The notes below the pieces were generated by a model. The model saw only the letters and a program-made list of their open reading frames with translations. It had not been told where the DNA came from and did not search any database. A stretch of 64,000 nt of DNA from Alphaproteobacteria bacterium (GTDB lineage: Bacteria > Pseudomonadota > Alphaproteobacteria > RF32 > CAG-239). The position numbers were made by a program, and so were the translations under genes. Shown here piece after piece: positions 1 to 64,000 of the stretch. Numbering within the stretch: position 1 is the stretch's first letter; every line of letters starts with the position of its first letter. The stretch spans positions 1 through 64,000 of the forward strand of contig JAFUSU010000024.1 in assembly GCA_017467515.1 (NCBI GenBank). The letters run 5' to 3'.

Positions 1-93
1 ACGAAGCGAATTTAGAAAACGAGTGACCGCAGCGCAGTTGGCGAGGAACGAGCTTACAAGCAAGAGCGAACTTTAGTTCGAACACCCACACAA

Positions 94-121
94 AAAAAGC
101 CCGCTAAGAAGCGGACTTTTT
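94..121 (-). terminator. Host tRNA terminator displaced by the prophage
   Basis: A 7 bp stem (98-104 with 111-117, loop 105-110) is flanked by A and T runs. One pair is G:U when read on the minus strand. It lies just beyond the left att copy, so before integration it would have stood directly downstream of the minus-strand tRNA-Lys gene and ended its transcript. Bases 1-93 contain no gene I can support. Confidence 0.7.
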
Positions 122-122
122 T

Positions 123-171
123 TATTGGTAGGCGCGTGGGGGTTCGAACCCCAGACCCACTGATTAAGAGT
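123..171. repeat. attL core (49 bp direct repeat, tRNA-Lys 3' fragment)
   Basis: Identical over 49 bases to 40203-40251. It contains the T arm, acceptor 3' strand and CCA of tRNA-Lys on the minus strand, plus part of the anticodon stem, but no 5' half. It is therefore a remnant and not a working tRNA. The identity ends with T/A at the left flank and G/C at the right flank. Confidence 0.93.
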
Positions 172-238
172 GCATTTTTTACAATGTACATTATAATATA
201 TAAACGTATATTTACACCGTTAAAACCCTTTATTTCTC

Positions 239-267
239 TTGACTTTATGTATTTTGATATGTATATG
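239..267 (+). promoter_or_regulatory. Probable integrase promoter
   Basis: TTGACT at 239-244 and TATATG at 262-267 are separated by 17 bp, in an otherwise AT-rich leader upstream of the integrase start at 328. The 47 bp arm-type repeat lies between this promoter and the gene, so integrase binding could repress its own expression. That regulation is inferred. Confidence 0.45.
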
Positions 268-277
268 TGAAAATATT

Positions 278-324
278 AAAATATATCATAATATATTAAA
301 AAAGTGGGGCAATAGTGGGGCAAA
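278..324. repeat. Left copy of 47 bp repeat, candidate integrase arm site
   Basis: This stretch matches 40092-40138 at 43 of 47 positions, and the last 25 bases are identical. It contains two GTGGGGCAA boxes 11 bp apart (304 and 315). One copy near each prophage end, outside any gene, is what arm-type sites of a tyrosine integrase look like. It touches the integrase leader four bases before its ATG. Confidence 0.6.
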
Positions 325-327
325 ATT

Positions 328-1551
328 ATGGCAACATTCAAATCTAAATATACCGGCGTCAGATACCGAGAACACCCAACGCGTAAAAACGGCATACGCC
401 GCGACCGTTATTTTTTCATACGCTACAAATTAAACGGAAAGACCAAAGAGGAGGCAATCGGCTGGGAAAGTGAACATCATAGCGAAAAAGAGGCTTTTGA
501 TATTTTATGCGAAATAAAAGCCAATATAAAAGCCGGCGCCGGATTTTTCAGCCTCAAAGAAAAATCAGAGCAAGCCGCTGCCGAGAAAGCTGCCGCCACC
601 GCTGCGCTTATATCGCAAGAAAGAGATAACACTACTTATTGCCGTTTTTTTGAAGATGTGTATTGCAAAATCTTTGTTGATGATGAACAGCTTAAAAATA
701 AAAAAAGTATGCACAAATATCATATCTTACCGGTTATCGGCGACATGACACTCAAAGAAATTAAACCGATTCATATTGAAACAATAAAATCAAACATGGC
801 TGCCAAAGGACGTGCCGCCGCAAGCATAAACAAAGCGCTTGTCTATATCAGCCACGTTTTTAATACTGCCAAAAATAACGAATATTATACCGGCGACAAT
901 CCAATAAAGAAAGTCAAGAAATGTAAAGTTGATAATCGTAGAATCCGCTTTTTAACGCGTGAGGAGGCAAGCCTTTTGTTTAAGCACCTGCCTGCCGGCA
1001 ATGTTTATGACATGGCGCTGCTCGCCCTTTGCTGCGGCTTGCGTGCCGGAGAAATTTTTAAGCTGCAAGCAATGGATATAAACTTTAACGTCCGCCGTGT
1101 TTATGTACGCGATCCTAAAGGCGTTATAAATCGCGCCATGCCAATGCCTCAAATTGTTTTTGATATGTTGCAACGCCGCTGCTTTGGTAAACGTCCGAGC
1201 GATTATTTGTTTATGAAAACGGACGGCAGTGAGAAAATTGTCGCCGTGTCCGATCAATACCAGCGCGTTGCCGATAAATTGTTCAATACAGATATTACTG
1301 ATCCACGCAATAAGGTTGTTTTTCACACATTGCGCCATACTTTTGCCTCATGGTTGGCAATGGACGGCGTCGATATTAACACAATAAGCGAACTCATGGG
1401 ACATGCCACACTCGAAATGACTAAGCGTTATATGCACCTTGCACCCAACAAACTCGACAGCGCAATAACCTGCTTAGAAAATCCGCTGCCGCTCTTAGAG
1501 GATAATACCGACGCCGCCGCACCTCACTCGGCAGCTAATGCCGAGCAATGA
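328..1551 (+). CDS. int: Tyrosine recombinase (prophage integrase)
   Basis: A 407-residue site-specific recombinase of the phage integrase family that would catalyse integration into and excision from the tRNA-Lys site. The basic N-terminal part (about 1-50) looks like an arm-DNA-binding domain, and residues about 100-190 form the SAM-like core-binding domain. The catalytic domain shows R239 (in GLRAGE), H333-x-x-R336 (HTLRH), H359 (GH) and the nucleophile Y368 (KRYMH). The start ATG follows the GTGGGGCAA boxes, which also supply a weak G-rich ribosome site. It sits next to attL, as expected for an integrase. The last 28 bases overlap the convergent gene at 1524-1760, and the Ala-rich C-terminus is unusual for the family. 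Confidence 0.96.
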   Translation: MATFKSKYTGVRYREHPTRKNGIRRDRYFFIRYKLNGKTKEEAIGWESEHHSEKEAFDILCEIKANIKAGAGFFSLKEKSEQAAAEKAAATAALISQERDNTTYCRFFEDVYCKIFVDDEQLKNKKSMHKYHILPVIGDMTLKEIKPIHIETIKSNMAAKGRAAASINKALVYISHVFNTAKNNEYYTGDNPIKKVKKCKVDNRRIRFLTREEASLLFKHLPAGNVYDMALLALCCGLRAGEIFKLQAMDINFNVRRVYVRDPKGVINRAMPMPQIVFDMLQRRCFGKRPSDYLFMKTDGSEKIVAVSDQYQRVADKLFNTDITDPRNKVVFHTLRHTFASWLAMDGVDINTISELMGHATLEMTKRYMHLAPNKLDSAITCLENPLPLLEDNTDAAAPHSAANAEQ

Positions 1552-1760
1552 CAATCTAACGACGCAGCAGACGCCGCAGCGCTAGAATGATTACGAGAAA
1601 AAGCAACGGCTTTGCTTTCACAAAAACAAACCCGAGAATAAAACTCAGATTTTTTACCTTTGTTAAACTCGCTTACAGGGCGATGATACCCCATAACACG
1701 CGTCCGAATTTCGCACGGTTGTCTTTCTTCGTCCTTAAGTTCAATTTCGTTACCTGTCAT
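1524..1760 (-). CDS. Small protein with NrdD C-terminal-like motif
   Basis: A 78-residue protein with C-E-I-R-T-R-V-x-GYHRPVSEFNKGKKSEFYSR. This resembles the C-terminal segment of anaerobic ribonucleotide reductase (NRDD family), which also occurs as tiny stand-alone phage proteins. The large catalytic domain is absent, so it cannot be a reductase by itself. Its role is unknown; glycyl-radical repair or a regulatory decoy are only guesses. The ATG at 1760 is preferred because AAAGGA lies 7 bases upstream, although an in-frame start further up (1847) exists. It is the last gene of the leftward late block and overlaps the 3' end of int on the opposite strand. Its Ala/Ser-rich tail is antisense to int and may be functionless. 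Confidence 0.5.
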   Translation of the reverse strand: MTGNEIELKDEERQPCEIRTRVMGYHRPVSEFNKGKKSEFYSRVCFCESKAVAFSRNHSSAAASAASLDCHCSALAAE

Positions 1761-2100
1761 TGTCATATCCTTTGTTAAAGTTAATTGAGAGTTGTTTATG
1801 CCGGCGTTTCTTAAACTCGGCGCGCCTATCGCGCAGATAATTTTCAAGCCCCTCGTTTTGAATAACGCGCGGCGTGTATTCGGGAAAATTACGCTTTAAT
1901 CGCTCAAATACTTCCGGCAATTTAAGATCATCATAATAGTCGATTTTCTCGCCGTTTTGCCCGATAATAAAGTGCGCCCATTCGCCGTCTACTTTCATCA
2001 AATAAGCATGCCGGATAAGCTTGAGTCGCTTTGCGTGCTTTGCGTCTTTTTTCTGTTCTTCGGCAGAATAGTCGCTGAAATTTAAATATTCTTCTTCCAT
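1750..2100 (-). CDS. Hypothetical phage protein, 116 aa
   Basis: A highly charged soluble protein beginning MEEEYLNFSDYSAEEQKK. It has a basic middle, a W-x-H-F segment and a basic C-terminus (FKKRRHK). I do not recognise a family. The ATG at 2100 overlaps the upstream stop codon (TAATG) and is preceded by GGAGGTG about 8 bases away, which decides this start over an upstream non-ATG start. It lies between the lysis genes and int, so it would be expressed late. Confidence 0.6.
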   Translation of the reverse strand: MEEEYLNFSDYSAEEQKKDAKHAKRLKLIRHAYLMKVDGEWAHFIIGQNGEKIDYYDDLKLPEVFERLKRNFPEYTPRVIQNEGLENYLRDRRAEFKKRRHKQLSINFNKGYDNDR

Positions 2101-2309
2101 TACCAGCACACCTCCACCCAATGCCGCTTGAACCGTTGTCTTTTTGCGATTTCATGTTTTGCCTGTTCAATTTTGAATTGGTAAATCTCGTTTTGATCAC
2201 GTTGCCAATCGCAATAAGTCTGTCCGTCCAATGTCCGGCACAATTCAGGGATAACGCCGACGGCAGCAAGGTCGGGACGATAAATAAAGATATTTACTTT
2301 TCTTCGCAT
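2100..2309 (-). CDS. Hypothetical phage protein, 69 aa
   Basis: A small basic protein with several aromatic residues and no recognised domain. It starts inside the end of the o-spanin gene (overlap of 16 bases) and ends in a TAATG overlap with the next gene. The tight packing argues that it is translated as part of the lysis operon. A GGAACT sequence just upstream is only a weak ribosome site. Function unknown. Confidence 0.5.
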   Translation of the reverse strand: MRRKVNIFIYRPDLAAVGVIPELCRTLDGQTYCDWQRDQNEIYQFKIEQAKHEIAKRQRFKRHWVEVCW

Positions 2310-2527
2310 AGTTCCAACTCCTGCCGCAGTTTATCAATTCGCCCGATCCATTCCCAAGTATGCGGATAGGTTTCAGCCGGTAAATTTTGCAATTCACTAG
2401 CCACCGCCTCGCCGGCAACAGGATAAACAGGGCAAAAGTTATAATTTACCTGCACGCATTTCGTCGAGCAAGCTGTCGCGGCTTGCGTTAGGCTTAGAAT
2501 AAATAACAGCTTTCTGATGTGCCACAT
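2294..2527 (-). CDS. o-spanin lipoprotein (Rz1-like)
   Basis: A 77-residue outer-membrane lipoprotein of the lysis system. The N-terminus is basic then hydrophobic (IRKLLFILSLTQ) and ends in AATA-C, a lipobox, so the mature protein would start at that Cys and be lipid-anchored. Spanins join inner and outer membrane and disrupt the outer membrane at the end of infection. ATG at 2527 is chosen because AAAGAGG lies 6 bases upstream. Its first 89 bases lie inside the i-spanin gene in another frame, the overlapping arrangement known for Rz/Rz1 pairs. The assignment rests on lipobox, size and position. Confidence 0.75.
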   Translation of the reverse strand: MWHIRKLLFILSLTQAATACSTKCVQVNYNFCPVYPVAGEAVASELQNLPAETYPHTWEWIGRIDKLRQELELCEEK

Positions 2528-2705
2528 GTTCAACCTCTTTTTGTTGTGCTTGAGTTTGTTCGATTTTTTCTTGCGCTTGTGAAAGCGAACATTCTGCCTT
2601 GACGCGTTTTTCGATTTGAAAGTTATACCAAACCAAAAAAGCGGCGATTGCTAACGCCACCGCCACAAAGCGCAAAATAATATCAAGTATTTTCGCCTTT
2701 GTCAT
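2439..2705 (-). CDS. i-spanin (Rz-like)
   Basis: An 88-residue inner-membrane protein. Residues about 8-27 form one membrane helix (ILRFVAVALAIAAFLVWYNF), followed by a periplasmic coiled coil rich in Gln and Glu (SQAQEKIEQTQAQQKEVEHV). It would pair with the o-spanin encoded in its 3' half. It is shorter than lambda Rz (153 residues) but similar to other small i-spanins. The start overlaps the end of the holin gene by 23 bases. Identification is by architecture and neighbours, since spanins share little sequence. Confidence 0.75.
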   Translation of the reverse strand: MTKAKILDIILRFVAVALAIAAFLVWYNFQIEKRVKAECSLSQAQEKIEQTQAQQKEVEHVAHQKAVIYSKPNASRDSLLDEMRAGKL

Positions 2706-3030
2706 GTCGTTCCCCTCTTAAAATATCCATTAAAGATTTGATCGTTTGCAAAGGTTTATCGGCGAGCAGTTTTAATAAGCCTGAAACTGTATCAAAAATT
2801 TCACGGCTAAAAGAGCAGCACCCCCCGATTATTGCAAAAGTCAGGTATTCGTTAAGATTGACGCCCATGCAGATACTACCGACAATCATACTTAGTGCGA
2901 TTGAGGCGAAAACTTTTTTAATTTTATCGCGAGTTGATAGTTGTTCACGCGACCAAAAGACCGACAGCAGCCCAAAAATAGCGCCGACAAATCCAAATTC
3001 AATAATAAAATCCTTTACAGCTTTAAGCAT
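2683..3030 (-). CDS. Phage holin, three membrane helices
   Basis: A 115-residue protein with three predicted membrane segments: about residues 9-26 (FIIEFGFVGAIFGLLSVF), 41-56 (FASIALSMIVGSICMG) and 63-77 (LTFAIIGGCCSFSRE), then a charged cytoplasmic tail. Size, topology and position directly behind the cell wall hydrolase fit a class I or III holin. It would form the inner-membrane lesion that times lysis and lets the endolysin out. I infer the role from context; the exact holin family is not certain. Confidence 0.75.
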   Translation of the reverse strand: MLKAVKDFIIEFGFVGAIFGLLSVFWSREQLSTRDKIKKVFASIALSMIVGSICMGVNLNEYLTFAIIGGCCSFSREIFDTVSGLLKLLADKPLQTIKSLMDILRGERHDKGENT

Positions 3031-3041
3031 ACACCCCTCCG

Positions 3042-3512
3042 TTAATCTATATTATTAAAAAAGAGATGATGCCCGACCACCGCACAAGGTTTTTTCCCGA
3101 CCGCCCAGCGCGGCATTGCGCAGGCTTTAGGGTTATAATAATGCGTTGCACCGTTGACAATATCCCAATCGTCGCGGCTACCGGTCAAAAAGTCCACCGC
3201 CAGCATAGCAATATTGTAGCATTCCACAAACTTTGCGTCTGCCGGTGTTACATTAAGGCATTTTTCGCGATTAGGATCGTTCTTATTCCAGCATGAGAAT
3301 TGCCACGGTCTTAAACAGGTTGCGTCTATTGTCGGTGTTTTTACACCGTCAATAATTCGATAACCTGCCATTTTCCGCTTTTTTACTCTGTTGAGGATTA
3401 CACAGGCGACAGCCATTTTGCCTTGCCTGTCTTCGCCGCGCGCCTCGCCGTACAACGTCCGCGCAAGCGTGTCTATATCTCTTTCTTTTGTCATTGTTAT
3501 TCGCTTTTCCAT
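3042..3512 (-). CDS. Endolysin, SleB-type cell wall hydrolase
   Basis: A 156-residue enzyme with the SleB/cell-wall hydrolase_2 fold. The signature LARTLYGEARGE with the catalytic Glu lies near residue 25, followed by AVACVILNRVK. The C-terminal part has GATHYYNP and PRW, typical of the family. It would cleave glycan strands of peptidoglycan. No signal peptide or membrane segment is visible, so export depends on the holin. Two starts are possible, ATG 3512 or ATG 3494 (MTKERDIDTLAR); neither has a strong ribosome site. First gene of the lysis cassette. Confidence 0.9.
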   Translation of the reverse strand: MEKRITMTKERDIDTLARTLYGEARGEDRQGKMAVACVILNRVKKRKMAGYRIIDGVKTPTIDATCLRPWQFSCWNKNDPNREKCLNVTPADAKFVECYNIAMLAVDFLTGSRDDWDIVNGATHYYNPKACAMPRWAVGKKPCAVVGHHLFFNNID

Positions 3513-3581
3513 AAAAAACGAACAACAATCAATTAAGCAGTTTAATAATAAGACAAATTACCGATAATTTCAAAATCGATT

Positions 3582-3767
3582 TTATCGGCTGTCAATAATT
3601 TCGTTATAATCCGACAAATCAATCAGGCGATTAACGCAAGACGCAAGTTCGGCGTCCGTTATATCGCCGGATTGATAAAGCCGGTTGACGCTTTCTTTTA
3701 TTCCCTCAAGGTTTCCCCTGATAATCGAAAGCACTGCCTCGTCAAGATTAGTCTTCGGCATTTTCAA
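3582..3767 (-). CDS. Hypothetical protein, 61 aa
   Basis: A small acidic protein, probably helical, with no recognised family. It overlaps the upstream 76-residue gene by 20 bases, which suggests translational coupling. It lies between the DGR reverse transcriptase and the lysis genes. Function unknown. Confidence 0.5.
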   Translation of the reverse strand: MKMPKTNLDEAVLSIIRGNLEGIKESVNRLYQSGDITDAELASCVNRLIDLSDYNEIIDSR

Positions 3768-3978
3768 GCTGTTGCTTTAATTCTTTGATACGCAAACGTA
3801 ATGCTTTAGCCTCTTGCTCCATGTCCTTGTATTGTTCATACACAGGCATAGACAGGCTGGGGTTGAGTTCTTTTAATTTCTCAGCGACCTCAAAAGCGAC
3901 TTTGCGAGCCATATAATCATGCTGCTGCAAAACATTTTCGCAGATATTGATTTCGTTGATGATTTCATCTTTAGTCAT
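3748..3978 (-). CDS. Hypothetical coiled-coil protein, 76 aa
   Basis: A predicted all-helical protein with heptad-like Leu spacing at its C-terminus (AKALRLRIKELKQQLENAE). The start codon overlaps the stop of the reverse transcriptase (ATGA), so the two are probably translationally coupled. No family recognised. Whether it belongs to the DGR or is a separate late gene cannot be told from sequence. Confidence 0.55.
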   Translation of the reverse strand: MTKDEIINEINICENVLQQHDYMARKVAFEVAEKLKELNPSLSMPVYEQYKDMEQEAKALRLRIKELKQQLENAED

Positions 3979-5087
3979 ATCGATATACTCCTTAAAATTC
4001 GGCGCATATTATATACTGTTCTGCGAGCATTGCGCCGTTTCATGCTCCCAGCCCAACTTTCAAAAGATTGCGTTATGTCAAAAATTGACATTTCGCCACG
4101 ATTAAAAACAGCAATTTGCTTTTTTAATCTTCGCCGCTCAAGAATAATGCTTTTAGGACAAGGCTTTTTAATAATCTTACCCTTAACCAGATAAAACATT
4201 GTTTTAAGCCATTTAACACCATTCTTGAGTTTAATAATCATTGTCTTTTTCGGCGACAAAATAATCTTGAGCTTATCCGCCCACCACTTGAGGATAGACA
4301 GTGCTTTAACAATTGTCGCTTTGTCTTTGGCAATGATAAAGCTATCGTCCATATAACGACCATACACAACGTCTTTGCACCCCTCCGTTATCGCGTGATC
4401 AATTTCATTAGGATAAAAGATTGCATGCATTTGGCTTGTTTCCGAGCCAAGCCCTAAGCCTTTTGTGCCGTAAGCGTCAATAAAATTATCCGTCAGTTTA
4501 ATAATCCGCTCGTCTTTAAGTTTTAGACGATAAAGGCGTTTAAGTTCTGCGTGATTGATATTTTCAAAATAACCCTTAAAATCAACCAGCAGTGCATAGC
4601 CCTCACAGCCATAACGTTTATAATGCCGGCGCAGCGCCGTAACCATACGATCAATCGCAAATTTGACACCTTTGCCTTTTTGGCTTGCCGAATTATCATA
4701 AATTAAAGACTTTGAGTATGCCGGATATAAAACGCGTTGACATAAGCATTTTTGCACAACGCGCTCATAAAATTTGACAGCCGAGATATGCCGGACTTTA
4801 CCGCGCTCGCAAACCGTAAATCTTGAAAATCCTTTTCTCACATCTTTGCCGGCAAGCAAATCACGGTGCAGCTTTTCGGTATAAAGCAGTTGTTCAATAC
4901 TCCACCGCTGCACTGTCCCTTTCCACATAACATGCTTTTTAGCGTCATTAGCTGCCTCAAACAAATTATTGCGGTCGCAAATAATATCAAAATTATCAAA
5001 TTGCGATAAATAAGCCGCGCGCTTTTCCTCGCGTTTAGCTTTTCGTTTCTCAAATCTTGACTGTCTTCTTGTCATATTCAAATCCAT
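3975..5087 (-). CDS. DGR reverse transcriptase
   Basis: A 370-residue reverse transcriptase that would copy the adjacent template repeat into error-prone cDNA. Fingers and palm motifs are visible: VDFKGYFENINH (first catalytic Asp), GLGLGSETSQ (the SQ-type motif 4 typical of retroelement RTs) and YMDD at residues 245-248. No maturase, endonuclease or RNase H domain follows, as expected for DGR enzymes. The very basic first 25 residues may bind RNA. Starts at 5087 or 5075 are both possible; the second has GGA 7 bases upstream. Position downstream of Avd and template repeat, plus the adenine-only differences of the repeats, settle the assignment against group II intron or retron RTs. Confidence 0.95.
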   Translation of the reverse strand: MDLNMTRRQSRFEKRKAKREEKRAAYLSQFDNFDIICDRNNLFEAANDAKKHVMWKGTVQRWSIEQLLYTEKLHRDLLAGKDVRKGFSRFTVCERGKVRHISAVKFYERVVQKCLCQRVLYPAYSKSLIYDNSASQKGKGVKFAIDRMVTALRRHYKRYGCEGYALLVDFKGYFENINHAELKRLYRLKLKDERIIKLTDNFIDAYGTKGLGLGSETSQMHAIFYPNEIDHAITEGCKDVVYGRYMDDSFIIAKDKATIVKALSILKWWADKLKIILSPKKTMIIKLKNGVKWLKTMFYLVKGKIIKKPCPKSIILERRRLKKQIAVFNRGEMSIFDITQSFESWAGSMKRRNARRTVYNMRRILRSISI

Positions 5088-5310
5088 TGATTAAGTCTTG
5101 CAAGGCGTTAGGCGGTTTTATACCTCATAATTGTATCGGCTTAAATTAAGCGTCCGCCACAATAGCTTAAAGTGCAACTCCATATTTCAGGGGCGTAACA
5201 CCGATCATCGTCAAGACTCATATTTGCGTTAATTACGCTAGGTTTAACATTCCTTTCATTTTGATTGCATTGTGTTCAGCTTAAAAAAGCCTACTAAGAC
5301 GAGCATAAAA
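5088..5310 (-). ncRNA. DGR template RNA spacer
   Basis: 223 bases without a gene between the template repeat and the RT start. In BPP-1 the RNA that primes and templates cDNA synthesis extends from the template repeat into the following spacer; this segment holds the same position. I see no long hairpin or protein in it. The RNA itself is inferred. Confidence 0.5.
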
Positions 5311-5439
5311 GAAATCAGAGCGGCGCGCGATTGTTCGTGTTCGTCGTGTTGTTGCAGTTCGCATTACCGTTGCCGTTGACATTGCACGCATTCGTCGATC
5401 CGCCACCAGCGACAGACGAAAGCCAAAAGTTCGTACGCC
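5311..5439 (-). repeat. DGR template repeat (TR)
   Basis: 129 bp aligning without gaps to the variable repeat at 5960-6088 (offset 649). Thirteen positions differ, at 5315, 5335, 5349, 5359, 5365, 5371, 5376, 5377, 5382, 5391, 5392, 5430 and 5431. At every one the TR base on the coding (minus) strand is A. Read in the frame of the target protein the TR has 12 Asn codons (AAC or AAT), the usual design for maximal codon change through adenine mutagenesis. A GC-rich 15 bp block at 5316-5330 is the IMH*-type end. Confidence 0.96.
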
Positions 5440-5450
5440 ACATAACAATA

Positions 5451-5873
5451 TTAAACCTGTTCATGTTGCCCGACTAAATGCGTATTTTTAAGTGTTTTGC
5501 TTAAAAGTTCTATTTCGCCGAGCAGCAATTCCGTTATATTCCCAAGATTATTTGCATTAACCGTGTCGATAGTGCGAACCATGCACAGCAGGCGGTTTTG
5601 TAATTGATAACAGCCGATTATCGCCTTTTCGATATATTGACGGCGCGTGTTAAGCCTTTCCTCCGTATTAGGAAAAGTGCGGTAACTTCCGATCACATTA
5701 TCCAAAATATCGCTAACCGTTTTCATAGCACCGTGAGCGAGCATATAGCGCCATTTTTTCGGCACATATTTTTCGCTCATCATATACTTAATAACAGCAA
5801 CCTGCAAATCTTGCGCTGTTACAACATATTGGGTTGCTGTTTCTTTTCTGTTTCTTTTATAAACCGTTGTCAT
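5451..5873 (-). CDS. avd: Accessory variability determinant (Avd-like)
   Basis: A 140-residue protein that fits Avd, the small basic helical bundle that binds the RT and template RNA in DGRs. BPP-1 Avd is 128 residues. The sequence is predicted almost entirely helical (about residues 22-34, 41-60, 72-103, 111-128), as needed for a four-helix bundle. It lies exactly between the variable gene and the template repeat, the order seen in BPP-1. Identification is from size, fold prediction by eye and position; sequence motifs are weak in this family. Confidence 0.85.
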   Translation of the reverse strand: MTTVYKRNRKETATQYVVTAQDLQVAVIKYMMSEKYVPKKWRYMLAHGAMKTVSDILDNVIGSYRTFPNTEERLNTRRQYIEKAIIGCYQLQNRLLCMVRTIDTVNANNLGNITELLLGEIELLSKTLKNTHLVGQHEQV

Positions 5874-5901
5874 ATAAATACTTTCTTGAGAATTGAATTA
5901 A

Positions 5902-5927
5902 GGCGCAAGGGACAAAGCCCTCGCGCC
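5902..5927. other. Hairpin downstream of the variable repeat
   Basis: GGCGC/GCGCC and AGGG/CCCT pair around one wobble position with a six-base loop. It starts 22 bases past the stop of the variable gene and 33 bases past the end of the variable repeat. BPP-1 has a DNA hairpin just downstream of its IMH that is needed for efficient retrohoming, and this could be the counterpart. It lacks a long T run, so a terminator role is less likely. Confidence 0.55.
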
Positions 5928-5948
5928 GTTTTCAAAAGTTCGCTTACG

Positions 5949-6992
5949 CTATGCGATATGAAAGCAGAGCGGCGCGCGATTGTACGTGTTCGTCGTGCTG
6001 TTGCAGTGCGCATAACCGTGGCCGGAGACACTGCACGCAAACGTCGATCCGCCACCAGCGACAGACGAAAGCCAAAAGGACGTACGCCCGAACAGCAAAC
6101 GACCTGCCGCTGTCTTGAAAATATCCCATTGGCAATAAGGACCGTAACCCTCCCACTCGCATTGTGCTAATGCGGAGTTTTGTGAGTGGACAACATCGCC
6201 GTAAGCCTCTACCTCAGACGGTGCAAATAATGTACCTCTGCCTAACCATTCGCAACCGGTGTGATTGGTTAGTGTTGCGTCTGCGCTATATCTTTTTGGC
6301 ATGTAAACACGTTGCTCAACCATAATACTTTTTAAGGCTGTCGAAAACGTGTTGAGATAACAACCGCCTGTACCGTCAAAACCAACATCGCCGATATTAT
6401 TAGTTGTTGCATTATTGACGCCGTTTAATACTGCATTGAGCTTTGAGGCAAGAAACGGATTGTTGCTATAACTAGAGCCGTTATTATTATTGCTCGGGTT
6501 AAACAAAACGTTTGCAGTCGATAAGCCGGCGAATATTGTTAAATGGTGCGGCATATAAGGGCTTGAATCGCCGGTGTTGTAATACATATCAATACCGGCA
6601 ATCACGCATTTACGTTGCTGTCCACCGGCAACAGAAGTGCCGTCAACCGTTTGTGCAACGGTTGTGTCAAAGAAGTAGTCAAACGGATAAATTCCCTCAA
6701 AATTACCAGCTTGACAACGCGCATGTAACCAAGCAGCAACACTGCCGGCGGTTGCAATTTCGTCAGCAAATTTTTCTTCTAAGTTTGTGCCGCGATAAGT
6801 TCCGCGTGCCAATTCTTCGGCAATTCTCGCCTCAGATTGGACACCGAGTAATCTTTTCCAAGATGTAGAGCCGTCGCCGACCTTAAAATCTTTATTGGTT
6901 AAATCGACACCAATCTCGCCGCTTGCCAATACAGGGTTTGCTGAATTCCAGTTTGCCGCTGTATCTTGTCTTAATTGTATTTTTGTAGCCAT
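5949..6992 (-). CDS. DGR variable tail receptor-binding protein (Mtd-like)
   Basis: A 347-residue protein whose last 47 residues contain the variable repeat. The N-terminus (IQLRQDTAANW, GEIGVDL, KVGDGSTSWKRLLG, about residues 4-50) resembles the N-terminal domain of phage tail adhesins such as Mtd. The C-terminus (GRTSFWLSSVAGGG through NRAPLCFHIA) has the look of a C-type-lectin fold, where the varied residues line the binding face. Compared with the template, nine Asn codons now read S, F, S, S, H, Y, H, S and Y. It probably binds a host surface receptor at the tail tip, and its variation would change host range. It lies 32 bases downstream of the long fibre gene, perhaps its attachment partner. 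Confidence 0.92.
   Translation of the reverse strand: MATKIQLRQDTAANWNSANPVLASGEIGVDLTNKDFKVGDGSTSWKRLLGVQSEARIAEELARGTYRGTNLEEKFADEIATAGSVAAWLHARCQAGNFEGIYPFDYFFDTTVAQTVDGTSVAGGQQRKCVIAGIDMYYNTGDSSPYMPHHLTIFAGLSTANVLFNPSNNNNGSSYSNNPFLASKLNAVLNGVNNATTNNIGDVGFDGTGGCYLNTFSTALKSIMVEQRVYMPKRYSADATLTNHTGCEWLGRGTLFAPSEVEAYGDVVHSQNSALAQCEWEGYGPYCQWDIFKTAAGRLLFGRTSFWLSSVAGGGSTFACSVSGHGYAHCNSTTNTYNRAPLCFHIA
5960..6088 (-). repeat. DGR variable repeat (VR)
   Basis: 129 bp encoding the C-terminal residues of the tail protein from R-T-S-F-W to L-C. It matches the template at 116 of 129 positions and each difference corresponds to a template A. The invariant GC-rich block (5965-5979) at its 3' coding end is the likely initiation-of-mutagenic-homing site. 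Beyond 6088 and before 5960 the two repeats no longer match. Confidence 0.95.
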
Positions 6993-7024
6993 ATTTTAAT
7001 ATCCTTTTAATTAAAAGTTAAAAA

Positions 7025-9175
7025 TTAAGCGGCTTGAGCGCCGCCTCCATGGATTGCAACCAACAAACTTGCTGCCTCTGTTGCAGAACCTTGTGCCGCG
7101 GTTGCTGATCCGGCTGCCGCGGTTGCTGATGTGGCTGCTGCTGTCGCAGATGTTGCTGATTGTGTTGCGGATTGCGCCGCTGCTGTTGCACTATTGGCTG
7201 CCTCTGTTGCACTGCCGGCTGCTGCTGTCGCAGATGTTGCCGCAGCGGTTGCGCTTGCCATAGCGTCGGCATAGTTAGAAATTCTAATCGTGCCGGCATC
7301 GCCGCCGTCCAAATTATCGTTTGCCGGCGTTGCAGCGTCGCCGCCGTCAATTTCCCAGCCAAACGAATCTGTACCTGCAAAACCGCCAAACGTCATAAAG
7401 CCGTCATTTTCCAACCAAGCTAAGATAAGTTGCATAACTGCAACATTTCCCGACAAGGTTTGAATAAATGGCAGATTATTTTTGACAATCTGAAAGTCTT
7501 GCGAATTGATTGTGTCAGCCTTATCGGCTGCCTCTTGCGCTGATATAACAGCGGTCGTTGCGCTGCCGGCTGCTGCTGTCGCTGATCCGGCTGCCGCGGT
7601 TGCCGATCCGGCTGCCGCTGTCGCAGATGTTGCCGCATTGCTTGCTGCTGTCGGCGCGGCTTGTATTGCCTCTAGGTTATCAGCCGCAGCATTAACCGCT
7701 GTAATGTTGTTAGCAACAGTGTTGACCTTGCTGATACTTTCGCCGACACCGGCGATAATTTCCAAATTATCAACGCAATCCTGTAAATTATCAGCAAACA
7801 AATTGCGGTAAACCGTGTCCGCTGCGCCACCGCTTATTGTTTCGGTTAGCGTACTGTCAGCGTAACCGCCGTGCAGTGTTTGCAGATAATCGTTATATTG
7901 AGAAACACCGCCGAAAATATAATATTCGTTATTTCCTTGCTCGATTGCTCTGCCGGTGTTACGGATTGCCTCGATATTGTTAGCATTAAGTCTGACAGCG
8001 TCGATACTTTCGCCCACCGCGTTGACATTAACAATATTATCCGCAACCTTTTTAATCCGGTTGTTATTCAATAAATTATTTGCGGCTGTCAGGGTGCGTG
8101 TTTCAGCGGCTTGCGCATTACTTGCCGAATTTGCAGCGTTGCTTGCATAAAATGCCGCATTTGTTTCGCAGTTTGCTGCCGTATTAGCACTGCTTGCCGC
8201 AGATGTTGCGCTGCCGGCTGCTGATGTTGCTGATCCGGCTGCCGCGGTTGCTGATCCGGCTGCCGCGGTTGCTGATGTTGCCGCATTGCTTGCTGCTGTC
8301 GGCGCGGCTTGTATTGCCTCTAGGTTATCAGCCGCAGCATTAACCGCTGCGATGTTGTTAGCAACGGTGTTAACCTTGCTGATATTATTGCCGGTGTTAT
8401 TAACATTACTGATTGCACCGGCGACGGCATTTATATTGCTTGCATTATTTTTAACTGCCGTAACATTGGCGGCAATTTCTGCAACCGCTGTAATATTCGC
8501 AGCTATATGAGCTAATGTATTTATATTGCTTGCATTATTTTTAACTGCCGTAACATTGGCGGCAATTTCTGCAACCGCTGTAATACTATCAACAATAACG
8601 GCGAGCGCGCTGATACTTGCGGCAATACCAGCCGTTGTATCTATATTGTTTTTGTTGGCATTAACGGCATTGATATTGGTTAAATCCTCAACAACCGCGT
8701 CAATATTATCGATTGAGCTATAAATTCGCTCGACCTGATTAACTAATATATCAGGGTTTGACACTGAGCTGACGCCGACTTTAACGCAACGGTCAAGAAT
8801 TTCCTTTTGCTGTTTCAAAATTGCTGTCAGTTTGTCGCAGGCTTTCTCTATGCTTTCGCTCGGTAATCTTCCAAACTCTCGCCAGTCTATCGGTTGCTCG
8901 ATTGGAATATTATAAACAATCGTCAATCGCTTGCCGACAGCCGGCGCTTGCAGCATTGTCAATGTTCCGTTTGCCTGATCTGCCGCCGTCATTGTAAAAT
9001 CGGTATCTTCAACCAACGTAACAACGTTACCGCCGTCAAGGTCAGACAGCTCGACTAATATTTGTTTTTTATCGTCAAGCTCATTCTTAAAATATCTGAA
9101 TGGAACAGGAAAATTAACTGTTGCACCGTCGCCCTCATACGTTGCCCTGATCGGCATACTTGCAGGTATGGTCAT
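7025..9175 (-). CDS. Long tail fibre protein with T7-fibre-like N-terminus
   Basis: A 716-residue fibre. Residues 1-130 resemble the N-terminal connector domain of T7-like fibres and tailspikes (ATYEGDGATVNFPVPFRYF, QPIDWREFGRLPSESIEKACDKL). The rest is a low-complexity shaft: N-N-I-x-x-V repeats (NVTAVKNNASNIN and variants) and S-A-T-A-A-A-G runs, probably a trimeric coiled coil or collagen-like rod. Two central segments contain less repetitive sequence that may form knobs. ATG at 9175 follows AAAGGAAAAATAA, a good ribosome site. Many long antisense and shifted open frames here are by-products of the Ala repeats. It would link the tail to the variable adhesin or carry it. Confidence 0.85.
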   Translation of the reverse strand: MTIPASMPIRATYEGDGATVNFPVPFRYFKNELDDKKQILVELSDLDGGNVVTLVEDTDFTMTAADQANGTLTMLQAPAVGKRLTIVYNIPIEQPIDWREFGRLPSESIEKACDKLTAILKQQKEILDRCVKVGVSSVSNPDILVNQVERIYSSIDNIDAVVEDLTNINAVNANKNNIDTTAGIAASISALAVIVDSITAVAEIAANVTAVKNNASNINTLAHIAANITAVAEIAANVTAVKNNASNINAVAGAISNVNNTGNNISKVNTVANNIAAVNAAADNLEAIQAAPTAASNAATSATAAAGSATAAAGSATSAAGSATSAASSANTAANCETNAAFYASNAANSASNAQAAETRTLTAANNLLNNNRIKKVADNIVNVNAVGESIDAVRLNANNIEAIRNTGRAIEQGNNEYYIFGGVSQYNDYLQTLHGGYADSTLTETISGGAADTVYRNLFADNLQDCVDNLEIIAGVGESISKVNTVANNITAVNAAADNLEAIQAAPTAASNAATSATAAAGSATAAAGSATAAAGSATTAVISAQEAADKADTINSQDFQIVKNNLPFIQTLSGNVAVMQLILAWLENDGFMTFGGFAGTDSFGWEIDGGDAATPANDNLDGGDAGTIRISNYADAMASATAAATSATAAAGSATEAANSATAAAQSATQSATSATAAATSATAAAGSATAAQGSATEAASLLVAIHGGGAQAA
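7626..7732. repeat. Internal duplication in tail fibre, copy 1
   Basis: Bases 7626-7701 are identical to 8274-8349, and similarity continues to about 7732. It encodes the shaft block around NNIxAVNAAADNLEAIQAAPTAASNAATS. The two copies lie 648 bp apart and could recombine to lengthen or shorten the fibre. Confidence 0.85.
8274..8380. repeat. Internal duplication in tail fibre, copy 2
   Basis: Second copy of the shaft block, 76 perfectly matching bases followed by a few differences. See the copy at 7626. Confidence 0.85.
8430..8585. repeat. Tandem 90 bp repeat in tail fibre
   Basis: Bases 8430-8495 recur exactly at 8520-8585, a spacing of 90 bp or 30 residues. It encodes AEIAANVTAVKNNASNIN twice, so the shaft grew by tandem duplication. 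Confidence 0.85.
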
Positions 9176-9197
9176 TTATTTTTCCTTTCATTAAAAA

Positions 9198-9227
9198 AGG
9201 ACGGCACTTTTGCAATCGTACCGTCCT
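9198..9227 (-). terminator. Intrinsic terminator before tail fibre gene
   Basis: A 10 bp stem (9198-9207 with 9218-9227, one G:U) and 10-base loop are followed on the minus strand by six T. It stands between the giant internal virion protein and the fibre gene and would reduce fibre transcription or end the virion transcript. Confidence 0.8.
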
Positions 9228-9264
9228 GTTGAATCAACAAACACAATAATACAAGGAGAAATAG

Positions 9265-12200
9265 CTATTCGTCTTTATCCCGCAAAGCATAAGGCGACCA
9301 GCCAAGCCATAATAACAACTCTTTTTTATACTCGTCGTTTTCGGCATAATCTCCGGCATTTTCGAACAAATCGAGCGCATACTTAACCGGCACACCGTTC
9401 AATTCTCCGACCGGCTTGCCAAACTCTTTAAGAACGCTGTAAACGTCTTCAAACTCATATTCTTCGTCAGCGAGTTTCATAAACGCATTTATCAAATCTT
9501 CAATACTACCATATCCTTGCAGCACATCTTTAATCATCATGTGCTTAGACTTTGCTTGTCCGGCGGCAGCGTCCCAGATATTTGATAAAATATTTGCAAC
9601 AATGAAAAATCCGTTCACTGATCCAAGCACACCGGCTTTAAGCTGCGCCTTTTTATCCCACTCAAAACCGTCTGCCGCATATTGGAACAAACACGGCAGC
9701 AAAACATGGAAAATAAACAAGGTTTTCAATCCTTGTTTAACGCTCATTCTGCCGGTTGCCATACCGCGCACGGCGTTAATTTCCTTACGCAGATATTGGT
9801 TTTGTGAACTCATAAACATCGTAAACGCGCGCAAAAACGGGTTGCTTTGCCAATAGCTTTGCTGGCTTATGCGTCCTGATTGCTGCGTTTCGTCCGTTAC
9901 GCGCTCAAAGGTTTCTAAGGCTTTCGCTTTAGCCTCTTTTTCGCTCATACCGGCTTTAAGATTTTTCTTTAATTCTGCTTTATACAAAGCCCAGCCGCCG
10001 GCATAAATTGCGCCTCTATCGCCCAATCTGATGTTTAACATCATTAAATCGCTCAATTTAATGCCTTTTTTGCCTTTCAAAACATCGAGTTTTGAGAGTT
10101 CGGCAAAGTCGCGGATAATATCCACGCCGCGCGTTTTCATTAAGGTTGTATTGCCAAGCGTATTGATTGCCTCACGCATGTGGAGGAAAAAGTCACTAAT
10201 ACCGAGTGAAAAATCCGCAACGCTCATGTATTCCAAATAAGCAGGGAAAGATGTGAGCTGCTTAATCATAAGGCTCGGCTTAACCGATAACACTGATTTT
10301 GCAAAATTTGAGCGGACTTTATCATAAACGTACCACCTGCCGTCCGGCACTTTACTGCCTGCCATGTTGGTAATCTCGGTTTTGATACGATTATTTGTTG
10401 AGCTGCCAAATTGGTTTTCAATAATTTTCTTGACCTCCGTATCGCCGAAAATCGAATTTATATCAACCAATTTATCAGACCATGCCAGCCAGTGATTTGT
10501 TTGCGCAACATATTTATTCCACGTTGCAAAAGCGCCTTTAATATCGACCGCGCCGGCTTTTGCCGTTCTGTTCTTCGTGAATCCGGCGGCAGCAAAAGCC
10601 ATGCTGCCGTCTTCAACGTTAATGCCCGAGCGGATCATTGAGCGCGGCGAATAGTAAGGATTGTGCGGCATAGATACGCCGTATTTTTCCTCATAAAAAT
10701 TATTGATTTTAGCATAATTATCATTATAAAAATCAAATAAAGCTTGTGCAACCGCTCGATCCTGCGCGTTTAATTCCATACCAACGGCGCGCAAAAAATC
10801 CTCATTATAAGCGTTGATTTTATCGTCAAGCATAATTTTACGCGTTTCCTCGTCTTTTGCTTTCATATAAATATCCAAGAGCTGATCTTTAGTAAAAGTC
10901 TTACTGCCGGCGTTCCATTCAACTTTGACTTTTTTCTTAATTTCATTGTTGATGTACTTGCTCGCGGCGATAATATCGTTGCCGCTGCCTTTAAGAGCGT
11001 CAGCCATATACTTTGATATTTTTTCGCCATCATCGGCAATACCGCGAGCCTCAGCTTGTTCTTGCTCAAACACGTCCATAATTTTGCTTAGCTTACTTTT
11101 GTTTGTGGTTGAACTCTTATCATTCATAGAGAGCAAATCCATTAAGCCGCCCCAACTGTATTGACTTTGTCCGAGCCGGTGCAAAAACTTCTTAACCTCG
11201 CTGTTTTCTTTATGATAATCAATATCGCCGTTGTCGGTTAAAACATCTTTGACCTCTTGCAACATTTTATTACGGCGTGCTTTTTTGAGTTCGCCGGTAA
11301 CATTTGCCGTTAAGCGTCCGACGTTGTAACTATCAGACAAATCGCCATAAAGTTTGATAACACTTTTGAGATCAGACGATTTTGCCGGTATGGATAATAT
11401 CCGATTTTCGAGCGCTAATAAATTCATAAGGCTTGCGCGGTCGGTTTCATTAACCGGCATACCTAAAATCTTATTGCGTTCAATTTCCGGTATTTCCTTG
11501 CTTTGCAAAATAGCCGTTATAATGCCTTTGTTTGTTGCCAGTGCTTTTTTGGCATCTTCTTTAGAGAGCAGCATGTCAGCACGAACAGCATCAAAAAAGT
11601 CATTGGTTTGCTTGTTTGTGAATCGCCCGATGGTTCTACCGTTTTGTTCACGCGGTGCACTCCATTCGAGCAGCCTGTTTATTTTTTCAATAACATCACG
11701 TTTGTTAATATTACCGCGCTGCAATGCCTCACGATATTTAAGTGTATCAAACGGATTAAGTGCCTCGTGATGTTCTTTTCCTGCGGCGTCAAGAGTTTTT
11801 AACTCTTTATACACATCTTTACGCTTAAGCTCACCGGTTTTTAGACGTTCAAGAATACTGTCTAAATCTGCGCGGCTGATTTTGCCGGCTTTAAGCAGCG
11901 TCAGCGCATAATTAACCGTGTCAGCGGAAATATTACCGCTTTCGGCTGCCTCAGCCATTTTAAGACTACTCATTTGCATTGTAAAATCGAGCGATTTGCC
12001 GCCGAGCATATCGTCAAATGTCTTGCGCATTTCGTCCGATAACTTAACGCCTTGCAGCCGGCGAACTTCAACCCACATACTGCGCAGCCATTTCTTAAAG
12101 CGAGCAAATACTTTGCCGAGTAATTGGTTAGGCGCGCGCCCCTCGAGTAAATAAACCTCAAAACTGTTTGCAAAATACTCATGCTGTTCGGTTGTTAAAT

Positions 12201-15200
12201 TGCCGTCCTCACTGCCGAGATAGGCATAAATCGCCTCAAGCTGTTGCACGGTTGCCTCGTCGTCCGAAAACTTACGCATATCGTCCAAGAAGAAATGCCC
12301 GAGTTCATGTATAACGGTTGACGCGTCAGCGTGTTCAAACAGATAAATTAAGCCGTTTTTATACGCACCACGCGGATTATTGCCGCTTTGTTCCTGATAA
12401 AACTTTTGAATAACCTTAACGTCTGCCGGATTGAAGATAACAAAACACCGTCCGTCCTGTCTGCCGTCGTAAGTAATACCTTTAACGCCAAACTCGGCTA
12501 ACAGTTTAGAAACAAGCGGTTTTATTTCCTTGCTAGAATAAACAAGGCTGCGGTCTTTACTTTTTGCGACCATAGGGATAAGCGCCTCATATATCTCTTT
12601 ACCGTCCACTGATTTGTTTTGAACGCGATCCTTACAGCTTTGTTTTTCTTCTTCTGTAAGATTAAGAGAATCAATAGCACTTAAAATGCCTTGTTTAACT
12701 AAATCACTTTGTTCATCAAAAGATTTTTGTTCGTCAAGCAAATAAGGATTTTCCGGTAAATCCACCTCGTGGACTTGTCCCCATTGTTTTATAACAAAAT
12801 CACTGTCGTTAAGCGTCTTTGCTTTTTCTCTTATAGTTTCAGCTTTTTCGTATGCTGCCTTAAATTGCTCAGCACTATATCTTTGATAATATTGTTTGCT
12901 GTCTGAAATATAATCATTTAAGGCTTTTATAAAATATTCTTTAGGATTCATATCTGGGTTTGTTTCGAGTAAAAGTAATGCTCCGTCATAATATCCGATA
13001 AAACCTGTTAATCCCTCTAAATAATCGCCTAAACTTTTTCCTTGTATCGTCAATGACGATTTTTGAGAACCAAGAAATGCCTCACGGTAACGCTCAGCTA
13101 CATCTCTATTTAAGGCATAATACAAGCCCCAGCCGTGTGCTTGCGCCCCCTCGCCACTACCGATTGCCTCCAAACTCGGCGCGTCATAATCCACGCGCGA
13201 ACCAGCAAAAGCAGATTGATATAAAGTATTATTGACATTATCGTCCGGTTGTGTTACATTATTTATAGCGGATAATGATTTTTCATTATCTCGTACGGCG
13301 GACAAGTCATAAATGATTTGTCCGTCTTTTATTGTATTATTAACCTGTTTCTTTTTCGGGCGATAATTAGTAACATAAAAGCTGCCGTCGCTCGCAACCT
13401 TTACAATCTGCAAATGCGGCTTAACCTTGCTGTTATCAATAAAAAATTTAATATAATGATTTTTCTTACCAACCTTAACAATCAAATTCGGACGCTCGAT
13501 TGTTGCCACAACGTAATTCAAAAACGTTTTGCGCTGCGGCTCATTATCGTTGAGTAAATGCTCAAAATGTTCTTCTTTGATCTTTATATCTTCGATTGGC
13601 GACTTAACGCGTGCCGTTCCGTCTTCGCCGGCATTTAAGGCTTTTTTTATTTCTTCTTTTGTTGTGCCGGCAAAACGCTCAGGTGCGTTTTCTATTAAAC
13701 CAGCTTGCTCGTGTATAGCAATAACGTTGTCATAAATCTTATCCGATCCGTCTTTAAGATAACGTTGCTTATTAGAGTTAGCCGCCTCTTGATAATTCCA
13801 CCGAGAATCCTCGTCAATATATTGCTCACTGTACCTGTCGGCAGCCTCGTTATAGGCTTGCTCTGCCTCTGCTGCCGTCATATTGCTGTAATCAATACCG
13901 AGCATGTCAAATTGTTCACGCAGGCTGTCAACATAGTCAACAATCGTCATGTTTTCGCCCTCTTGATATTGATAATGCTTATTACCAAACAATTCGTCTT
14001 GTATAGCATCAAGCAAATCGTTAATTGAGGGGCGTTCTTCCGTATTCGGAAAATAACCGTTTTCCCATGCAGCAAGCGCCTCGTCGTCAAGGCTGTTACC
14101 GCCTTTGTTGTTGATAAGTCCGATATATTGCTTATCTGCGTCCATTGCTTTAAGCTCGCCGCCAACGTCTTTTAAGCCGCCGCGTCCTTTTAAGAAAGCG
14201 AGCAAACTTTTGCCTTTATCAAATCTCTTAACACCGCGCAAAAGTTTTGGATTAACTAACGCCTCGAACGGATTGATATTATCAGGATTTATCTTTTTTG
14301 AGTTCTTAACTTTGCTTAATGTATCTTTGCCGTTTAGTACGCCTGACACAGCAGCAACGCGTTTATTCAAAGCGCGAATCACATCGCTTGCCGTCTTACC
14401 CTCAAACCACCGTTTTGCCGTTTCCTCGTTAAAGTTTTCGGCTTTCAAATCGCCATAGCGTGCGCGTTCTTCAAAACCGCGGCGTATAGCTTTCTTTTCC
14501 GCCTCAGAGTATGCCTCGGGGACTAAACGCATGATATTATCGACATGTACCTGACTTTGAGCATAACGATTAACCGGCGGAACACCTTTTTCAAAATCAG
14601 CAAAGTTTTGTTGCGCAAATTGCAAGTTCCAACGTTTCATAACTTCCGCAGCCGTAACATTGCTGTTTTTCGCCACCGTTATTGCACGCGCTGCAAGTAG
14701 TCGAGCCTCGCCGTCAGCGGCTTGCGTTGACCGTCCTGCCATTTCCAAAGCATCACGATAAGCGGTATAAACTTCGTTAAATTGATTGCGCGCGTCAATC
14801 AGATTGAGTGTGCCGCGAATTGTCTTATCAATATCCTCGTCCGTCATCTCATATTTTTCTTTAAGCAGCTTGCGTGTTTCAGCCGTTAAACTTTCGGGCG
14901 TCAAACCCTCCGGCATAACATCGCTGTCGTTTTCACGGCGCAGCAGCTCATTGAGCTCGCTTTCATAGACCGGCGCAGATTGAAACAAAACTTCTTGCAC
15001 GGCGTCCGCTGTTGTTTGCAGTTCATCGCTCGTTAGTTCCGGTGTCTGTTCTTTTAAGAAATTTTTGATTTTATCGTTGGTTTCTTTAACGCGATTATTA
15101 TAAACGCTCGTCCCGACAACGCCCATACCTGCACCACTGACGCCACCAACGGCAAAAGACCAAAGGCTTTGACTTAATATTTCATCAAATCCGTAATTAG

Positions 15201-16209
15201 ATACGTCTGTTGCGTTTTCAAACAACATACCGCCGGCTTGTTGTGCCAATTCCTCGCCGCCCTCAGACATAAAACCTTTAACCGTTGCCGCAAAAATGCT
15301 GTCCGTATGACGTGAGCCGATTTTCTTTAAGGCAGATTGTCCGAGCTTGCTTTTTGCCAGTTTAACTGCTGCCGATGAAATAACACCTTTGCCGAGTTCT
15401 TGAATAGGCTTGATCTTACCGACACTAAGCAGCAGCTTATCGCCGACAAATTCAATACCGCCCTCGATTGATCCGGCAATTGCGGCGTCAAAGCTTGCTG
15501 TTTCAGCATCTTGACCAGCGGCAAGTGCCTTATCAAAATATTCTGTATCGCGCATAGCAGCATAGACCGAGCTGATAATACCGGCGGCAACGGTCGGATT
15601 CTTTGTCGCCACCGCTGCTGCCGCAGTTTCCGCAACAGATACAGCCGCACCGCCGACACCGACCATAAACTCGTCAATACTGTCCATTTGTTCTGTCGGG
15701 CGCAGAATTTCCGCGCCCTTGCTAAAGAAAGATTTTGTGCGCTCACGCATTTTTTTGATTAACTCAATTTTTTCCTTTTGCCGGTCGATATATCCTTGTT
15801 TTTCTTCGTCCGTCAGTTCTTTATTACCAAAATGCGACCAATCGCCGGATTGCCAAGCCTCAAGCAGTTTTTGTCTTTTTTGATAGCTGTAACTCTTTTC
15901 GATAAATGTGTCTGCTAATTGCCCGACATGTTCAACAACACCACGGTTGACGTCATTAAAAACATCTTCAATCGCCTCGCCGGCGGCGTCCGTCATCATT
16001 TTTGCCTTGCCAAAAAAAGAGGCTTTACTCAGACCTTTGTGCTGCGTATCGATTGCAAATTGAGCATCGCGTCCGTCCATACCGAGCGGCACGTTATACA
16101 TTTGCTGATTTTCGGCGTCCATAACTGATTGCGTCATTGGTTGGGTATTGTTTTCAATTTCCCATTGCGGCGCAACTGCGGCGCTATTGTTTTCAATTTC
16201 CCAAGCCAT
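9265..16209 (-). CDS. Giant polyvalent internal virion/ejection protein, 2314 aa
   Basis: The position after the gp14- and gp15-like genes matches T7 gp16 (1318 residues), but this protein is far longer. Domains I can see: helical N-terminus (1-860); a segment about 870-960 (IKEEHFEHLLND, YVVATIERPNLIVK, GSFYVTNYRPKK) like BECR-fold nuclease domains of phage polyvalent proteins (PBECR); about 1005-1260 an ADP-ribosyltransferase-like polyvalent domain (LEAIGSGEGAQAHGWGLYYA, later GITYDGRQDGRCFVIFNP); about 1298 a zincin motif HELGH; then long helical parts and two hydrophobic segments near the C-terminus. It is probably injected with the DNA to cross the envelope and attack host targets. Enzyme activities are inferred from motifs. 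The start overlaps the previous gene's stop region by one base. Confidence 0.8.
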   Translation of the reverse strand: MAWEIENNSAAVAPQWEIENNTQPMTQSVMDAENQQMYNVPLGMDGRDAQFAIDTQHKGLSKASFFGKAKMMTDAAGEAIEDVFNDVNRGVVEHVGQLADTFIEKSYSYQKRQKLLEAWQSGDWSHFGNKELTDEEKQGYIDRQKEKIELIKKMRERTKSFFSKGAEILRPTEQMDSIDEFMVGVGGAAVSVAETAAAAVATKNPTVAAGIISSVYAAMRDTEYFDKALAAGQDAETASFDAAIAGSIEGGIEFVGDKLLLSVGKIKPIQELGKGVISSAAVKLAKSKLGQSALKKIGSRHTDSIFAATVKGFMSEGGEELAQQAGGMLFENATDVSNYGFDEILSQSLWSFAVGGVSGAGMGVVGTSVYNNRVKETNDKIKNFLKEQTPELTSDELQTTADAVQEVLFQSAPVYESELNELLRRENDSDVMPEGLTPESLTAETRKLLKEKYEMTDEDIDKTIRGTLNLIDARNQFNEVYTAYRDALEMAGRSTQAADGEARLLAARAITVAKNSNVTAAEVMKRWNLQFAQQNFADFEKGVPPVNRYAQSQVHVDNIMRLVPEAYSEAEKKAIRRGFEERARYGDLKAENFNEETAKRWFEGKTASDVIRALNKRVAAVSGVLNGKDTLSKVKNSKKINPDNINPFEALVNPKLLRGVKRFDKGKSLLAFLKGRGGLKDVGGELKAMDADKQYIGLINNKGGNSLDDEALAAWENGYFPNTEERPSINDLLDAIQDELFGNKHYQYQEGENMTIVDYVDSLREQFDMLGIDYSNMTAAEAEQAYNEAADRYSEQYIDEDSRWNYQEAANSNKQRYLKDGSDKIYDNVIAIHEQAGLIENAPERFAGTTKEEIKKALNAGEDGTARVKSPIEDIKIKEEHFEHLLNDNEPQRKTFLNYVVATIERPNLIVKVGKKNHYIKFFIDNSKVKPHLQIVKVASDGSFYVTNYRPKKKQVNNTIKDGQIIYDLSAVRDNEKSLSAINNVTQPDDNVNNTLYQSAFAGSRVDYDAPSLEAIGSGEGAQAHGWGLYYALNRDVAERYREAFLGSQKSSLTIQGKSLGDYLEGLTGFIGYYDGALLLLETNPDMNPKEYFIKALNDYISDSKQYYQRYSAEQFKAAYEKAETIREKAKTLNDSDFVIKQWGQVHEVDLPENPYLLDEQKSFDEQSDLVKQGILSAIDSLNLTEEEKQSCKDRVQNKSVDGKEIYEALIPMVAKSKDRSLVYSSKEIKPLVSKLLAEFGVKGITYDGRQDGRCFVIFNPADVKVIQKFYQEQSGNNPRGAYKNGLIYLFEHADASTVIHELGHFFLDDMRKFSDDEATVQQLEAIYAYLGSEDGNLTTEQHEYFANSFEVYLLEGRAPNQLLGKVFARFKKWLRSMWVEVRRLQGVKLSDEMRKTFDDMLGGKSLDFTMQMSSLKMAEAAESGNISADTVNYALTLLKAGKISRADLDSILERLKTGELKRKDVYKELKTLDAAGKEHHEALNPFDTLKYREALQRGNINKRDVIEKINRLLEWSAPREQNGRTIGRFTNKQTNDFFDAVRADMLLSKEDAKKALATNKGIITAILQSKEIPEIERNKILGMPVNETDRASLMNLLALENRILSIPAKSSDLKSVIKLYGDLSDSYNVGRLTANVTGELKKARRNKMLQEVKDVLTDNGDIDYHKENSEVKKFLHRLGQSQYSWGGLMDLLSMNDKSSTTNKSKLSKIMDVFEQEQAEARGIADDGEKISKYMADALKGSGNDIIAASKYINNEIKKKVKVEWNAGSKTFTKDQLLDIYMKAKDEETRKIMLDDKINAYNEDFLRAVGMELNAQDRAVAQALFDFYNDNYAKINNFYEEKYGVSMPHNPYYSPRSMIRSGINVEDGSMAFAAAGFTKNRTAKAGAVDIKGAFATWNKYVAQTNHWLAWSDKLVDINSIFGDTEVKKIIENQFGSSTNNRIKTEITNMAGSKVPDGRWYVYDKVRSNFAKSVLSVKPSLMIKQLTSFPAYLEYMSVADFSLGISDFFLHMREAINTLGNTTLMKTRGVDIIRDFAELSKLDVLKGKKGIKLSDLMMLNIRLGDRGAIYAGGWALYKAELKKNLKAGMSEKEAKAKALETFERVTDETQQSGRISQQSYWQSNPFLRAFTMFMSSQNQYLRKEINAVRGMATGRMSVKQGLKTLFIFHVLLPCLFQYAADGFEWDKKAQLKAGVLGSVNGFFIVANILSNIWDAAAGQAKSKHMMIKDVLQGYGSIEDLINAFMKLADEEYEFEDVYSVLKEFGKPVGELNGVPVKYALDLFENAGDYAENDEYKKELLLWLGWSPYALRDKDE

Positions 16210-17930
16210 TACTTCAAACCTCCGTATTGTTTATAAACGTCGTGCGTTACTTCCTCGATTGTACCGTCTGCGCGGACAAGACCATATTTGCCGGTTGCAG
16301 CGTCGTACGCTGTTCCTTTATAGCGCGTATCAACCACCGGCGCGCCAAGATGAGAATTGCCAATATTATCGGTGTTACCGGTTAGCGTTCCGCCGTCAAG
16401 CACCTTGTTCGGCTGCTGATTTTCAGGCAAACCCGACAAAAAACTGAATTTATCTTGTGCCATTTGCCGCGTGGTTGCATTTTGAGCCTGTCGCAATATA
16501 TCGCGCTTAATTGTCGTATTCTGCTCTGCGGCAATATCGGCAATGCTGCTATAAGGCGTATTCGGATCATTAACAACCATTTGCAAATTGCTGTAATAAA
16601 GCTGATAAGCCTTAACCTTGTTGCGCGCATTACTTGCCTCAATCCGTGCTTTTTCTGTTTTTGTTGCCCCTTTAGGCGCTTTAGCTATCATGCCGTTATC
16701 GCTTAAATAATCAATAACGCCTTTGGCACCGACATCTCCGGTAAACCAACCTTTTTCGTCAGCGCTCAATTTATCAACTTGCCGCCCCCATGCGTCATTT
16801 AGGGGCATCATAACAGAGCCGAGTATTTTATTCCCCTCAACAACGCTAAAGGCTTTTTGTTCCATAGCTTTATAAATCTTATTTTGGACGGCGGCATAAT
16901 CCTGCGGCATTGCGTTTTTATTAGAAGTAACAGCCGCGATCGCGTCATAAACATCTTGTTGTATTACTGCCTTTTGTGTATCGCTTAATTTTGCACCGTC
17001 TTTGATATAGCCGTTTAATGATTTTATAAGTTTCTTATATTCCTTACTTGCACCGGCAGGCGTCCGGCGGTCAATCTCGGCAAGGCTCATATTTTCCGTC
17101 GCCGACCGTGTTAATAAATCGTATTCGTCGTGTAATTGATTAAACGTTTCGGCATTTTCGCGCTGCTGTTTTAATGTTTTGATACGCGCAACGGCAAAAT
17201 CTTTAAGTTCTTTACGTTCAGCCTCATTGGTAACATTTGCCGTGATTAAATTAAGCGTGTCGCTGATTTGCTCGTCCGTCCAATCCTCAGGCGAACTATC
17301 CAAAAAATGATTGATATTAGCTTTAATTTTCTTTTTTTGGTAGTCTTCGAGGGCGATTTCATACTCATAACGGCTGATTGAACCGTCTTTAAGCATAGCG
17401 CCTAAATCGCTTTTAACTCTTGCGTCGATTGCAGCAGCGTATGCCGGATCAGCACCGGCAGATTGAGCGGCGGCGTTGTCGCGGTATCTTTGCGCACGCA
17501 GCCGATTTTCATGCTGCAAATCTTGTGTTTGCTTAAAGCGCAGATTGAGCAGGCTTTCCTTATCGTCCAAATCAGTTTGCCGTTGATATTCGCCAATAAA
17601 GCGGCTATCAATATCCTTGCCGTATTTTTCGTTAATCTTTTTCATCGCAGCGTTATAATAAGCCTCGCGATCACGCGGCTCAGCGATTGCATTAGCCTCA
17701 CGCAAAGCATTTTTTTGCTCAAGCGAGCGATTGGTATAATCGTCTGTCATATCGCGTTTTGCTGCCTCATAATCCGCTTTAGCATAAACGTTTAATACTT
17801 GATTACCAAAATTAACAAGGTTTTGCGTCAGTGCGGCATCAGCATCGTATTGGTGGAGGTTTGGCTGATTAGGATTTTGCGCTGCCGGTTGAGCAACAAC
17901 CTGTCTTGTAAAAGTGTTATTAAGTGCCAT
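16209..17930 (-). CDS. Internal virion protein (gp15-like position)
   Basis: A 573-residue soluble, strongly helical protein with Gln/Ala-rich N-terminus (RQVVAQPAAQNPNQPNLHQYDADAAL cut short here as RQVVAQPAAQ) and several long charged helices. It sits between the gp14-like core protein and the giant protein, where T7-like phages encode the second ejected core protein. I recognise no enzyme motif. The assignment rests on position, length and composition. Confidence 0.7.
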   Translation of the reverse strand: MALNNTFTRQVVAQPAAQNPNQPNLHQYDADAALTQNLVNFGNQVLNVYAKADYEAAKRDMTDDYTNRSLEQKNALREANAIAEPRDREAYYNAAMKKINEKYGKDIDSRFIGEYQRQTDLDDKESLLNLRFKQTQDLQHENRLRAQRYRDNAAAQSAGADPAYAAAIDARVKSDLGAMLKDGSISRYEYEIALEDYQKKKIKANINHFLDSSPEDWTDEQISDTLNLITANVTNEAERKELKDFAVARIKTLKQQRENAETFNQLHDEYDLLTRSATENMSLAEIDRRTPAGASKEYKKLIKSLNGYIKDGAKLSDTQKAVIQQDVYDAIAAVTSNKNAMPQDYAAVQNKIYKAMEQKAFSVVEGNKILGSVMMPLNDAWGRQVDKLSADEKGWFTGDVGAKGVIDYLSDNGMIAKAPKGATKTEKARIEASNARNKVKAYQLYYSNLQMVVNDPNTPYSSIADIAAEQNTTIKRDILRQAQNATTRQMAQDKFSFLSGLPENQQPNKVLDGGTLTGNTDNIGNSHLGAPVVDTRYKGTAYDAATGKYGLVRADGTIEEVTHDVYKQYGGLK

Positions 17931-17939
17931 TGTAAACTC

Positions 17940-18518
17940 CTATCCGTTATAACTTGCATTTGTAAATCTGACATTACCGCCGGAGGCAGCCGTGTTTGTT
18001 ACGTCCATATATTTTGAAGAGCTGCCGCTGAGTAAACCGCCGGCGTTTGCTGTTCCCAGTGCGCCGCTTGCGCCGCTGATAAACGCATTAAGCCATTTAT
18101 TTTTTTTCAAATTCTTTGCCGTCAGCAATAATTGGTTTGCCTCCATACGGCTTTTAGTCGCCTCATACATTGTCGCTACATAGGCGGTATGGTTATTATA
18201 ACGCATAACCATATCGTCCATGTCAGCCTCTTGCTGCGAGCGCATTTGTACCTCAAGCATTGTGCCGCCGGTCATACCGCTCATAGCGGTTGAGGCACGC
18301 AGCCGCGACATTTCCAAATCGCGCTGCTTTCGCGCAACATCTTCGTTGTAAGCGTCAGCAATAGCGCGTTGCTTAGCATTTTTCTCAAAAATATCGCCCT
18401 CAAGATATTTCATGACGGCGTTTTGTCTTAATTGCTTGATTTGTGATTTTGTCTGTTGCAGCGAACTGTAAAAATTCAAGCCAAAACTTGCCGCTGCCGC
18501 TAAAGCTGCACCGCTCAT
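17940..18518 (-). CDS. Internal virion core protein, T7 gp14-like
   Basis: 192 residues. The N-terminus (ALAAAASFGLNFYSSLQQ) is hydrophobic and followed by long amphipathic helices with Q- and R-rich stretches and a Gly-rich region near 145-170. T7 gp14 is 196 residues and the family shows the same pattern: short hydrophobic start, then NA, Q and R helices. In T7 it forms the outer-membrane channel of the ejection machine. It is followed by the two larger ejection proteins in the expected order. Confidence 0.75.
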   Translation of the reverse strand: MSGAALAAAASFGLNFYSSLQQTKSQIKQLRQNAVMKYLEGDIFEKNAKQRAIADAYNEDVARKQRDLEMSRLRASTAMSGMTGGTMLEVQMRSQQEADMDDMVMRYNNHTAYVATMYEATKSRMEANQLLLTAKNLKKNKWLNAFISGASGALGTANAGGLLSGSSSKYMDVTNTAASGGNVRFTNASYNG

Positions 18519-18533
18519 ATAAGCCTCCTAAAG

Positions 18534-20816
18534 TTAATAAATTTCGTATTCGTAAACGATAGCCTGTAATGTAAACGGCAGAGGATAAGGTTGTACAAAT
18601 ATCAACTGCTCTGCCTCACGATAGCTGCCGTTAAATACCGACAATTCGGCATCGCCGCTATATAAAGGTATCGGATCATCGAGCGTATCGCCGCCGGAAC
18701 GACTTAATAAATCTTTTAAGCTATCCATAGTTTCGCCGTATTGTCCGCCCATAGAATTATAAACCCTAAAGCCAATACGATTGATACGCTTAACGCGCGC
18801 CCTTGCACTCGTTTCGCCGTCGCTTTCCATTGGCAGAGGAACAAGGACACCCTTATAAGGCAAGCCAATCAACGCAATCTTTGAGTCCTGCTGCAAGGTA
18901 ACTGTCCATTGTCCATTGACAAGCCTAACCTCTTGCTCAGGTTCAATACCGCCCTCAGACACAATACTTACTGTTCGACCGGCGAGATGATCCAAACCAA
19001 CATTGATTGTTCTAAATGCCACGTCAGACGTATAAATATTTGACGCGTCCAAATAAATTGCCTCTTTTTGAACTTCGAGCAAAGCATTTTTGCAATATTG
19101 CCTATACGCTTGCTCAGTATTAAAATCAGCCAGCGTTTTTGAAAAATACCCCTGAAAAGGATTTTGCAAAAACTCAACGCTGTAATAATCACTCTCAACC
19201 TCGTTAATAATGACCTTGCGCTTAACACATAAAGCAAGATTTGTACTATCGCGTGAAATGCTGACAATCTCGCCGTCGGTTTTAATTCTAAACCAAGCCA
19301 AGCCCTCTTGATTCGGATTATATAAGCAGCAGCTCAAAGCGCCGTTTGCTTTTAAGCAATAAATAATATCAAACGGTTCGCGTATGCGCACAATATTTGT
19401 GATACCCTCAACGCAGATGTGTTTTGCGTATGTTTGCAGACTGTCGCTGTCATACTGATATGAATTTGCGTCATAGGTTAAAGTATTGATACTTTTGCCG
19501 GTTATATCCGCAAAGACAAAGCGCTGTCCAACTCTAACCGGTTGAATCCGGCTGCAAGCATCGCGCGTCTGCTCAAAGCTGCGGCAATTTGATACATAAA
19601 ACAAATCATTTGTGTTACTTTCGCCGATTGCCACGGTGTCAACGTCTGTACCGATTAACAAATCTTTACCGCTTTCCGTCCATTGTGCTGCGCCGACAGT
19701 TATACCGCTCGAGATGTTAAAACTAAAACCTGTTTCGTAGGTAATTGCGCCAAAATCTTTTTCAGAAAAGTTTTCAAAATCGTCTGTCCAGCTAAACCAG
19801 CCGCGATTGCCTCGTAACATACAAAAGCGCTCACGATGAAAGCAGCCGCATGACGGATAACCGTATTCCTCACACCAACTGCCGAATTTCCATTTCCATG
19901 TTTTGCGATCAACACCAACGCAAGCCCACGGAAAAGCTTTTAATGTTTTCACAACGCAACTTGTGCCGTCGTTAGATATTGATTTAATTTCTCCGATACC
20001 ATAACCGCAATCCTCATAAATCCAGTTTACTTTGCCGTCGGTTGCTGTTCCCTCGTAGTGCTTTGGCGTGGTGTGTCCGGTTGTTCCTTCGGCTGCCGCT
20101 TTATAAGTGCGATAATTTGATATAATTCTGTCGTTAGCAGAAACGGTGCGCCCCTCAGACCACTGTAAAATATTATTAAAGTTAATCGGCTCAACATAAA
20201 AAATGCCGCCGATATGCCCTTGCTTAAAAATTGCCTTGTCTGCTGTTATAACAACATCATTGCCGGTTTGTGCACTCACATAAACGCGGCTGTCATGATC
20301 GGTGTTAATATCTTCAAATCCGCCGTCTTCGCCGTAGTCGACTTCCTGCAATGAAAATCTGCCGTCTGCCAAACGCTCTAATCGTTGAACAGGATATTTT
20401 TGTGTTGTATTAAACAAATAAACAACGTCGGCAGATTGTGCTTTACTGAGTGCCGGCAAGCCGTTTGCGTCCCACAAATCAGCCAACAAATAAGGCGTTT
20501 CAACTTCGATCGGATTTTCGTTTACATCAACCAATAAATGCTGATTGCGATAAAAACGCGCATACCGGTTGCCAAATTCAACAGTATAGCAATCATTATC
20601 ATTATAGGTAAAATCCAATAGTAAGACGCGAGAATTGTTTTTTGTTTGTGCGCTGTGGCTCATGCCGCCGCGATAATATGCCGCCCCTTGAATAGTCAAC
20701 AGCATATTATCGCAAACTTTTAAGCCGCTATTGACTTTCTGAACATCATCACGCCCAAATAAATCGGGGGTAATTTCGCCACTGTTAAAAGCTCTTAAAA
20801 CTTTTTTCTGTACCAT
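18534..20816 (-). CDS. Tail tubular protein B (nozzle), gp12-like
   Basis: 760 residues, close to T7 gp12 (794). The start (KVLRAFNSGEITPDLFGRDDVQKVNSGLKVCDNMLL, quoted here in parts: FNSGEITPDLFGR and CDNMLLTIQGAA) is the conserved opening of podoviral nozzle proteins, followed by beta-propeller-like repeats. It would form the distal tail tube that adheres to fibres. It lies directly downstream of tail tube protein A, as in T7 and BPP-1. CFHRERFCMLRG near residue 330 is Cys-rich but of unknown meaning. Confidence 0.88.
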   Translation of the reverse strand: MVQKKVLRAFNSGEITPDLFGRDDVQKVNSGLKVCDNMLLTIQGAAYYRGGMSHSAQTKNNSRVLLLDFTYNDNDCYTVEFGNRYARFYRNQHLLVDVNENPIEVETPYLLADLWDANGLPALSKAQSADVVYLFNTTQKYPVQRLERLADGRFSLQEVDYGEDGGFEDINTDHDSRVYVSAQTGNDVVITADKAIFKQGHIGGIFYVEPINFNNILQWSEGRTVSANDRIISNYRTYKAAAEGTTGHTTPKHYEGTATDGKVNWIYEDCGYGIGEIKSISNDGTSCVVKTLKAFPWACVGVDRKTWKWKFGSWCEEYGYPSCGCFHRERFCMLRGNRGWFSWTDDFENFSEKDFGAITYETGFSFNISSGITVGAAQWTESGKDLLIGTDVDTVAIGESNTNDLFYVSNCRSFEQTRDACSRIQPVRVGQRFVFADITGKSINTLTYDANSYQYDSDSLQTYAKHICVEGITNIVRIREPFDIIYCLKANGALSCCLYNPNQEGLAWFRIKTDGEIVSISRDSTNLALCVKRKVIINEVESDYYSVEFLQNPFQGYFSKTLADFNTEQAYRQYCKNALLEVQKEAIYLDASNIYTSDVAFRTINVGLDHLAGRTVSIVSEGGIEPEQEVRLVNGQWTVTLQQDSKIALIGLPYKGVLVPLPMESDGETSARARVKRINRIGFRVYNSMGGQYGETMDSLKDLLSRSGGDTLDDPIPLYSGDAELSVFNGSYREAEQLIFVQPYPLPFTLQAIVYEYEIY

Positions 20817-20825
20817 ACCAACCCC

Positions 20826-21455
20826 CTAAAAGCCAGTTTGCCGGCTATGTAACCAGTTTCCTGTCGGTTTTTTAATTGCCGGTAATTCGACAGCCTGAGC
20901 ACGCAAAGCATCAGCCAACGCCTCACGTTTCATTTGCATTAGTCTTTGGATTGCCGTGTCGCTTTGTTTAATTCTTTCGGCGGTAACGATAGCCAGCTCG
21001 AGAGCGAACACTTTACAAAACAACGCGTCATAGCTGCTAGCGTCTTCATTCCTAAATTTGTATTCAATTTTAAGCGGCGGTTTAAATGTTGTATAAATTT
21101 TGTGTCCGCGGATTTTCCACAACGGATTGCGTTCTTCAACCAATTCCGTGCCGCTATAACCGACATAAATATCATTAAAAGAGATAAAACCGAGGCAATC
21201 ACTCGGTACTTGATAAACATATTTGCGATCGCCAGTCCATACGGCTGATTCCTCGCCCAAATAGGCGGCGGTGTCTTCTTTTCTGCAACATTCCCATATA
21301 TAACTGCGGATCAGTTCGTCGCGTGTCATATAATAGGCGGCGTTCATTTCCTCGGCTGCATTTGTGCTGTCGCTAACAGATATGACATGCTTTTCGCCCA
21401 AATATAATAAAGCCCGATTGATTATATCTAAATCTTCCGTACAAGTCGCCACCAT
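20826..21455 (-). CDS. Tail tubular protein A (gatekeeper), gp11-like
   Basis: 209 residues (T7 gp11 has 196). The N-terminus (DLDIINRALLYLGE, then NAAYYMTRDELIRSYIWECC) is typical of the gp11 family of tail adaptor proteins, which form a ring of 12 between portal and nozzle. The spacing to the nozzle gene is 9 bases. Good confidence from sequence pattern and position. Confidence 0.88.
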   Translation of the reverse strand: MVATCTEDLDIINRALLYLGEKHVISVSDSTNAAEEMNAAYYMTRDELIRSYIWECCRKEDTAAYLGEESAVWTGDRKYVYQVPSDCLGFISFNDIYVGYSGTELVEERNPLWKIRGHKIYTTFKPPLKIEYKFRNEDASSYDALFCKVFALELAIVTAERIKQSDTAIQRLMQMKREALADALRAQAVELPAIKKPTGNWLHSRQTGF

Positions 21456-21479
21456 TTAAAAATTCTCCATTCAAAAATA

Positions 21480-21506
21480 AAAGGCGGCTTTTATAAAACC
21501 GCCTTT
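21480..21506 (-). terminator. Intrinsic terminator upstream of tail tube A
   Basis: AAAGGCGG pairs with CCGCCTTT (21480-21487 with 21499-21506) around an AT-rich loop, followed on the minus strand by TTATTTTTG. It separates head genes from tail genes. Confidence 0.75.
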
Positions 21507-21514
21507 CGTTTATC

Positions 21515-21943
21515 TTAGTTCTTATCAGCCTCGCTGTTATCAACATTGCTGTTATCGACCTCACTGTCAGAGCCGTCAGGATTTTCCGGCTGCTCATTAT
21601 TGTCGTTTTGGTCGTCAGGCTTAAAATCAGGTTGTGCGTTTTCAGCCTCAACTTTTGCAATTTCTGCAAGCAAGTCTTGAGGTTTCTTCGTCCACCAGTT
21701 ATTGATTTTAAGACTTTTAGCTTTAGCACGAATTTCTGTTTCATTCAAATTTTGTGTTTCTTCTTCGCCCTTGCTGATTTCCTTTTGAGCTGCGCCTTTT
21801 CCAGCCTCAGCGGCTTTCATAGGCTTACCGTCTTTGCGTTTAAAGTTCGGACTACAAAAATCGTCAGGCGCCTCAATTTCATCGCCTTTTTTGATGTACT
21901 TAAAATCTTTAAACGTGTCGTTGAGTGCAATAAAAGTCGTCAT
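21515..21943 (-). CDS. HeH/SAP-like domain protein of the head module
   Basis: 142 residues. The N-terminal part (MTTFIALNDTFKDFKYIKKG) is followed by an acidic linker, a helix-extended-helix-like segment at about 80-105 (IRAKAKSLKINNWWTKKPQDLL cut: AKSLKINNWWTKKPQDLLAE) and a very acidic Asp/Asn-rich tail. Such HeH domains occur in phage head-completion or DNA-contacting proteins. ATG at 21943 is chosen because GGGGGTAATC precedes it; it lies immediately after the stop of the previous gene. Exact role unknown. Confidence 0.6.
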   Translation of the reverse strand: MTTFIALNDTFKDFKYIKKGDEIEAPDDFCSPNFKRKDGKPMKAAEAGKGAAQKEISKGEEETQNLNETEIRAKAKSLKINNWWTKKPQDLLAEIAKVEAENAQPDFKPDDQNDNNEQPENPDGSDSEVDNSNVDNSEADKN

Positions 21944-21945
21944 GA

Positions 21946-22329
21946 TTACCCCCTTGCGTATGGGATAACTTTGATTTTGCCGCTGACGTTGCTGTCGTTG
22001 CAAGTAAATGCAATTTTAGCAAAGTCTTTGACATAAGACGGAAAACCGAGTTCACAAATAACTTCGCCCTCAGGTATAACGGTTGCGGCAGAGAAAGTGC
22101 GTGTTGTTGCCACACCGCTTGCGTTATATGTTCCGCTCAAGGTATCGGATTCACTTGCTGTCAAGGTAACGGTTTTGCCGCTTGCAATCGAGAATCCACC
22201 AGCGCCAGCGATACATTTAGCATACAAATTGCCGACGGTACCGCCAACTTTGACGCCGCGTGTTGCTGAAACACTTGCCGCAGCACTCGCCTCGTCAATA
22301 AAGTTTTCTCCATAAAAACCATATTTCAT
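21946..22329 (-). CDS. Capsid cement/decoration protein (Bbp16-like)
   Basis: 127 residues, predicted nearly all beta, rich in Ala, Ser, Thr and Val with regular T-L-T-A-S strands. Right behind the major capsid gene, this is the usual place of the Bbp16-type cement protein in BPP-1-like phages. I base the call on position, size and composition; no diagnostic motif is known to me. Confidence 0.6.
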   Translation of the reverse strand: MKYGFYGENFIDEASAAASVSATRGVKVGGTVGNLYAKCIAGAGGFSIASGKTVTLTASESDTLSGTYNASGVATTRTFSAATVIPEGEVICELGFPSYVKDFAKIAFTCNDSNVSGKIKVIPYARG

Positions 22330-22364
22330 GTTAAATTCCTTTATAAATAAAGATTAAAAAGAAA

Positions 22365-22387
22365 GAGCCGCCTTTATCAGACGGCTC
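22365..22387 (-). terminator. Intrinsic terminator after the capsid gene
   Basis: GAGCCG (22365-22370) pairs with CGGCTC (22382-22387), and on the minus strand TTTCTTTTT follows. It stands between the major capsid gene and the cement protein. Confidence 0.75.
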
Positions 22388-22394
22388 ATTTAAG

Positions 22395-23387
22395 TTACGC
22401 CCAAGGCATGATAACTTTTTCTTCTGTGCCGCGCAGGTGCGTATTTGTACCGATAATTTTAATACCGTGCCAATCTTTAATATCGCTTGAGATTGTGGTG
22501 TCTTCATTATCAACGCGTAAGAAGTTAAGTTTCAAACGTCCCAATCGTGTTTGCATACCACGAGCCATAACGAGAACGGTATCGGCAGGATCAGCCTCCA
22601 TTGCATCGAGCATATCGTCAATCATTGCCGGTGTAACGTTGTGGCTGTTATCCGGATCGATGTTGAAAATACCGCCTAAATGCTGCGGAACAGCTAACTG
22701 ATAGCCAAAATAAGACTTCCAAACAGCCTCGTATCCGAGTTTGCCGGAGTTTGCGCCTGATGTAATTTTGTGCAAAGCGCCGTCATTCAGCCATTCCATT
22801 GTCATTAACTCGTCATTGTTTTCGCCAATCGGAGAAAGTAAACCGCAGTTTAACTCTTTGTTTTGGCGTAAAGCAAAGATTGACCAGTTTGTTGAGCCTG
22901 CACCTCCGGCATCAAACATGGTGCGTTTGCTTGCATCAGAGGCAATCAGTTTATTGTATTCAGCCATTTTTTTATACAAGATGTTATAAATAAAATGCTT
23001 TTCGGTTTGCTTACCGGCATCGTTTAAGACAATCGGTGTGCGCTTTTCGAAATATTTTTCAGCCGCTTTACCGCTGTCTTTAGTGTCGTTAGCAATCAAC
23101 AAAGCACGTTCTGCTGATACACTCATCTCGCCGCCCAAAACGCCTAACGGTTCTTCTTTGACGATTGTAGAGATGTCCATTTCAACATTCGGAGCGTCCC
23201 ACTCACGGAAAGCAGCACCTTTAACGCCGGCAACTTCCTCGTAACGGTTAAAAATACCGTGTGTTGCCACTGTCCAAGGCACGGTCTTCATAAAGTTTAA
23301 GTCTTTAATGAATTGATTGACTAAAGTCTGTTGTACCTTAGAGTAACTATTGGCAACCTGTTGTAAAGTGTCATTATATTCACTCAT
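22395..23387 (-). CDS. Major capsid protein
   Basis: 330 residues, in the size range of podoviral capsid proteins of the HK97 fold (BPP-1 type). It has helical N-terminal residues, a central EVAGVKGAAFREWDAP segment and a C-terminal domain with IIGTNTHLRGTEE. It lies between scaffold and cement genes and has its own terminator, consistent with high expression. The N-terminus (about 1-50) resembles an N-arm rather than a cleaved scaffold domain, in line with the separate scaffold gene. Position and length give most of the evidence. Confidence 0.85.
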   Translation of the reverse strand: MSEYNDTLQQVANSYSKVQQTLVNQFIKDLNFMKTVPWTVATHGIFNRYEEVAGVKGAAFREWDAPNVEMDISTIVKEEPLGVLGGEMSVSAERALLIANDTKDSGKAAEKYFEKRTPIVLNDAGKQTEKHFIYNILYKKMAEYNKLIASDASKRTMFDAGGAGSTNWSIFALRQNKELNCGLLSPIGENNDELMTMEWLNDGALHKITSGANSGKLGYEAVWKSYFGYQLAVPQHLGGIFNIDPDNSHNVTPAMIDDMLDAMEADPADTVLVMARGMQTRLGRLKLNFLRVDNEDTTISSDIKDWHGIKIIGTNTHLRGTEEKVIMPWA

Positions 23388-23412
23388 TTTTCCAAGTTTC
23401 CTTATAAAAAAT

Positions 23413-23430
23413 GGAGGCGTTTGTGCCTCC
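23413..23430 (-). terminator. Intrinsic terminator after the scaffold gene
   Basis: GGAGGC (23413-23418) pairs with GCCTCC (23425-23430), followed on the minus strand by ATTTTTT. It separates scaffold from capsid transcription. Confidence 0.75.
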
Positions 23431-23444
23431 GGTTAAACAATGCT

Positions 23445-24083
23445 TTATCTGCCGCGTTTCCGTGCGATAAAGCCCGAAACGTCCTCATCGTCAGTGCTGC
23501 TGCCGCCACTAACGCCGGAGTAATCCGTGTTAGTTTTACCAAGCAGCATTAACATACTGAGTGCCGCCTCCACTCCGATACACTCGGAGATTCCCCTCAA
23601 AGCGTCGTCGTTGATTTTCATTAACTCAGCGCCACGCTTAACCAAACTTTCATTTGCCTTAAAGTTCTCGCCCCACGCGCCGGTAACGCGCTGTAATTCG
23701 GCTGCATATTGTTCTTTTTCGGCTTTATCTTCCGCCTCAATCTGCGCCTGCAATTTCTCAGCAACGTTTTTGGCGGCAATCTTGTCTAATTGGCAAGAGT
23801 GCAGAAAGTTTGCTAAATTCTTTTGTTCGTCTGTTTCCATAGGCAAGCCGTAACCGCTTGCGTCGTCAGGATAACCGCACGCCTTACGGAAAGCTAAAAC
23901 CGCCTCTGCGTCATTCTCGTCAGGATAAACCAAACCCCCAGCGTCTTTGTCGTCGGGGGTTTCGTTTTTCGGATTTTCAGGTGTTTGCGGTGTTTGCTGT
24001 TCCTTATTGTCTGTGTTTTCAGGCGTTGCAGGATTTTCTGCCGGATTGTCGTTTTCCGGCGTTTCGTTATCTAAATCAGCCAT
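23445..24083 (-). CDS. Capsid scaffolding protein
   Basis: 212 residues. The first 65 are disordered and very acidic (Asn, Pro, Glu, Thr repeats such as ENPATPENTDN). A helical middle, about 95-150, contains KIAAKNVAEKLQAQIEAEDK, and the C-terminus is basic (FIARKRGR). Acidic start, coiled middle, basic capsid-binding end and position directly before the capsid gene are the hallmarks of T7 gp9-type scaffolds. Confidence 0.8.
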   Translation of the reverse strand: MADLDNETPENDNPAENPATPENTDNKEQQTPQTPENPKNETPDDKDAGGLVYPDENDAEAVLAFRKACGYPDDASGYGLPMETDEQKNLANFLHSCQLDKIAAKNVAEKLQAQIEAEDKAEKEQYAAELQRVTGAWGENFKANESLVKRGAELMKINDDALRGISECIGVEAALSMLMLLGKTNTDYSGVSGGSSTDDEDVSGFIARKRGR

Positions 24084-24086
24084 ATA

Positions 24087-24368
24087 TTAAGCTCCTATTT
24101 TATAGTGTTTTATGATTTGTTCGACCGGCGTGTTGATAAAATATTCAATTCTTTGCAACACTCTTGCGCAGCCGGTTTGGATTAAGACCTTGTTAATATC
24201 AAGGTCGGTTGTTTTGCCGCTTAAATCCGTCGGGATACTCAGCGCGCAAAACGTGCGCAAATCTTCAAGCACGATTTTGTTTTCTTCGGCAAATTTCACA
24301 TATCCGTCTTTTAAGGCGGACACGGTTGCCTCTAATTCAATTTGTGCATTTTTTGGTAACTCAGGCAT
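24087..24368 (-). CDS. Hypothetical head-module protein, 93 aa
   Basis: A soluble helical protein with no recognised family. It lies between portal and scaffold with only a 3-base gap to the scaffold gene, so it is co-translated with head genes. It could be a head-assembly accessory; I cannot say more. Confidence 0.6.
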   Translation of the reverse strand: MPELPKNAQIELEATVSALKDGYVKFAEENKIVLEDLRTFCALSIPTDLSGKTTDLDINKVLIQTGCARVLQRIEYFINTPVEQIIKHYKIGA

Positions 24369-24381
24369 ATTAAACTCCTAT

Positions 24382-26103
24382 TTATGTTATATTTGCCAAT
24401 CGATTGCTATATCCGGCACTGACGCCTGCTGCCACATCGGCAACACCGGTATTAACAGGCTGCATAGCTGCTGCCTCTTGTTCCAATTCTTGTGCTTTTT
24501 CTTTGGCGTCATTATAATCCGCCTCGCTCAGCAAATGATCTGCCGGCATGCCGTTAGCGCGTGCCATTGTCTGAACACATTGATACGGCTTAAAAGCAAG
24601 AGCAATATGCGGCTCAAAAGCAGACAAAGCCGTCGCCGCCTGCATTGTGGTTGCAATACCGTTGGCTTTGATAAGTTCTTGCGCTTTATGCTGCTCGCCC
24701 TCGTATTGAATAGAACAATAAGGATCGCCTTTTTCGCGTAACTCTTTTAAGGCGGTCGGCATGGTGCTAAAGTCGATTTTATTTTGACGTTCCAAAATAT
24801 CGAGTTCACGCATAACCATTGGACTTAACAGCTCATTTTCAATCGGGAAAACATTGATTGACATTAACATCGCACGTTCCATTGCGCGCTGATTTATTTC
24901 TGTCGCCGTCATCTTGCCCTCTTGATAATACATCATATAGAGCGGCACGAGGTAAAAATCCTCAATTCCTTTGGTTATCAGTTCCTCCAAATCAACACCG
25001 AGGTTAACATTATCGCCGGTACGCAGCGGCTTTAATAACTCATTGCCGTCATTGTCTAAAGTTCCCGGCATGATAGCACCAGCAATTGGCATTAAACCGC
25101 CAAATGCTGCGTCAAGTCTTGCGAGCAACGGCGGATCAACAGCCTTTTCTGCACCCTCGATAACGGATTTGCGCATACGTTGCAGCATTTGAATATCCGG
25201 CATCGCCTGTAACGACGGAGAATTTGAATAAATATCATAATCAAGCGGACGGTAACGTGTCAGCATATACGGACAACTAAAGAAATGCTGCGTTTCTAAA
25301 ATAACCGGTTCTTTGGCGTCATTTAAAATCAAATATCCTTTATAGCGATATTTAATAATCTTTTTATTGCCGTCAGCCGTACTGATTGACATTGCATTTT
25401 CGTCGATTTCCTTGTTGCTCATTTTATAAACAACGTGCAACAAATTTAATTCGCGTAATTTATCTTTTTCGCAGCGCTTTTGCAATTCGTCAGGGATAAC
25501 GCTTTTAGGATCAATTCCTTTATCGCGCAGATTTTCAAAAACCTCCCAAGCCGGCTTAACAATCTTACGAAAGCATTTTTTAATCGTAATACGGTCAGAA
25601 TACAAAGAGGCATAAAAGTCCTTAAGATTAACCGCCTCGTAACTCATACCGTCGCCGTCGCGGTCTTCGTCCACAAACATTGCACCCAAACCGATGACGC
25701 CGTAACCGTCATAAATTTTGATAATCGAGCGGTTAAATCCTGCTTTCGGACGGTAACGCAAATCATAAATTGTATCGGTAACGCCCTCGAGCCAGCTTGT
25801 AATATCCTGCTGCGATTGTAAGCTGCGCAAAGGCGCAACCAATCTATGCCAACGTTCATTCGGCGGCGTAACAGTTGATTGCATAGCCGCAACAAATTTT
25901 GGCAACGAGCGAGAGGCAACGGTTGAATAAAGTTCTTCGTTCCATATTTTCGTTGCTGAGTATTTGCGCGTAATAAAAGCATTTGCCGGATCAACCAACT
26001 CATAAAGACGCTGCCAAACCGCCTCAAGCGGCTTGCGCTTGTTTTCATAAGCTCGCTGTTCCTTTACAAATTCTCTTGCGATTTCTTTTTTGCTGTCTGT
26101 CAT
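24382..26103 (-). CDS. Portal (head-tail connector) protein
   Basis: 573 residues, close to T7 gp8 (536). It carries the pattern of the podoviral head-tail connector family: EFVKEQRAYENKRKPLEAVWQ cut as EQRAYENKRKPLEAVWQ at the start, ANAFI, WHRLVAPL, EGAEKAVDPPLLA and the late MTATEINQRAMER. Twelve copies would form the ring through which DNA is packed and ejected. The start at 26103 (MTDSKKEIARE) has GGAGGATAGT upstream; the longer in-frame reading lacks a ribosome site. Confidence 0.9.
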   Translation of the reverse strand: MTDSKKEIAREFVKEQRAYENKRKPLEAVWQRLYELVDPANAFITRKYSATKIWNEELYSTVASRSLPKFVAAMQSTVTPPNERWHRLVAPLRSLQSQQDITSWLEGVTDTIYDLRYRPKAGFNRSIIKIYDGYGVIGLGAMFVDEDRDGDGMSYEAVNLKDFYASLYSDRITIKKCFRKIVKPAWEVFENLRDKGIDPKSVIPDELQKRCEKDKLRELNLLHVVYKMSNKEIDENAMSISTADGNKKIIKYRYKGYLILNDAKEPVILETQHFFSCPYMLTRYRPLDYDIYSNSPSLQAMPDIQMLQRMRKSVIEGAEKAVDPPLLARLDAAFGGLMPIAGAIMPGTLDNDGNELLKPLRTGDNVNLGVDLEELITKGIEDFYLVPLYMMYYQEGKMTATEINQRAMERAMLMSINVFPIENELLSPMVMRELDILERQNKIDFSTMPTALKELREKGDPYCSIQYEGEQHKAQELIKANGIATTMQAATALSAFEPHIALAFKPYQCVQTMARANGMPADHLLSEADYNDAKEKAQELEQEAAAMQPVNTGVADVAAGVSAGYSNRLANIT

Positions 26104-26104
26104 A

Positions 26105-26455
26105 CTATCCTCCAAGTGTGTCGGAGGTAGAAAGCATATTGCCACCGCTATTGCGATTTTTGCGCCGGCGAGAGATATATGTGCCGACGCTATCCTCATC
26201 GTTTGTCGGTTTTTCAGAGGTTGAATCGACAGCCTCCGTCGTTCTGCCGCTATCGGTTATTTCCGAGGCTTTAGCAAGTGCTTTTTGCTCAGGTGTCGGC
26301 TCGTCATTTTGCTTTTGCTGTTTTTGCAACCAAGCCTTAAACAAGCTGCCTCGTTTGAACAGCTTGCTAAAACGCCGATGGAAAAATGTGTTCCTAAATA
26401 ACTTCGGATCAGATTTTGCCTCACTCAACAAATCGATAATACTTTTGATAGCCAT
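26105..26455 (-). CDS. Small head-region protein, paralogue C of three
   Basis: 116 residues. The basic N-terminus (FFHRRFSKLFKRGSLFKAWL) precedes a shared block (EITDSGRTTEAVDSTSEKP) and a C-terminal tail (YISRRRKNR ... LSTSDTLGG). The shared block and tail recur in the neighbour at 26457 and, more weakly, at 26864. It ends one base before the portal start. No known family. Perhaps minor capsid or injected proteins, but this is only inferred from position. Confidence 0.65.
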   Translation of the reverse strand: MAIKSIIDLLSEAKSDPKLFRNTFFHRRFSKLFKRGSLFKAWLQKQQKQNDEPTPEQKALAKASEITDSGRTTEAVDSTSEKPTNDEDSVGTYISRRRKNRNSGGNMLSTSDTLGG

Positions 26456-26456
26456 A

Positions 26457-26858
26457 TTACCCCCCTAAAATGCTTGATGTTCCCAAAGTAGATGAGTTTT
26501 CACTCATCGGCGCACCGCGTTTTTTGCGGCGGTTGCGCAAGTCATTGATATACATGCCAACATCATTGCTTGCATTTGCCGGTATATTGGTTGTGTTATC
26601 AGCAACATATTTGTTTAAGTTTTCCGGTGTTTCTTCTTTGTTTTCCGCTGGTTTTTCAGAGGTTGAATTAACGGTATCGGTTGTTTTGCCGCTGTCCGTA
26701 ATTGCCGAGGCATTAGCAACAGCTTTTTGTTCTTCCTCTTGTTTCTTTTTATCGTCAGATGAACTGCCGCCTTGCCCTGTTAAGGACGCCAGCCAGTTAT
26801 TTGCCGCTTGCACGCCTTGAAATTTTGCGATTTTGATATATGCGGATTTAATACTCAT
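26457..26858 (-). CDS. Small head-region protein, paralogue B of three
   Basis: 133 residues with a helical start (KSAYIKIAKFQGVQAANNWL), a charged linker, the shared block AITDSGKTTDTVNSTSEKP and the tail YINDLRNRRKKR ... TLGTSSILGG. DNA identity to the 26105 gene is visible along the shared block, which points to a recent tandem duplication. Gap of one base to the next gene. Function unknown. Confidence 0.65.
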   Translation of the reverse strand: MSIKSAYIKIAKFQGVQAANNWLASLTGQGGSSSDDKKKQEEEQKAVANASAITDSGKTTDTVNSTSEKPAENKEETPENLNKYVADNTTNIPANASNDVGMYINDLRNRRKKRGAPMSENSSTLGTSSILGG

Positions 26859-26863
26859 TTTTC

Positions 26864-27319
26864 TTAAACTCCTAAAGCTGATATGCCGGATAATCTATTG
26901 CGATCAATCTCGGCGGTTGATGTTTTATTATTGGTTGACGCTCTTGAACGACGGCGTTGACGTTGGCGTGTATCAGCCACATAAGCTGCCAAGCTGTCTG
27001 CGTTTTCCGTTGTCTGCGTCATAGGGATTGCTGAATTGTCTTTTTTTGTGCCGAGCACAGCGTCAACCGCGTCCGAGGTATTGATATTAACAACACCGCT
27101 TTTGCGATTAGTTAAATCCACCGTGCCGGCGGTTGCCACATTGCCGGCATTTGCCGCCATGTTCGTAAATTTTTTAACCGCGCCCTTAAAGTCGCCGGTT
27201 GCCATTTTAGCCGTGCCGCTAACCGCATTTTCGATTGCTTTACCGCTTGACTTAAAAACATTAACCGCTGCCTTTGTAACGCTCTTAAAGGCTTTTTTAA
27301 GTGTTTTTCCCAAACTCAT
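26864..27319 (-). CDS. Small head-region protein, paralogue A of three
   Basis: 151 residues. The N-terminus is basic and amphipathic (SLGKTLKKAFKSVTKAAVN), followed by an Ala/Gly/Val-rich part and the tail AYVADTRQRQRRRSR ... SGISALGV, which shares the Y-x-x-D-x-R-x-R-R pattern with the next two genes. ATG at 27319 has AAAGGA 8 bases upstream. It lies 14 bases behind the terminase gene. The amphipathic start could touch membrane or capsid; function unknown. Confidence 0.65.
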   Translation of the reverse strand: MSLGKTLKKAFKSVTKAAVNVFKSSGKAIENAVSGTAKMATGDFKGAVKKFTNMAANAGNVATAGTVDLTNRKSGVVNINTSDAVDAVLGTKKDNSAIPMTQTTENADSLAAYVADTRQRQRRRSRASTNNKTSTAEIDRNRLSGISALGV

Positions 27320-27333
27320 TTGCAAAATCCTTT

Positions 27334-28824
27334 CTACTTTTTATTGTAAAAAAAAGTTTGATATTGCTGCGTTTGGTTTGGAAAAACGCCGTTAATATCA
27401 AACAACCTAGCCAGCGCATCAATCATATCGTCATGATTAACCGCCGGATATTTCATGTATTCGTCGTCGATAAGCATTTGCACAAAGTCCTTTTGCTCGC
27501 CGTCGACGGTCAGCATTGGCAGCCTTGTCGGAAAAAAGATTTTTCCTTGCTCAAAAAGCGGCTGCAATCGCTCAATTCTTTGTTTCTTTGCCATTTGTCC
27601 GCCGAGCTTACAGATATTAAAGCGATAATGCCTTAAATCCATTTCGGCAGAAATATGCTCACTGTCTGCTTGCTGTCCGTAACTCTCATACCAAACGGCA
27701 TTGGGCTTATATTCCTCAACGAGCTTAAACAGCCAATTGGTGCGCTCGGACAAATTTAATCTGTCGCGGACACCGTCAATCAAATAATAATTACCGTCCC
27801 GACCAAAGCCTAAGACGATCATGACGGTATAGTCGCTTTTTTTATTATTGGAGCTTGCCGGATCGACAACAATATAACGATTCATTGTTTCCCAGCCTTT
27901 GCCGTCATAATATTTCAGCCACTCCGGCGCAAAATATCGGTTATTGGCAACGCTCGGATCTAAGAGCATTTGCGTGCCAAAGGTTGCTGCGCCCATTTCG
28001 ATACGTTTTGTCGCTAATTCTTCCGGCGGCAGAAAGACAGACGTTTCAAAGTCAGCCGGATCTGTCATTGCCGGATAGATACGCGGTTCAACGCTACCCT
28101 CTTTAATCAGCTCATTATATGTATCGTTATACGCATAGAATGTGCCAATCATAATGCGCTGAGCACCTTTGCTGCCGAGATTCAGACTCATACGAAAAGC
28201 AGCGGTCGTCTTTAAGATTTGTTCCGGCGTTGACACACTTTCTAACGTTACCAAATCGTCATAAATCAAAACGTCAAAGTGCATACCTGTCGGCTGTCCC
28301 TCAACTACACCGCAAGCCTCTACCGTCATCTCTTTGCGTGTTGTGGTGCGATTAACGCAAATCTTATCCTCCGTCCACTTAATGCTTTGTGTTTCCGGTT
28401 TTTCGTAAAATATATCCGGAAACAAACCTTTAAGCAGATCGTTGCTTTCAAAAGTATTTTTAATCTGTCGCACAAAACCTTTTGCAATCGGCAATTTATG
28501 CGAAAAAATCCCGATTGTTATTTCGGGATTATTGATAATTAAAAAAATCGTATGTGCGTACGTTATAATCGTACTCTTAAAATGTCCGCGCGCCCACAAA
28601 TCTAAGTGTCCGTACGGATCATCTTGAAATTCGCGGCAGCGGTCAAGCACCCACTGATTATTGGCAAACCAAACGCCTAAAACGTAAACAAGCAGAAAAA
28701 ACAAGTCATTTTTTGCCAGTGTCCGCCACGCTTGCACTTTCTCCTTTTCCGAGAGCGACGCTAAGTATTTTAGCAATTCCTGATATTGCCATATCGTTCG
28801 GGGCAATGTTAATTGTTCCGTCAT
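27334..28824 (-). CDS. Terminase large subunit
   Basis: 496 residues, the packaging ATPase and nuclease. The Walker A-like WARGHFKST lies near residue 78 and Walker B FDVLIYDD near 185; the nuclease domain starts with RYIVVDPASSNNKKSDYT (first catalytic Asp), and DDMIDALARL near the C-terminus supplies the last acidic pair. ATG at 28824 follows AAGGTGG; an upstream GTG at 28845 is less likely. It overlaps the small subunit gene by 119 bases. Confidence 0.93.
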   Translation of the reverse strand: MTEQLTLPRTIWQYQELLKYLASLSEKEKVQAWRTLAKNDLFFLLVYVLGVWFANNQWVLDRCREFQDDPYGHLDLWARGHFKSTIITYAHTIFLIINNPEITIGIFSHKLPIAKGFVRQIKNTFESNDLLKGLFPDIFYEKPETQSIKWTEDKICVNRTTTRKEMTVEACGVVEGQPTGMHFDVLIYDDLVTLESVSTPEQILKTTAAFRMSLNLGSKGAQRIMIGTFYAYNDTYNELIKEGSVEPRIYPAMTDPADFETSVFLPPEELATKRIEMGAATFGTQMLLDPSVANNRYFAPEWLKYYDGKGWETMNRYIVVDPASSNNKKSDYTVMIVLGFGRDGNYYLIDGVRDRLNLSERTNWLFKLVEEYKPNAVWYESYGQQADSEHISAEMDLRHYRFNICKLGGQMAKKQRIERLQPLFEQGKIFFPTRLPMLTVDGEQKDFVQMLIDDEYMKYPAVNHDDMIDALARLFDINGVFPNQTQQYQTFFYNKK

Positions 28825-29263
28825 GCGTATTTTCCACCTTACCACTCATATTAACGTCGACCTTATCGCCGTATTTTTTAGGACACATGCGCCCCATTAC
28901 CCAGCGGCGCGTATCTATTTGCAGCTTTGCTTTCATGACGCCAGCCTTACTGTCAACGTCAGCGGTGTCCGCTATCGTGATTATTTCATCAAACATTTTA
29001 TCCGCGCGCGCCTCGCACGCGTCCGCGTACTGTTCGCGAAATTCATCTTCATTCAACCATTGGCATACATTTGTCATCGGCAGCCCATGAATCCTGCAAA
29101 CTTCGCGCAAGCTCAATCCCTCACGGATTGCATTAAAAATCTTTTCGGCGGTTTCTTTTGTTTTCCAATCTGCTGCCGGACGACCGACTTTTTTATTTTC
29201 GGCTTTGGCTGCGCTTTTCTTTTTAACTGCCTTTTTTGCTTTGTTTTTCTTTTCTTGCGCCAT
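28706..29263 (-). CDS. Terminase small subunit
   Basis: 185 residues. A very basic Lys/Ala N-terminus (1-30) is followed by a helix-turn-helix segment (GLSLREVCRIHGLPMTNVCQWL, here in part: LREVCRIHGLPMTNVCQWL) and the family-typical KLQIDTRRWVMGRMCPKKYG. It would recognise the packaging site and stimulate the large subunit. It is the first gene of the late leftward block. The ribosome site is weak (GAGTTG). Confidence 0.9.
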   Translation of the reverse strand: MAQEKKNKAKKAVKKKSAAKAENKKVGRPAADWKTKETAEKIFNAIREGLSLREVCRIHGLPMTNVCQWLNEDEFREQYADACEARADKMFDEIITIADTADVDSKAGVMKAKLQIDTRRWVMGRMCPKKYGDKVDVNMSGKVENTHDGTINIAPNDMAISGIAKILSVALGKGESASVADTGKK

Positions 29264-29572
29264 TGTTTCAACTCTTATAAACAGCTTGCAGCACGCCGCT
29301 GGTTGAGGACGACGTGCCGCACGGAGCTTAATTGATTATTGTTCAGGGTTACCAAAACAAAAAAGCCAACCGTTTCGGCTGGCTTTGAAGAACAGGGACT
29401 AATACCTATTCTACAAAAATTTATATCAAAATCCGCGAAAAATGTAAAATGCTAAGATGTAAAATAATGTAAAATCTTGTAAAATAGCTTAAATACATTT
29501 TGCTAACTCGTTGATTTTGTTTAGTTTTATATTTGTTTTATTATCCTTTTTTTATAACATAGACAAAATATA
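29264..29572. other. Intergenic control region with TGTAAAAT repeats
   Basis: No gene here. It contains a terminator (29364-29384) and four TGTAAAAT boxes at 29443, 29458, 29468 and 29478 with 15, 10 and 10 bp spacing. One-turn spacing of the last three suggests that a protein binds on one face of the helix. Possible roles are a late-promoter activator site, a replication origin or a packaging site; sequence alone does not decide. Confidence 0.5.
29364..29384 (-). terminator. Terminator between early and late leftward genes
   Basis: AGCCAnCCG pairs with CGGnTGGCT (29364-29372 with 29376-29384, one wobble) and the minus strand continues with six T. It would stop early leftward transcripts before the terminase genes, so late genes need antitermination or their own promoter in the 29390-29570 region. 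Confidence 0.75.
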
Positions 29573-29962
29573 TTAGTCGCGAACGGTTGACAAAATCCGC
29601 AACAAACCGTTGTGTGCATAAAGCCGCAGCATTTGGCGTGTCTTATTATGCTTACGCTCGATCAACTTCCACGGCAGCGGTTTATCTTTGAGCCGCGCGC
29701 TCAAAATATCATACTCGAGGCGCGTTAGTATTGGAATCCAGTTTGCATCAATATACCAAAAGTCAGCAATATCAACCTGCGTCGGCGTAAATTTGCTTTC
29801 ACTTTCGACAATCTCATCGTCATTGGGTTGCGTAACAGCAAAATAATACAAACGATTTTTAGCTAATTCTGGACGTTTCGGATAAGGCAAAGCCGCCAAT
29901 GTTTCAAAATAGCGGTACAGTTCAACCTTTACGTCCTCAAGTTCCTTAATTTTTCTAATCAT
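29573..29962 (-). CDS. DUF6362-like HTH protein
   Basis: 129 residues. The order VELYRYFETLAALPYPKRP, then TPTQVDIADFWYI, then LTRLEYDILSARLKDKPLPWKLI and a final helix-turn-helix with R-x-x-L matches what I recall of DUF6362, small phage proteins of alphaproteobacteria with a sigma-region-4-like end. ATG at 29962 follows GGAGGGTTTGC, a strong site, which rejects the longer reading from 30238. As the last early leftward gene it could activate the late promoter just downstream; this is inference. Confidence 0.6.
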   Translation of the reverse strand: MIRKIKELEDVKVELYRYFETLAALPYPKRPELAKNRLYYFAVTQPNDDEIVESESKFTPTQVDIADFWYIDANWIPILTRLEYDILSARLKDKPLPWKLIERKHNKTRQMLRLYAHNGLLRILSTVRD

Positions 29963-30287
29963 GCAAACCCTCCGCAAGCACTTTTGTTGAAATATCGGCA
30001 GATAAGACAAGCCGCCCCATATCCTTGCCGAGCCAGCGCCGTGAGGCGTTAGCCGTAAGGCGCAATAAGCAAGGTTTACCTTGCGCACCAATTTGCGCTG
30101 GGGAAAGCGCAAATTTACCGAAATGTTTGCTTGTCCGCAGGCTTTGCGTCGGTAAGCCGTCAGGCTTGTCAGCAAAGGCGCGGATATAAGGCAAACATTT
30201 ATCCACAAAACGCGTGGATTTATCCACAAGTTTTGCAACCTTTTCCTTTTTCCCTAACAACCTTTTAACCTTTTCCCTAAATCTCAT
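29955..30287 (-). CDS. Hypothetical early protein, 110 aa
   Basis: A very basic protein (MRFREKVKRLLGKKEKVAK at the start) with an irregular second half. No family recognised. The end overlaps the next gene start by 8 bases, and the upstream AAAGG stands rather close to the ATG. The Arg/Lys content suggests nucleic-acid binding, unproven. Confidence 0.45.
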   Translation of the reverse strand: MRFREKVKRLLGKKEKVAKLVDKSTRFVDKCLPYIRAFADKPDGLPTQSLRTSKHFGKFALSPAQIGAQGKPCLLRLTANASRRWLGKDMGRLVLSADISTKVLAEGLHD

Positions 30288-30395
30288 AACCTTTAACCTA
30301 AAACCAAAATCCTTAACCCTTAAAACCCACAAACCTAAAAATATATTTTTATTATTTTCTTTTTGGTTCTTTTTCTTTTCTTTTTTTGCCGTTCA

Positions 30396-30533
30396 AACCC
30401 ACTGGGTTACGCTTTTACTTTTTGTGCAAAATTTGCCTCATTTTTGCTGTTTTTCGGCTTTTTGCACCCCACTGGGTTTATTTGGGTTTGTTTGGGTTTC
30501 AAAAATAACCCAAAACACCCCACTGGGTTATTT
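30396..30533. repeat. Three CCCACTGGGTT boxes and a hairpin
   Basis: The near-palindrome CCCACTGGGTT occurs at 30398, 30468 and 30519, and TTTGGGTTTG-like repeats lie between. AAAATAACCC (30502-30511) and GGGTTATTTT (30524-30533) form a 10 bp stem, on the minus strand ending in T residues. It lies in a 250 bp gene-free gap behind the gene at 30539. It may be a terminator plus a protein-binding array. Confidence 0.5.
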
Positions 30534-30538
30534 TGGGC

Positions 30539-30826
30539 TTATTCATTATTATTTTTTTTACGTCCTTTGCTTTTTTTACCGTTTTCCTGATTGCGTTTTT
30601 TAATCGCCTCATAACGGCGCGTGTTGGCGTCCATCGTTTGCTTAAAGCTAATAAATAATATTCTTGCTGCCGGCGATAAGGCGGACGTGTCAACGTTGCC
30701 ATTCATATTATAGTCGTGCATAGCTAAAAATGCCTCTTTGAATAACGCAGCGTCTTCGTTTCGCAATGCCTCAATACTTGCCGCCGGTACAACCCAGCCT
30801 TTTTTCTTTTCTGTTTCCTCAACCAT
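30539..30826 (-). CDS. DUF6291-like phage protein
   Basis: 95 residues. The sequence around FKEAFLAMHDYNMNGNV, LSPAARILFISFKQTMDANT and RYEAIKKRNQENGKK follows the DUF6291 pattern, known from N-terminal regions of phage replication proteins and as short stand-alone proteins. The Lys/Asn-rich C-terminus is disordered. It may assist replication; no catalytic motif is visible. Confidence 0.6.
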   Translation of the reverse strand: MVEETEKKKGWVVPAASIEALRNEDAALFKEAFLAMHDYNMNGNVDTSALSPAARILFISFKQTMDANTRRYEAIKKRNQENGKKSKGRKKNNNE

Positions 30827-30844
30827 TTTTTTTGCTCCGTATAA

Positions 30845-31625
30845 TTATAAATTAAAGCTGCCTTGCGCGGCGTTGCTTTTGCCGTGCTTAACATTAAACT
30901 CTGCGAGCCGCGTGCGGATTATCTCCACATAACGCGGCTCACGCTCAATTACAATAAAACGTCTGCCGAGGTTGCGCGCCGCGACGGCGGTTGTGCCGCT
31001 ACCGGCAAACGGATCAAGAATTAAATCATTTTTATTGGTAAAATAGCGGATAAAAGGATATATCGCCTTAAGCGGCTTTTGTGTCGGGTGTTCCGTGCGT
31101 TCATTACCATTACAGACCGGTAGAAAAATATAATCCGGCTGCTGTCCGTTTTCGTAATTAAAAGTCAAAGCGCCGTCGGGTTTTTGCAGCATAACTGCAA
31201 CCTCCCAGCCGTTCATAAACTTAACTTTACGCGCTTGCGGTACAGGATTTTGTTTTATAAAAGCAAAATAGCCTTTACACTTAAATCCGTATTGTACCTG
31301 TAAATAATGAGAGAGAAAATTTACCCGATCTCGATCAAAGAAACAAACAAGCATACCCCCCCCCTCGAAGTTTAGGCACACACAAATCAACCCACCGCTT
31401 TGTAAACGTCATAAAATCGTCAAAACCGTCAAATCTATCCCACGCCCCAAAATCGTGCGAGATAGCTTTAGCTTTACCGAACTTCTGACGACCACCCGAG
31501 CGCGTTATTTTAGTGTCGTTAGCAATACCATACGGCGGATCGGTCAAAATCATATCGACCGCGCCATTTGGTACTTGTGCCAATAACTCAAAACAATCGC
31601 CCTGTAAAACCGTCATAAATGCCAT
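30845..31625 (-). pseudogene. DNA methyltransferase, frame broken at a G9 tract
   Basis: Two overlapping frames together make one beta-class amino-methyltransferase of about 260 residues. Frame one (31625-31335) has the catalytic DPPY at residues 29-32 and VPKLRGGG; frame two (to 30845) continues with MLVCFFDRDRVNF and has the SAM-binding motif DPFAGSGTT and RRFIVIEREPRY. The break lies exactly at nine C on the plus strand (31356-31364, nine G in the gene). With eight G the reading is continuous through R-G-G-G-M-L-V. The tract may be phase-variable, or an error of assembly. If expressed, it would methylate phage DNA, probably against host restriction. Confidence 0.85.
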
Positions 31626-31671
31626 ATCCTCAAAACAGGTGCGGTGGTGTTACCCACCGCCCTTGATTGTC

Positions 31672-32562
31672 TTATCTGCCTTGCGGCAAATCGCCGTAAT
31701 ATACCGGCAATGAAATATCTTTTTTGATTGTATCAAGTTCCTCATCGATTGCTTTTTCGATAGCTTTATCGAGGTCAATAACCTCATACCACCACCGGAT
31801 AACACCCTCTTTTAAGCGATAACGCAAACGACAGGGCAATTGGTACATCTTGCCGCCTTTAAGGACAGGGATCACAATTAAAAACATATTCGGGACTTTA
31901 ACCTTATTGCCTGACATATCAGTATGTTCACTCGAAAAATCAACCACTGCCTCGCCGGTATTTATATCGTGCTTGATTGTCGCACGCTCGTCATTGTGGA
32001 TAGATATACCCCTCGATAATTCGACCATTCTATTAACGCCGGCATAATGTCCGCCAATCCGCAACCGGATATTTTTCAAAGCGTCTGTTTCGCCGTCATT
32101 GGCAGGAGGCTCAGACAAATCCAAAACGTTCTTTTCAATAAAGTAAGCAAATTCAATTTGCGGCATTGGACTTGCATTATGCTTTTGCCACTCTTGCAAT
32201 TCATCACTGAACGGAAAAGCATAAGACGCTTTATGCTGTTCAAAACTTGTCTTTTCTTTTGTTGCACAATCAAAAATACAAGTGATTTTTTGCTCGCTTT
32301 GATTGTAGAACAAAGCCGAGTTTTCCGTCTTATAGCGATTCACAAATTCGATAAAACTATTGCAATTATGCAAAGACGTGCTGCCTTTTAAGACCTCCGG
32401 TGCTGTTTGTTCTTTTTCAATGAACTGCTTAGCGTGCGCAACACTCATGCCCTCCGGTGCAATAATTAAGCCCTTTGTCCCTTCGACCTGCAAGACGCGC
32501 GGCTCAAAGTATTTTTCAATAATTTCCCTGACTGCGGTAACAGTATTTTCGTTATTATCCAT
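31672..32562 (-). CDS. DUF2303 family protein (YfdQ-like)
   Basis: 296 residues. Elements typical of DUF2303 are seen: an N-terminal PEGMSVAHAKQFIE segment, SFIEFVNRYKTENSALFYN, ITCIFDCATKEKTSFEQHKA, then SDELQEWQKHNASPMPQ and ALKNIRLRIGG. Members occur in many prophages; their function is unknown, possibly in recombination or replication because they lie beside such genes. The stop overlaps nothing; the start overlaps the previous gene by 8 bases. Confidence 0.8.
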   Translation of the reverse strand: MDNNENTVTAVREIIEKYFEPRVLQVEGTKGLIIAPEGMSVAHAKQFIEKEQTAPEVLKGSTSLHNCNSFIEFVNRYKTENSALFYNQSEQKITCIFDCATKEKTSFEQHKASYAFPFSDELQEWQKHNASPMPQIEFAYFIEKNVLDLSEPPANDGETDALKNIRLRIGGHYAGVNRMVELSRGISIHNDERATIKHDINTGEAVVDFSSEHTDMSGNKVKVPNMFLIVIPVLKGGKMYQLPCRLRYRLKEGVIRWWYEVIDLDKAIEKAIDEELDTIKKDISLPVYYGDLPQGR

Positions 32563-32938
32563 TTATATCTTTCCTTTCTTCATCATAGTTGACGACCTCA
32601 CGTTTACCCTGAACAACATCAAACGGTAAGCGCGGCTGTTTCGGATTTTCGCGGCAAACACCTTTGCCGTCTTCCGATAGCCAAAAGATTGAGCGGTTGC
32701 GCGGTTTTTCCGGCAAGGTGCTTTTTGTTCTGGCATTTATTTCGATATTATCGCCCTCATAGACGATTGACAGCTCCACCGCAATTTTTGCGCCGGCAGA
32801 TTTTATGCCGTCAATATCGCAGCGTTCTTTGAGAGCCTTAAGGGCAGTTTCCAGCTTTTGCGATAAATCTGCATTAAGCTGTCCGTTTTCTAACTCCGCA
32901 ATAACGCGGCTAAAATCTTTAATACTATTTACACTCAT
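32555..32938 (-). CDS. Conserved phage protein next to DUF2303, 127 aa
   Basis: The layout FSRVIAELENGQLNADLSQKLETALKAL, then AKIAVELSIVYEGDNIEINARTKSTLPEKPRNRSIFW (both quoted only in part in other annotations) and LPFDVV near the end is one I know from alphaproteobacterial phages, always beside DUF2303. An N-terminal helix pair is followed by a beta domain. No enzyme motif. It may act with DUF2303. Confidence 0.6.
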   Translation of the reverse strand: MSVNSIKDFSRVIAELENGQLNADLSQKLETALKALKERCDIDGIKSAGAKIAVELSIVYEGDNIEINARTKSTLPEKPRNRSIFWLSEDGKGVCRENPKQPRLPFDVVQGKREVVNYDEERKDING

Positions 32939-33200
32939 TTATCATGTTCTCCGTTATATCGTGAATGATTTGTGTGTTTAGACGTGCTGCGCCGGCGTTT
33001 AACAATCCGATCAGCTCATTGCTGTTTCCGCCGCACGCCAACGCGGCAGAAACGTCATCATTGTCGACTTTTGTGCCGGCAGCCATAACAACAAAAGCTT
33101 TAACATCGCCATTAAAACCGGCGGCAATCTTTTCGACCGCCTCACGCATGGCAGGTAAGGCATTTTTAGGCTGATCCTTAGTACGATTATTTTTTTGCAT
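32925..33200 (-). CDS. Hypothetical early protein, 91 aa
   Basis: Starts MQKNNRTKDQPKNALPAM at 33200, behind AGGAAG; the longer reading lacks a ribosome site. Ala-rich helical segments (AAGFNGDVKAFVVMAAG, AARLNTQIIHDI) and no family recognised. It overlaps both neighbours by 14 bases, typical for this compact operon. Confidence 0.55.
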   Translation of the reverse strand: MQKNNRTKDQPKNALPAMREAVEKIAAGFNGDVKAFVVMAAGTKVDNDDVSAALACGGNSNELIGLLNAGAARLNTQIIHDITENMINECK

Positions 33201-33468
33201 TTTTTTCTTCCTCTTTTTTCTGCTTGAACAGACGGACGCGGTTATAAACCGATTGCACAAGATTTTGGACAATCAAAGCGTCATCGTATTCAAAATTGAT
33301 TTGTTGGTTATGCCATTCGCCTGTTTGCTTGTCTTTATAGCCACGTTGCAAACAAACCGAATAAACGTCCGTATAATTGCCGTCGCCCTTAAAATCGACC
33401 GCCCGAGCAAAAACCGAGGCGGAAAAATTTTTATCGCGGACTGTTATGATTGGTTTAATGTCTGCCAT
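33187..33468 (-). CDS. Hypothetical early protein, 93 aa
   Basis: Begins MADIKPIITVRDKNF at 33468. Predicted beta-rich with a central SVCLQRGYKDKQTGEWHNQQ segment and a basic Lys/Glu tail. It looks like a small phage protein with an OB-like or single-strand-binding-like profile, but I cannot support that. Overlaps neighbours by 14 bases on both sides. Confidence 0.55.
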   Translation of the reverse strand: MADIKPIITVRDKNFSASVFARAVDFKGDGNYTDVYSVCLQRGYKDKQTGEWHNQQINFEYDDALIVQNLVQSVYNRVRLFKQKKEEEKNAKK

Positions 33469-33634
33469 GTCGACCACCGCAATTTGCAGCAACGATATAT
33501 AAAAAGACTACCGCCGCAACTATTAAACCAAACCACAAAGGCGAAAGCACATACAGCCAGCGCCATGTTATAACGCCACAAAGTTTGAGCGTTATAAAGA
33601 CGACAAGCAAAGCCTCTAAGAAATTCATTTTCAT
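33455..33634 (-). CDS. Small two-helix membrane protein, 59 aa
   Basis: The frame reads MKMNFLEALLVVFITLKLCG, then VITWRWLYVLSPLWFGLIVA, then AVVFLYIVAANCGG and the end. Two hydrophobic helices are separated by a W-R-W turn. Tiny phage proteins with this pattern (FLEALLVVFITLKLxGVIxW) are common in early phage operons; their role is unknown. It is preceded by GGGGGAAATA, starts in a TAATG overlap with the upstream gene, and overlaps the next gene by 14 bases. Confidence 0.75.
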   Translation of the reverse strand: MKMNFLEALLVVFITLKLCGVITWRWLYVLSPLWFGLIVAAVVFLYIVAANCGGRHGRH

Positions 33635-33768
33635 TATTTCCCCCTGCTAAAACGTTTGATAAACTCTTTAACAAGCGCAATAAGTCTTTTATTGCCCTTA
33701 AAGCCTTTAGTCGCCGTCTTAACACAACTGCGACCGCCGGCGTTAATTTCCATGAGTATTTTCTTCAT
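33634..33768 (-). CDS. Hypothetical small basic protein, 44 aa
   Basis: Starts MKKILMEINAGGRSCVKTAT at 33768 behind AAGGAGCTTAATA. Net charge strongly positive (KRLIALVKEFIKRFSRGK). It is coupled to the following membrane protein by TAATG, and its start lies inside the Cro-like gene end. Unknown function. Confidence 0.55.
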   Translation of the reverse strand: MKKILMEINAGGRSCVKTATKGFKGNKRLIALVKEFIKRFSRGK

Positions 33769-33985
33769 TATTAAGCTCCTTTCTGTTTGCAGAATTGATG
33801 TTATAAAAACTGTTAGCGTCAACCGCGCCCCCAGTGTATTCGTAAATTTTTTGCATATTTTCTCTTGACGGTATGCGCGCGCCGTTAGCCCAGCGCAAAG
33901 CTACTGTATGCTTTACATCGCAAAAACGTGCCATATCAGCAACCGTCTTATCATTGTTATCTAACCAATCTTGAAGTTTTGTCAT
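33743..33985 (-). CDS. Cro-like HTH regulator
   Basis: 80 residues. The helix-turn-helix spans about residues 13-40 (KTVADMARFCDVKHTVALRW cut at 20), followed by ANGARIPSRENMQKIYEYTGG, as in small Cro/YdaS-type repressors. It is transcribed away from the repressor gene by a promoter (34007-34035) covered by an operator, so it would be first expressed on induction. GGAGGTATGCTTAA before the ATG is a strong ribosome site. Confidence 0.8.
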   Translation of the reverse strand: MTKLQDWLDNNDKTVADMARFCDVKHTVALRWANGARIPSRENMQKIYEYTGGAVDANSFYNINSANRKELNNEENTHGN

Positions 33986-34006
33986 TTAAGCATACCTCCT
34001 GAAACA

Positions 34007-34035
34007 AAATAAACATATTTGGTTTATTAAGTCAA
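34007..34035 (-). promoter_or_regulatory. Leftward early promoter
   Basis: On the minus strand TTGACT (34035-34030), 17 bp, then TTATTT (34012-34007). The operator at 34009-34027 lies between and over these elements, so repressor binding would block it directly. The rightward early promoter has the same design. Confidence 0.7.
34009..34027. promoter_or_regulatory. Repressor operator copy 1
   Basis: ATAAACATATTTGGTTTAT, an imperfect dyad with arms ATAAAC and GTTTAT. Three more perfect copies exist at 34044, 35186 and 35220. It overlaps the leftward early promoter. Confidence 0.85.
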
Positions 34036-34043
34036 TATAAAAA

Positions 34044-34062
34044 ATAAACATATTTGGTTTAT
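34044..34062. promoter_or_regulatory. Repressor operator copy 2
   Basis: Perfect copy of the 19 bp site, 35 bp from copy 1 centre to centre. It lies just upstream of the leftward -35 element. Confidence 0.85.
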
Positions 34063-34086
34063 GTTGATAACCACCTCCGAATAATG

Positions 34087-34115
34087 TTGAAATAAATAAA
34101 CCTTTTTGGTATAAT
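34087..34115 (+). promoter_or_regulatory. Repressor maintenance promoter with degenerate operator
   Basis: TTGAAA (34087-34092), 17 bp, TATAAT (34110-34115), near consensus. A weaker operator-like site (34096-34114, four or five mismatches) covers the spacer and -10. Weak binding here would let the repressor limit its own synthesis, as in lambda OR3. Confidence 0.8.
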
Positions 34116-34141
34116 TATTTTAAATTCAATGAGGTATTGCC

Positions 34142-34510
34142 ATGAGTGATAAGATTATAAAAAACAATATTCGTAAGCTGCGCAAGGTTGCCGGTCTAAC
34201 GCAAGAGCAGTTAGCTGAAAAAATAGGTATAAGTCAGGTACATTTAGGACGGCTTGAAAATAACGCGCGTTCAATGGATTTAGAACAGGTCGAGAGTATT
34301 GCGGCGGCGCTCGGCGTTAAGCCTATTGATATTTTGCCGCCCTCTTGGCAAGAGGAACAAATTACGCCGGAAGAAAGAGAGATTTTGCGTATGATCCGAA
34401 AATCAACCGCACCGCAAAGCGTGGATAATAACAACATTTCAACACCGGCGGATAATGCAAAATTGCCGGCGCAATCGAGCCAACCACCGCAAAAATCTAA
34501 TGAAAGATAA
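34142..34510 (+). CDS. Prophage repressor, XRE-family HTH (CI-like)
   Basis: 122 residues. The N-terminal HTH domain (about 8-62) is canonical: IRKLRKVAGLTQEQLAEKIG cut, then ISQVHLGRLENNARSMDLE and LGVKPIDILPP. The C-terminal 50 residues are Pro/Gln/Ser-rich and lack a LexA-type peptidase, so induction would not go by RecA self-cleavage. It probably maintains lysogeny by binding the 19 bp operators on both sides. GAGGT lies 7 bases upstream of the ATG. Confidence 0.88.
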   Translation: MSDKIIKNNIRKLRKVAGLTQEQLAEKIGISQVHLGRLENNARSMDLEQVESIAAALGVKPIDILPPSWQEEQITPEEREILRMIRKSTAPQSVDNNNISTPADNAKLPAQSSQPPQKSNER

Positions 34511-34514
34511 TTAA

Positions 34515-35090
34515 ATGAAAAAGCCGTTTGATATAAAAATTGCCGCCGCGGCTTTCCTGTTTTTATTATTAGCAGTGTTTCACTACAAAGAAACTTGTTA
34601 CAGTTATGACGATTTTTGCATTGAATTACCTTATGGCTTTTATATAGTTTTACATTTTGTTGTTTGTTCGTATTTCTTATGCAAAGCGTACTATTATAAA
34701 CCGATGAGGCGCGATCATTTAAGTTTTAAATTTATAATATCTTTATTATTTGTTTTTCTTTATAACCCGCTTGTGCGTGTTAAAATGGATTTAGGATTAT
34801 GGCTTTGCACCAACATTATAACAATGATTTTTATTATCTTTTTTGAAATACCAACTTTTATTTATCTCCGGCACAGACGAGCACGTTACAATGAGATTAT
34901 AGTAAAACGCTATCAACGTGTGCAATTCAAAGTAAAAGAAAAACTTGTTAAAGAAACGCATAAAAACAATCCCCCGATTATGGGTATGCTCATCGACCTT
35001 GAGCAGAATTATAAGGATATGTACAAGCAGACAATAGAAGAGCTTTTTGCTAATATTGCCACCGATATACTTAAAAAAATTAAAAAATAG
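34515..35090 (+). CDS. Four-helix membrane protein encoded behind the repressor
   Basis: 191 residues with four predicted membrane helices: about 6-22 (AAAAFLFLLLAVF), 37-55, 72-88 and 98-120, then a basic cytosolic tail with a coiled-coil-like end. It starts 4 bases after the repressor and before the terminator at 35136, so it is expected to be expressed in the lysogen together with the repressor. Such genes often give superinfection exclusion or other benefit to the host. No family recognised; that role is an inference from position. Confidence 0.7.
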   Translation: MKKPFDIKIAAAAFLFLLLAVFHYKETCYSYDDFCIELPYGFYIVLHFVVCSYFLCKAYYYKPMRRDHLSFKFIISLLFVFLYNPLVRVKMDLGLWLCTNIITMIFIIFFEIPTFIYLRHRRARYNEIIVKRYQRVQFKVKEKLVKETHKNNPPIMGMLIDLEQNYKDMYKQTIEELFANIATDILKKIKK

Positions 35091-35135
35091 TTGTAAATTT
35101 ATTTTAATTTATTGTCATATACACAATTTTTTTGC

Positions 35136-35165
35136 ACCGCTTAAAGCCTTGTTTTAAGCGGTTTT
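35136..35165 (+). terminator. Terminator of repressor operon
   Basis: ACCGCTTAA (35136-35144) pairs with TTAAGCGGT (35154-35162), followed by TTT. It separates lysogenic transcription from the rightward early promoter. Confidence 0.75.
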
Positions 35166-35185
35166 ACACACTCTGTGTATAAAAT

Positions 35186-35204
35186 ATAAACATATTTGGT
35201 TTAT
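35186..35204. promoter_or_regulatory. Repressor operator copy 3
   Basis: Perfect copy of the 19 bp operator, just upstream of the -35 of the rightward early promoter. Confidence 0.85.
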
Positions 35205-35211
35205 TTTTATC

Positions 35212-35240
35212 TTGACACTATAAACATATTTGGTTTATTT
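35212..35240 (+). promoter_or_regulatory. Rightward early promoter
   Basis: TTGACA (35212-35217), 17 bp, TTATTT (35235-35240). Operator copy 4 fills the spacer and -10. It would drive the whole operon from 35273 to 39886. Confidence 0.75.
35220..35238. promoter_or_regulatory. Repressor operator copy 4
   Basis: Perfect copy of the 19 bp operator, overlapping spacer and -10 of the rightward promoter; 34 bp from copy 3. Confidence 0.85.
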
Positions 35241-35272
35241 TTATCTCAGTTATAACAAAACGGAGATAAAAA

Positions 35273-35626
35273 ATGTCAGATAGTTTACTTATCAAATATA
35301 AAAATCTTACACCAACCCCCAAACGCAGCGGCACAATCAGCCTAACCACAAGGCAAGTGTCTGCCGATTATCTCGATCGCATGCACGACCAGTTTGATCG
35401 TCTGCGCTTGTTCAAGCGTAAGCAAAAAATCAAAATGGCTGTCTTATGTGTTTGCGGTATCGCTGCCGCCGGTTTTGTCGGTTATGAAAAAGTCCAATAC
35501 AACAAATCTTTTGATAATTGCGTACAAACCTTAAATCAGGTCAAAGCAAATGCGCAAATTCTCAATAAAAATATCACAGCATTGCGCCGTGAAATGCAAG
35601 GCTTTGAGGTTGTTGATTATGAATAA
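35273..35626 (+). CDS. Single-span membrane protein, 117 aa, first rightward early gene
   Basis: A basic cytosolic N-terminus (1-55) is followed by one membrane helix at about 57-73 (MAVLCVCGIAAAGFVGY) and a helical C-terminal part probably in the periplasm. GGAG lies 7 bases before the ATG. No family recognised. As the first gene of the early operon it could act on the host envelope or on host defence; this is not shown by sequence. Confidence 0.65.
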   Translation: MSDSLLIKYKNLTPTPKRSGTISLTTRQVSADYLDRMHDQFDRLRLFKRKQKIKMAVLCVCGIAAAGFVGYEKVQYNKSFDNCVQTLNQVKANAQILNKNITALRREMQGFEVVDYE

Positions 35627-35852
35627 CTGGCAACCTTACCCTCAAAATTCGCCACAACCAACACCGGAGGATCAGCTCAAAGATTACGTTGTGCTTATTC
35701 CTAACCCCAATCGCATAAACAAATCAGGCTTTAGCGACCACGCGCCGCGTTATCAGGTTTGTCTTGCGTTTTGGCTTGGCGATTCATTCGTTGACGAACA
35801 AATGCGTCCGCTCAACGTTCATTATTACGTTACTTTACCCTCACATTCATAG
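35619..35852 (+). CDS. Hypothetical early protein, 77 aa
   Basis: Starts MNNWQPYPQNSPQPTPEDQL, overlapping the previous stop (ATGAATAA). Pro/Gln-rich start, then a beta-rich domain (YVVLIPNPNRI, YQVCLAFWLGDSF). The upstream in-frame reading from 35550 is rejected because it runs inside the previous gene without a ribosome site. Function unknown. Confidence 0.6.
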   Translation: MNNWQPYPQNSPQPTPEDQLKDYVVLIPNPNRINKSGFSDHAPRYQVCLAFWLGDSFVDEQMRPLNVHYYVTLPSHS

Positions 35853-35864
35853 GAGAATAAACAA

Positions 35865-36095
35865 ATGGTAGATTTAACCAAAATTCGCAAAGATTTAGAG
35901 GACACATTACCGCCAATCGTCCTGCGTGAAGATGTGCCTTTTTATAAAGCAAAGACCTTGCGCCAGTATGACAGCAACGGCACCGGCATACCAAACAAAT
36001 TTAAGGTGCACAGCCGCAAAGTCGCTTACCCAAAAGAGGACGTCATCAACTGGATTATCAGTCACATGGAGGCAACCAATGCCGAAATTATCTGA
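35865..36095 (+). CDS. AlpA/excisionase-like HTH protein
   Basis: 76 residues. The winged-helix-like segment KTLRQYDSNGTGIPNKFKVH followed by RKVAYPKEDVINWI is the pattern of AlpA/MerR-type small DNA-binding proteins (HTH_17), many of which are phage excisionases. The expected partner is the integrase at the other end of the prophage. Being under the rightward early promoter, it would appear at induction, which suits an excisionase. Regulator of another kind is the alternative. Confidence 0.65.
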   Translation: MVDLTKIRKDLEDTLPPIVLREDVPFYKAKTLRQYDSNGTGIPNKFKVHSRKVAYPKEDVINWIISHMEATNAEII

Positions 36096-36381
36096 ACAAG
36101 CCAAAAAACAGCTTGAGGACTTAACAAAGCAATATCACAACCACACTTTGCCCGACGGCTGGTATTACTTTTTTCTCGGTGCGCACCATGTCGGCTATTT
36201 TACAAGCGAAAATACCGCAAAACAGCGATTTGAAAATAACACCGTTATTTATCTTAACGCCTCCCAAAGATTTGACACCGGCACACAGCTTTTTATCGGG
36301 ACACTTGACTTGCTTACCGTTATCGCGCCGGTTCCAACATTCACACAACTTATAGAGGAGTACACTCACAATGCAGCTTAA
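36079..36381 (+). CDS. Hypothetical early protein, 100 aa
   Basis: Start MPKLSEQAKKQLEDLTKQYH at 36079 behind GGAGGCAACC, inside the end of the previous gene. Helix followed by a beta-rich domain (GWYYFFLGAHHVGYF, TQLFIGTLDLLTVI). No family recognised. The longer in-frame reading from 35926 lies in the excisionase-like gene and is rejected. Confidence 0.6.
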   Translation: MPKLSEQAKKQLEDLTKQYHNHTLPDGWYYFFLGAHHVGYFTSENTAKQRFENNTVIYLNASQRFDTGTQLFIGTLDLLTVIAPVPTFTQLIEEYTHNAA

Positions 36382-36823
36382 CGTAAAATATTTATTTCCT
36401 GAGATTAAACCGCTCATATCTCGCGACGGCGACAGCGGATATGACTTACGCGCCCACTTAAAAGAGCCGTTAACAATCGAGCCACACAAATGCGCTTGCG
36501 TTCCCACCGGTATTGCTGTTGAAATTGCAGACTTCGGCTGCAAAAAAAACAATCCGCTCAGTATTGAGTTACAAGTCCGTCCACGTTCCGGCTTAACCAA
36601 ACGCGGCTTAATTGCTCAACTCGGCACAATCGACGCCTCTTATCGCGGCGAGATATGGGTAAACCTTGTTAATAACGGCGATGAGCTTGCTAAAGTAGAG
36701 CCGAATGATCGTATTGCACAGCTCGTTATTTGTCCGATCTATAAATTGCCGGTCGTTCCTGTTACCAAACTCAGCGACACAGAACGCGGTACAAACGGTT
36801 TTGGCTCAACAGGAGTAAAATAA
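36371..36823 (+). CDS. dut: dUTP diphosphatase
   Basis: 150 residues, normal length for trimeric dUTPases. All five motifs are present: DSGYDL (motif 1), RPRSGL (2), GTIDASYRGEIWVNL (3, catalytic Asp and Tyr), NDRIAQLVI (4) and RGTNGFGSTG (5, closing the active site). It hydrolyses dUTP to dUMP and keeps uracil out of phage DNA. It overlaps the previous gene by 11 bases. Confidence 0.95.
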   Translation: MQLNVKYLFPEIKPLISRDGDSGYDLRAHLKEPLTIEPHKCACVPTGIAVEIADFGCKKNNPLSIELQVRPRSGLTKRGLIAQLGTIDASYRGEIWVNLVNNGDELAKVEPNDRIAQLVICPIYKLPVVPVTKLSDTERGTNGFGSTGVK

Positions 36824-36825
36824 AA

Positions 36826-37275
36826 ATGAATATCAGTATTTATATAGCGATTATTGGCATTTCTATTATTTTCAGTTCATTGTTTCTGATCAAACTTTAT
36901 GAAAATCATATCGACCACCGCCGCAACGAAATTGCCAATCGTAAATATCCGTATTTTGAACTCAAACCGGAAGATATAAGCACAACAGAATTGCCGTTTA
37001 AGAATAGCCACGAATTAGACGCTATCCGTTACGCCGTACAGCCGCACAATGTTATTGCGTTTCCGCATCATGATGAGCCCAAAACCGGCGTCTTTAATCT
37101 TGGTGCGGACGGACTAATGCACGACGTTACTGATATTCACGATTCAATCAATACATTGCTGCACAATGCTATCGATATTATGCAACAAAATAACGTCAGC
37201 GACTTCGAGGCAAGCCTCGACTGTTTCGATAAACATTATCACGCCAAATTAACCGAAATTCAGGAGGCGCGGTAA
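36826..37275 (+). CDS. Membrane-anchored hypothetical protein, 149 aa
   Basis: One N-terminal membrane helix (ISIYIAIIGISIIFSSLFLI, about residues 2-21), then a His-containing soluble domain (HELDAIRYAV, HNVIAFPHHDEP, DIHDSINTLLHNAIDIM). AGGAG stands upstream of the ATG and the stop overlaps the next start (TAATG). No family recognised. Confidence 0.6.
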   Translation: MNISIYIAIIGISIIFSSLFLIKLYENHIDHRRNEIANRKYPYFELKPEDISTTELPFKNSHELDAIRYAVQPHNVIAFPHHDEPKTGVFNLGADGLMHDVTDIHDSINTLLHNAIDIMQQNNVSDFEASLDCFDKHYHAKLTEIQEAR

Positions 37276-37484
37276 TGTCATCACTTTCAGACCAATTAAA
37301 ATGCGTCAAGCGTGAGATTGAAAAGCGCAAAAACTTTTATCCGCGCTGGGTTGCCGAGGGCAAGATGACACAGCTTGAGGCAAACACACAAATCGAAACC
37401 ATGGAGGACGTTTATAACACCTTGCACGCGCTGCAAGAGTTCCACAAGTCCTTTATCTCTAAAAATGAAAATCTGTTTCGTTAG
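37275..37484 (+). CDS. Hypothetical helical protein, 69 aa
   Basis: The sequence SDQLKCVKREIEKRKNFYPR, then WVAEGKMTQLEANTQIETME is like a widespread small phage protein family with K-R-x-x-x-P-x-W-V-x-x-G-x-M-x-x-x-x-A. Function unknown. Coupled to the previous gene. Confidence 0.6.
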   Translation: MSSLSDQLKCVKREIEKRKNFYPRWVAEGKMTQLEANTQIETMEDVYNTLHALQEFHKSFISKNENLFR

Positions 37485-37493
37485 GAGGTTATG

Positions 37494-37631
37494 ATGACAG
37501 AAAAAGAGAAAAGAGCCTTGCTCAATATCCTGTTTTATATATTCGGCTGCATGATATACCTTGCCGGCGCAAAGATACCCGACAACATTGTCAAAGACCT
37601 TAAAACTCTAGGCTACAAGGAGAATAAATAA
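37494..37631 (+). CDS. Small membrane protein, 45 aa
   Basis: Reads MTEKEKRALLNILFYIFGCM, then IYLAGAKIPDNIVKDLKTLG and a short end. One hydrophobic stretch. AGGAGG at 37483-37488 supports this ATG (or the one three bases before). Stop and next start overlap (TAATG). Its conserved surroundings make it a likely real gene despite its length. Confidence 0.6.
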   Translation: MTEKEKRALLNILFYIFGCMIYLAGAKIPDNIVKDLKTLGYKENK

Positions 37632-37987
37632 TGCTTACCGATTTTGAAACACAGCTTTTATTTAAACTGAATGACGCTAATAATGACGCTCATAATTTTT
37701 GGATTGAAAACAAAAAACTCAAGGAACAACTTGCTGAACACAAGGATATGTGCTGCTGCGCCACAAATGAAGTTATCACTCTCGAAAATACCGCCTTAAA
37801 AGAGGAAAACGAAAAACTTAAAAACACCTTAAGAGGCTGCAAATTCACATGCCTGCGAATACTTAACGGCGATGTTTTTGATAGAGATCGTGAAATCAAA
37901 GAGCAACTTGCTGCAATCCGATCTGTCTTAAACGAGCAAAGAATTGAAACCAAAGGAGAAGAAAATGCCAAAATTAAGACAGCATGA
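37631..37987 (+). CDS. Coiled-coil hypothetical protein, 118 aa
   Basis: Predicted coiled coil (ENTALKEENEKLKNTLRGCK) with a Cys cluster (MCCCATNE) before it. No enzyme motif. Overlaps both neighbours. Function unknown. Confidence 0.6.
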   Translation: MLTDFETQLLFKLNDANNDAHNFWIENKKLKEQLAEHKDMCCCATNEVITLENTALKEENEKLKNTLRGCKFTCLRILNGDVFDRDREIKEQLAAIRSVLNEQRIETKGEENAKIKTA

Positions 37988-38333
37988 TGTTAAAACATTT
38001 AAGGACTTACAAAAATTTGCAAAACCTTACGGCTACAAACTAAACGCACACGGAAAGCTCCGGCAGCAGCCTTGGCTTGGGTTAGCCTTTGATGAGGACG
38101 GGCGTGTTGTTTATCTCAAAAACGGTGCCGTTATCTGCGAAAGCGGTATGAGTTTTGAAAATTACGCTATACTGATTGAGATTATCGGCGATATAGAAAA
38201 AATCCGTTTCAACGACTTTGTTGACAATGATAATACTTTTATTCTCAACACACAAAAAGTTGATACGAAAAACAGCAATCAACCAACCACCGCAAAAAGA
38301 TTGCGCATTACTTATAAGGAGGTTGAACTATGA
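37965..38333 (+). CDS. Hypothetical early protein, 122 aa
   Basis: Start MPKLRQHDVKTFKDLQKFAK at 37965 with AAAGGAGAAG upstream. Mixed alpha/beta soluble protein. No recognised family. The upstream in-frame extension lies in the previous gene. Confidence 0.55.
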   Translation: MPKLRQHDVKTFKDLQKFAKPYGYKLNAHGKLRQQPWLGLAFDEDGRVVYLKNGAVICESGMSFENYAILIEIIGDIEKIRFNDFVDNDNTFILNTQKVDTKNSNQPTTAKRLRITYKEVEL

Positions 38334-38890
38334 TATTTTGGGCGATATGGCGGCGGCTTTACGGCGAGGGGAAATTTAAGAAATATGTCAACAGAACTTT
38401 ACAATCAATCATCGCGGTTGTCGTCTTAAGTTTACAATTAAGCTGGGGACAAGATATAAGCACGTTGCTTATATCTGTCCCTGTATCGGTTTGGGTTGTT
38501 ATTGAGTATTGGAGCAGATCAATCGGCGAAATTATTGACGCCGGATTAAATCATCATCAAACAAAAGAAAGTTATAACCGCTGGTTTAGAGTGCCGCTCG
38601 ATTGGATTTATAAAAAACTGCACAAAACGCCGTACGTCGGCTTTTATGATTTTTGGTACAGCCTTATAAGATACGCCATAGGCGCTGCGCCGCTGCTTTA
38701 TTATTCATGGTTGGCAATTTTCTTAATGCCGTTTCAGTATTTTATATATTTAGGCTGCCACAAGTTATTTTATCGTTTCCCCGATTTATATGACAGTACC
38801 GTCCTAAAATATATAACATTGAACGAACCCAAAAACGTTGCCGAGATTATCCACGGCGCATTGTTCGGTTTAATCATAGGGTTAATATAG
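38330..38890 (+). CDS. Multi-span membrane protein, 186 aa
   Basis: At least four hydrophobic segments: about 24-38 (LQSIIAVVVLSLQLSW), 45-63, 107-140 (long, perhaps two helices) and 173-186. GGAGG lies 7 bases upstream. It could be an early membrane protein of the exclusion or anti-defence kind, but no homology is apparent to me. Confidence 0.6.
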   Translation: MIFWAIWRRLYGEGKFKKYVNRTLQSIIAVVVLSLQLSWGQDISTLLISVPVSVWVVIEYWSRSIGEIIDAGLNHHQTKESYNRWFRVPLDWIYKKLHKTPYVGFYDFWYSLIRYAIGAAPLLYYSWLAIFLMPFQYFIYLGCHKLFYRFPDLYDSTVLKYITLNEPKNVAEIIHGALFGLIIGLI

Positions 38891-38900
38891 GGAGGTCAAG

Positions 38901-39197
38901 ATGAGCAAAACAGACACAGAACAGCTTTTAATTTTATATGAAAGAGCAAAAAAAAGCCAAAAATATGAGGAAATACTGCGATCAATGGATTATATTTTCG
39001 GTAGAATACGAGCGTATATTTTAGAAAACATTAAATTTAGCGGCTCAGCAAAAGACAAGGATATTGATGAAAAGTACAAATTATGGCTGCGGCGCGCGAT
39101 CTTTAAGCGCTTTACAATAGACGACTTAGGCGAAATAATGGATCTGTTAGATAAATCGCGGTTAATAAAAGATACAACAACTGATATATTTGAATAG
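38901..39197 (+). CDS. Hypothetical helical protein, 98 aa
   Basis: A charged, all-helical protein (EQLLILYERAKKSQKYEEIL ... ). GGGAGGTCAAG precedes the ATG. No family recognised. The following gene starts 7 bases after its stop. Confidence 0.55.
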   Translation: MSKTDTEQLLILYERAKKSQKYEEILRSMDYIFGRIRAYILENIKFSGSAKDKDIDEKYKLWLRRAIFKRFTIDDLGEIMDLLDKSRLIKDTTTDIFE

Positions 39198-39204
39198 GTT
39201 AAAA

Positions 39205-39348
39205 ATGAAAACACTTAGGAAAATATTATGTTTGCTCGGCTTTCATACATACAAATATTATAACAGAGTACCGGAAGACGATGACGGCGATAATATGTTT
39301 TATTATCAATATCAGGCTTGTAAATATTGCGGAAAGGAAAGAAAATGA
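39205..39348 (+). CDS. Small zinc-ribbon-like protein (DUF1660-like), 47 aa
   Basis: Reads MKTLRKILCLLGFHTYKYYN, then an acidic linker, then CKYCGKERK. The pattern C-L-L-G-F-H near the start and C-x-x-C-G-K near the end is that of DUF1660 phage proteins, with two Cys pairs or Cys/His as zinc ligands. It overlaps the next gene start (ATGA). Function unknown. Confidence 0.65.
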   Translation: MKTLRKILCLLGFHTYKYYNRVPEDDDGDNMFYYQYQACKYCGKERK

Positions 39349-39677
39349 GTAAAACCTTAAAATTAGTTCTCACAGACCATTGGTTTGAGGAGATCAAAAG
39401 CGGACGCAAAACGCACGAATATCGCAAAGTAACACCCTTTTGGATAAAACGCTTTGAAAAAGCTTTCGGTTTTATGATGAATTATAAAGAGGATATAGTC
39501 GCTCATATAGAGAATCCACCATTTATGCCGCTGATAGAATTTCAAAAAGCCTATCGTAAAAATGCCGAAAAAATGCTCTTCCAATCAAAATCTTTAAGCA
39601 TATACACCGGCACAAACACAGATCTTAAATGTGACTGGCTTGTCTATGATATTGAACTGGGAGAACGTGTAAAATGA
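39345..39677 (+). CDS. ASCH-like domain protein
   Basis: 110 residues. KLVLTDHWFEEIKSGRKTHE and YRKVTPFWIKR form the start of the ASCH fold (ligand pocket with K-S-G-x-K-T-x-E-x-R). ASCH proteins are thought to bind RNA, modified nucleosides or coactivators; a few cleave N4-acetylcytidine. In phages they appear next to dUTPase-like and nucleotide genes. MSKTLKLVL at 39345 overlaps the previous stop. Confidence 0.7.
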   Translation: MSKTLKLVLTDHWFEEIKSGRKTHEYRKVTPFWIKRFEKAFGFMMNYKEDIVAHIENPPFMPLIEFQKAYRKNAEKMLFQSKSLSIYTGTNTDLKCDWLVYDIELGERVK

Positions 39678-39886
39678 GCTACACAACAGAAACGACAAAA
39701 GAAAAAATCGAAAGGATCAAAAAAGAACTTTTGGAACTTTACGAGGAGCTGGAAGAATTAAAGCAAAAACCATTCTCAAAATATTTAACGCAAAGAATTG
39801 AGGTAAAACGAAGTATCACATGGCGTGAAAAATATTTAATGGAGGTTAATGATGAACAAGCCTGTTATTTCTCAAGGTTTTGCTGA
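39674..39886 (+). CDS. Hypothetical coiled-coil protein, 70 aa
   Basis: Helical with a strong heptad pattern (KIERIKKELLELYEELEELK). The start overlaps the ASCH-like gene end (ATGA). Last gene of the rightward operon. Function unknown. Confidence 0.55.
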   Translation: MSYTTETTKEKIERIKKELLELYEELEELKQKPFSKYLTQRIEVKRSITWREKYLMEVNDEQACYFSRFC

Positions 39887-39997
39887 CGACAGCAAACGTT
39901 TTTGTGTCATTTGCTTTCACAGAATCAGTATAAAATTGATTTAAGTTATTGAAATACAATAATATTTGTGTGTTATTGAATGTCATTTAAAATCGGT

Positions 39998-40031
39998 GGT
40001 TGTTTCCATTTTGGAAATAACCGCTTTTTTT
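39998..40031 (+). terminator. Terminator of rightward early operon
   Basis: GGTTGTTTCC (39998-40007) and GGAAATAACC (40013-40022) form a 10 bp stem with one G:U, followed by GC and seven T (40025-40031). Confidence 0.85.
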
Positions 40032-40040
40032 GTGCGTCAT

Positions 40041-40138
40041 AGATGACTTACAAATTTCTTTGCCGGTCATCAACCACAAAAAATGACCTACAAAATATAT
40101 GACAATATATTTTAAAAGTGGGGCAATAGTGGGGCAAA
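40041..40138. repeat. Right arm region with GTGGGGCAA boxes
   Basis: The segment 40092-40138 is the second copy of the 47 bp repeat near the integrase. Upstream of it, ATGACTTACAAA (about 40041) and ATGACCTACAAA (about 40084) form another short direct repeat. These are candidate binding sites for integrase arms and for the excisionase. Confidence 0.55.
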
Positions 40139-40177
40139 TGATTAAATTTTTAATCAAATAAAAATCGAGCAAAAATA

Positions 40178-40201
40178 AAAGCCTTGCAAAAACAAGGCTT
40201 T
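40178..40201 (-). terminator. Phage-supplied tRNA terminator
   Basis: AAGCCTTG pairs with CAAGGCTT (40179-40186 with 40193-40200) around CAAAAA, with A/T on both sides. It stands right behind the 3' end of tRNA-Lys on its strand and replaces the host terminator that the insertion moved to 94-121. Confidence 0.7.
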
Positions 40202-40202
40202 A

Positions 40203-40251
40203 TATTGGTAGGCGCGTGGGGGTTCGAACCCCAGACCCACTGATTAAGAGT
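40203..40251. repeat. attR core (49 bp direct repeat within tRNA-Lys)
   Basis: Identical to 123-171. It covers the 3' half of the tRNA from the anticodon loop to just past the CCA end, so integration keeps the tRNA intact. Confidence 0.93.
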
Positions 40252-40281
40252 CAGTTGCTCTACCAACTGAGCTACGCACCC
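40206..40281 (-). tRNA. tRNA-Lys(CTT)
   Basis: 76 bases on the minus strand. Acceptor GGGTGCG pairs with CGCGCCT (two wobble pairs). The D arm is GCTC-AGTTGGTA-GAGC and the anticodon arm ACTGA-CTCTTAA-TCAGT has anticodon CTT. T arm TGGGG-TTCGAAC-CCCCA; discriminator A and encoded CCA. The 3' half comes from the att repeat. It is the integration site of the prophage. Confidence 0.95.
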
Positions 40282-40446
40282 ATTCTAATCAGATATGCGG
40301 AATATAAACCGACTGTTTTTTATTTGCAAGTATTTTTTTTAGTTCTTTTAAATTTTATCACAATGCATTGACTTTATTGTTGACTTTTATATTCATACTC
40401 TTATCTTGTTTTATGAAATTGATTAATTTTTTAAAGGACGTTTTCT
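40282..40446. promoter_or_regulatory. AT-rich intergenic region, possible promoters
   Basis: Very AT-rich. Two TTGACT boxes (near 40368 and 40381) precede TATATT- and TTATCT-like sequences, so one or two promoters for the gene at 40447 are plausible, but the exact -10 is unclear. The opposite strand must hold the tRNA-Lys promoter here. No gene. Confidence 0.35.
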
Positions 40447-41259
40447 ATGAAAAAATTTTCTATTTTTCTGTTAGTTATTGCTATTATCGCTGCTCTTGTC
40501 TACTATTTCTTTCCTCTGGAAATGTTAGTCAAAAAAGCTGTTAATAAATACGGTAGTGAAGTGACCGGAACATCTGTTAATCTTTCCGGTTTTAATATTA
40601 ATCTCAAAGATGGTGAAGCATCTGTTAAGCAAATTACTGTTGCCAATCCTCAAAATTACAAAACAAAATATGCCGTTGAACTTGGCAATATTGATGTAAA
40701 AGTTAATTTGAAGAGTGTAACAACAGATACAATTATTGTTGATAAAATTATTGTTAACAAACCTGTGATTTCTTATGAAATGAAGTCTTTGACTGAAAAT
40801 AACATTTCAGAAATTATTGATAATGTTAATAAATATACATCTTCTTCAGCTACCGAACCGGCTCAAGAAGAAGCTAAAGCAGATAGTTCTTCAAAGAAAG
40901 TTATAATCAAGAAAGTTGTTATCAGTAATGGTGAAATTAATGGTGCAATGACGGCAGCTCCGGATGTCATTTCTGCTGCAATTCCGTTGCCAACACTTAC
41001 TTTAAGTAACATTGGTGAGGAAACAAAAGGGGCGTCTGTTGCTGATTCTATTGCATTTATTATGAATAAATTGCTTTCATCAGTTTCAACAACGGTTATT
41101 AGCAGTAACTTGGCTAATTTGAAAGATGCTGCTAATGCTGCTGTCGATGGAGCTAAAGATGCCGCACAAGGTACTGTTGATGCCGCAAAAGACACGGCTT
41201 CCGGTGTTGTGGACGGTGTTAAAGATACCTTAAGTGGATTAAATCCATTTGGTAAATAA
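40447..41259 (+). CDS. AsmA-like envelope protein
   Basis: 270 residues. An N-terminal membrane anchor (about 4-22, FSIFLLVIAIIAALVYYFF) is followed by the start of an AsmA-type beta-taco (VKKAVNKYGSEVTGTSVNLS, GEASVKQITVANPQNYKTKYA, VELGNIDVKVN). The family is involved in lipid transport and outer-membrane balance. Most AsmA proteins are far longer; this is a short form. The C-terminus has K-D-A-A repeats (AANAAVDGAKDAAQGTVDAA) forming an amphipathic 11-mer-like helix, as in LEA proteins. A terminator follows. Confidence 0.7.
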   Translation: MKKFSIFLLVIAIIAALVYYFFPLEMLVKKAVNKYGSEVTGTSVNLSGFNINLKDGEASVKQITVANPQNYKTKYAVELGNIDVKVNLKSVTTDTIIVDKIIVNKPVISYEMKSLTENNISEIIDNVNKYTSSSATEPAQEEAKADSSSKKVIIKKVVISNGEINGAMTAAPDVISAAIPLPTLTLSNIGEETKGASVADSIAFIMNKLLSSVSTTVISSNLANLKDAANAAVDGAKDAAQGTVDAAKDTASGVVDGVKDTLSGLNPFGK

Positions 41260-41273
41260 TTTTCTATCGTTAA

Positions 41274-41312
41274 AAACACCTCACGGTTCTGTGACTGTGA
41301 GGTGTTTTTTTT
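41274..41312. terminator. Bidirectional terminator
   Basis: ACACCTCAC (41276-41284) pairs with GTGAGGTGT (41297-41305), followed by a T run; A residues on the other side allow use by the convergent gene. Confidence 0.85.
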
Positions 41313-41331
41313 ATAAAGAAACGGGAAATTT

Positions 41332-41952
41332 TTATTTTGAAAGTTTGTTCAACCACGCATTAATTTTATTTGAAACCTGATCTTTATATGTTTCATCTAC
41401 GTTATTAAAATTTTCACTTGGTAAAATTTGTGCATTTTTAGCGAGGTTGGAAAAATCTTCAAAAAAAGTTCCGACATTACTGCCTTGTGTGGAGAAAGGA
41501 GCAACGCGAATATTTTTAAAGTCAGTTTGTTCTAAATAAGAGTAAAGAGCAGGAGCCATTGTATACCACCAAACCGGCGCGCCGACAAATATGGTATCAT
41601 AAGAGGTGACATCCGGCAAATTATCTTGATTGATGGCAGGATATTTTTTAGCGGATAACTCTTTTTTACTTTTAACGTAAACAGATGGTGAAGAGTACGT
41701 TTCCTTTGTTTGGATTTCATATAAGTCAGCATGAGTTTTATCTGCAATTTGTTTGGCAATATCTTTAGTGTGTCCCGTCCAAGAGTAGTAAACAACCAAA
41801 ACTTTTCCTAAATCTGTATTTAAAGGGATTTCTTGATTATAACGGACCATTTCTGCTTTATTTTTTGAATTGACTCTGTGTAAATGATAAAGACTGCATC
41901 CACCGATAATCAGTGCCGCCAATAAAATGAAATACAAAACAATTTTTAACAT
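41332..41952 (-). CDS. Flavodoxin-fold protein, membrane-anchored or lipoprotein
   Basis: 206 residues. The N-terminus is a hydrophobic segment ending in IIGGC, a possible lipobox, so the protein is probably exported and anchored. The soluble domain starts with VLVVYYSWTGHTKDIAKQIA (the FMN phosphate loop) and has PDVTSYDTIFVGAPVWWYTM (second FMN loop). Flavodoxins of this type carry electrons or reduce quinones; outside the cytoplasm it might receive electrons from the neighbouring thiol or Rnf systems. That link is speculative. Downstream of dsbD on the same strand. Confidence 0.8.
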   Translation of the reverse strand: MLKIVLYFILLAALIIGGCSLYHLHRVNSKNKAEMVRYNQEIPLNTDLGKVLVVYYSWTGHTKDIAKQIADKTHADLYEIQTKETYSSPSVYVKSKKELSAKKYPAINQDNLPDVTSYDTIFVGAPVWWYTMAPALYSYLEQTDFKNIRVAPFSTQGSNVGTFFEDFSNLAKNAQILPSENFNNVDETYKDQVSNKINAWLNKLSK

Positions 41953-41999
41953 ATACTTTCTCCTTATATTTTTTGATTTAGTGATATTTCTTTTTTATA

Positions 42000-43868
42000 T
42001 CAATGCAGATATTGTTTAATAATTTTTGTCGTCAAAAGTTGAGGCAGGATAATGGGGTGTTGGTTTTTTCCGTCATAATAAACGTATAAAGGAACACTAT
42101 TGCGATTGTAAACAGCCAAAGCTTGTGTAACAGTCTCATCTTTGGTGGTCCAGTCGGCTTTGAGTAAATGTATTCTTTTTTCTTGAACAATTTTTTTAAA
42201 AGGACGAGAAGAAAGAGCCGTTTTTTCATTAACCAGACAGGTTAAACACCATTTGGCGGTAAAATCAATAAATACGGGCTCATTTCGCGCTTGTAAAGTT
42301 TGTAATTTTTCCTTTGAAAAAATTTGCCATTCTGTACCAGATGAAATCACATCATCAGATATTGTTGTATGCGTCTGATTATAGAATATCCAGCCCAGCC
42401 AAAGGCACGTCAGAAAAATTGGTAAAGCACAAATTTTTTTAACATCTTCCATCCATTTGCCGGGTTTGGGTAAAAGAGTACTTATTGCTTGCGGAAAAAT
42501 CATCAATAAAGAAAAAGGTAAAGCATAACCGACAGCTAAAGCAATAAACACGGGAAAATAAATATAAAGCGGTTGGGTAAGGCTATAAGCAATAGCAGTG
42601 CCCATAAACGGAGCAGAACAGGGGCTGGCAATTAAAACAGCAACGAGTCCTGTCAGAAAAGCATTAAGAGAAGTGTTTTTGAGAGAGAATGTCCCCAATT
42701 TATTAAAAAATGAGAAATTAATTTGAATAATTCCCAAAAACATCAAACCGATGATAAAAAAGAGAATGAATAAGACAGCAATAAAAATGGGGGATTGAAG
42801 CTGAAAACCCCAACCGATAGCTTCACCTCCGAGCCTGAATATCCAAAGTAATCCGGCAATTAAAGCAAAAGAAAAAACAACGCCGCTGAAATAAAACATC
42901 GCTTCTTTGTATTTTTGCCCGATACGCTGAGAAGTATTCATAAGTTGAATAGCTTTAATAAATAAAATCGGAAAAATACAAGGCATCAGATTTAAAATTA
43001 AACCGCCGCAGAAAGCCATCAGCAGAACCATTAACACAGAAGGCATTTGTGAGGTCTGAAGCGAGAAATCGTTCTTTGTAAGACGAAATTGCCAAACACC
43101 TTGATCCGTCAATGCCAGCGCTTTGAATACAGAGGGAAGTATGATATTTTCTTTCAGAGGGATGATAATTTGCAAATTACCGTCTAACCGCAAAGAAAAA
43201 CGGATAGGGTGCTGATGGTCAACAGTATCTCTGATAAAGGGAAGAAATTTTAAAGAAGCAAGCGGTTGTGTAAAATGAGGAATTTTAACATATAAGATAT
43301 TTTGTTTAACCTTAAAATATCCCTTTTGATAGGAATGCGGAAAAGTTTTTTGGGCAGCCTTAAATTCCTTTTTCCAAGAAGGTGTCGGTTGAATTTTATC
43401 GGCAAAGGGAATAGCTTTACTTATAGTCATATTTTCAGCAACACATTCTTCTTTGCAAGCCAGCCAAGAAATATCGGCATTTAGAGAAATTGCTTCGAGC
43501 GATTCATTGGTTTGTTTGGGCAGAGAAAGTTCAAATAACCAATAGGCATCATTATCATAAGCATATTGTGTAATGAGATTCTGTATAAAAAAATGTTTAG
43601 GGGAACTTTGACGCTTTAACAGAACAGTTCCCAAGTCAGAAGATAATTCAGCAGTTGTGGGCAGTCCGACGTCGCCCGGGTTATTCCAATATATATGCCA
43701 TCCGTTTTGCGGCGTAATTTTAATCATAATCCACAACTTTTCACCTAATACGGCGGTTTGTGAACTGGTTAACAATTCTGCTTGTGTTGCAGTATAGGCG
43801 CTTTCTTTAGAAAAAGCACTTCCGCAAAAGGAACATAAGCAAAAACAAATGTACCAAAAATACCGCAT
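42000..43868 (-). CDS. Protein-disulfide reductase DsbD family
   Basis: 622 residues. Signal peptide 1-20; periplasmic N-terminal domain (about 25-270) with PQNGWHIYWNNPGDVGLPT and C-K-E-E-C (about residue 140), the DsbC-like redox domain of ScsB-type DsbD proteins. A central block of about eight membrane helices follows, with GGLILNLMPCIFPI and SPCSAPFMGTA holding the paired Cys. The C-terminal thioredoxin domain has AKWCLTC. It would carry electrons from cytoplasmic thioredoxin to periplasmic thiols. It ends 47 bases before the flavodoxin gene. Confidence 0.9.
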   Translation of the reverse strand: MRYFWYICFCLCSFCGSAFSKESAYTATQAELLTSSQTAVLGEKLWIMIKITPQNGWHIYWNNPGDVGLPTTAELSSDLGTVLLKRQSSPKHFFIQNLITQYAYDNDAYWLFELSLPKQTNESLEAISLNADISWLACKEECVAENMTISKAIPFADKIQPTPSWKKEFKAAQKTFPHSYQKGYFKVKQNILYVKIPHFTQPLASLKFLPFIRDTVDHQHPIRFSLRLDGNLQIIIPLKENIILPSVFKALALTDQGVWQFRLTKNDFSLQTSQMPSVLMVLLMAFCGGLILNLMPCIFPILFIKAIQLMNTSQRIGQKYKEAMFYFSGVVFSFALIAGLLWIFRLGGEAIGWGFQLQSPIFIAVLFILFFIIGLMFLGIIQINFSFFNKLGTFSLKNTSLNAFLTGLVAVLIASPCSAPFMGTAIAYSLTQPLYIYFPVFIALAVGYALPFSLLMIFPQAISTLLPKPGKWMEDVKKICALPIFLTCLWLGWIFYNQTHTTISDDVISSGTEWQIFSKEKLQTLQARNEPVFIDFTAKWCLTCLVNEKTALSSRPFKKIVQEKRIHLLKADWTTKDETVTQALAVYNRNSVPLYVYYDGKNQHPIILPQLLTTKIIKQYLH

Positions 43869-43877
43869 CAGCTGACT

Positions 43878-44633
43878 TTATTCTTTTGATTTTTTACCGC
43901 TAATGACCAAAACATAGTATGCTGAAATGATAACGCTAACGGCTTTTATAAAACAGAAAATACCTAAAATAACGGCTAAGGGCATAAATAACCGAGGAAC
44001 AAGGCATAATACGGATAATGTAATAAATGTTTCAAAGCCTTGAGCAATACCGCCTAAATAAAAAGGAGATTCGTTAAAGTTCGGATGTGCCTTATTTTGA
44101 CTTTTGTAAGCAACAATAGCATAGGCCAACAGAGCACAAGCCGAAGAAATAAAACCAAACATTAAAAATGTTGCAGCAACGGCATTTTGCTCGGGATTGG
44201 CTAAAGCAAAACCAAAGATAACACCAGCATAAAACATATAATCTAATGAAGCATCGAGAAAAATACCAAAATCAGTAGGTTTGTTTACCTTAGCGACAGC
44301 TCCGTCTAAAATATCGCAAAAGCGGTTTAATAAAATACAAACCAAAGCAGAACCGAAATGACCGATTGCTAAGAAATTAATAGCTAAAAGACCGATAATG
44401 AAACCAAAAACAGTAATGAAATTTGCACTGATATGACATTTAACAAATAATTTTGCAAATTTTTGCAGCCATTTATTGAAAACAACCGTACTTTTTTGGC
44501 ATGAAGTGTTGCAAAAACTAAAAAAGCTGTTGATTTTTTTATTGGAAAATTTAGATTTAAACAGATTTGAGTTGATTTTAGAAGCAAATTTATCTAATTT
44601 AAGAGAAGATTTGATTTTATCTAATTGTAACAT
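43878..44633 (-). CDS. CDP-alcohol phosphatidyltransferase family protein
   Basis: 251 residues. The active-site motif D-G-x-x-A-K-(x8)-G-x-x-x-D-x-x-x-D reads DGAVAKVNKPTDFGIFLDAS followed by LD; the family usually has A-R, here A-K. Five or six membrane helices surround it. It would join an alcohol to CDP-activated lipid in phospholipid synthesis; the alcohol cannot be told. The first 70 residues are basic and unusually long. It lies 9 bases upstream of the dsbD start. Confidence 0.85.
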   Translation of the reverse strand: MLQLDKIKSSLKLDKFASKINSNLFKSKFSNKKINSFFSFCNTSCQKSTVVFNKWLQKFAKLFVKCHISANFITVFGFIIGLLAINFLAIGHFGSALVCILLNRFCDILDGAVAKVNKPTDFGIFLDASLDYMFYAGVIFGFALANPEQNAVAATFLMFGFISSACALLAYAIVAYKSQNKAHPNFNESPFYLGGIAQGFETFITLSVLCLVPRLFMPLAVILGIFCFIKAVSVIISAYYVLVISGKKSKE

Positions 44634-44724
44634 GGGTTTATCCTTTCTTGTTATATTAAAGATAATCTAAAACAATAATCATTTAAAGTAAACTCCATAA
44701 CCAATTTTTAACAGGCGGAAAACA

Positions 44725-45798
44725 GTGAAATTAAAATTATTGAAAATTGTATTTCTTTTAGCACTCATTGCAGGAACATGTTTTTATTGTGCATATATGC
44801 GCTCGGCCTTTCAAATTATTACCGGTGAAACGATGAATACTTATTACCGTGTAACAATGCGTACCTCTCAGGAAGATACAATGCTCAGAAATGAAATACG
44901 GGAGGCTTTGCAGCAAATTAATAATGAAATGTCTGTTTTTGAAAATGTTTCAGATTTAAGCCAGTTTAATAAAAATACGGATTTGGGGTGGATAGATGTT
45001 CCTGAAGATTTAGCGGTTGTTTTAAAAGAAGCATACCAAATTTATCAGCAAACCAACGGCTATTTTGATCCGACTGTGGGCAGATTGGTTGATTTATGGG
45101 GGTTTGGTACTCATAAAATCCAAAGAATTCCCTCTCAGGATGAAATCAAAGAATCTCAAAATACCGTCGGCTTTAATAAAATAAGTTTCAGCCGTGATTT
45201 CAGAAAAGCCAAAAAGCCAAATTCTGATATTTATTTAAATTTATCATCAATAGCCAAAGGGTATGCTGTAGATAAAATAGCAGCTTTGTTAGATAAAAAA
45301 GGATATACGGATTATATCGTTGAAATAGGGGGTGAGGTTAAAGCCAAGGGGTCCAGAGCTAAAAAAAGCAAAGGTTGGAATTTAGGAATAGCTCGTCCGG
45401 AAGAAGGAAAAGTAACGGATTTTGAATATGTCGTTCGCCTGAAGGATATGGCGGTTGCCACTTCCGGAGATTATCGCAATAATTTTTATATGGAAAATAA
45501 ACGTTATTCTCACACGATTAATCCTAAAACAGGTCTTCCTGTTGATCATAATTTAGCCGCAGTAACTGTTTTTGACAAAGAATGTATGCGTGCAGACGGT
45601 TTAGCAACCGGAATTATGGTTATGGGAGAAAATAAAGGACTCGAATTTGCTAACAATAATCGTATTCCTGCTGTTATGTTTGTTCGAAATGAAAATGAAG
45701 ACGGATATCAAACACTGGTGTCAAATGAGGCAAAAAAACTGTTGAAAGATGACTTACAGAAAGCCTCTCAAAATAAGGAAGAACAAAAGGAAAAATAA
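44725..45798 (+). CDS. apbE: FAD:protein FMN transferase
   Basis: 357 residues. An N-terminal membrane anchor (about 5-23) places the enzyme outside the cytoplasm. Family motifs: TGETMNTYYRVT, NNEMSVFENVSDLSQFNK, DPTVGRLVDLWGFG, LNLSSIAKGYAVDKIAALLD, VEIGGEVKAKG and SGDYRNNF with HTINPKTGLPV. It attaches FMN covalently to Thr of RnfG and RnfD, and it is the first gene of the Rnf operon here. Two bases separate it from rseC. Confidence 0.95.
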   Translation: MKLKLLKIVFLLALIAGTCFYCAYMRSAFQIITGETMNTYYRVTMRTSQEDTMLRNEIREALQQINNEMSVFENVSDLSQFNKNTDLGWIDVPEDLAVVLKEAYQIYQQTNGYFDPTVGRLVDLWGFGTHKIQRIPSQDEIKESQNTVGFNKISFSRDFRKAKKPNSDIYLNLSSIAKGYAVDKIAALLDKKGYTDYIVEIGGEVKAKGSRAKKSKGWNLGIARPEEGKVTDFEYVVRLKDMAVATSGDYRNNFYMENKRYSHTINPKTGLPVDHNLAAVTVFDKECMRADGLATGIMVMGENKGLEFANNNRIPAVMFVRNENEDGYQTLVSNEAKKLLKDDLQKASQNKEEQKEK

Positions 45799-45799
45799 A

Positions 45800-46192
45800 G
45801 TGACAATCGGCATTATCAAAAAAATAACCGATGATCAAATTTTTGTTGAAATAGAGTGTAAAGAGGCTTGTGAACAATGCTCACAAAAGAGTAATTGTTC
45901 CTTATCTCAGCTATCCCACAGAGTTGTGGAAGTCAGAAAAAATAATCGAAAATATCACATAAATGATAAAGTTGAACTTGAAATAAGTGAATTATCTATT
46001 TGTTATAGTATAATTTTTGCTTATGTCGTTCCGTTGCTTTGCGTACTGGGAATGCTGGTTGTCGGATGTTTAGCAGGGTGGTCTGAAAGTATTTGTGGTA
46101 TATGTTCATTAAGTATACTTCCCGTATATTATCTTTTTTTGAAAAAACTAAAGAACTGGTTTAAAAAATCTATAACCATTAAAATCAAATAA
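45800..46192 (+). CDS. rseC: RseC/MucC-family protein (SoxR-reducing)
   Basis: 130 residues. N-terminal soluble part with Cys cluster C-x3-C-x2-C-x5-C (CKEACEQCSQKSNC), then two membrane helices (about 66-87 and 92-110). RseC proteins sit beside Rnf/Rsx complexes and help in reduction of SoxR or in Rnf assembly. GTG at 45800 follows AAGGA and lies right after the apbE stop; the in-frame upstream reading is inside apbE. Confidence 0.85.
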   Translation: MTIGIIKKITDDQIFVEIECKEACEQCSQKSNCSLSQLSHRVVEVRKNNRKYHINDKVELEISELSICYSIIFAYVVPLLCVLGMLVVGCLAGWSESICGICSLSILPVYYLFLKKLKNWFKKSITIKIK

Positions 46193-46285
46193 AATTCTGT
46201 GGATTAATCAGGTAAAACAGAAAAAAAACTTGGTAAAATACCAAAGTATGATATGCTTGTGTATCTAAAGCGCAACAGAGGTATT

Positions 46286-47119
46286 ATGGTATCAGCTATT
46301 TTATTTAATATTCTTATTTTGAGCGGACTGGCTGTTTTGGCGGCTATTGTTTTATATTGGGCTTCACAAAAATTTGCTGTTCAGGAGTCACCGTTAGTCG
46401 GGCAAATTTATGAAATCTTGCCTCACGCCAATTGCGGTGCTTGCGGACGAGCAGGGTGCCAAGATTTTGCAAGCATTTGTGCAAATGCTTCTGCAGAAGA
46501 ATTTCAAAATTTGAATTGTCCTGTCGGTGGCCGGAAAGTTATGGAAAAAATCGCAACATTAAAAGGTGTGCAAGCAGGGGAAGCGGAAAGAAAGTGTGCT
46601 GTTCTCCGTTGTAACGGAAGTTGTCAGAATGCTCCTGATAAAGTTGTGTATACCGGTATGAAAAGTTGCCGTGCCGCTCATAGCGTGATGTCTGGCCGTA
46701 GCGGTTGCCCAAACGGGTGTTTGAGAATGGGAGACTGTGTTCAGGTCTGTCAATATGGTGCTTTATCTCTTGACAAAGAAACCGGTTTACCGGTTGTTGA
46801 TTATAAAAAATGCACCTCTTGCGGGGCCTGTGTTAAAAGATGTCCGCGCGGCTTATTTGAAATCAGACCAATTCAAGAAAATATGCAAGTTTATGTTGCT
46901 TGTCGGAATCAACAAAAAGGGGCTGTGGCCAGAAAAAATTGTAAAGTTGCTTGTATTGCCTGTGGTAAGTGCCGTCAAATAAACGACACCATCAGTATTG
47001 AAAATAATCTGTCTTATATTCCGCCTTCAATTTCAGCACCTGAAGAAGGAGAGAAACTTGCCGCCAGTTGTCCTGTTAAGGCCATTCATTTTCGCCAAAA
47101 TATGATAGAGGGAGATTAA
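46286..47119 (+). CDS. rnfB: Rnf complex subunit B (ferredoxin-like)
   Basis: 277 residues. One membrane helix (6-25), then the NCGACGRAGC motif of the Fe-S domain, two 4Fe-4S motifs (C-x3-D-C-x2-C near 150: CLRMGDCVQVCQ; CTSCGACVKRCP) and a further CKVACIACGKC plus CP. The middle region (RCNGSCQN, KSCRAAHSVMSG, GCPNGCLRMGDC) matches the longer RnfB of Bacteroidota rather than the proteobacterial type. RnfB takes electrons from ferredoxin to RnfC. ATG at 46286 preferred because the membrane segment starts there and AGAGGT precedes it. Confidence 0.93.
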   Translation: MVSAILFNILILSGLAVLAAIVLYWASQKFAVQESPLVGQIYEILPHANCGACGRAGCQDFASICANASAEEFQNLNCPVGGRKVMEKIATLKGVQAGEAERKCAVLRCNGSCQNAPDKVVYTGMKSCRAAHSVMSGRSGCPNGCLRMGDCVQVCQYGALSLDKETGLPVVDYKKCTSCGACVKRCPRGLFEIRPIQENMQVYVACRNQQKGAVARKNCKVACIACGKCRQINDTISIENNLSYIPPSISAPEEGEKLAASCPVKAIHFRQNMIEGD

Positions 47120-47120
47120 A

Positions 47121-48437
47121 ATGAAAACGAAAACTTTTTCTATCGGCGGTATTCATATTTCAAAACATAAATCTTCGGCGCAGATACCGGTTGAAGAATT
47201 AGCTTTACCGGATATTGTTCACATTCCGGTTAAACAACACATCGGCACCCCGGCAAAAATTAAGGTAAAAATCGGAGATAAAGTTAAAGTAGGGACTTTG
47301 TTGGCGGAAGCTGACGGAATTATTTCAGCCAATGTCTTTTCTTCCATATCGGGTGAGGTAAAAAAAATTGAGGAAATAAATGACGGGAAAGGCTGGTTAG
47401 TCACGGTAATTACCATCGAGAGAGAAGGTGATGAATTTGAGCCTTATATGGACTTATCCGATGATTTAATGACAGATATTTCTGACGATAAAGAGGCGCT
47501 TCGTCAAGTTATACGCAGCGCCGGCATTGTCGGAATGGGGGGTGCCGGTTTTCCTACGGCTGTTAAAACATCAATTCCTGAAGGGAAAAAAGCTGATACC
47601 TTAATTATTAACGGAATTGAGTGCGAGCCTTATTTAACGGCCGATAGTCGGCTGATGGAAGAAAAAGCCGAACAGATTATTATAGGTGTTCGTATTCTCA
47701 ATAAAATTTTAGGTATCCAAAATGCCATTATTGCGATTGATGAAAACAAGCCGCGAGCTATTGCAAAATTAACACAGATCACCAAACGTTATGTCGGTGT
47801 TAATGTTCGGGTTTGCAAAAGTATTTATCCGCAAGGCGGTGAAAAGCAACTGATTAATACAATTACAGAGCGAGAAGTTCCTTCCGGAATGTTGCCGATA
47901 GATGTCGGTTGCGTTGTGCAAAACGTAGCAACGGTTTATGCAATTTATGAAGCGGTGCAAAAACACATTCCCCTTTTTCGTCGTATTTTAACGGTTAGCG
48001 GGGATATGAATGATAATCCGCGTAATTATTTGGTCAGAGTAGGAACCCCGATTTCTTTTGTTTTGAAACAAAATAAGGTTGATATGGAAAAAGTCGGTAA
48101 AGTTATTATCGGTGGTCCGATGATGGGACAGACAATTGCAGCCTTAGATGCTCCGGTAACCAAAATGACATCAGGGATTATTCTTCTTTCAAAAGAAACG
48201 TCAGATAAACCGGAAAGTACGTCTTGTATTCGCTGCGGTAAATGTGTTGACGCATGTCCGATGGGGTTAATGCCGTTGAATATCAGACAAGCAGTTAATG
48301 AAAATAATAAAGAAGAATTACGTCTGCTCCACGTTCAAGACTGTGTACAGTGCGGAAGCTGTTCTTTTGTTTGTCCGGCAAAAATTCCGCTTCTTGATTT
48401 TTGTAAAATCGGAAAATTTGAACTAAGCAGAAAATAA
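47121..48437 (+). CDS. rnfC: Rnf complex subunit C (NADH-binding)
   Basis: 438 residues. HISKHKSSAQIPVEELALPD and a barrel-sandwich-like start are followed by GGAGFPTAVK, NGIECEPYLTAD, and the NAD/FMN-binding region (RIVYPQGGEKQLI-like KSIYPQGGEKQLI). Two 4Fe-4S motifs close the protein: CIRCGKCVDACP and CVQCGSCSFVCP. It passes electrons between NADH and the membrane subunits. One base behind rnfB. Confidence 0.95.
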   Translation: MKTKTFSIGGIHISKHKSSAQIPVEELALPDIVHIPVKQHIGTPAKIKVKIGDKVKVGTLLAEADGIISANVFSSISGEVKKIEEINDGKGWLVTVITIEREGDEFEPYMDLSDDLMTDISDDKEALRQVIRSAGIVGMGGAGFPTAVKTSIPEGKKADTLIINGIECEPYLTADSRLMEEKAEQIIIGVRILNKILGIQNAIIAIDENKPRAIAKLTQITKRYVGVNVRVCKSIYPQGGEKQLINTITEREVPSGMLPIDVGCVVQNVATVYAIYEAVQKHIPLFRRILTVSGDMNDNPRNYLVRVGTPISFVLKQNKVDMEKVGKVIIGGPMMGQTIAALDAPVTKMTSGIILLSKETSDKPESTSCIRCGKCVDACPMGLMPLNIRQAVNENNKEELRLLHVQDCVQCGSCSFVCPAKIPLLDFCKIGKFELSRK

Positions 48438-48448
48438 AAGGGAAGAAG

Positions 48449-49417
48449 ATGTATAAAATTTCAACAACGCCACATATAAATTCAAAACAAACAACGCAAA
48501 AAATTATGCGTGATGTGATTGTGGCTTTATCTCCGGCTATTTTTTCCGCTCTGGTCATATTTGGATATCGCGCATTAATCGTTCTGATAACCTCAATCAC
48601 GTCTTGTGTATTTTTTGAATATGTTATCGGTAAAAAATTAAAATTAGGAAATACGACCAATGATTTGTCAGCCGTAATAACAGGTATCTTATTAGCGTTG
48701 AATTTACCGGCAACTATGCCGATATGGATGATTATCATCGGTTCATTTATGGCCATAGGTGTTGCAAAGATGGCTTTTGGAGGTATCGGAAAAAACATTT
48801 TCAATCCGGCCTTAGTCGGACGTGTTTTCTTATTTATATCTTTTCCTGTACAAATGACATATTGGATTAAACCGCATAGCTTTGATTTTTTTAATATTGA
48901 TGCAGGAACAGCAGCAACACCTTTAAAAACAATGAAAAATTTAGATATAGGCGAGAGCTTATCTTCTTTGACAAGTTATTGGGACTTATTTATCGGTAAC
49001 ATCGGCGGCAGTATGGGAGAGACATCAGCTCTGGCAATTTTAATAGGGTTTGTGTGGCTGTTAAAGCAACATATTATTCGTTGGCATATTCCGGTTTATT
49101 TTGTTGGTAGTTTTGCTATATGTATGATGATAACGCATTGGATAACCGGTAATTCTCAATATGATGTTTTGGCACATATTTTATCTGGCGGTTTGATGTT
49201 AGGTGCGGTTTTTATGGCAACGGATTATACAACATCTCCGATGACGAAAAAAGGTAAAATTGTTTTTGCCGTAGGTTGTGGTGTTTTAACATATATTATC
49301 AGAGTTTTCGGTTCCTATCCGGAAGGTGTTTCCTTTGCTATTCTGATAATGAATGCGTGGGTTCCGTTAATTGATAAATATTGTCCGCAATATGTTTACG
49401 GAACAGGGAGAAAATAA
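48449..49417 (+). CDS. rnfD: Rnf complex subunit D
   Basis: 322 residues with about nine membrane helices. The flavinylation site is in the D-A-G-T-A-A-T-P-L segment near residue 150 (IDAGTAATPLKTMK), where Thr carries FMN, added by ApbE. It forms the ion-translocating core with A and E. The family signature GGIGKNIFNPALVGRVFL lies near 115. Confidence 0.95.
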   Translation: MYKISTTPHINSKQTTQKIMRDVIVALSPAIFSALVIFGYRALIVLITSITSCVFFEYVIGKKLKLGNTTNDLSAVITGILLALNLPATMPIWMIIIGSFMAIGVAKMAFGGIGKNIFNPALVGRVFLFISFPVQMTYWIKPHSFDFFNIDAGTAATPLKTMKNLDIGESLSSLTSYWDLFIGNIGGSMGETSALAILIGFVWLLKQHIIRWHIPVYFVGSFAICMMITHWITGNSQYDVLAHILSGGLMLGAVFMATDYTTSPMTKKGKIVFAVGCGVLTYIIRVFGSYPEGVSFAILIMNAWVPLIDKYCPQYVYGTGRK

Positions 49418-50005
49418 ATGGCTCGGAAAAACAAAGAAATGACTCGTTTGATAAAAGTTATTTTAACGGTTGCCGTTGTATCCGGTTTGGTGTTGAGCTT
49501 TATCCATTTATTAACGGAAAAACCTATTCAGGAAGCGCAGAATAAACTCATTTCCGAAAGTATGAAAGAGGTAGTTGCGGCAGAATTTAATAATGAACCG
49601 TTTAAGGAAAAAATTATTGTTAAACGAGGCAAAGCAAAATACACCATTTATCCGGCACGTCAAGACGGATATGTTACGTCATTGATTATGAAAACACACA
49701 GCAATAAAGGCTACGGAGGTCGGTTAGATGTTTTGGTCGGCTTTTCATTAGACGGGGCGGTCGGTAATTATAAGGTTATTAAACATCAAGAAACACCGGG
49801 ATTGGGATCGAAAGTAAATGATGAAAGTTTCAAGAAAAACATTATCGGTAAAAAACCTAATGAAGAAAGTTTTAAAGTCAGACAAGACGGTGGAGAAATT
49901 GATGCTATTACAGGGGCAACAATCACCTCGCGTGCTTTGATTGATGCGATTCAACGGGCTTATCAGGGTTACCTTAAATTTAATGCGGGAAATGACAATG
50001 AATAA
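49418..50005 (+). CDS. rnfG: Rnf complex subunit G
   Basis: 195 residues. One N-terminal membrane helix and an outside FMN-binding domain ending in EIDAITGATITSRALIDAI. The S/T-G-A-T motif Thr carries FMN. It starts directly behind the rnfD stop and overlaps rnfE by 8 bases. Confidence 0.95.
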   Translation: MARKNKEMTRLIKVILTVAVVSGLVLSFIHLLTEKPIQEAQNKLISESMKEVVAAEFNNEPFKEKIIVKRGKAKYTIYPARQDGYVTSLIMKTHSNKGYGGRLDVLVGFSLDGAVGNYKVIKHQETPGLGSKVNDESFKKNIIGKKPNEESFKVRQDGGEIDAITGATITSRALIDAIQRAYQGYLKFNAGNDNE

Positions 50006-50594
50006 AACAAGTTGGCAAAATTTAACCAGAGGTATTATCAGAGAAAACCCGGTGTTGGTTATGATGCTTGGTATGTGTCCGACATTAGGTGTCACGACAT
50101 CGGCAACCAATGGTTTGGGAATGGGGATTGCGACATTATTGGTTTTATGTATTTCTAACGTATTAATTTCAGCGGTCAAAAATTTTATTCCCGATACGGT
50201 GAGGATTCCGTGTTATATTGTTATTATTGCTTCTTGTGTAACTGTGATAGAAATGTTAATGGAGGCCTATCTTCCGCTTTTATACGGTGCTCTCGGCATT
50301 TACATTCCGTTGATTGTTGTAAATTGTATTATTTTGGGCCGAGCAGAGGCATTTGCTGCTCATAATAATATGATACAATCTTTGTTAGATGCAATAGGAA
50401 TGGGCACAGGATTTACGTTGAGCTTAGCCGTTCTAGGTCTGATTCGAGAACTGTTAGGATCTTACTCAATATTCGGATATGCCTTAACTGGTGCGGATGT
50501 TGAGCCGATATTGATGTTTATTATGCCTCCCGGAGCGTTTTTAACCTTAGCCGGATTAATGTTAATTTTCAATAAGATGAAAGGGCAAAAATAA
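49998..50594 (+). CDS. rnfE: Rnf complex subunit E
   Basis: 198 residues, six membrane helices. The pattern NPVLVMMLGMCPTLGVTTSA and NCIILGRAEAFA is diagnostic for E. ATG at 49998 is used; GGGAAA lies upstream within rnfG. Confidence 0.95.
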   Translation: MNKTSWQNLTRGIIRENPVLVMMLGMCPTLGVTTSATNGLGMGIATLLVLCISNVLISAVKNFIPDTVRIPCYIVIIASCVTVIEMLMEAYLPLLYGALGIYIPLIVVNCIILGRAEAFAAHNNMIQSLLDAIGMGTGFTLSLAVLGLIRELLGSYSIFGYALTGADVEPILMFIMPPGAFLTLAGLMLIFNKMKGQK

Positions 50595-51169
50595 TGACAT
50601 ACTTGATGATTTTTATTTCTGCCATCTTTGTAAATAATATTGTTTTATCTCAATTCTTGGGCATCTGTCCGTTTTTAGGTGTTTCAAAAAAAATAACAAC
50701 CGCCTTGGGAATGGGTTGCGCTGTTATGTTTGTGATGACCTTGGCAACCATTGTGACGCATTTGGTTTATTACCAATTACTACTACCTCTCAATCTGGTT
50801 TATATGCAAACGGTTGTTTTTATTTTGGTTATTGCCGCTTTAGTACAAATGGTTGAAATTATGCTTAAAAAGACGGCACCAGCTTTATATCAGGCTTTAG
50901 GTATCTTTTTACCGCTGATTACAACGAACTGTGCGGTGCTGGGGGTGGCTATTCTTTCCATCCAAAAAAGCTATGGTTTATTTTCTTCCGTTTGTTTCAG
51001 TTTAGCCAATGCCATGGGGTTTACCTTAGCAATTGTATTATTTGCCAGTATCAGAGAAAGATTGGATCGAGCAGAGGTGCCGGAAGCCTTAAAAGGAGCT
51101 CCGATTGCTTTAATTACGGCGGGTTTACTTTCTATGGCTTTTATGGGCTTTTCCGGTGTCGGAATGTGA
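50594..51169 (+). CDS. rnfA: Rnf complex subunit A
   Basis: 191 residues, six membrane helices. NNIVLSQFLGICPFLGVSKK and NCAVLGVAIL are diagnostic. The start overlaps the rnfE stop (one base). Last gene of the operon; a terminator follows at 51226. Confidence 0.95.
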   Translation: MTYLMIFISAIFVNNIVLSQFLGICPFLGVSKKITTALGMGCAVMFVMTLATIVTHLVYYQLLLPLNLVYMQTVVFILVIAALVQMVEIMLKKTAPALYQALGIFLPLITTNCAVLGVAILSIQKSYGLFSSVCFSLANAMGFTLAIVLFASIRERLDRAEVPEALKGAPIALITAGLLSMAFMGFSGVGM

Positions 51170-51225
51170 TAGAAACCTGATGAGCCACTAAATACACCTG
51201 TCTTTATAAAAAAACGATAAAAAAA

Positions 51226-51248
51226 GGCGGAGATATAAACTCTCCACC
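51226..51248. terminator. Bidirectional terminator after rnfA
   Basis: GGCGGAGA (51226-51233) pairs with TCTCCACC (51241-51248), one wobble, with T runs on both strands. It serves the convergent rnf operon and the gene at 51255. Confidence 0.8.
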
Positions 51249-51254
51249 GTTTTT

Positions 51255-51779
51255 TTAAAAATCATCGGAATGTTCATAGTTAAATGAATATTCTGTTCCG
51301 TCTTGGGTAATAAATACCCAATTTTGCGTTTCTAGGCGCTTACCATCAGTGCCAGCTTTGTAACAAATTTTGTTTTCTGCCTCTGCCTGCAACCACTCCT
51401 CTCCTGTCCAAACATAGATGTTTGGAGCTTCGTTTGGTATTGTAACGCTAACCGTTTCAAAGTCGTCTCCGGATTTCTTTAGCACGTTAAAGGTAATACT
51501 ATCGGGTTCTTCGCCTTCAGAATATGAAAAGGCTTCAATTGCGATATCTTTCGTCGTGCAATTATAATATATAATATTCTTGACGAGGGTTGGAGAGATG
51601 TCGTCACATTCTTCATTAGTCACCTCCCAAGGAAGATAGGGGGGATCATCGGAAGTTACCTCCGGAGTAATCATCTCTGAAGTGGCTGAAACGCTGTCAA
51701 CACGGCTAGTCCTGCCGGCAAAAAAAGAAATAGATACTAAAACCGCAGTAACCACTGCGTATAAAAGTTTTTTCTTCAT
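51255..51779 (-). CDS. Exported hypothetical protein, 174 aa
   Basis: An N-terminal signal-anchor (KKLLYAVVTAVLVSISFFAG) is followed by an acidic, beta-rich domain with few Cys (CDDI, YNC, ICYK). It looks secreted or periplasmic. No family recognised. It stands alone between two terminators. Confidence 0.65.
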   Translation of the reverse strand: MKKKLLYAVVTAVLVSISFFAGRTSRVDSVSATSEMITPEVTSDDPPYLPWEVTNEECDDISPTLVKNIIYYNCTTKDIAIEAFSYSEGEEPDSITFNVLKKSGDDFETVSVTIPNEAPNIYVWTGEEWLQAEAENKICYKAGTDGKRLETQNWVFITQDGTEYSFNYEHSDDF

Positions 51780-51867
51780 AATAAATTTTTTTAATAGTAC
51801 TTAAATAATAAATATTTGTCAGTAATATATCATTTTTTTTGTCTAAGTCAACACCATTATATAAAAA

Positions 51868-51889
51868 AAAGAGGGGATAAACCCTCTTT
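51868..51889 (-). terminator. Terminator of alaS
   Basis: AAAGAGGG and CCCTCTTT (51868-51875 with 51882-51889) around GATAAA, followed on the minus strand by a run of T. Confidence 0.85.
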
Positions 51890-51907
51890 CAAAATAGCAA
51901 TCAAATG

Positions 51908-54547
51908 CTAGATAGCTTGGCGAACGGCATTGATGGCCTTATCTATATTTTCTCCGTTCGGACCGCCGGCTTGTGCCATATCAGGACGACCTCCACCGCC
52001 CTGACCGCCAAGTTCAGCAGAAGCTAATTTAACCAAATCAACGGCAGAATATTTAGCGGTTAAATCCTTTGTTACGCCGACAACAACAGAAGCTTTTCCG
52101 TCGTCGTTGTCGGTTGCCAATACGACAATACCGGAACCTAAGACCGAGGTAATTTCATCAATAAATGATTTAAGTTCTTTCGGGTGAACATTAGGAATGG
52201 CACGACCGATGAACTTAATACCATTAACAACTTCGGCTTTATCTTGATTGTCAGATGTTTTATGAGCAACAAAGTTTTTCTTTACCTCTAAAAGCTGCGT
52301 CTCAAGTTTTTTCTTTTCTTCCAACAATTGTTTGATACGGTTTTCCAAATCATTCGGATTAGTTTTCAAAAGAGCACTTGCTGAATGTAATTTATCTTCA
52401 ATATCCTGAACAAATTTTTCGGCACCACAGCCTGTGACACATTCAATACGGCGGATACCGGCAGCAACAGCAGATTCTGATACAATATTGAAATAACCGA
52501 TTTCGCCGGTTGATTTAACGTGTGTTCCGCCGCAAAGTTCACGAGAGAATACTTGTTGATCATCGCCCATTGTCACAACGCGAACCGTTTCGCCGTATTT
52601 TTCACCAAAGAGAGCCGTAGCACCTTCTTTAATGGCCTCATCGGGTGTCATCAAAACGGTTGTAACCGGATAATCTTTACGAATAGCCTGATTGACAATA
52701 TTTTCGACTTGTCTGAGTTGTTCAGCGGTAATTTGCTTTGGGTGAGAAATATCAAAACGCATTCTGTCTGGTCCGACTGATGATCCTTTTTGTGCAACAT
52801 GGTCACCCAGAACATCACGCAGAGCACGATGAGCTAAGTGAGTAACGGAGTGATTTGCACAGATGGACTTGCGATTTTCTTCCATAACCATAAATGTCAG
52901 TGTATCACCGACTTTAACGGTTCCTTTAAGTAATTTACAGCAATGAACGGTTATCCCGTCGAGTTTCTTTTTAGTGTCAGTCACCTGAATGGTGGTTGCT
53001 TCGTTAATAATAACGCCGATATCACCGCACTGACCGCCCATTTCACCGTAGAATGGTGTTTGGTTAGCAACCAAATAGAATTCTCCGCCGACGTTGGAAA
53101 CAGCATTAACCATTTGGTTGTTAGAAACCAAAGCCGTAATTTGTCCGCCGACATTCAAGGTATTGTATCCTAAAAATTCGGTAGATCCAACTTTTTCTTG
53201 AACTTCAAACCAAACTTTTTCTGTTCCGGCATCACCGCTACCGGCCCAATTTTTGCGGGCTTCGGCTTTTTGTTTTTCCATAGCGACATTAAATCCTTTA
53301 ACATCAACCTCAATTTGTTTTGATTTAAGAGCATCTTGTGTTAAATCAAGCGGAAAACCATACGTATCATAAAGTTTAAAAGCCGTTTCACCGGAAAGAA
53401 CGCGATTATTACCCAGATGAGAAATTTCTTCATCTAAAATCTTAAGGCCTTTATCCAATGTTTTGATAAATCTTGATTCTTCCGTTTTGATTGTTTCTGT
53501 AATTAAAGCTTGAGCACGGTATAATTCCGGATAAGCTTCACCCATTTCACGTTGTAATGACGGTACTAATTTGTAGAGCATCGGCTCTTTAACACCGAGT
53601 AACTGAATATGGCGCATAGCGCGACGCATAATACGGCGTAAAACATAGCCGCGTCCTTCATTGGACGGCATAACACCATCAGCAATTAAAAAGCAGGTTG
53701 AACGCAAGTGATCGGCAATAACATTGTGAGAAGATTGCAATGGTCCGGTCGGATCCGAGTTAGCCAAATCTGCAATGTCTTTAATCAGATTACGGAATAA
53801 ATCTATTTCATAATTGGAGTGAACACCTTGCAAAATAGCGGACATACGCTCCAATCCCATACCGGTATCAATACATTTTTGTTTTAATTCAATACGCGTG
53901 CCGTCCGGTAAGTCTTCAAATTCATCAAAGACCAAATTCCAAATTTCAATCCAGCGGTCGCCATCTTCTTCAGGTGTACCGGGGAGCCCGCCCCAAACTT
54001 GTTCGCCGTGGTCATAAAAAATTTCGGAACAATAACCGCAAGGACCCGTATCGCCCATTTGCCAAAAGTTATCTTTAGTGGCAATTTTGATGATACGATC
54101 ATCAGGTAAACCGGAAACTTTTTTCCAAATATTGCGAGCAACTTCATCGGTATGATAAACAGTAACCGCCAATTTATCTTTCGGAATGCAAAATTCTTTA
54201 GTGACCAGCTCCCAAGCATAGTTAATTGCTTCTTCTTTAAAATAATCACCAAAAGAAAAGTTACCGAGCATTTCAAAAAAAGTGTGATGACGCACATCAT
54301 AACCGACACTGTCTAAGTCATTATGTTTTCCGCCGGCGCGAACTGATTTTTGGGAAGTCGTCGCTCGTTTGTAGTCACGTGTTTCATTGCCGGTAAAAAT
54401 GTTTTTGAATTGAACCATACCTGAGTTGGTAAACATCAGGGTAGGATCATTATCAGGAACCAAGGATGAAGACGGAATAATCTTATGTCCGTTTTTTGCA
54501 AAGTAGTTTAAATACGTGCTACGAATATCTTTTAATGTGACTGTCAT
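51908..54547 (-). CDS. alaS: Alanine-tRNA ligase
   Basis: 879 residues, the usual length. It charges tRNA-Ala. Class II motif 1 region (PDNDPTLMFTNSGMVQFKNI cut to 20), the aminoacylation domain with GDTGPCGYCSEIFYD and DTGMGLERM, the editing domain with H-x3-H (HSVTHLAH) and C-x3-H (CGGTH), and the C-terminal DHHA1 domain (GGGRPDMAQAGG) are all visible. ATG at 54547 has GGGAAG upstream; the TTG at 54559 is rejected. Confidence 0.97.
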   Translation of the reverse strand: MTVTLKDIRSTYLNYFAKNGHKIIPSSSLVPDNDPTLMFTNSGMVQFKNIFTGNETRDYKRATTSQKSVRAGGKHNDLDSVGYDVRHHTFFEMLGNFSFGDYFKEEAINYAWELVTKEFCIPKDKLAVTVYHTDEVARNIWKKVSGLPDDRIIKIATKDNFWQMGDTGPCGYCSEIFYDHGEQVWGGLPGTPEEDGDRWIEIWNLVFDEFEDLPDGTRIELKQKCIDTGMGLERMSAILQGVHSNYEIDLFRNLIKDIADLANSDPTGPLQSSHNVIADHLRSTCFLIADGVMPSNEGRGYVLRRIMRRAMRHIQLLGVKEPMLYKLVPSLQREMGEAYPELYRAQALITETIKTEESRFIKTLDKGLKILDEEISHLGNNRVLSGETAFKLYDTYGFPLDLTQDALKSKQIEVDVKGFNVAMEKQKAEARKNWAGSGDAGTEKVWFEVQEKVGSTEFLGYNTLNVGGQITALVSNNQMVNAVSNVGGEFYLVANQTPFYGEMGGQCGDIGVIINEATTIQVTDTKKKLDGITVHCCKLLKGTVKVGDTLTFMVMEENRKSICANHSVTHLAHRALRDVLGDHVAQKGSSVGPDRMRFDISHPKQITAEQLRQVENIVNQAIRKDYPVTTVLMTPDEAIKEGATALFGEKYGETVRVVTMGDDQQVFSRELCGGTHVKSTGEIGYFNIVSESAVAAGIRRIECVTGCGAEKFVQDIEDKLHSASALLKTNPNDLENRIKQLLEEKKKLETQLLEVKKNFVAHKTSDNQDKAEVVNGIKFIGRAIPNVHPKELKSFIDEITSVLGSGIVVLATDNDDGKASVVVGVTKDLTAKYSAVDLVKLASAELGGQGGGGRPDMAQAGGPNGENIDKAINAVRQAI

Positions 54548-54637
54548 TTTTCTTCCCAAAAATATAAGTTAAATTGTTTAACCCGATATTTTTAGCGCAT
54601 ATTTTTAGACCTGTCCAGTCAAATTATAGAAATAATC

Positions 54638-55123
54638 TTAAAAAGTTGTAATGAGTGCGTTTCTGTAAAGAAAAGACCAATTCAGAAAAGATGCGAAGCA
54701 GATGTACAATAAATAAAAAATGTTAAGAAAACCTGCTGTTTTATCAATTTTCAGAAAGGCCAAAATCATTCGGAAAACCGTAATCACCAGCCATAAAATA
54801 ACTAATCCGCCGATGAGAGGTAATTTTGCCTTAAAAAATAAGAAACACCATAAAACCTGTAATATCAGCTGTTGCCAATAAAAACGGTATGCAGAAGCTT
54901 TTTCGGTGCTGACGTGCGATAAAAGACGATAGAATGAAATCATCAGTAAAATATAAATAATACTCCAAGCAACTGAAAAAACATAGTTAGGCGGTGTAAG
55001 CGATGATTTTGCCATTTGTGCGTACCATCCGGCAACGCCTGTGCGTGTGATATAACTGCATAATCCCCCGACAATAATCACAGGAATAATAGCAAGTAAA
55101 ATATTTTTAACTTTATCTGACAT
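54638..55123 (-). CDS. TspO/MBR family protein
   Basis: 161 residues and five membrane helices. Signature residues P-P-N-Y-V-F-S-V-A-W (LTPPNYVFSVAWSIIYILL, about 42-60) and the late NWSFLYRN are typical of TspO, which binds tetrapyrroles. Divergent from the gene at 55262. Confidence 0.9.
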   Translation of the reverse strand: MSDKVKNILLAIIPVIIVGGLCSYITRTGVAGWYAQMAKSSLTPPNYVFSVAWSIIYILLMISFYRLLSHVSTEKASAYRFYWQQLILQVLWCFLFFKAKLPLIGGLVILWLVITVFRMILAFLKIDKTAGFLNIFYLLYICFASFLNWSFLYRNALITTF

Positions 55124-55202
55124 TTTTGTTCTCCTTTTCTGCTACAGAATATAATCATCGTAAAAATTATTTCAATTAATGACAAAATAAACAAAATTAC
55201 AC

Positions 55203-55231
55203 TTGAAATTTGACAAAAAATATGATATAAC
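55203..55231 (+). promoter_or_regulatory. Promoter of the RNase J-like gene
   Basis: TTGAAA (55203-55208), 17 bp, TATAAC (55226-55231), 31 bp upstream of the ATG at 55262. Confidence 0.65.
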
Positions 55232-55261
55232 CGAATAAATTTTATGTTTGGAGGAAACATA

Positions 55262-57148
55262 ATGGCAAAAAATCAAGCAAAATCAGGGACTTTTATCGAA
55301 TTTATCGGTGGCGTGAATAAAGATAAAATAGGGGGAAATTGCTCTGTTATTGAACATACAAACAGCAAGGGGGAAACAACCAGAATAATGACGGATTTGG
55401 GGCGTATGTTTCCGCCTTATGCGACAGAATTTGAAATGGCTTTGCCGGATGTAAGAGAATATTTTGACCGTTTGGATCCTGATACGGACGATTTTACCAA
55501 AGCCTTAAAACCGGTTGATGCTTTATTTATTACGCATGCTCACGAAGACCATATCGGGGCCTTAATTGATTATACCAAAATGGGCTACCGCTTACCTCCG
55601 ATTTACGGAAGCCGTTATACTTGTAATCGAATAGCGGTTGCTTTTGCCAATGAGGGAATGCCGTCACCTTTAATGAATCGTATTAAAAATCACACAGAAA
55701 TTGACATTAATGATATCTCTGTTGAAGCTCAAAATTTTCCACACAGTATTATCGGAGAAATGGGATTCTATACCAGAATTCAAGAAAAAGGGAAAGACCC
55801 TATTGATATAGGAAATAACGGAGATTTTTTCATTGCGGAAGATATGCCTGTCGGTGAAAATTTTTCTAAAGAAGAATACACGGATTTGCTTACCAGACGA
55901 ACACCAAAATATCTTTTAATTGATTCAACATCTGTTTCCGGCAGTAAAAGAAAGAGAATAGGCTTTGAGCAAGCCCTCAAAAACAGAATAGATGTTATTG
56001 AGCGCAATCCTGATCGCACAACGATTATTTCTCCGGTTATTTCAAATGCAAATCCGAGTATTGCTCTGGATTGTGATACGGCGCGTCATTTAGGGACCAA
56101 AATCTGTTTGGACGGTAAAGGCTTGACGCTGATGTATAAAGCAATGCAGATGAGTGGTTATAAAGATTTTGAGGATGTTATTTATAAGGGTAAATTAAGC
56201 AAATATATAAAAGATAAAAGCATCAAAACGAAATATATTGTTTGCACGGGAGCTTTTGCTCAAGGGTTGCGTGAATATAAGTTTAACCAATCTTATACAC
56301 AGACAATTCAAATGTCATCGGCTGTCAAAATGGCTTTAGGTTTACATCCTGATGTTTCAATTGATAAAACGGTTCATTTGTTGTCAGCGCAAGGGATTAT
56401 TGATGATATTAACGGGGATACAGGTCCTGAGATGTTGCAACTTTATGCCTCACAAGGAGCCAAAGTCACGATGACGCCGCGTGACAAAAAAGTTGCTGAT
56501 TTTGAAGAAGTCATTATGCAGGATAGTTACCATATGTATGGTTATGAATTGCTCGATTATTTGAAGGTCGTTAAGGAAAAATCTCCGGATTGTATTATTA
56601 TTCCGATTCACGGAAATCCTGAACAATGCCAAGCAGTGGCGTTGATTGCAAAACAAGCCGGATTGAAATCACATATCATAGAAAATACAGATTGTCTTAA
56701 TTTGGAAACCGGACGAGAAATTCCTTCAAAAAAGAAAAAAGTATTTAATTGGATTGGAATCAAATCTCTGTTCCCTGATTTTCGGGATAAAGATTCAAAT
56801 ATTCCGCCGGAAGGAATGAAAGAATATTATCTGATTAATGCCGATTATGAATCTATGGAAAAGATAGGAGAGGCCAAAAATGTTCGTTCTTATTTACCTG
56901 AAGATAAAGGATATTATCATATTCCGGGCGGAAAATATTTAGATGAAGAAAATGAAGATTTCGTCATCAAAGAGAAAGTCGGCAAAAAAGGCGGCAAGAA
57001 AATTTCCCGTCAAGAAAAAGGCGACAGAAAGAGCAGGGCAGAGCGTGATGCAGAGAAAAGAGAGGAACTAAGACAACGTCGCGCTGCTAAAAAAGCGAAA
57101 GAACAAGTGCGGATAGCTAAAAAATTAGGAAAATCAATTATAGATTAA
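55262..57148 (+). CDS. RNase J-like beta-CASP metallo-beta-lactamase
   Basis: 628 residues. The metal motif H-x-H-x-D-H is THAHEDHIG (about 92-100); D-S-T-S-V near 220 and a C-terminal IPIHGNPEQ resemble the beta-CASP part of RNase J (endo- and 5'-3' exoribonuclease). The segment IGGVNKDKIGGNCSVIEH differs from the usual GGxGEIGxN start by an insertion, and about 70 C-terminal residues are strongly basic (KKGGKKISRQEKGDRKSRAE), probably binding RNA. GGAGGAAACATA upstream of ATG 55262 decides the start. A divergent member of the family. Confidence 0.85.
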   Translation: MAKNQAKSGTFIEFIGGVNKDKIGGNCSVIEHTNSKGETTRIMTDLGRMFPPYATEFEMALPDVREYFDRLDPDTDDFTKALKPVDALFITHAHEDHIGALIDYTKMGYRLPPIYGSRYTCNRIAVAFANEGMPSPLMNRIKNHTEIDINDISVEAQNFPHSIIGEMGFYTRIQEKGKDPIDIGNNGDFFIAEDMPVGENFSKEEYTDLLTRRTPKYLLIDSTSVSGSKRKRIGFEQALKNRIDVIERNPDRTTIISPVISNANPSIALDCDTARHLGTKICLDGKGLTLMYKAMQMSGYKDFEDVIYKGKLSKYIKDKSIKTKYIVCTGAFAQGLREYKFNQSYTQTIQMSSAVKMALGLHPDVSIDKTVHLLSAQGIIDDINGDTGPEMLQLYASQGAKVTMTPRDKKVADFEEVIMQDSYHMYGYELLDYLKVVKEKSPDCIIIPIHGNPEQCQAVALIAKQAGLKSHIIENTDCLNLETGREIPSKKKKVFNWIGIKSLFPDFRDKDSNIPPEGMKEYYLINADYESMEKIGEAKNVRSYLPEDKGYYHIPGGKYLDEENEDFVIKEKVGKKGGKKISRQEKGDRKSRAERDAEKREELRQRRAAKKAKEQVRIAKKLGKSIID

Positions 57149-57164
57149 TCATTTTCTCCCCTAA

Positions 57165-57195
57165 ACTCTCTCATTGCAAAATGAGAGAGTTTTTT
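57165..57195 (+). terminator. Terminator of the RNase J-like gene
   Basis: ACTCTCTCAT (57165-57174) pairs with ATGAGAGAGT (57181-57190) around TGCAAA, followed by a T run to 57195. Confidence 0.88.
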
Positions 57196-57230
57196 CTTGC
57201 AATTCATTGTAGTTGGAGTATAAACAGAAA

Positions 57231-57312
57231 AAATATTCTCCTCACGCTCGTCATTCTCGGGCTTGACAGAAGATTAAATATTCTCCTCACGCTCGTCATT
57301 CTCGGGCTTGAC
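57231..57312. repeat. Tandem 37 bp REP-like repeat
   Basis: 37 identical bases at 57231-57267 and 57276-57312. The end of the second copy joins CCCGAGAATCC to form the palindrome TTCTCGGGcttgaCCCGAGAA. Such CGTCATTCTCGGGCTTGAC elements are known as scattered extragenic repeats in alphaproteobacteria. The first copy has lost its second palindrome arm. Confidence 0.75.
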
Positions 57313-57355
57313 CCGAGAATCCATTAAACGTATAGGTAAATTAAGGTATTAATCA

Positions 57356-58165
57356 ATGGTTATCAAAAGAAAAGACGGAATTAAAATATACAGTGTGGCT
57401 GATTTTGAAGGAATGAGAAAAGCCGGAAAATTGGCAGCCGAATGTTTAGACTATATTACGCCGTATGTCAAAGTCGGTGTTTCAACCGGTGAACTGGATG
57501 AATTATGCCACGAATTTATTGTTTCGCATAATGCAATCCCCTCTTGTTTAGGCTATCAGGGATATCCGAAAACAGTCTGTATTTCGATTAATCACGTCAT
57601 TTGCCACGGTATTCCGAGTTTTGAGCGTAAATTAGCCAACGGCGATATGCTTAATATTGATGTTACCGTTACTTTAGACGGGTGGTTCGGTGATACCAGC
57701 CGTATGTATATTGCCGGCAAACCGTCAATTAAAGCCAAGAGATTATGCGATGTTACTTATGAATGTATGATGCGCGGTATTGATGTTGTTAAACCGGGGG
57801 CTCACTTTGGCGATATTGGTGCGGTTATTGCCGAATATGCACATAAATACGGCTATTCGGTGGTTGATATGTTTTGCGGACACGGTGTCGGAAAAGTTTT
57901 CCACGATGCGCCGAATGTTATGCATATTGCCAAAGCAGGGACCGGCCCGATTATGGAAGAGGGTATGATTTTTACAATTGAGCCGATGATTAACACCGGC
58001 GGACCTGATGCTTTAATTTTGCAAGACGGCTGGACAGCGGTCACCAGAGATAAATCATTATCTGCCCAATATGAACATTCTTTAGCTGTAACAAAGGATG
58101 GATTTGAAATTTTCACCCTATCCCCCAAAGGGTTGGACAAGTATCCTTATAAAGTAGAAGAATAG
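57356..58165 (+). CDS. map: Methionine aminopeptidase, type I
   Basis: 269 residues. It removes the initiator Met. The metal ligands are all present: D in NIDVTV, D in GDTSRM, H in GHGVGK, E in TIEPM and E in QYEHS. The N-terminal extension is short, as in E. coli Map. The REP-like repeat lies directly upstream. Confidence 0.95.
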   Translation: MVIKRKDGIKIYSVADFEGMRKAGKLAAECLDYITPYVKVGVSTGELDELCHEFIVSHNAIPSCLGYQGYPKTVCISINHVICHGIPSFERKLANGDMLNIDVTVTLDGWFGDTSRMYIAGKPSIKAKRLCDVTYECMMRGIDVVKPGAHFGDIGAVIAEYAHKYGYSVVDMFCGHGVGKVFHDAPNVMHIAKAGTGPIMEEGMIFTIEPMINTGGPDALILQDGWTAVTRDKSLSAQYEHSLAVTKDGFEIFTLSPKGLDKYPYKVEE

Positions 58166-58242
58166 GTTTTAACAGAAAAGCTCATTTTTTTAACTAAATT
58201 TTATGTTTTCTTTCTTATATCCTTGTAATAAGGATATAAGAA

Positions 58243-59073
58243 ATGAGAGAAAATTTTCTTGATTTTAAAGAGTATTATAAGCAAGCAATTGTTAAAGTAC
58301 CGAATGATTCTTTTTTTAAGGGGTCGATAGATCATAAATTTCGGCATTCTGTGGCTGTATTATATGCGGGTGAACGAATTATAAAAGAAACACCGGAGCT
58401 GAAAAATACATCGGAAAGCTTTCGGAAATTGGCAAAAACGGCTCTTTTATTTCATGATGTCGGCCGATTTGAGGAGGCTGTAAAACGCCATAATACACCA
58501 AATTTAACGGCCAAGGCAGAGGTGCTGAATCAGTATGATCACGGCTTACTCGGGTATAATGCCTTAAAGGATAATCCCAAATATAATGACATAAGAATAG
58601 TGTTGGCGGTTCGTTATCACGGAAAAATGATGGATGAAGTTAGAAAATCGTCATTATGGCAAAAAACACAAGCTTGTCCGGAAGGAAAAGAGGCGCAAGA
58701 AATTTTATATTTGGTTAGAGATGCGGATAAATTGGCAAATTTGGAAAATATAAAAAAAGAAGATCATTTGCGAAAAGATTTATTTTATAAGCTTTTGAGC
58801 AAAGAAGCCTTACAGGCAGGGCTTTCCGAAAAGGTAAAAGAGCAATTTTTGTCAGGACAAACTGTTTTATCGCCTACGGTTTATTCGTTTGCGGACAGGG
58901 TTTTAATGATTCTCTCTTGGATTTTTGACCTGAATTATCAAAAGACGAAAGAAATATTTAAAGAAAACAAATATGATGAGTATCTTTTAGATTTATTGGC
59001 ACAATATCATCAAAAACAGACAGATATAATGTCAATCAGAAAAAAAATGATTAAAAATCTGTTGAAAAATTAA
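58243..59073 (+). CDS. HD-domain phosphohydrolase
   Basis: 276 residues. HKFRHSVAVL gives the first His, then LLFHDVGRFEEA the HD pair and RYHGKMMDE a later His; DADKLANLENI near 170 the last Asp. HD proteins hydrolyse phosphoester bonds, often of nucleotides such as dNTPs, ppGpp or cyclic dinucleotides; the substrate is unknown. GGATATAAG lies upstream of the ATG. Confidence 0.85.
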   Translation: MRENFLDFKEYYKQAIVKVPNDSFFKGSIDHKFRHSVAVLYAGERIIKETPELKNTSESFRKLAKTALLFHDVGRFEEAVKRHNTPNLTAKAEVLNQYDHGLLGYNALKDNPKYNDIRIVLAVRYHGKMMDEVRKSSLWQKTQACPEGKEAQEILYLVRDADKLANLENIKKEDHLRKDLFYKLLSKEALQAGLSEKVKEQFLSGQTVLSPTVYSFADRVLMILSWIFDLNYQKTKEIFKENKYDEYLLDLLAQYHQKQTDIMSIRKKMIKNLLKN

Positions 59074-59369
59074 ATAAAATTTAAAATGTGGTTTAATTTA
59101 TATAAACCGTTGAAAAAAATAGCTATTTTTAACTAATAGTTGTAAATCTTATGTCGTGCATTTTTTTATTAAATAATGCGTTTAATTCAGGAACTATTTA
59201 ATTATATTGAATAAAATCAACAATTTATAAAATAAATACGACAAATTTTTTATCCTCCTTAAAAACTGATTAAAACATAGGAAAAATATAAATTAATGGT
59301 TGCTTTTTAAAATTTTTTACTATAAAAGAGTCGATATATTTTAGACGGTGGTATAAATTAGTAGTAAAA
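59074..59369. other. AT-rich intergenic region
   Basis: 296 bases, very AT-rich, without gene or clear hairpin. TATAAA- and TTGAAA-like words occur by composition; a promoter for the glycan genes must be in the right part but cannot be fixed. Confidence 0.4.
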
Positions 59370-60227
59370 ATGGAAAAAAAGCAAACATTAGCGGTACATT
59401 TACACTTATATTATTTAGAGATGTGGCCGGAAATAAAAAGATTATTGGCGAATATGGGGGATTATCCATATGATTTGTATGTGACGATGGTTGCCGAAAA
59501 TTCGCAGATAGCCGAAGATATAAGGGAATTTCACCGAAATTCGACAATTTGGGTGGTTGAAAATCGCGGGTATGACATTGGTCCGTTTATTGACTTTTTG
59601 CATCACATAGATCTCAATCAATATGATTTGATTATGAAGCTTCATACCAAAAACAAAAACAGAGGAGTTGACACCCATATCAATCAGTACGTTTTCAACA
59701 GAAAGTTGTGGGTTGAAAATCTGACCAATTCTTTAATTGGGACACAAAAGCAGTTTAACGTAAATATATGTAATTTTAAAGAAAATCCTGAACTTGGAAT
59801 GATTGGCTCAAGGTATTTAATTACCTCTGATGAAAAATGTTATAAAAATATACAATCAAAAGTTGAAAATATTTTAGAGGATTTCTGTTATCATTCTGTT
59901 CCGATAAAATTTGTGGCAGGAACAATGTTTATGTGCCGCAGTTCGCTTTTAAAACAACTGAAAGACCGTTACACAATCAAAGATTTTGAGCCGACGAATG
60001 GGAATATTAAAGACGGCACATTGGCGCATATTATAGAGCGTGTAATAGGGACGTTAGCTGTTGCCAACGGCTATCAAATCAGAGGGTTTGATCATAATTA
60101 TCCGATGGAAATCAAGCTGTTTTGTGAAAAAGCACGACACTTTATTTATCAAAATAAAATCACCAAGCACCACAACAGATTGATAAAAGTTTTCAAACTG
60201 CCGATTTATCATCGGCGAATTTTATAG
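59370..60227 (+). CDS. RgpF-like glycan synthesis protein
   Basis: 285 residues resembling the rhamnan synthesis protein F family. AVHLHLYYLEMWPEIKRLL starts the domain, VENRGYDIGPFIDFL and LIMKLHTKNKNRG are family hallmarks, and VAGTMFMCRSSLL is the conserved late motif. It is probably a glycosyltransferase in surface polysaccharide synthesis. First gene of the locus. Confidence 0.85.
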   Translation: MEKKQTLAVHLHLYYLEMWPEIKRLLANMGDYPYDLYVTMVAENSQIAEDIREFHRNSTIWVVENRGYDIGPFIDFLHHIDLNQYDLIMKLHTKNKNRGVDTHINQYVFNRKLWVENLTNSLIGTQKQFNVNICNFKENPELGMIGSRYLITSDEKCYKNIQSKVENILEDFCYHSVPIKFVAGTMFMCRSSLLKQLKDRYTIKDFEPTNGNIKDGTLAHIIERVIGTLAVANGYQIRGFDHNYPMEIKLFCEKARHFIYQNKITKHHNRLIKVFKLPIYHRRIL

Positions 60228-60241
60228 TTAAGGAAAGACTA

Positions 60242-60709
60242 ATGCTAAGATATCATTTTTATAAAATATTAAGATTGTTTCATTTGATTTCAAAACAGAA
60301 ATATAAAAAACGGACGTCAAAATATAGCGAGAAATATAAAGCGATAGCTCGTTCAAAACTTTTTGACGGTAAATGGTATCTTGAGCATAATCCCGACGTT
60401 AAAGCCAGCGGTATGGATCCGATAGTTCATTACATTAGCCATGGGTGGAAGGAAGATAGAGAATGTACGCCATATTTTGATGGTGATGAATATCTTAAAA
60501 TGAATCCGGATGTTGCTCAAGCCGGTATGAACCCTTTGGTGCATTGGCTCTTACACGGGCAATATGAAAATCGCTATGCCAAGACCAAACCTGTTAAGAC
60601 GCACTATTTTGCAGATTTTTGGGAGAAAATTCGAGCCATAGCGGTTTATCCGATAACGGTTTATGAAGAATGTCAACGCTTAGAACTTGAGCTGAAAAAC
60701 CTGAAGTAA
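60242..60709 (+). CDS. NPDV-repeat protein
   Basis: 155 residues with two copies of a 36-residue repeat: F-D-x-x-x-Y-L-x-x-N-P-D-V-x-x-x-G-M-(D/N)-P-(I/L)-V-H-(Y/W)-x-x-H-G (about 40-75 and 79-114). These repeats are found fused to glycosyltransferases in polysaccharide loci; here they stand alone. They may dock enzymes; function not proven. 14 bases behind the previous gene. Confidence 0.8.
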   Translation: MLRYHFYKILRLFHLISKQKYKKRTSKYSEKYKAIARSKLFDGKWYLEHNPDVKASGMDPIVHYISHGWKEDRECTPYFDGDEYLKMNPDVAQAGMNPLVHWLLHGQYENRYAKTKPVKTHYFADFWEKIRAIAVYPITVYEECQRLELELKNLK

Positions 60710-60718
60710 GGGCAAGTC

Positions 60719-61615
60719 ATGCAAGCAAAAGTTTCCGTCATTATCCCGATATATAACAAAGGGGTTTACCTTCGGCAGTGTTTGGAAAGTTTAAAAGCAC
60801 AAACACTGGCGGATATAGAGTTTATTTGTGTGAATGACGGTTCCTCGGACGGAAACGACAAGATTTTGGCAGAGTTGGCATCGGACACACGGTTTAAGGT
60901 TATTTATCAAGCGCATATCGGCACGGGCGCAGCAAGGAATAAGGGCATAGAGCTCGCGCAAGGAGAGTATATCGGTTTTGTTGACGCGGACGATTGGGTT
61001 GCAGAGGATTATTTTGCCAAACTTTATGCGCAAGCCCAAGCTGACAAAGCGGATATTTGTTGTGCTTTGCAACGCAAGGATATTTACGCGAATAAAACCG
61101 TAGAAACCACGACCCCGTGGCATGGGGACATAGCTTTGATGAAAAAGCAACTGATTTTAACGGCGGGGCATTTGTGGTCAAAGCTGTTTAAGAGAGCGTT
61201 TGTTGAACAACATCATCTGCGGAACGCGACGACCAGACGTACACAGGATATTGCGTTTAGTGTTCCGGCGATTTTGCAAGCTGAGCGCATCAGCGCGGTA
61301 AAAGATACTTTTTATTATTATCGAATAAGTGAAGATTCCGCCAGTCATCAGGCGATTGAAAGGCAAGATTGTTTTGAATTGGGTGAGATTTTTAAACTTA
61401 TTTTAGCGCAAGAATATGCGGATAATGACGCAATAAAGCTTATTCGTGCGCGGTTGCAAGCGGATACGCAGTACTATTTGAACAGGACAACAAATTTCAA
61501 AAATAAAATTATTATTTTCAAGAGTTTAATTAAGAATGTTCCCTCTTTTAAATGGGCAGGAACATATCAGATGGCATATAAAACGGCAAAAATATTAAAT
61601 TTATTGGGGCTATAG
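60719..61615 (+). CDS. Glycosyltransferase family 2
   Basis: 298 residues, GT-A fold. VSVIIPIYNKGVYLRQCLES, then FICVNDGSSDGN (nucleotide binding), ARNKGIELAQGEYIGFVDAD (the D-x-D metal motif) with DDW. It would transfer a sugar to a surface glycan. The codon use here is somewhat more G/C-rich than in its neighbours. Confidence 0.93.
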   Translation: MQAKVSVIIPIYNKGVYLRQCLESLKAQTLADIEFICVNDGSSDGNDKILAELASDTRFKVIYQAHIGTGAARNKGIELAQGEYIGFVDADDWVAEDYFAKLYAQAQADKADICCALQRKDIYANKTVETTTPWHGDIALMKKQLILTAGHLWSKLFKRAFVEQHHLRNATTRRTQDIAFSVPAILQAERISAVKDTFYYYRISEDSASHQAIERQDCFELGEIFKLILAQEYADNDAIKLIRARLQADTQYYLNRTTNFKNKIIIFKSLIKNVPSFKWAGTYQMAYKTAKILNLLGL

Positions 61616-61617
61616 CG

Positions 61618-64000
61618 ATGAAAAAGACGAAGAATAAACAAGGTAAAAAAGTTTCTCAAGAAATGAAAGCACAAAATACGAAATTAAAAAAGATTACCGT
61701 CAAAAATGCGGAAGGCGATCCGGATACAACGGCCGAAATTGTGATTCAAAACAAAATAGATTATACCCCGAAAGTCAGCGTGATTATTCCGGTTTATAAC
61801 GTTGAGCAGTATTTAAGGGAATGTTTGGATAGTGTTATCAACCAAACCTTAAAAGAAATTGAAATTATCTGCGTTGACGACGGCTCAACCGACAGGTCTC
61901 TTGAAATTCTTAAAGAATATGCAAAGAAAGATAACAGAATAACGGTGATGAGACAGGAAAACAAAGGTTCCGGTCCTGCGCGCAATAATGGTATAATAAA
62001 GGCTAAGGGCGAATTTATTGCCTTTATGGATTCTGATGATATGTACCCAAATAAGAACACATTGGAACATATGTACACAACTGCGATTAAAAATAATGTT
62101 TTGATTTGCGGTGGAAGCCTGAATCAATTAAAAGACGAATTACTAATTACAGATTCTTCAAAATTTGAAGATGGTTATACTTTTGAAAAAAATGGAATTA
62201 TTGAATATAAAGATTATCAATTTGATTATGGCTACTGGCGTTTTATTTATAACAGACAATTCTTAAAAGAAAATCAACTATATTTTCCTGATTATTTAAG
62301 AGGACAAGACCCTCCATTTTTCATAAAAACGATGGCAATGGCGAAAAAATTTTATGCACTAAAGGAAGCAACTTATGTGTACAGAGTTTCATACAAGCAA
62401 ATATCATGGAATGAAAGAAAAGCTGTTGATTTATTTAAAGGTGTTGCTGATTGTTTAACATATAGTAAGCAGTATAAACTAAATAAACTTCATTCAAAAA
62501 TAGTACAAAGACTGAACACCTGGACATTTAGAACTGCAACGGCAACGATGATTGACAACAAAAAAGTCAGACAACAAATTTTAAAAATACTAAATACAAT
62601 CGACTATAATATATTAAAAAAAGAAAATATATCACTTGATTTAGATGATATATATAAGGCAATTATTCAAGCAAAAGACAATGATATAATAGTGTCAGTA
62701 ATAGTTCCTTGCTATAACGTTGTAAAATATTTATCGCGGTGTTTGGATTCTATAATTAACCAGACATTTAAAAGTACGGAAATCATCTGCGTCAATGATG
62801 GCTCAACGGATAATACTTTAGAACTACTAAAAAATTATGCTCAAAAAGACAGTAGAATTAAAATAATAAACAAAATAAACGGTGGATTATCATCTGCGAG
62901 AAACGAAGGAGCTCTGGAATCTCACGGCTTTTTTATTAATTTTATAGACTCTGATGATTGGATTGAAGAAACAACGATTGAAAAAGCCATAGCTAAGATG
63001 ACAGGTAATATTGATTTAGTTTGTTATGGAGCAGAACTTGTCAATGAAGGGTTAGATAAAAACAATCAAAATATAATCGTTGGAAACCAGTATCATAAAA
63101 TAAAAATTATAGGCGAAAAAACGGCTTCGGTTGATAATATTTTAAATTCCACGTACACAGTATGGAACAAACTATTCAAGAAAGCTATATTGGACAAATA
63201 TGCTATAAAGTTTGCAGTAGGTAGATTATTTGAAGATAATGATTTTTCAATTATGTACATGGTGCATTGTCGAAATATTTATTATTTGGGCGATTATCTC
63301 TATCATTATGTACAACGTCCTAATAGCATTATGGAAAAAGTAAGAGCAGGTTTGTGTGATAAAACTATAGATAATTTATATATTTTTGACAATTTATATA
63401 AGCATTTAGAAAAATACAATCTATTAGAAAAATATAAGAAAATTGTAGCTTCACGTTTTTCTATCCATTTAAGATCTGCGTACAAATTTGCTCCTGATCA
63501 TTTAAAAAATGATATAAAACTGCAAGTTAAAAAATTATCAAAGCATTATCGAAAAGATTTATTTTGGGATAACATTATAGAAAAAATTGAAAATTCAAAA
63601 TTTCATCAAATTCGCGAAATGAATACTATTATAGTTTCTCTTACTTCTTATCCTGCCCGCATTAACACGGTTAATCAGACTATAGAGACATTATTGAATC
63701 AATCTATGAAGGCTGATAGAGTAATTTTATGGCTTGCACCTGAGCAATTCCCAAACAAAGAAGCAGATTTACCACAAGGTTTGTTAGCTTTGAAAGATAA
63801 AGGACTGACTATTGATTGGTATCATGATATCAGATCTTATAAAAAGCTCATTCCAACCTTAAAAAAATATCCAGACAGTATTATTGTAACGGCTGACGAT
63901 GACATACTATATCCAGTAAATTGGCTTGAAAATCTATACAGAGAGTATTGTAAAAAACCAAATACTATTTGGTGTCATCGAGCACATAATATCAAAATGA
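61618..64000 (+). CDS. Multi-domain glycosyltransferase, runs off the window
   Basis: An open frame of at least 794 residues with no stop before the end. The ATG lies two bases behind the previous stop. Basic start (KKTKNKQGKK). First GT2 domain from about residue 51 (KVSVIIPVYNVEQYLRECLD, CVDDGSTD, MDSDD). Second GT2 domain from about 359 (VSVIVPCYNVVKYLSRCLDS, CVNDGSTD, IDSDDW). A third glycosyltransferase-like part starts near 668 (IIVSLTSYPARINTVNQTIE, ITADDDI-like VTADDDILYP). It would build several linkages of a surface glycan. Confidence 0.93.
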   Translation, partial: MKKTKNKQGKKVSQEMKAQNTKLKKITVKNAEGDPDTTAEIVIQNKIDYTPKVSVIIPVYNVEQYLRECLDSVINQTLKEIEIICVDDGSTDRSLEILKEYAKKDNRITVMRQENKGSGPARNNGIIKAKGEFIAFMDSDDMYPNKNTLEHMYTTAIKNNVLICGGSLNQLKDELLITDSSKFEDGYTFEKNGIIEYKDYQFDYGYWRFIYNRQFLKENQLYFPDYLRGQDPPFFIKTMAMAKKFYALKEATYVYRVSYKQISWNERKAVDLFKGVADCLTYSKQYKLNKLHSKIVQRLNTWTFRTATATMIDNKKVRQQILKILNTIDYNILKKENISLDLDDIYKAIIQAKDNDIIVSVIVPCYNVVKYLSRCLDSIINQTFKSTEIICVNDGSTDNTLELLKNYAQKDSRIKIINKINGGLSSARNEGALESHGFFINFIDSDDWIEETTIEKAIAKMTGNIDLVCYGAELVNEGLDKNNQNIIVGNQYHKIKIIGEKTASVDNILNSTYTVWNKLFKKAILDKYAIKFAVGRLFEDNDFSIMYMVHCRNIYYLGDYLYHYVQRPNSIMEKVRAGLCDKTIDNLYIFDNLYKHLEKYNLLEKYKKIVASRFSIHLRSAYKFAPDHLKNDIKLQVKKLSKHYRKDLFWDNIIEKIENSKFHQIREMNTIIVSLTSYPARINTVNQTIETLLNQSMKADRVILWLAPEQFPNKEADLPQGLLALKDKGLTIDWYHDIRSYKKLIPTLKKYPDSIIVTADDDILYPVNWLENLYREYCKKPNTIWCHRAHNIKM

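Follow-up and report, generated by a model that had tools for sequence, protein, structure and literature searches.

Diversity-generating retroelements (DGRs) are cassettes through which bacterial viruses continually change the sequence at one terminus of a tail receptor protein. They are well known, with more than 30,000 reported from metagenomes (PMC8144416), and their reverse transcriptases (RTs) carry a signature, the SQ motif, of the form (I/V/L)GxxxSQ in motif 4 (PMC3521204). In the DGR of BPP-1, which is arranged mtd-avd-TR-brt, the spacer between the template repeat (TR) and the RT gene recruits RT-Avd, and an adenine within that spacer primes cDNA synthesis (PMC12875486). BPP-1 also has fixed mismatches at the IMH*/IMH edge of its repeats (PMC3240598).

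The locus described here occupies positions 3975-6992 of the window, by which we mean the whole 64,000-nucleotide stretch of DNA that was analyzed. It shares with BPP-1 its gene order, differences between TR and variable repeat (VR) that are confined to template adenines, a target protein with an Mtd-type N-terminus and a lectin fold, a G+C-rich 3′ end of the repeats, and a structured RNA between TR and RT. In contrast to BPP-1, it has a much diverged RT, no strong stem-loop after VR, and an edge difference with A in TR and C in VR, where BPP-1 has C in TR and A in VR. The DGR of Roseburia phage Shimadzu (LR596903) resembles the window cassette in its RT (45% identical), its annotated Avd and its TGA/TGC edge, but is accompanied by P2-type tail genes and encodes a target protein with a different N-terminus. 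From its sequence, we are highly confident that the window locus is a complete, probably working, phage-type DGR. Its mechanism is of an ordinary, well-understood kind and is not novel; given how well known DGRs already are, the cassette as such adds one entry to the catalogue.

On the minus strand, the cassette runs from the target gene (6992-5949) through an avd-like gene (5873-5451), TR and a spacer to the RT gene (5087-3975). This is the VP-Avd-TR-RT order of BPP-1 that the preliminary description had assigned to a YMDD-containing RT (3975-5087, minus strand) and an Avd-like open reading frame (5451-5873, minus strand), and its broader claim that the tail module of a prophage holds a complete DGR is borne out by the RT family and signature, Avd homologues, the TR/VR pattern, the spacer RNA, tail genes and att sites. 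The surrounding 40-kb prophage is complete and intact, with attL (123-171, plus strand) and attR (40203-40251, plus strand) forming an identical 49-bp direct repeat, the latter within the 3′ part of a tRNA-Lys gene (40206-40281, minus strand). An integrase is encoded at 328-1551 on the plus strand (PF00589, 8.3e-27), and genes for a terminase, a head-to-tail connecting protein, tail tubular proteins and an endolysin were also found. Directly upstream of the target gene lies a tail protein gene (7025-9175, minus strand; phrog_1640 tail protein, 2.6e-22), whose product has 7-residue repeats rich in Ala and Ser; the corresponding 21-bp units are strongly tandem at the DNA level. In another prophage protein, of 2314 aa (9265-16209), residues 865-967 form a PBECR2 nuclease-like domain (PF18810). 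The sole whole-genome match to the RT comes from a sheep-rumen MAG assigned to the Alphaproteobacteria, which is consistent with the proposed gut-type alphaproteobacterial host.

TR (5311-5439, minus strand) carries IMH* at its 3′ end and an in-frame TGA with its A at 5315, while VR (5960-6088, minus strand) encodes, in frame, C-terminal residues of the target protein. As first reported, no gaps are needed to align the two 129-bp repeats, and each of the 13 positions at which they differ is an A in the template (A to T at six, A to C at five and A to G at two). Adenines make up 31 of the 129 TR bases, and the hypergeometric probability that all 13 differences fall on A by chance is approximately 9e-10. 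We likewise recovered the reported change of nine out of twelve template Asn codons: TR contains 12 AAY codons, nine of which are altered in VR (to S, F, S, S, H, Y, H, S and Y), and these nine cover 12 of the 13 differences.

The preliminary description had attributed this pattern to adenine mutagenesis and suggested a comparison with related prophages, and the adenine-only pattern does recur there. Across 81 distinct pairs of TR and VR taken from related phages, changes affect 1214 of 2475 template adenines (613 to G, 353 to T and 248 to C) as opposed to 19 of 6744 other bases, a count in which non-A differences may be underestimated, as the pair finder tolerates A mismatches, to an extent limited by a base control. 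Because the finder favors A, the search was repeated with each base in turn as the tolerated one; among 80 related loci read on the RT strand, a pair was found in 68 with A tolerated, and in none, two and none with C, G and T, respectively. No copies of TR or VR were found in the genome beyond its two cassettes, the second of which is described below. Exact-pattern scans of viral contigs for TR-like DNA matched one already known contig alone, and therefore supplied no second sample of the window phage.

Adenine mutagenesis accounts for 12 of the 13 window differences and not for the thirteenth, which lies at the 3′ edge of the repeats (TR 5315, VR 5964), where the in-frame TGA of TR is matched by TGC in VR. 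The putative IMH (5964-5983, minus strand) is the G+C-rich 3′ end of VR (CGCGCGCCGCTCTG) and includes this fixed C at 5964. The same 3′-most difference, GAT in TR and GCT in VR, occupies a shared position in 67 related pairs, of which 66 show A to C and one (L072) A to T. Under the spectrum seen elsewhere in the repeats (20% C), such uniformity has a probability of approximately 1e-44, although the loci are not independent. As 66 of the 67 pairs pair a TR adenine with a VR cytosine here, the thirteenth difference is a fixed mark at the IMH*/IMH edge and not a product of mutagenesis, and it should be left out of counts of hypermutation. The edge rule would mark the point at which cDNA transfer stops. 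We also considered whether the TGA of TR serves as a dedicated safety stop, and rejected this because the corresponding codon is CGA or GGA in 30 of the 67 pairs; the mark is the A, and the stop codon in the window TR is incidental. Six further loci (L095, L110, L112, L125, L134 and L135) have an edge difference of C to T two bases further on (GGCTCC/GGCTTC) instead of A to C.

The spacer between TR and RT (5073-5308, minus strand) matches the Rfam family RF03077, named RT-2 RNA, at 52.3 bits (gathering threshold 40) and contains the conserved TCTTAGTAGG element; at the same place BPP-1 carries RF03022, a DGR RNA. RT-2 was found at 34 of the 39 non-BPP-1 loci scanned, the window included, comprising all ten of the close set (the window, L005 and L012-L019), phage Shimadzu (145 bits) and, among wider relatives, 13 of 14 in one set and 10 of 13 in another. 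It begins 2 nt past TR in the window and no more than 6 nt from the TR end in most loci. Within the 39 loci, it was missing at L020, L118, L116, L151 and L152, and the spacers of the last three have no Rfam match. In an alignment of nine spacers, the consensus structure pairs in 94% of cells and covariation is strong, as 28 of 42 pairs have changes on both sides; no shuffled alignment scored as high and sliding the partners reduced pairing to 29-41%, although part of this excess is expected, as the structure was derived from the same alignment. The independent Rfam model answers this concern. Taken alone, the window spacer folds no better than shuffled sequence (z 0.45).

By analogy with BPP-1, we infer that the window spacer shares the recruiting and priming role described for the BPP-1 spacer. 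A more general proposal, which we put forward tentatively and hold as possible rather than favored, is that RF03077 is the RT-recruiting, priming spacer RNA of a broad phage DGR lineage, the counterpart of RF03022, and that the near-invariant A in TR and C in VR keeps the flow of information one-way. In the literature examined, which excluded the original description of RT-2, a link between RT-2 and DGRs was not found; the link may already be known. The scans themselves identify an Rfam RNA that bears the name RT-2 alone as the spacer RNA of this large group of cassettes; this identity supplies a sensitive model with which such DGRs can be found, and priming experiments gain a target beyond BPP-1. 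When RT-2 RNA served as a marker, it turned up in only two of 126 genomes of the host family. A third match in the present genome (contig C5, 25.8 bits) is weak, lies inside a topoisomerase gene and was taken as chance.

The same genome harbors a second complete but divergent DGR in another prophage (contig C21, 76-80 kb; L005:10392-13661). Its RT is 56% identical to that of the window, it has its own Avd, target protein, RT-2 spacer RNA and TGA/TGC edge, and its repeats, TR2 and VR2, differ at 19 positions, all of them template A. DGRs on IMG/VR contigs and in a rumen MAG (L012-L019) also share the cassette and the RT-2 RNA, with RTs 62-71% identical to the window RT (48% in L017 and 43% in L018), but have their own TR and VR sequences. 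More distant are the contigs L091 and L092, whose RT is 40% identical to the window RT and whose RT-2 RNA scores 146 bits. Over 9,270 bp, these viral contigs match at every position but 17, all of which fall in VR (3898-4025) opposite template A, and the lineage is therefore active. This pair is direct natural evidence that such cassettes work.

That the window DGR itself is no longer active, its VR having been fixed by past mutagenesis and the cassette now being merely inherited, is unlikely. BPP-1 needs a cruciform after VR for efficient homing, and the corresponding stem-loop is weak in the window (z -0.23) and strong in L005 and L141 (z approximately -4); the window RT-2 score is also among the lower ones, beneath that of most relatives. 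Both observations would fit an inactive cassette, but all of its open reading frames are intact, as are the catalytic and SQ motifs of the RT, TR and VR differ by no non-A change, the spacer RNA exceeds the curated cut-off, and relatives of the same build are active.

A working cassette modeled on BPP-1 (PMC12875486, PMC3240598) would operate as follows. The avd-TR-spacer-RT region would be transcribed from the minus strand, and the spacer RNA, in its RT-2 fold, would bind RT and Avd and prime the synthesis of cDNA at the 3′ boundary of TR. The RT would misincorporate opposite template adenines, and the mutated cDNA, guided by the G+C-rich IMH segment, would take the place of VR in the terminal part of the target gene, while the fixed A in TR and C in VR at the edge may keep the transfer one-way and the TGA of TR out of the target gene. 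The predicted outcome is variation at up to 12 Asn-codon sites in the C-type-lectin surface of a receptor-binding tail protein.

The target protein (347 aa; 5949-6992, minus strand) consists of an Mtd-like N-terminal domain (residues ~3-48) and a C-type-lectin-like domain (residues ~95-347), with VR in frame at the C-terminal end. The N-terminus matches Pfam Mtd_N (PF18454, 1.1e-14), and residues 3-48 match the N-termini of Mtd and phage hyaluronidase in structure. A sequence search of the PDB with this protein gave nothing useful. Nine sequences yielded a poor structural model (pLDDT 55.7); a model built from 33 homologues (pLDDT 86.2) was used in its place, and in it the C-type-lectin fold anticipated in the preliminary description is apparent in the C-terminal region. 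The best structural match of residues ~95-347 is the N-terminal region of an IgA peptidase (9qa6, Z 13.5), followed by TvpA (5.7), many C-type lectins (5-6), Mtd M1 (4.7) and TaqVP (4.0); these individual lectin matches are modest, and any single Z below 8 is weak, yet the list is almost uniform in fold, and three of its entries are solved DGR target proteins. The IgA-peptidase match, together with several BFVD matches to DUF6273 proteins, might suggest that the variable protein is another virion protein or a host-directed protein instead of a receptor-binding one. We consider this rather improbable in light of the Mtd_N domain, the tail protein just upstream, the prophage context, and matches to tail-fibre and 'Receptor Binding Protein' entries. 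As a receptor-binding protein, and by analogy with known DGRs, the target would allow the window phage to retarget its adhesin, as had been proposed.

The Avd-like accessory protein (140 aa; 5451-5873, minus strand) aligns with eight homologues that occupy the equivalent position in related DGRs, and is 37% identical to the annotated Avd of phage Shimadzu (E 4e-19). It matched nothing in Pfam, NCBIfam or PHROG, and a sequence search of the PDB returned no match to a solved Avd. The RT (370 aa; 3975-5087, minus strand) belongs to phrog_1423 (3.7e-66) and matches RVT_1 (2.3e-17). The DGR signature calls for (I/V/L)GxxxSQ in motif 4 and for YxDD in motif 5; the window RT has LGSETSQ and YMDD, respectively. 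A profile of the window RT and its relatives has as its best solved match the RT of 8ub7-8ube (2.6e-24), which we take to be the BPP-1 DGR complex. Weak NCBIfam matches to group II intron maturase and Drt, all far under their cut-offs, are what could be said for an RT of the defense or group II intron-like type that lies next to a repeat of chance or duplicated origin, without mutagenic homing, a reading of negligible probability that is already contradicted by the adenine-only differences in 81 pairs with their base control, and opposed by the SQ motif, the 8ub7 match and the Avd and Mtd_N neighbors. The RT tree was relied on for local grouping alone, as the open reading frames used for L090, L136 and BPP-1 were wrong; the RTs of L116, L147, L150, L151, L152 and L156 form one group of related DGR RTs.
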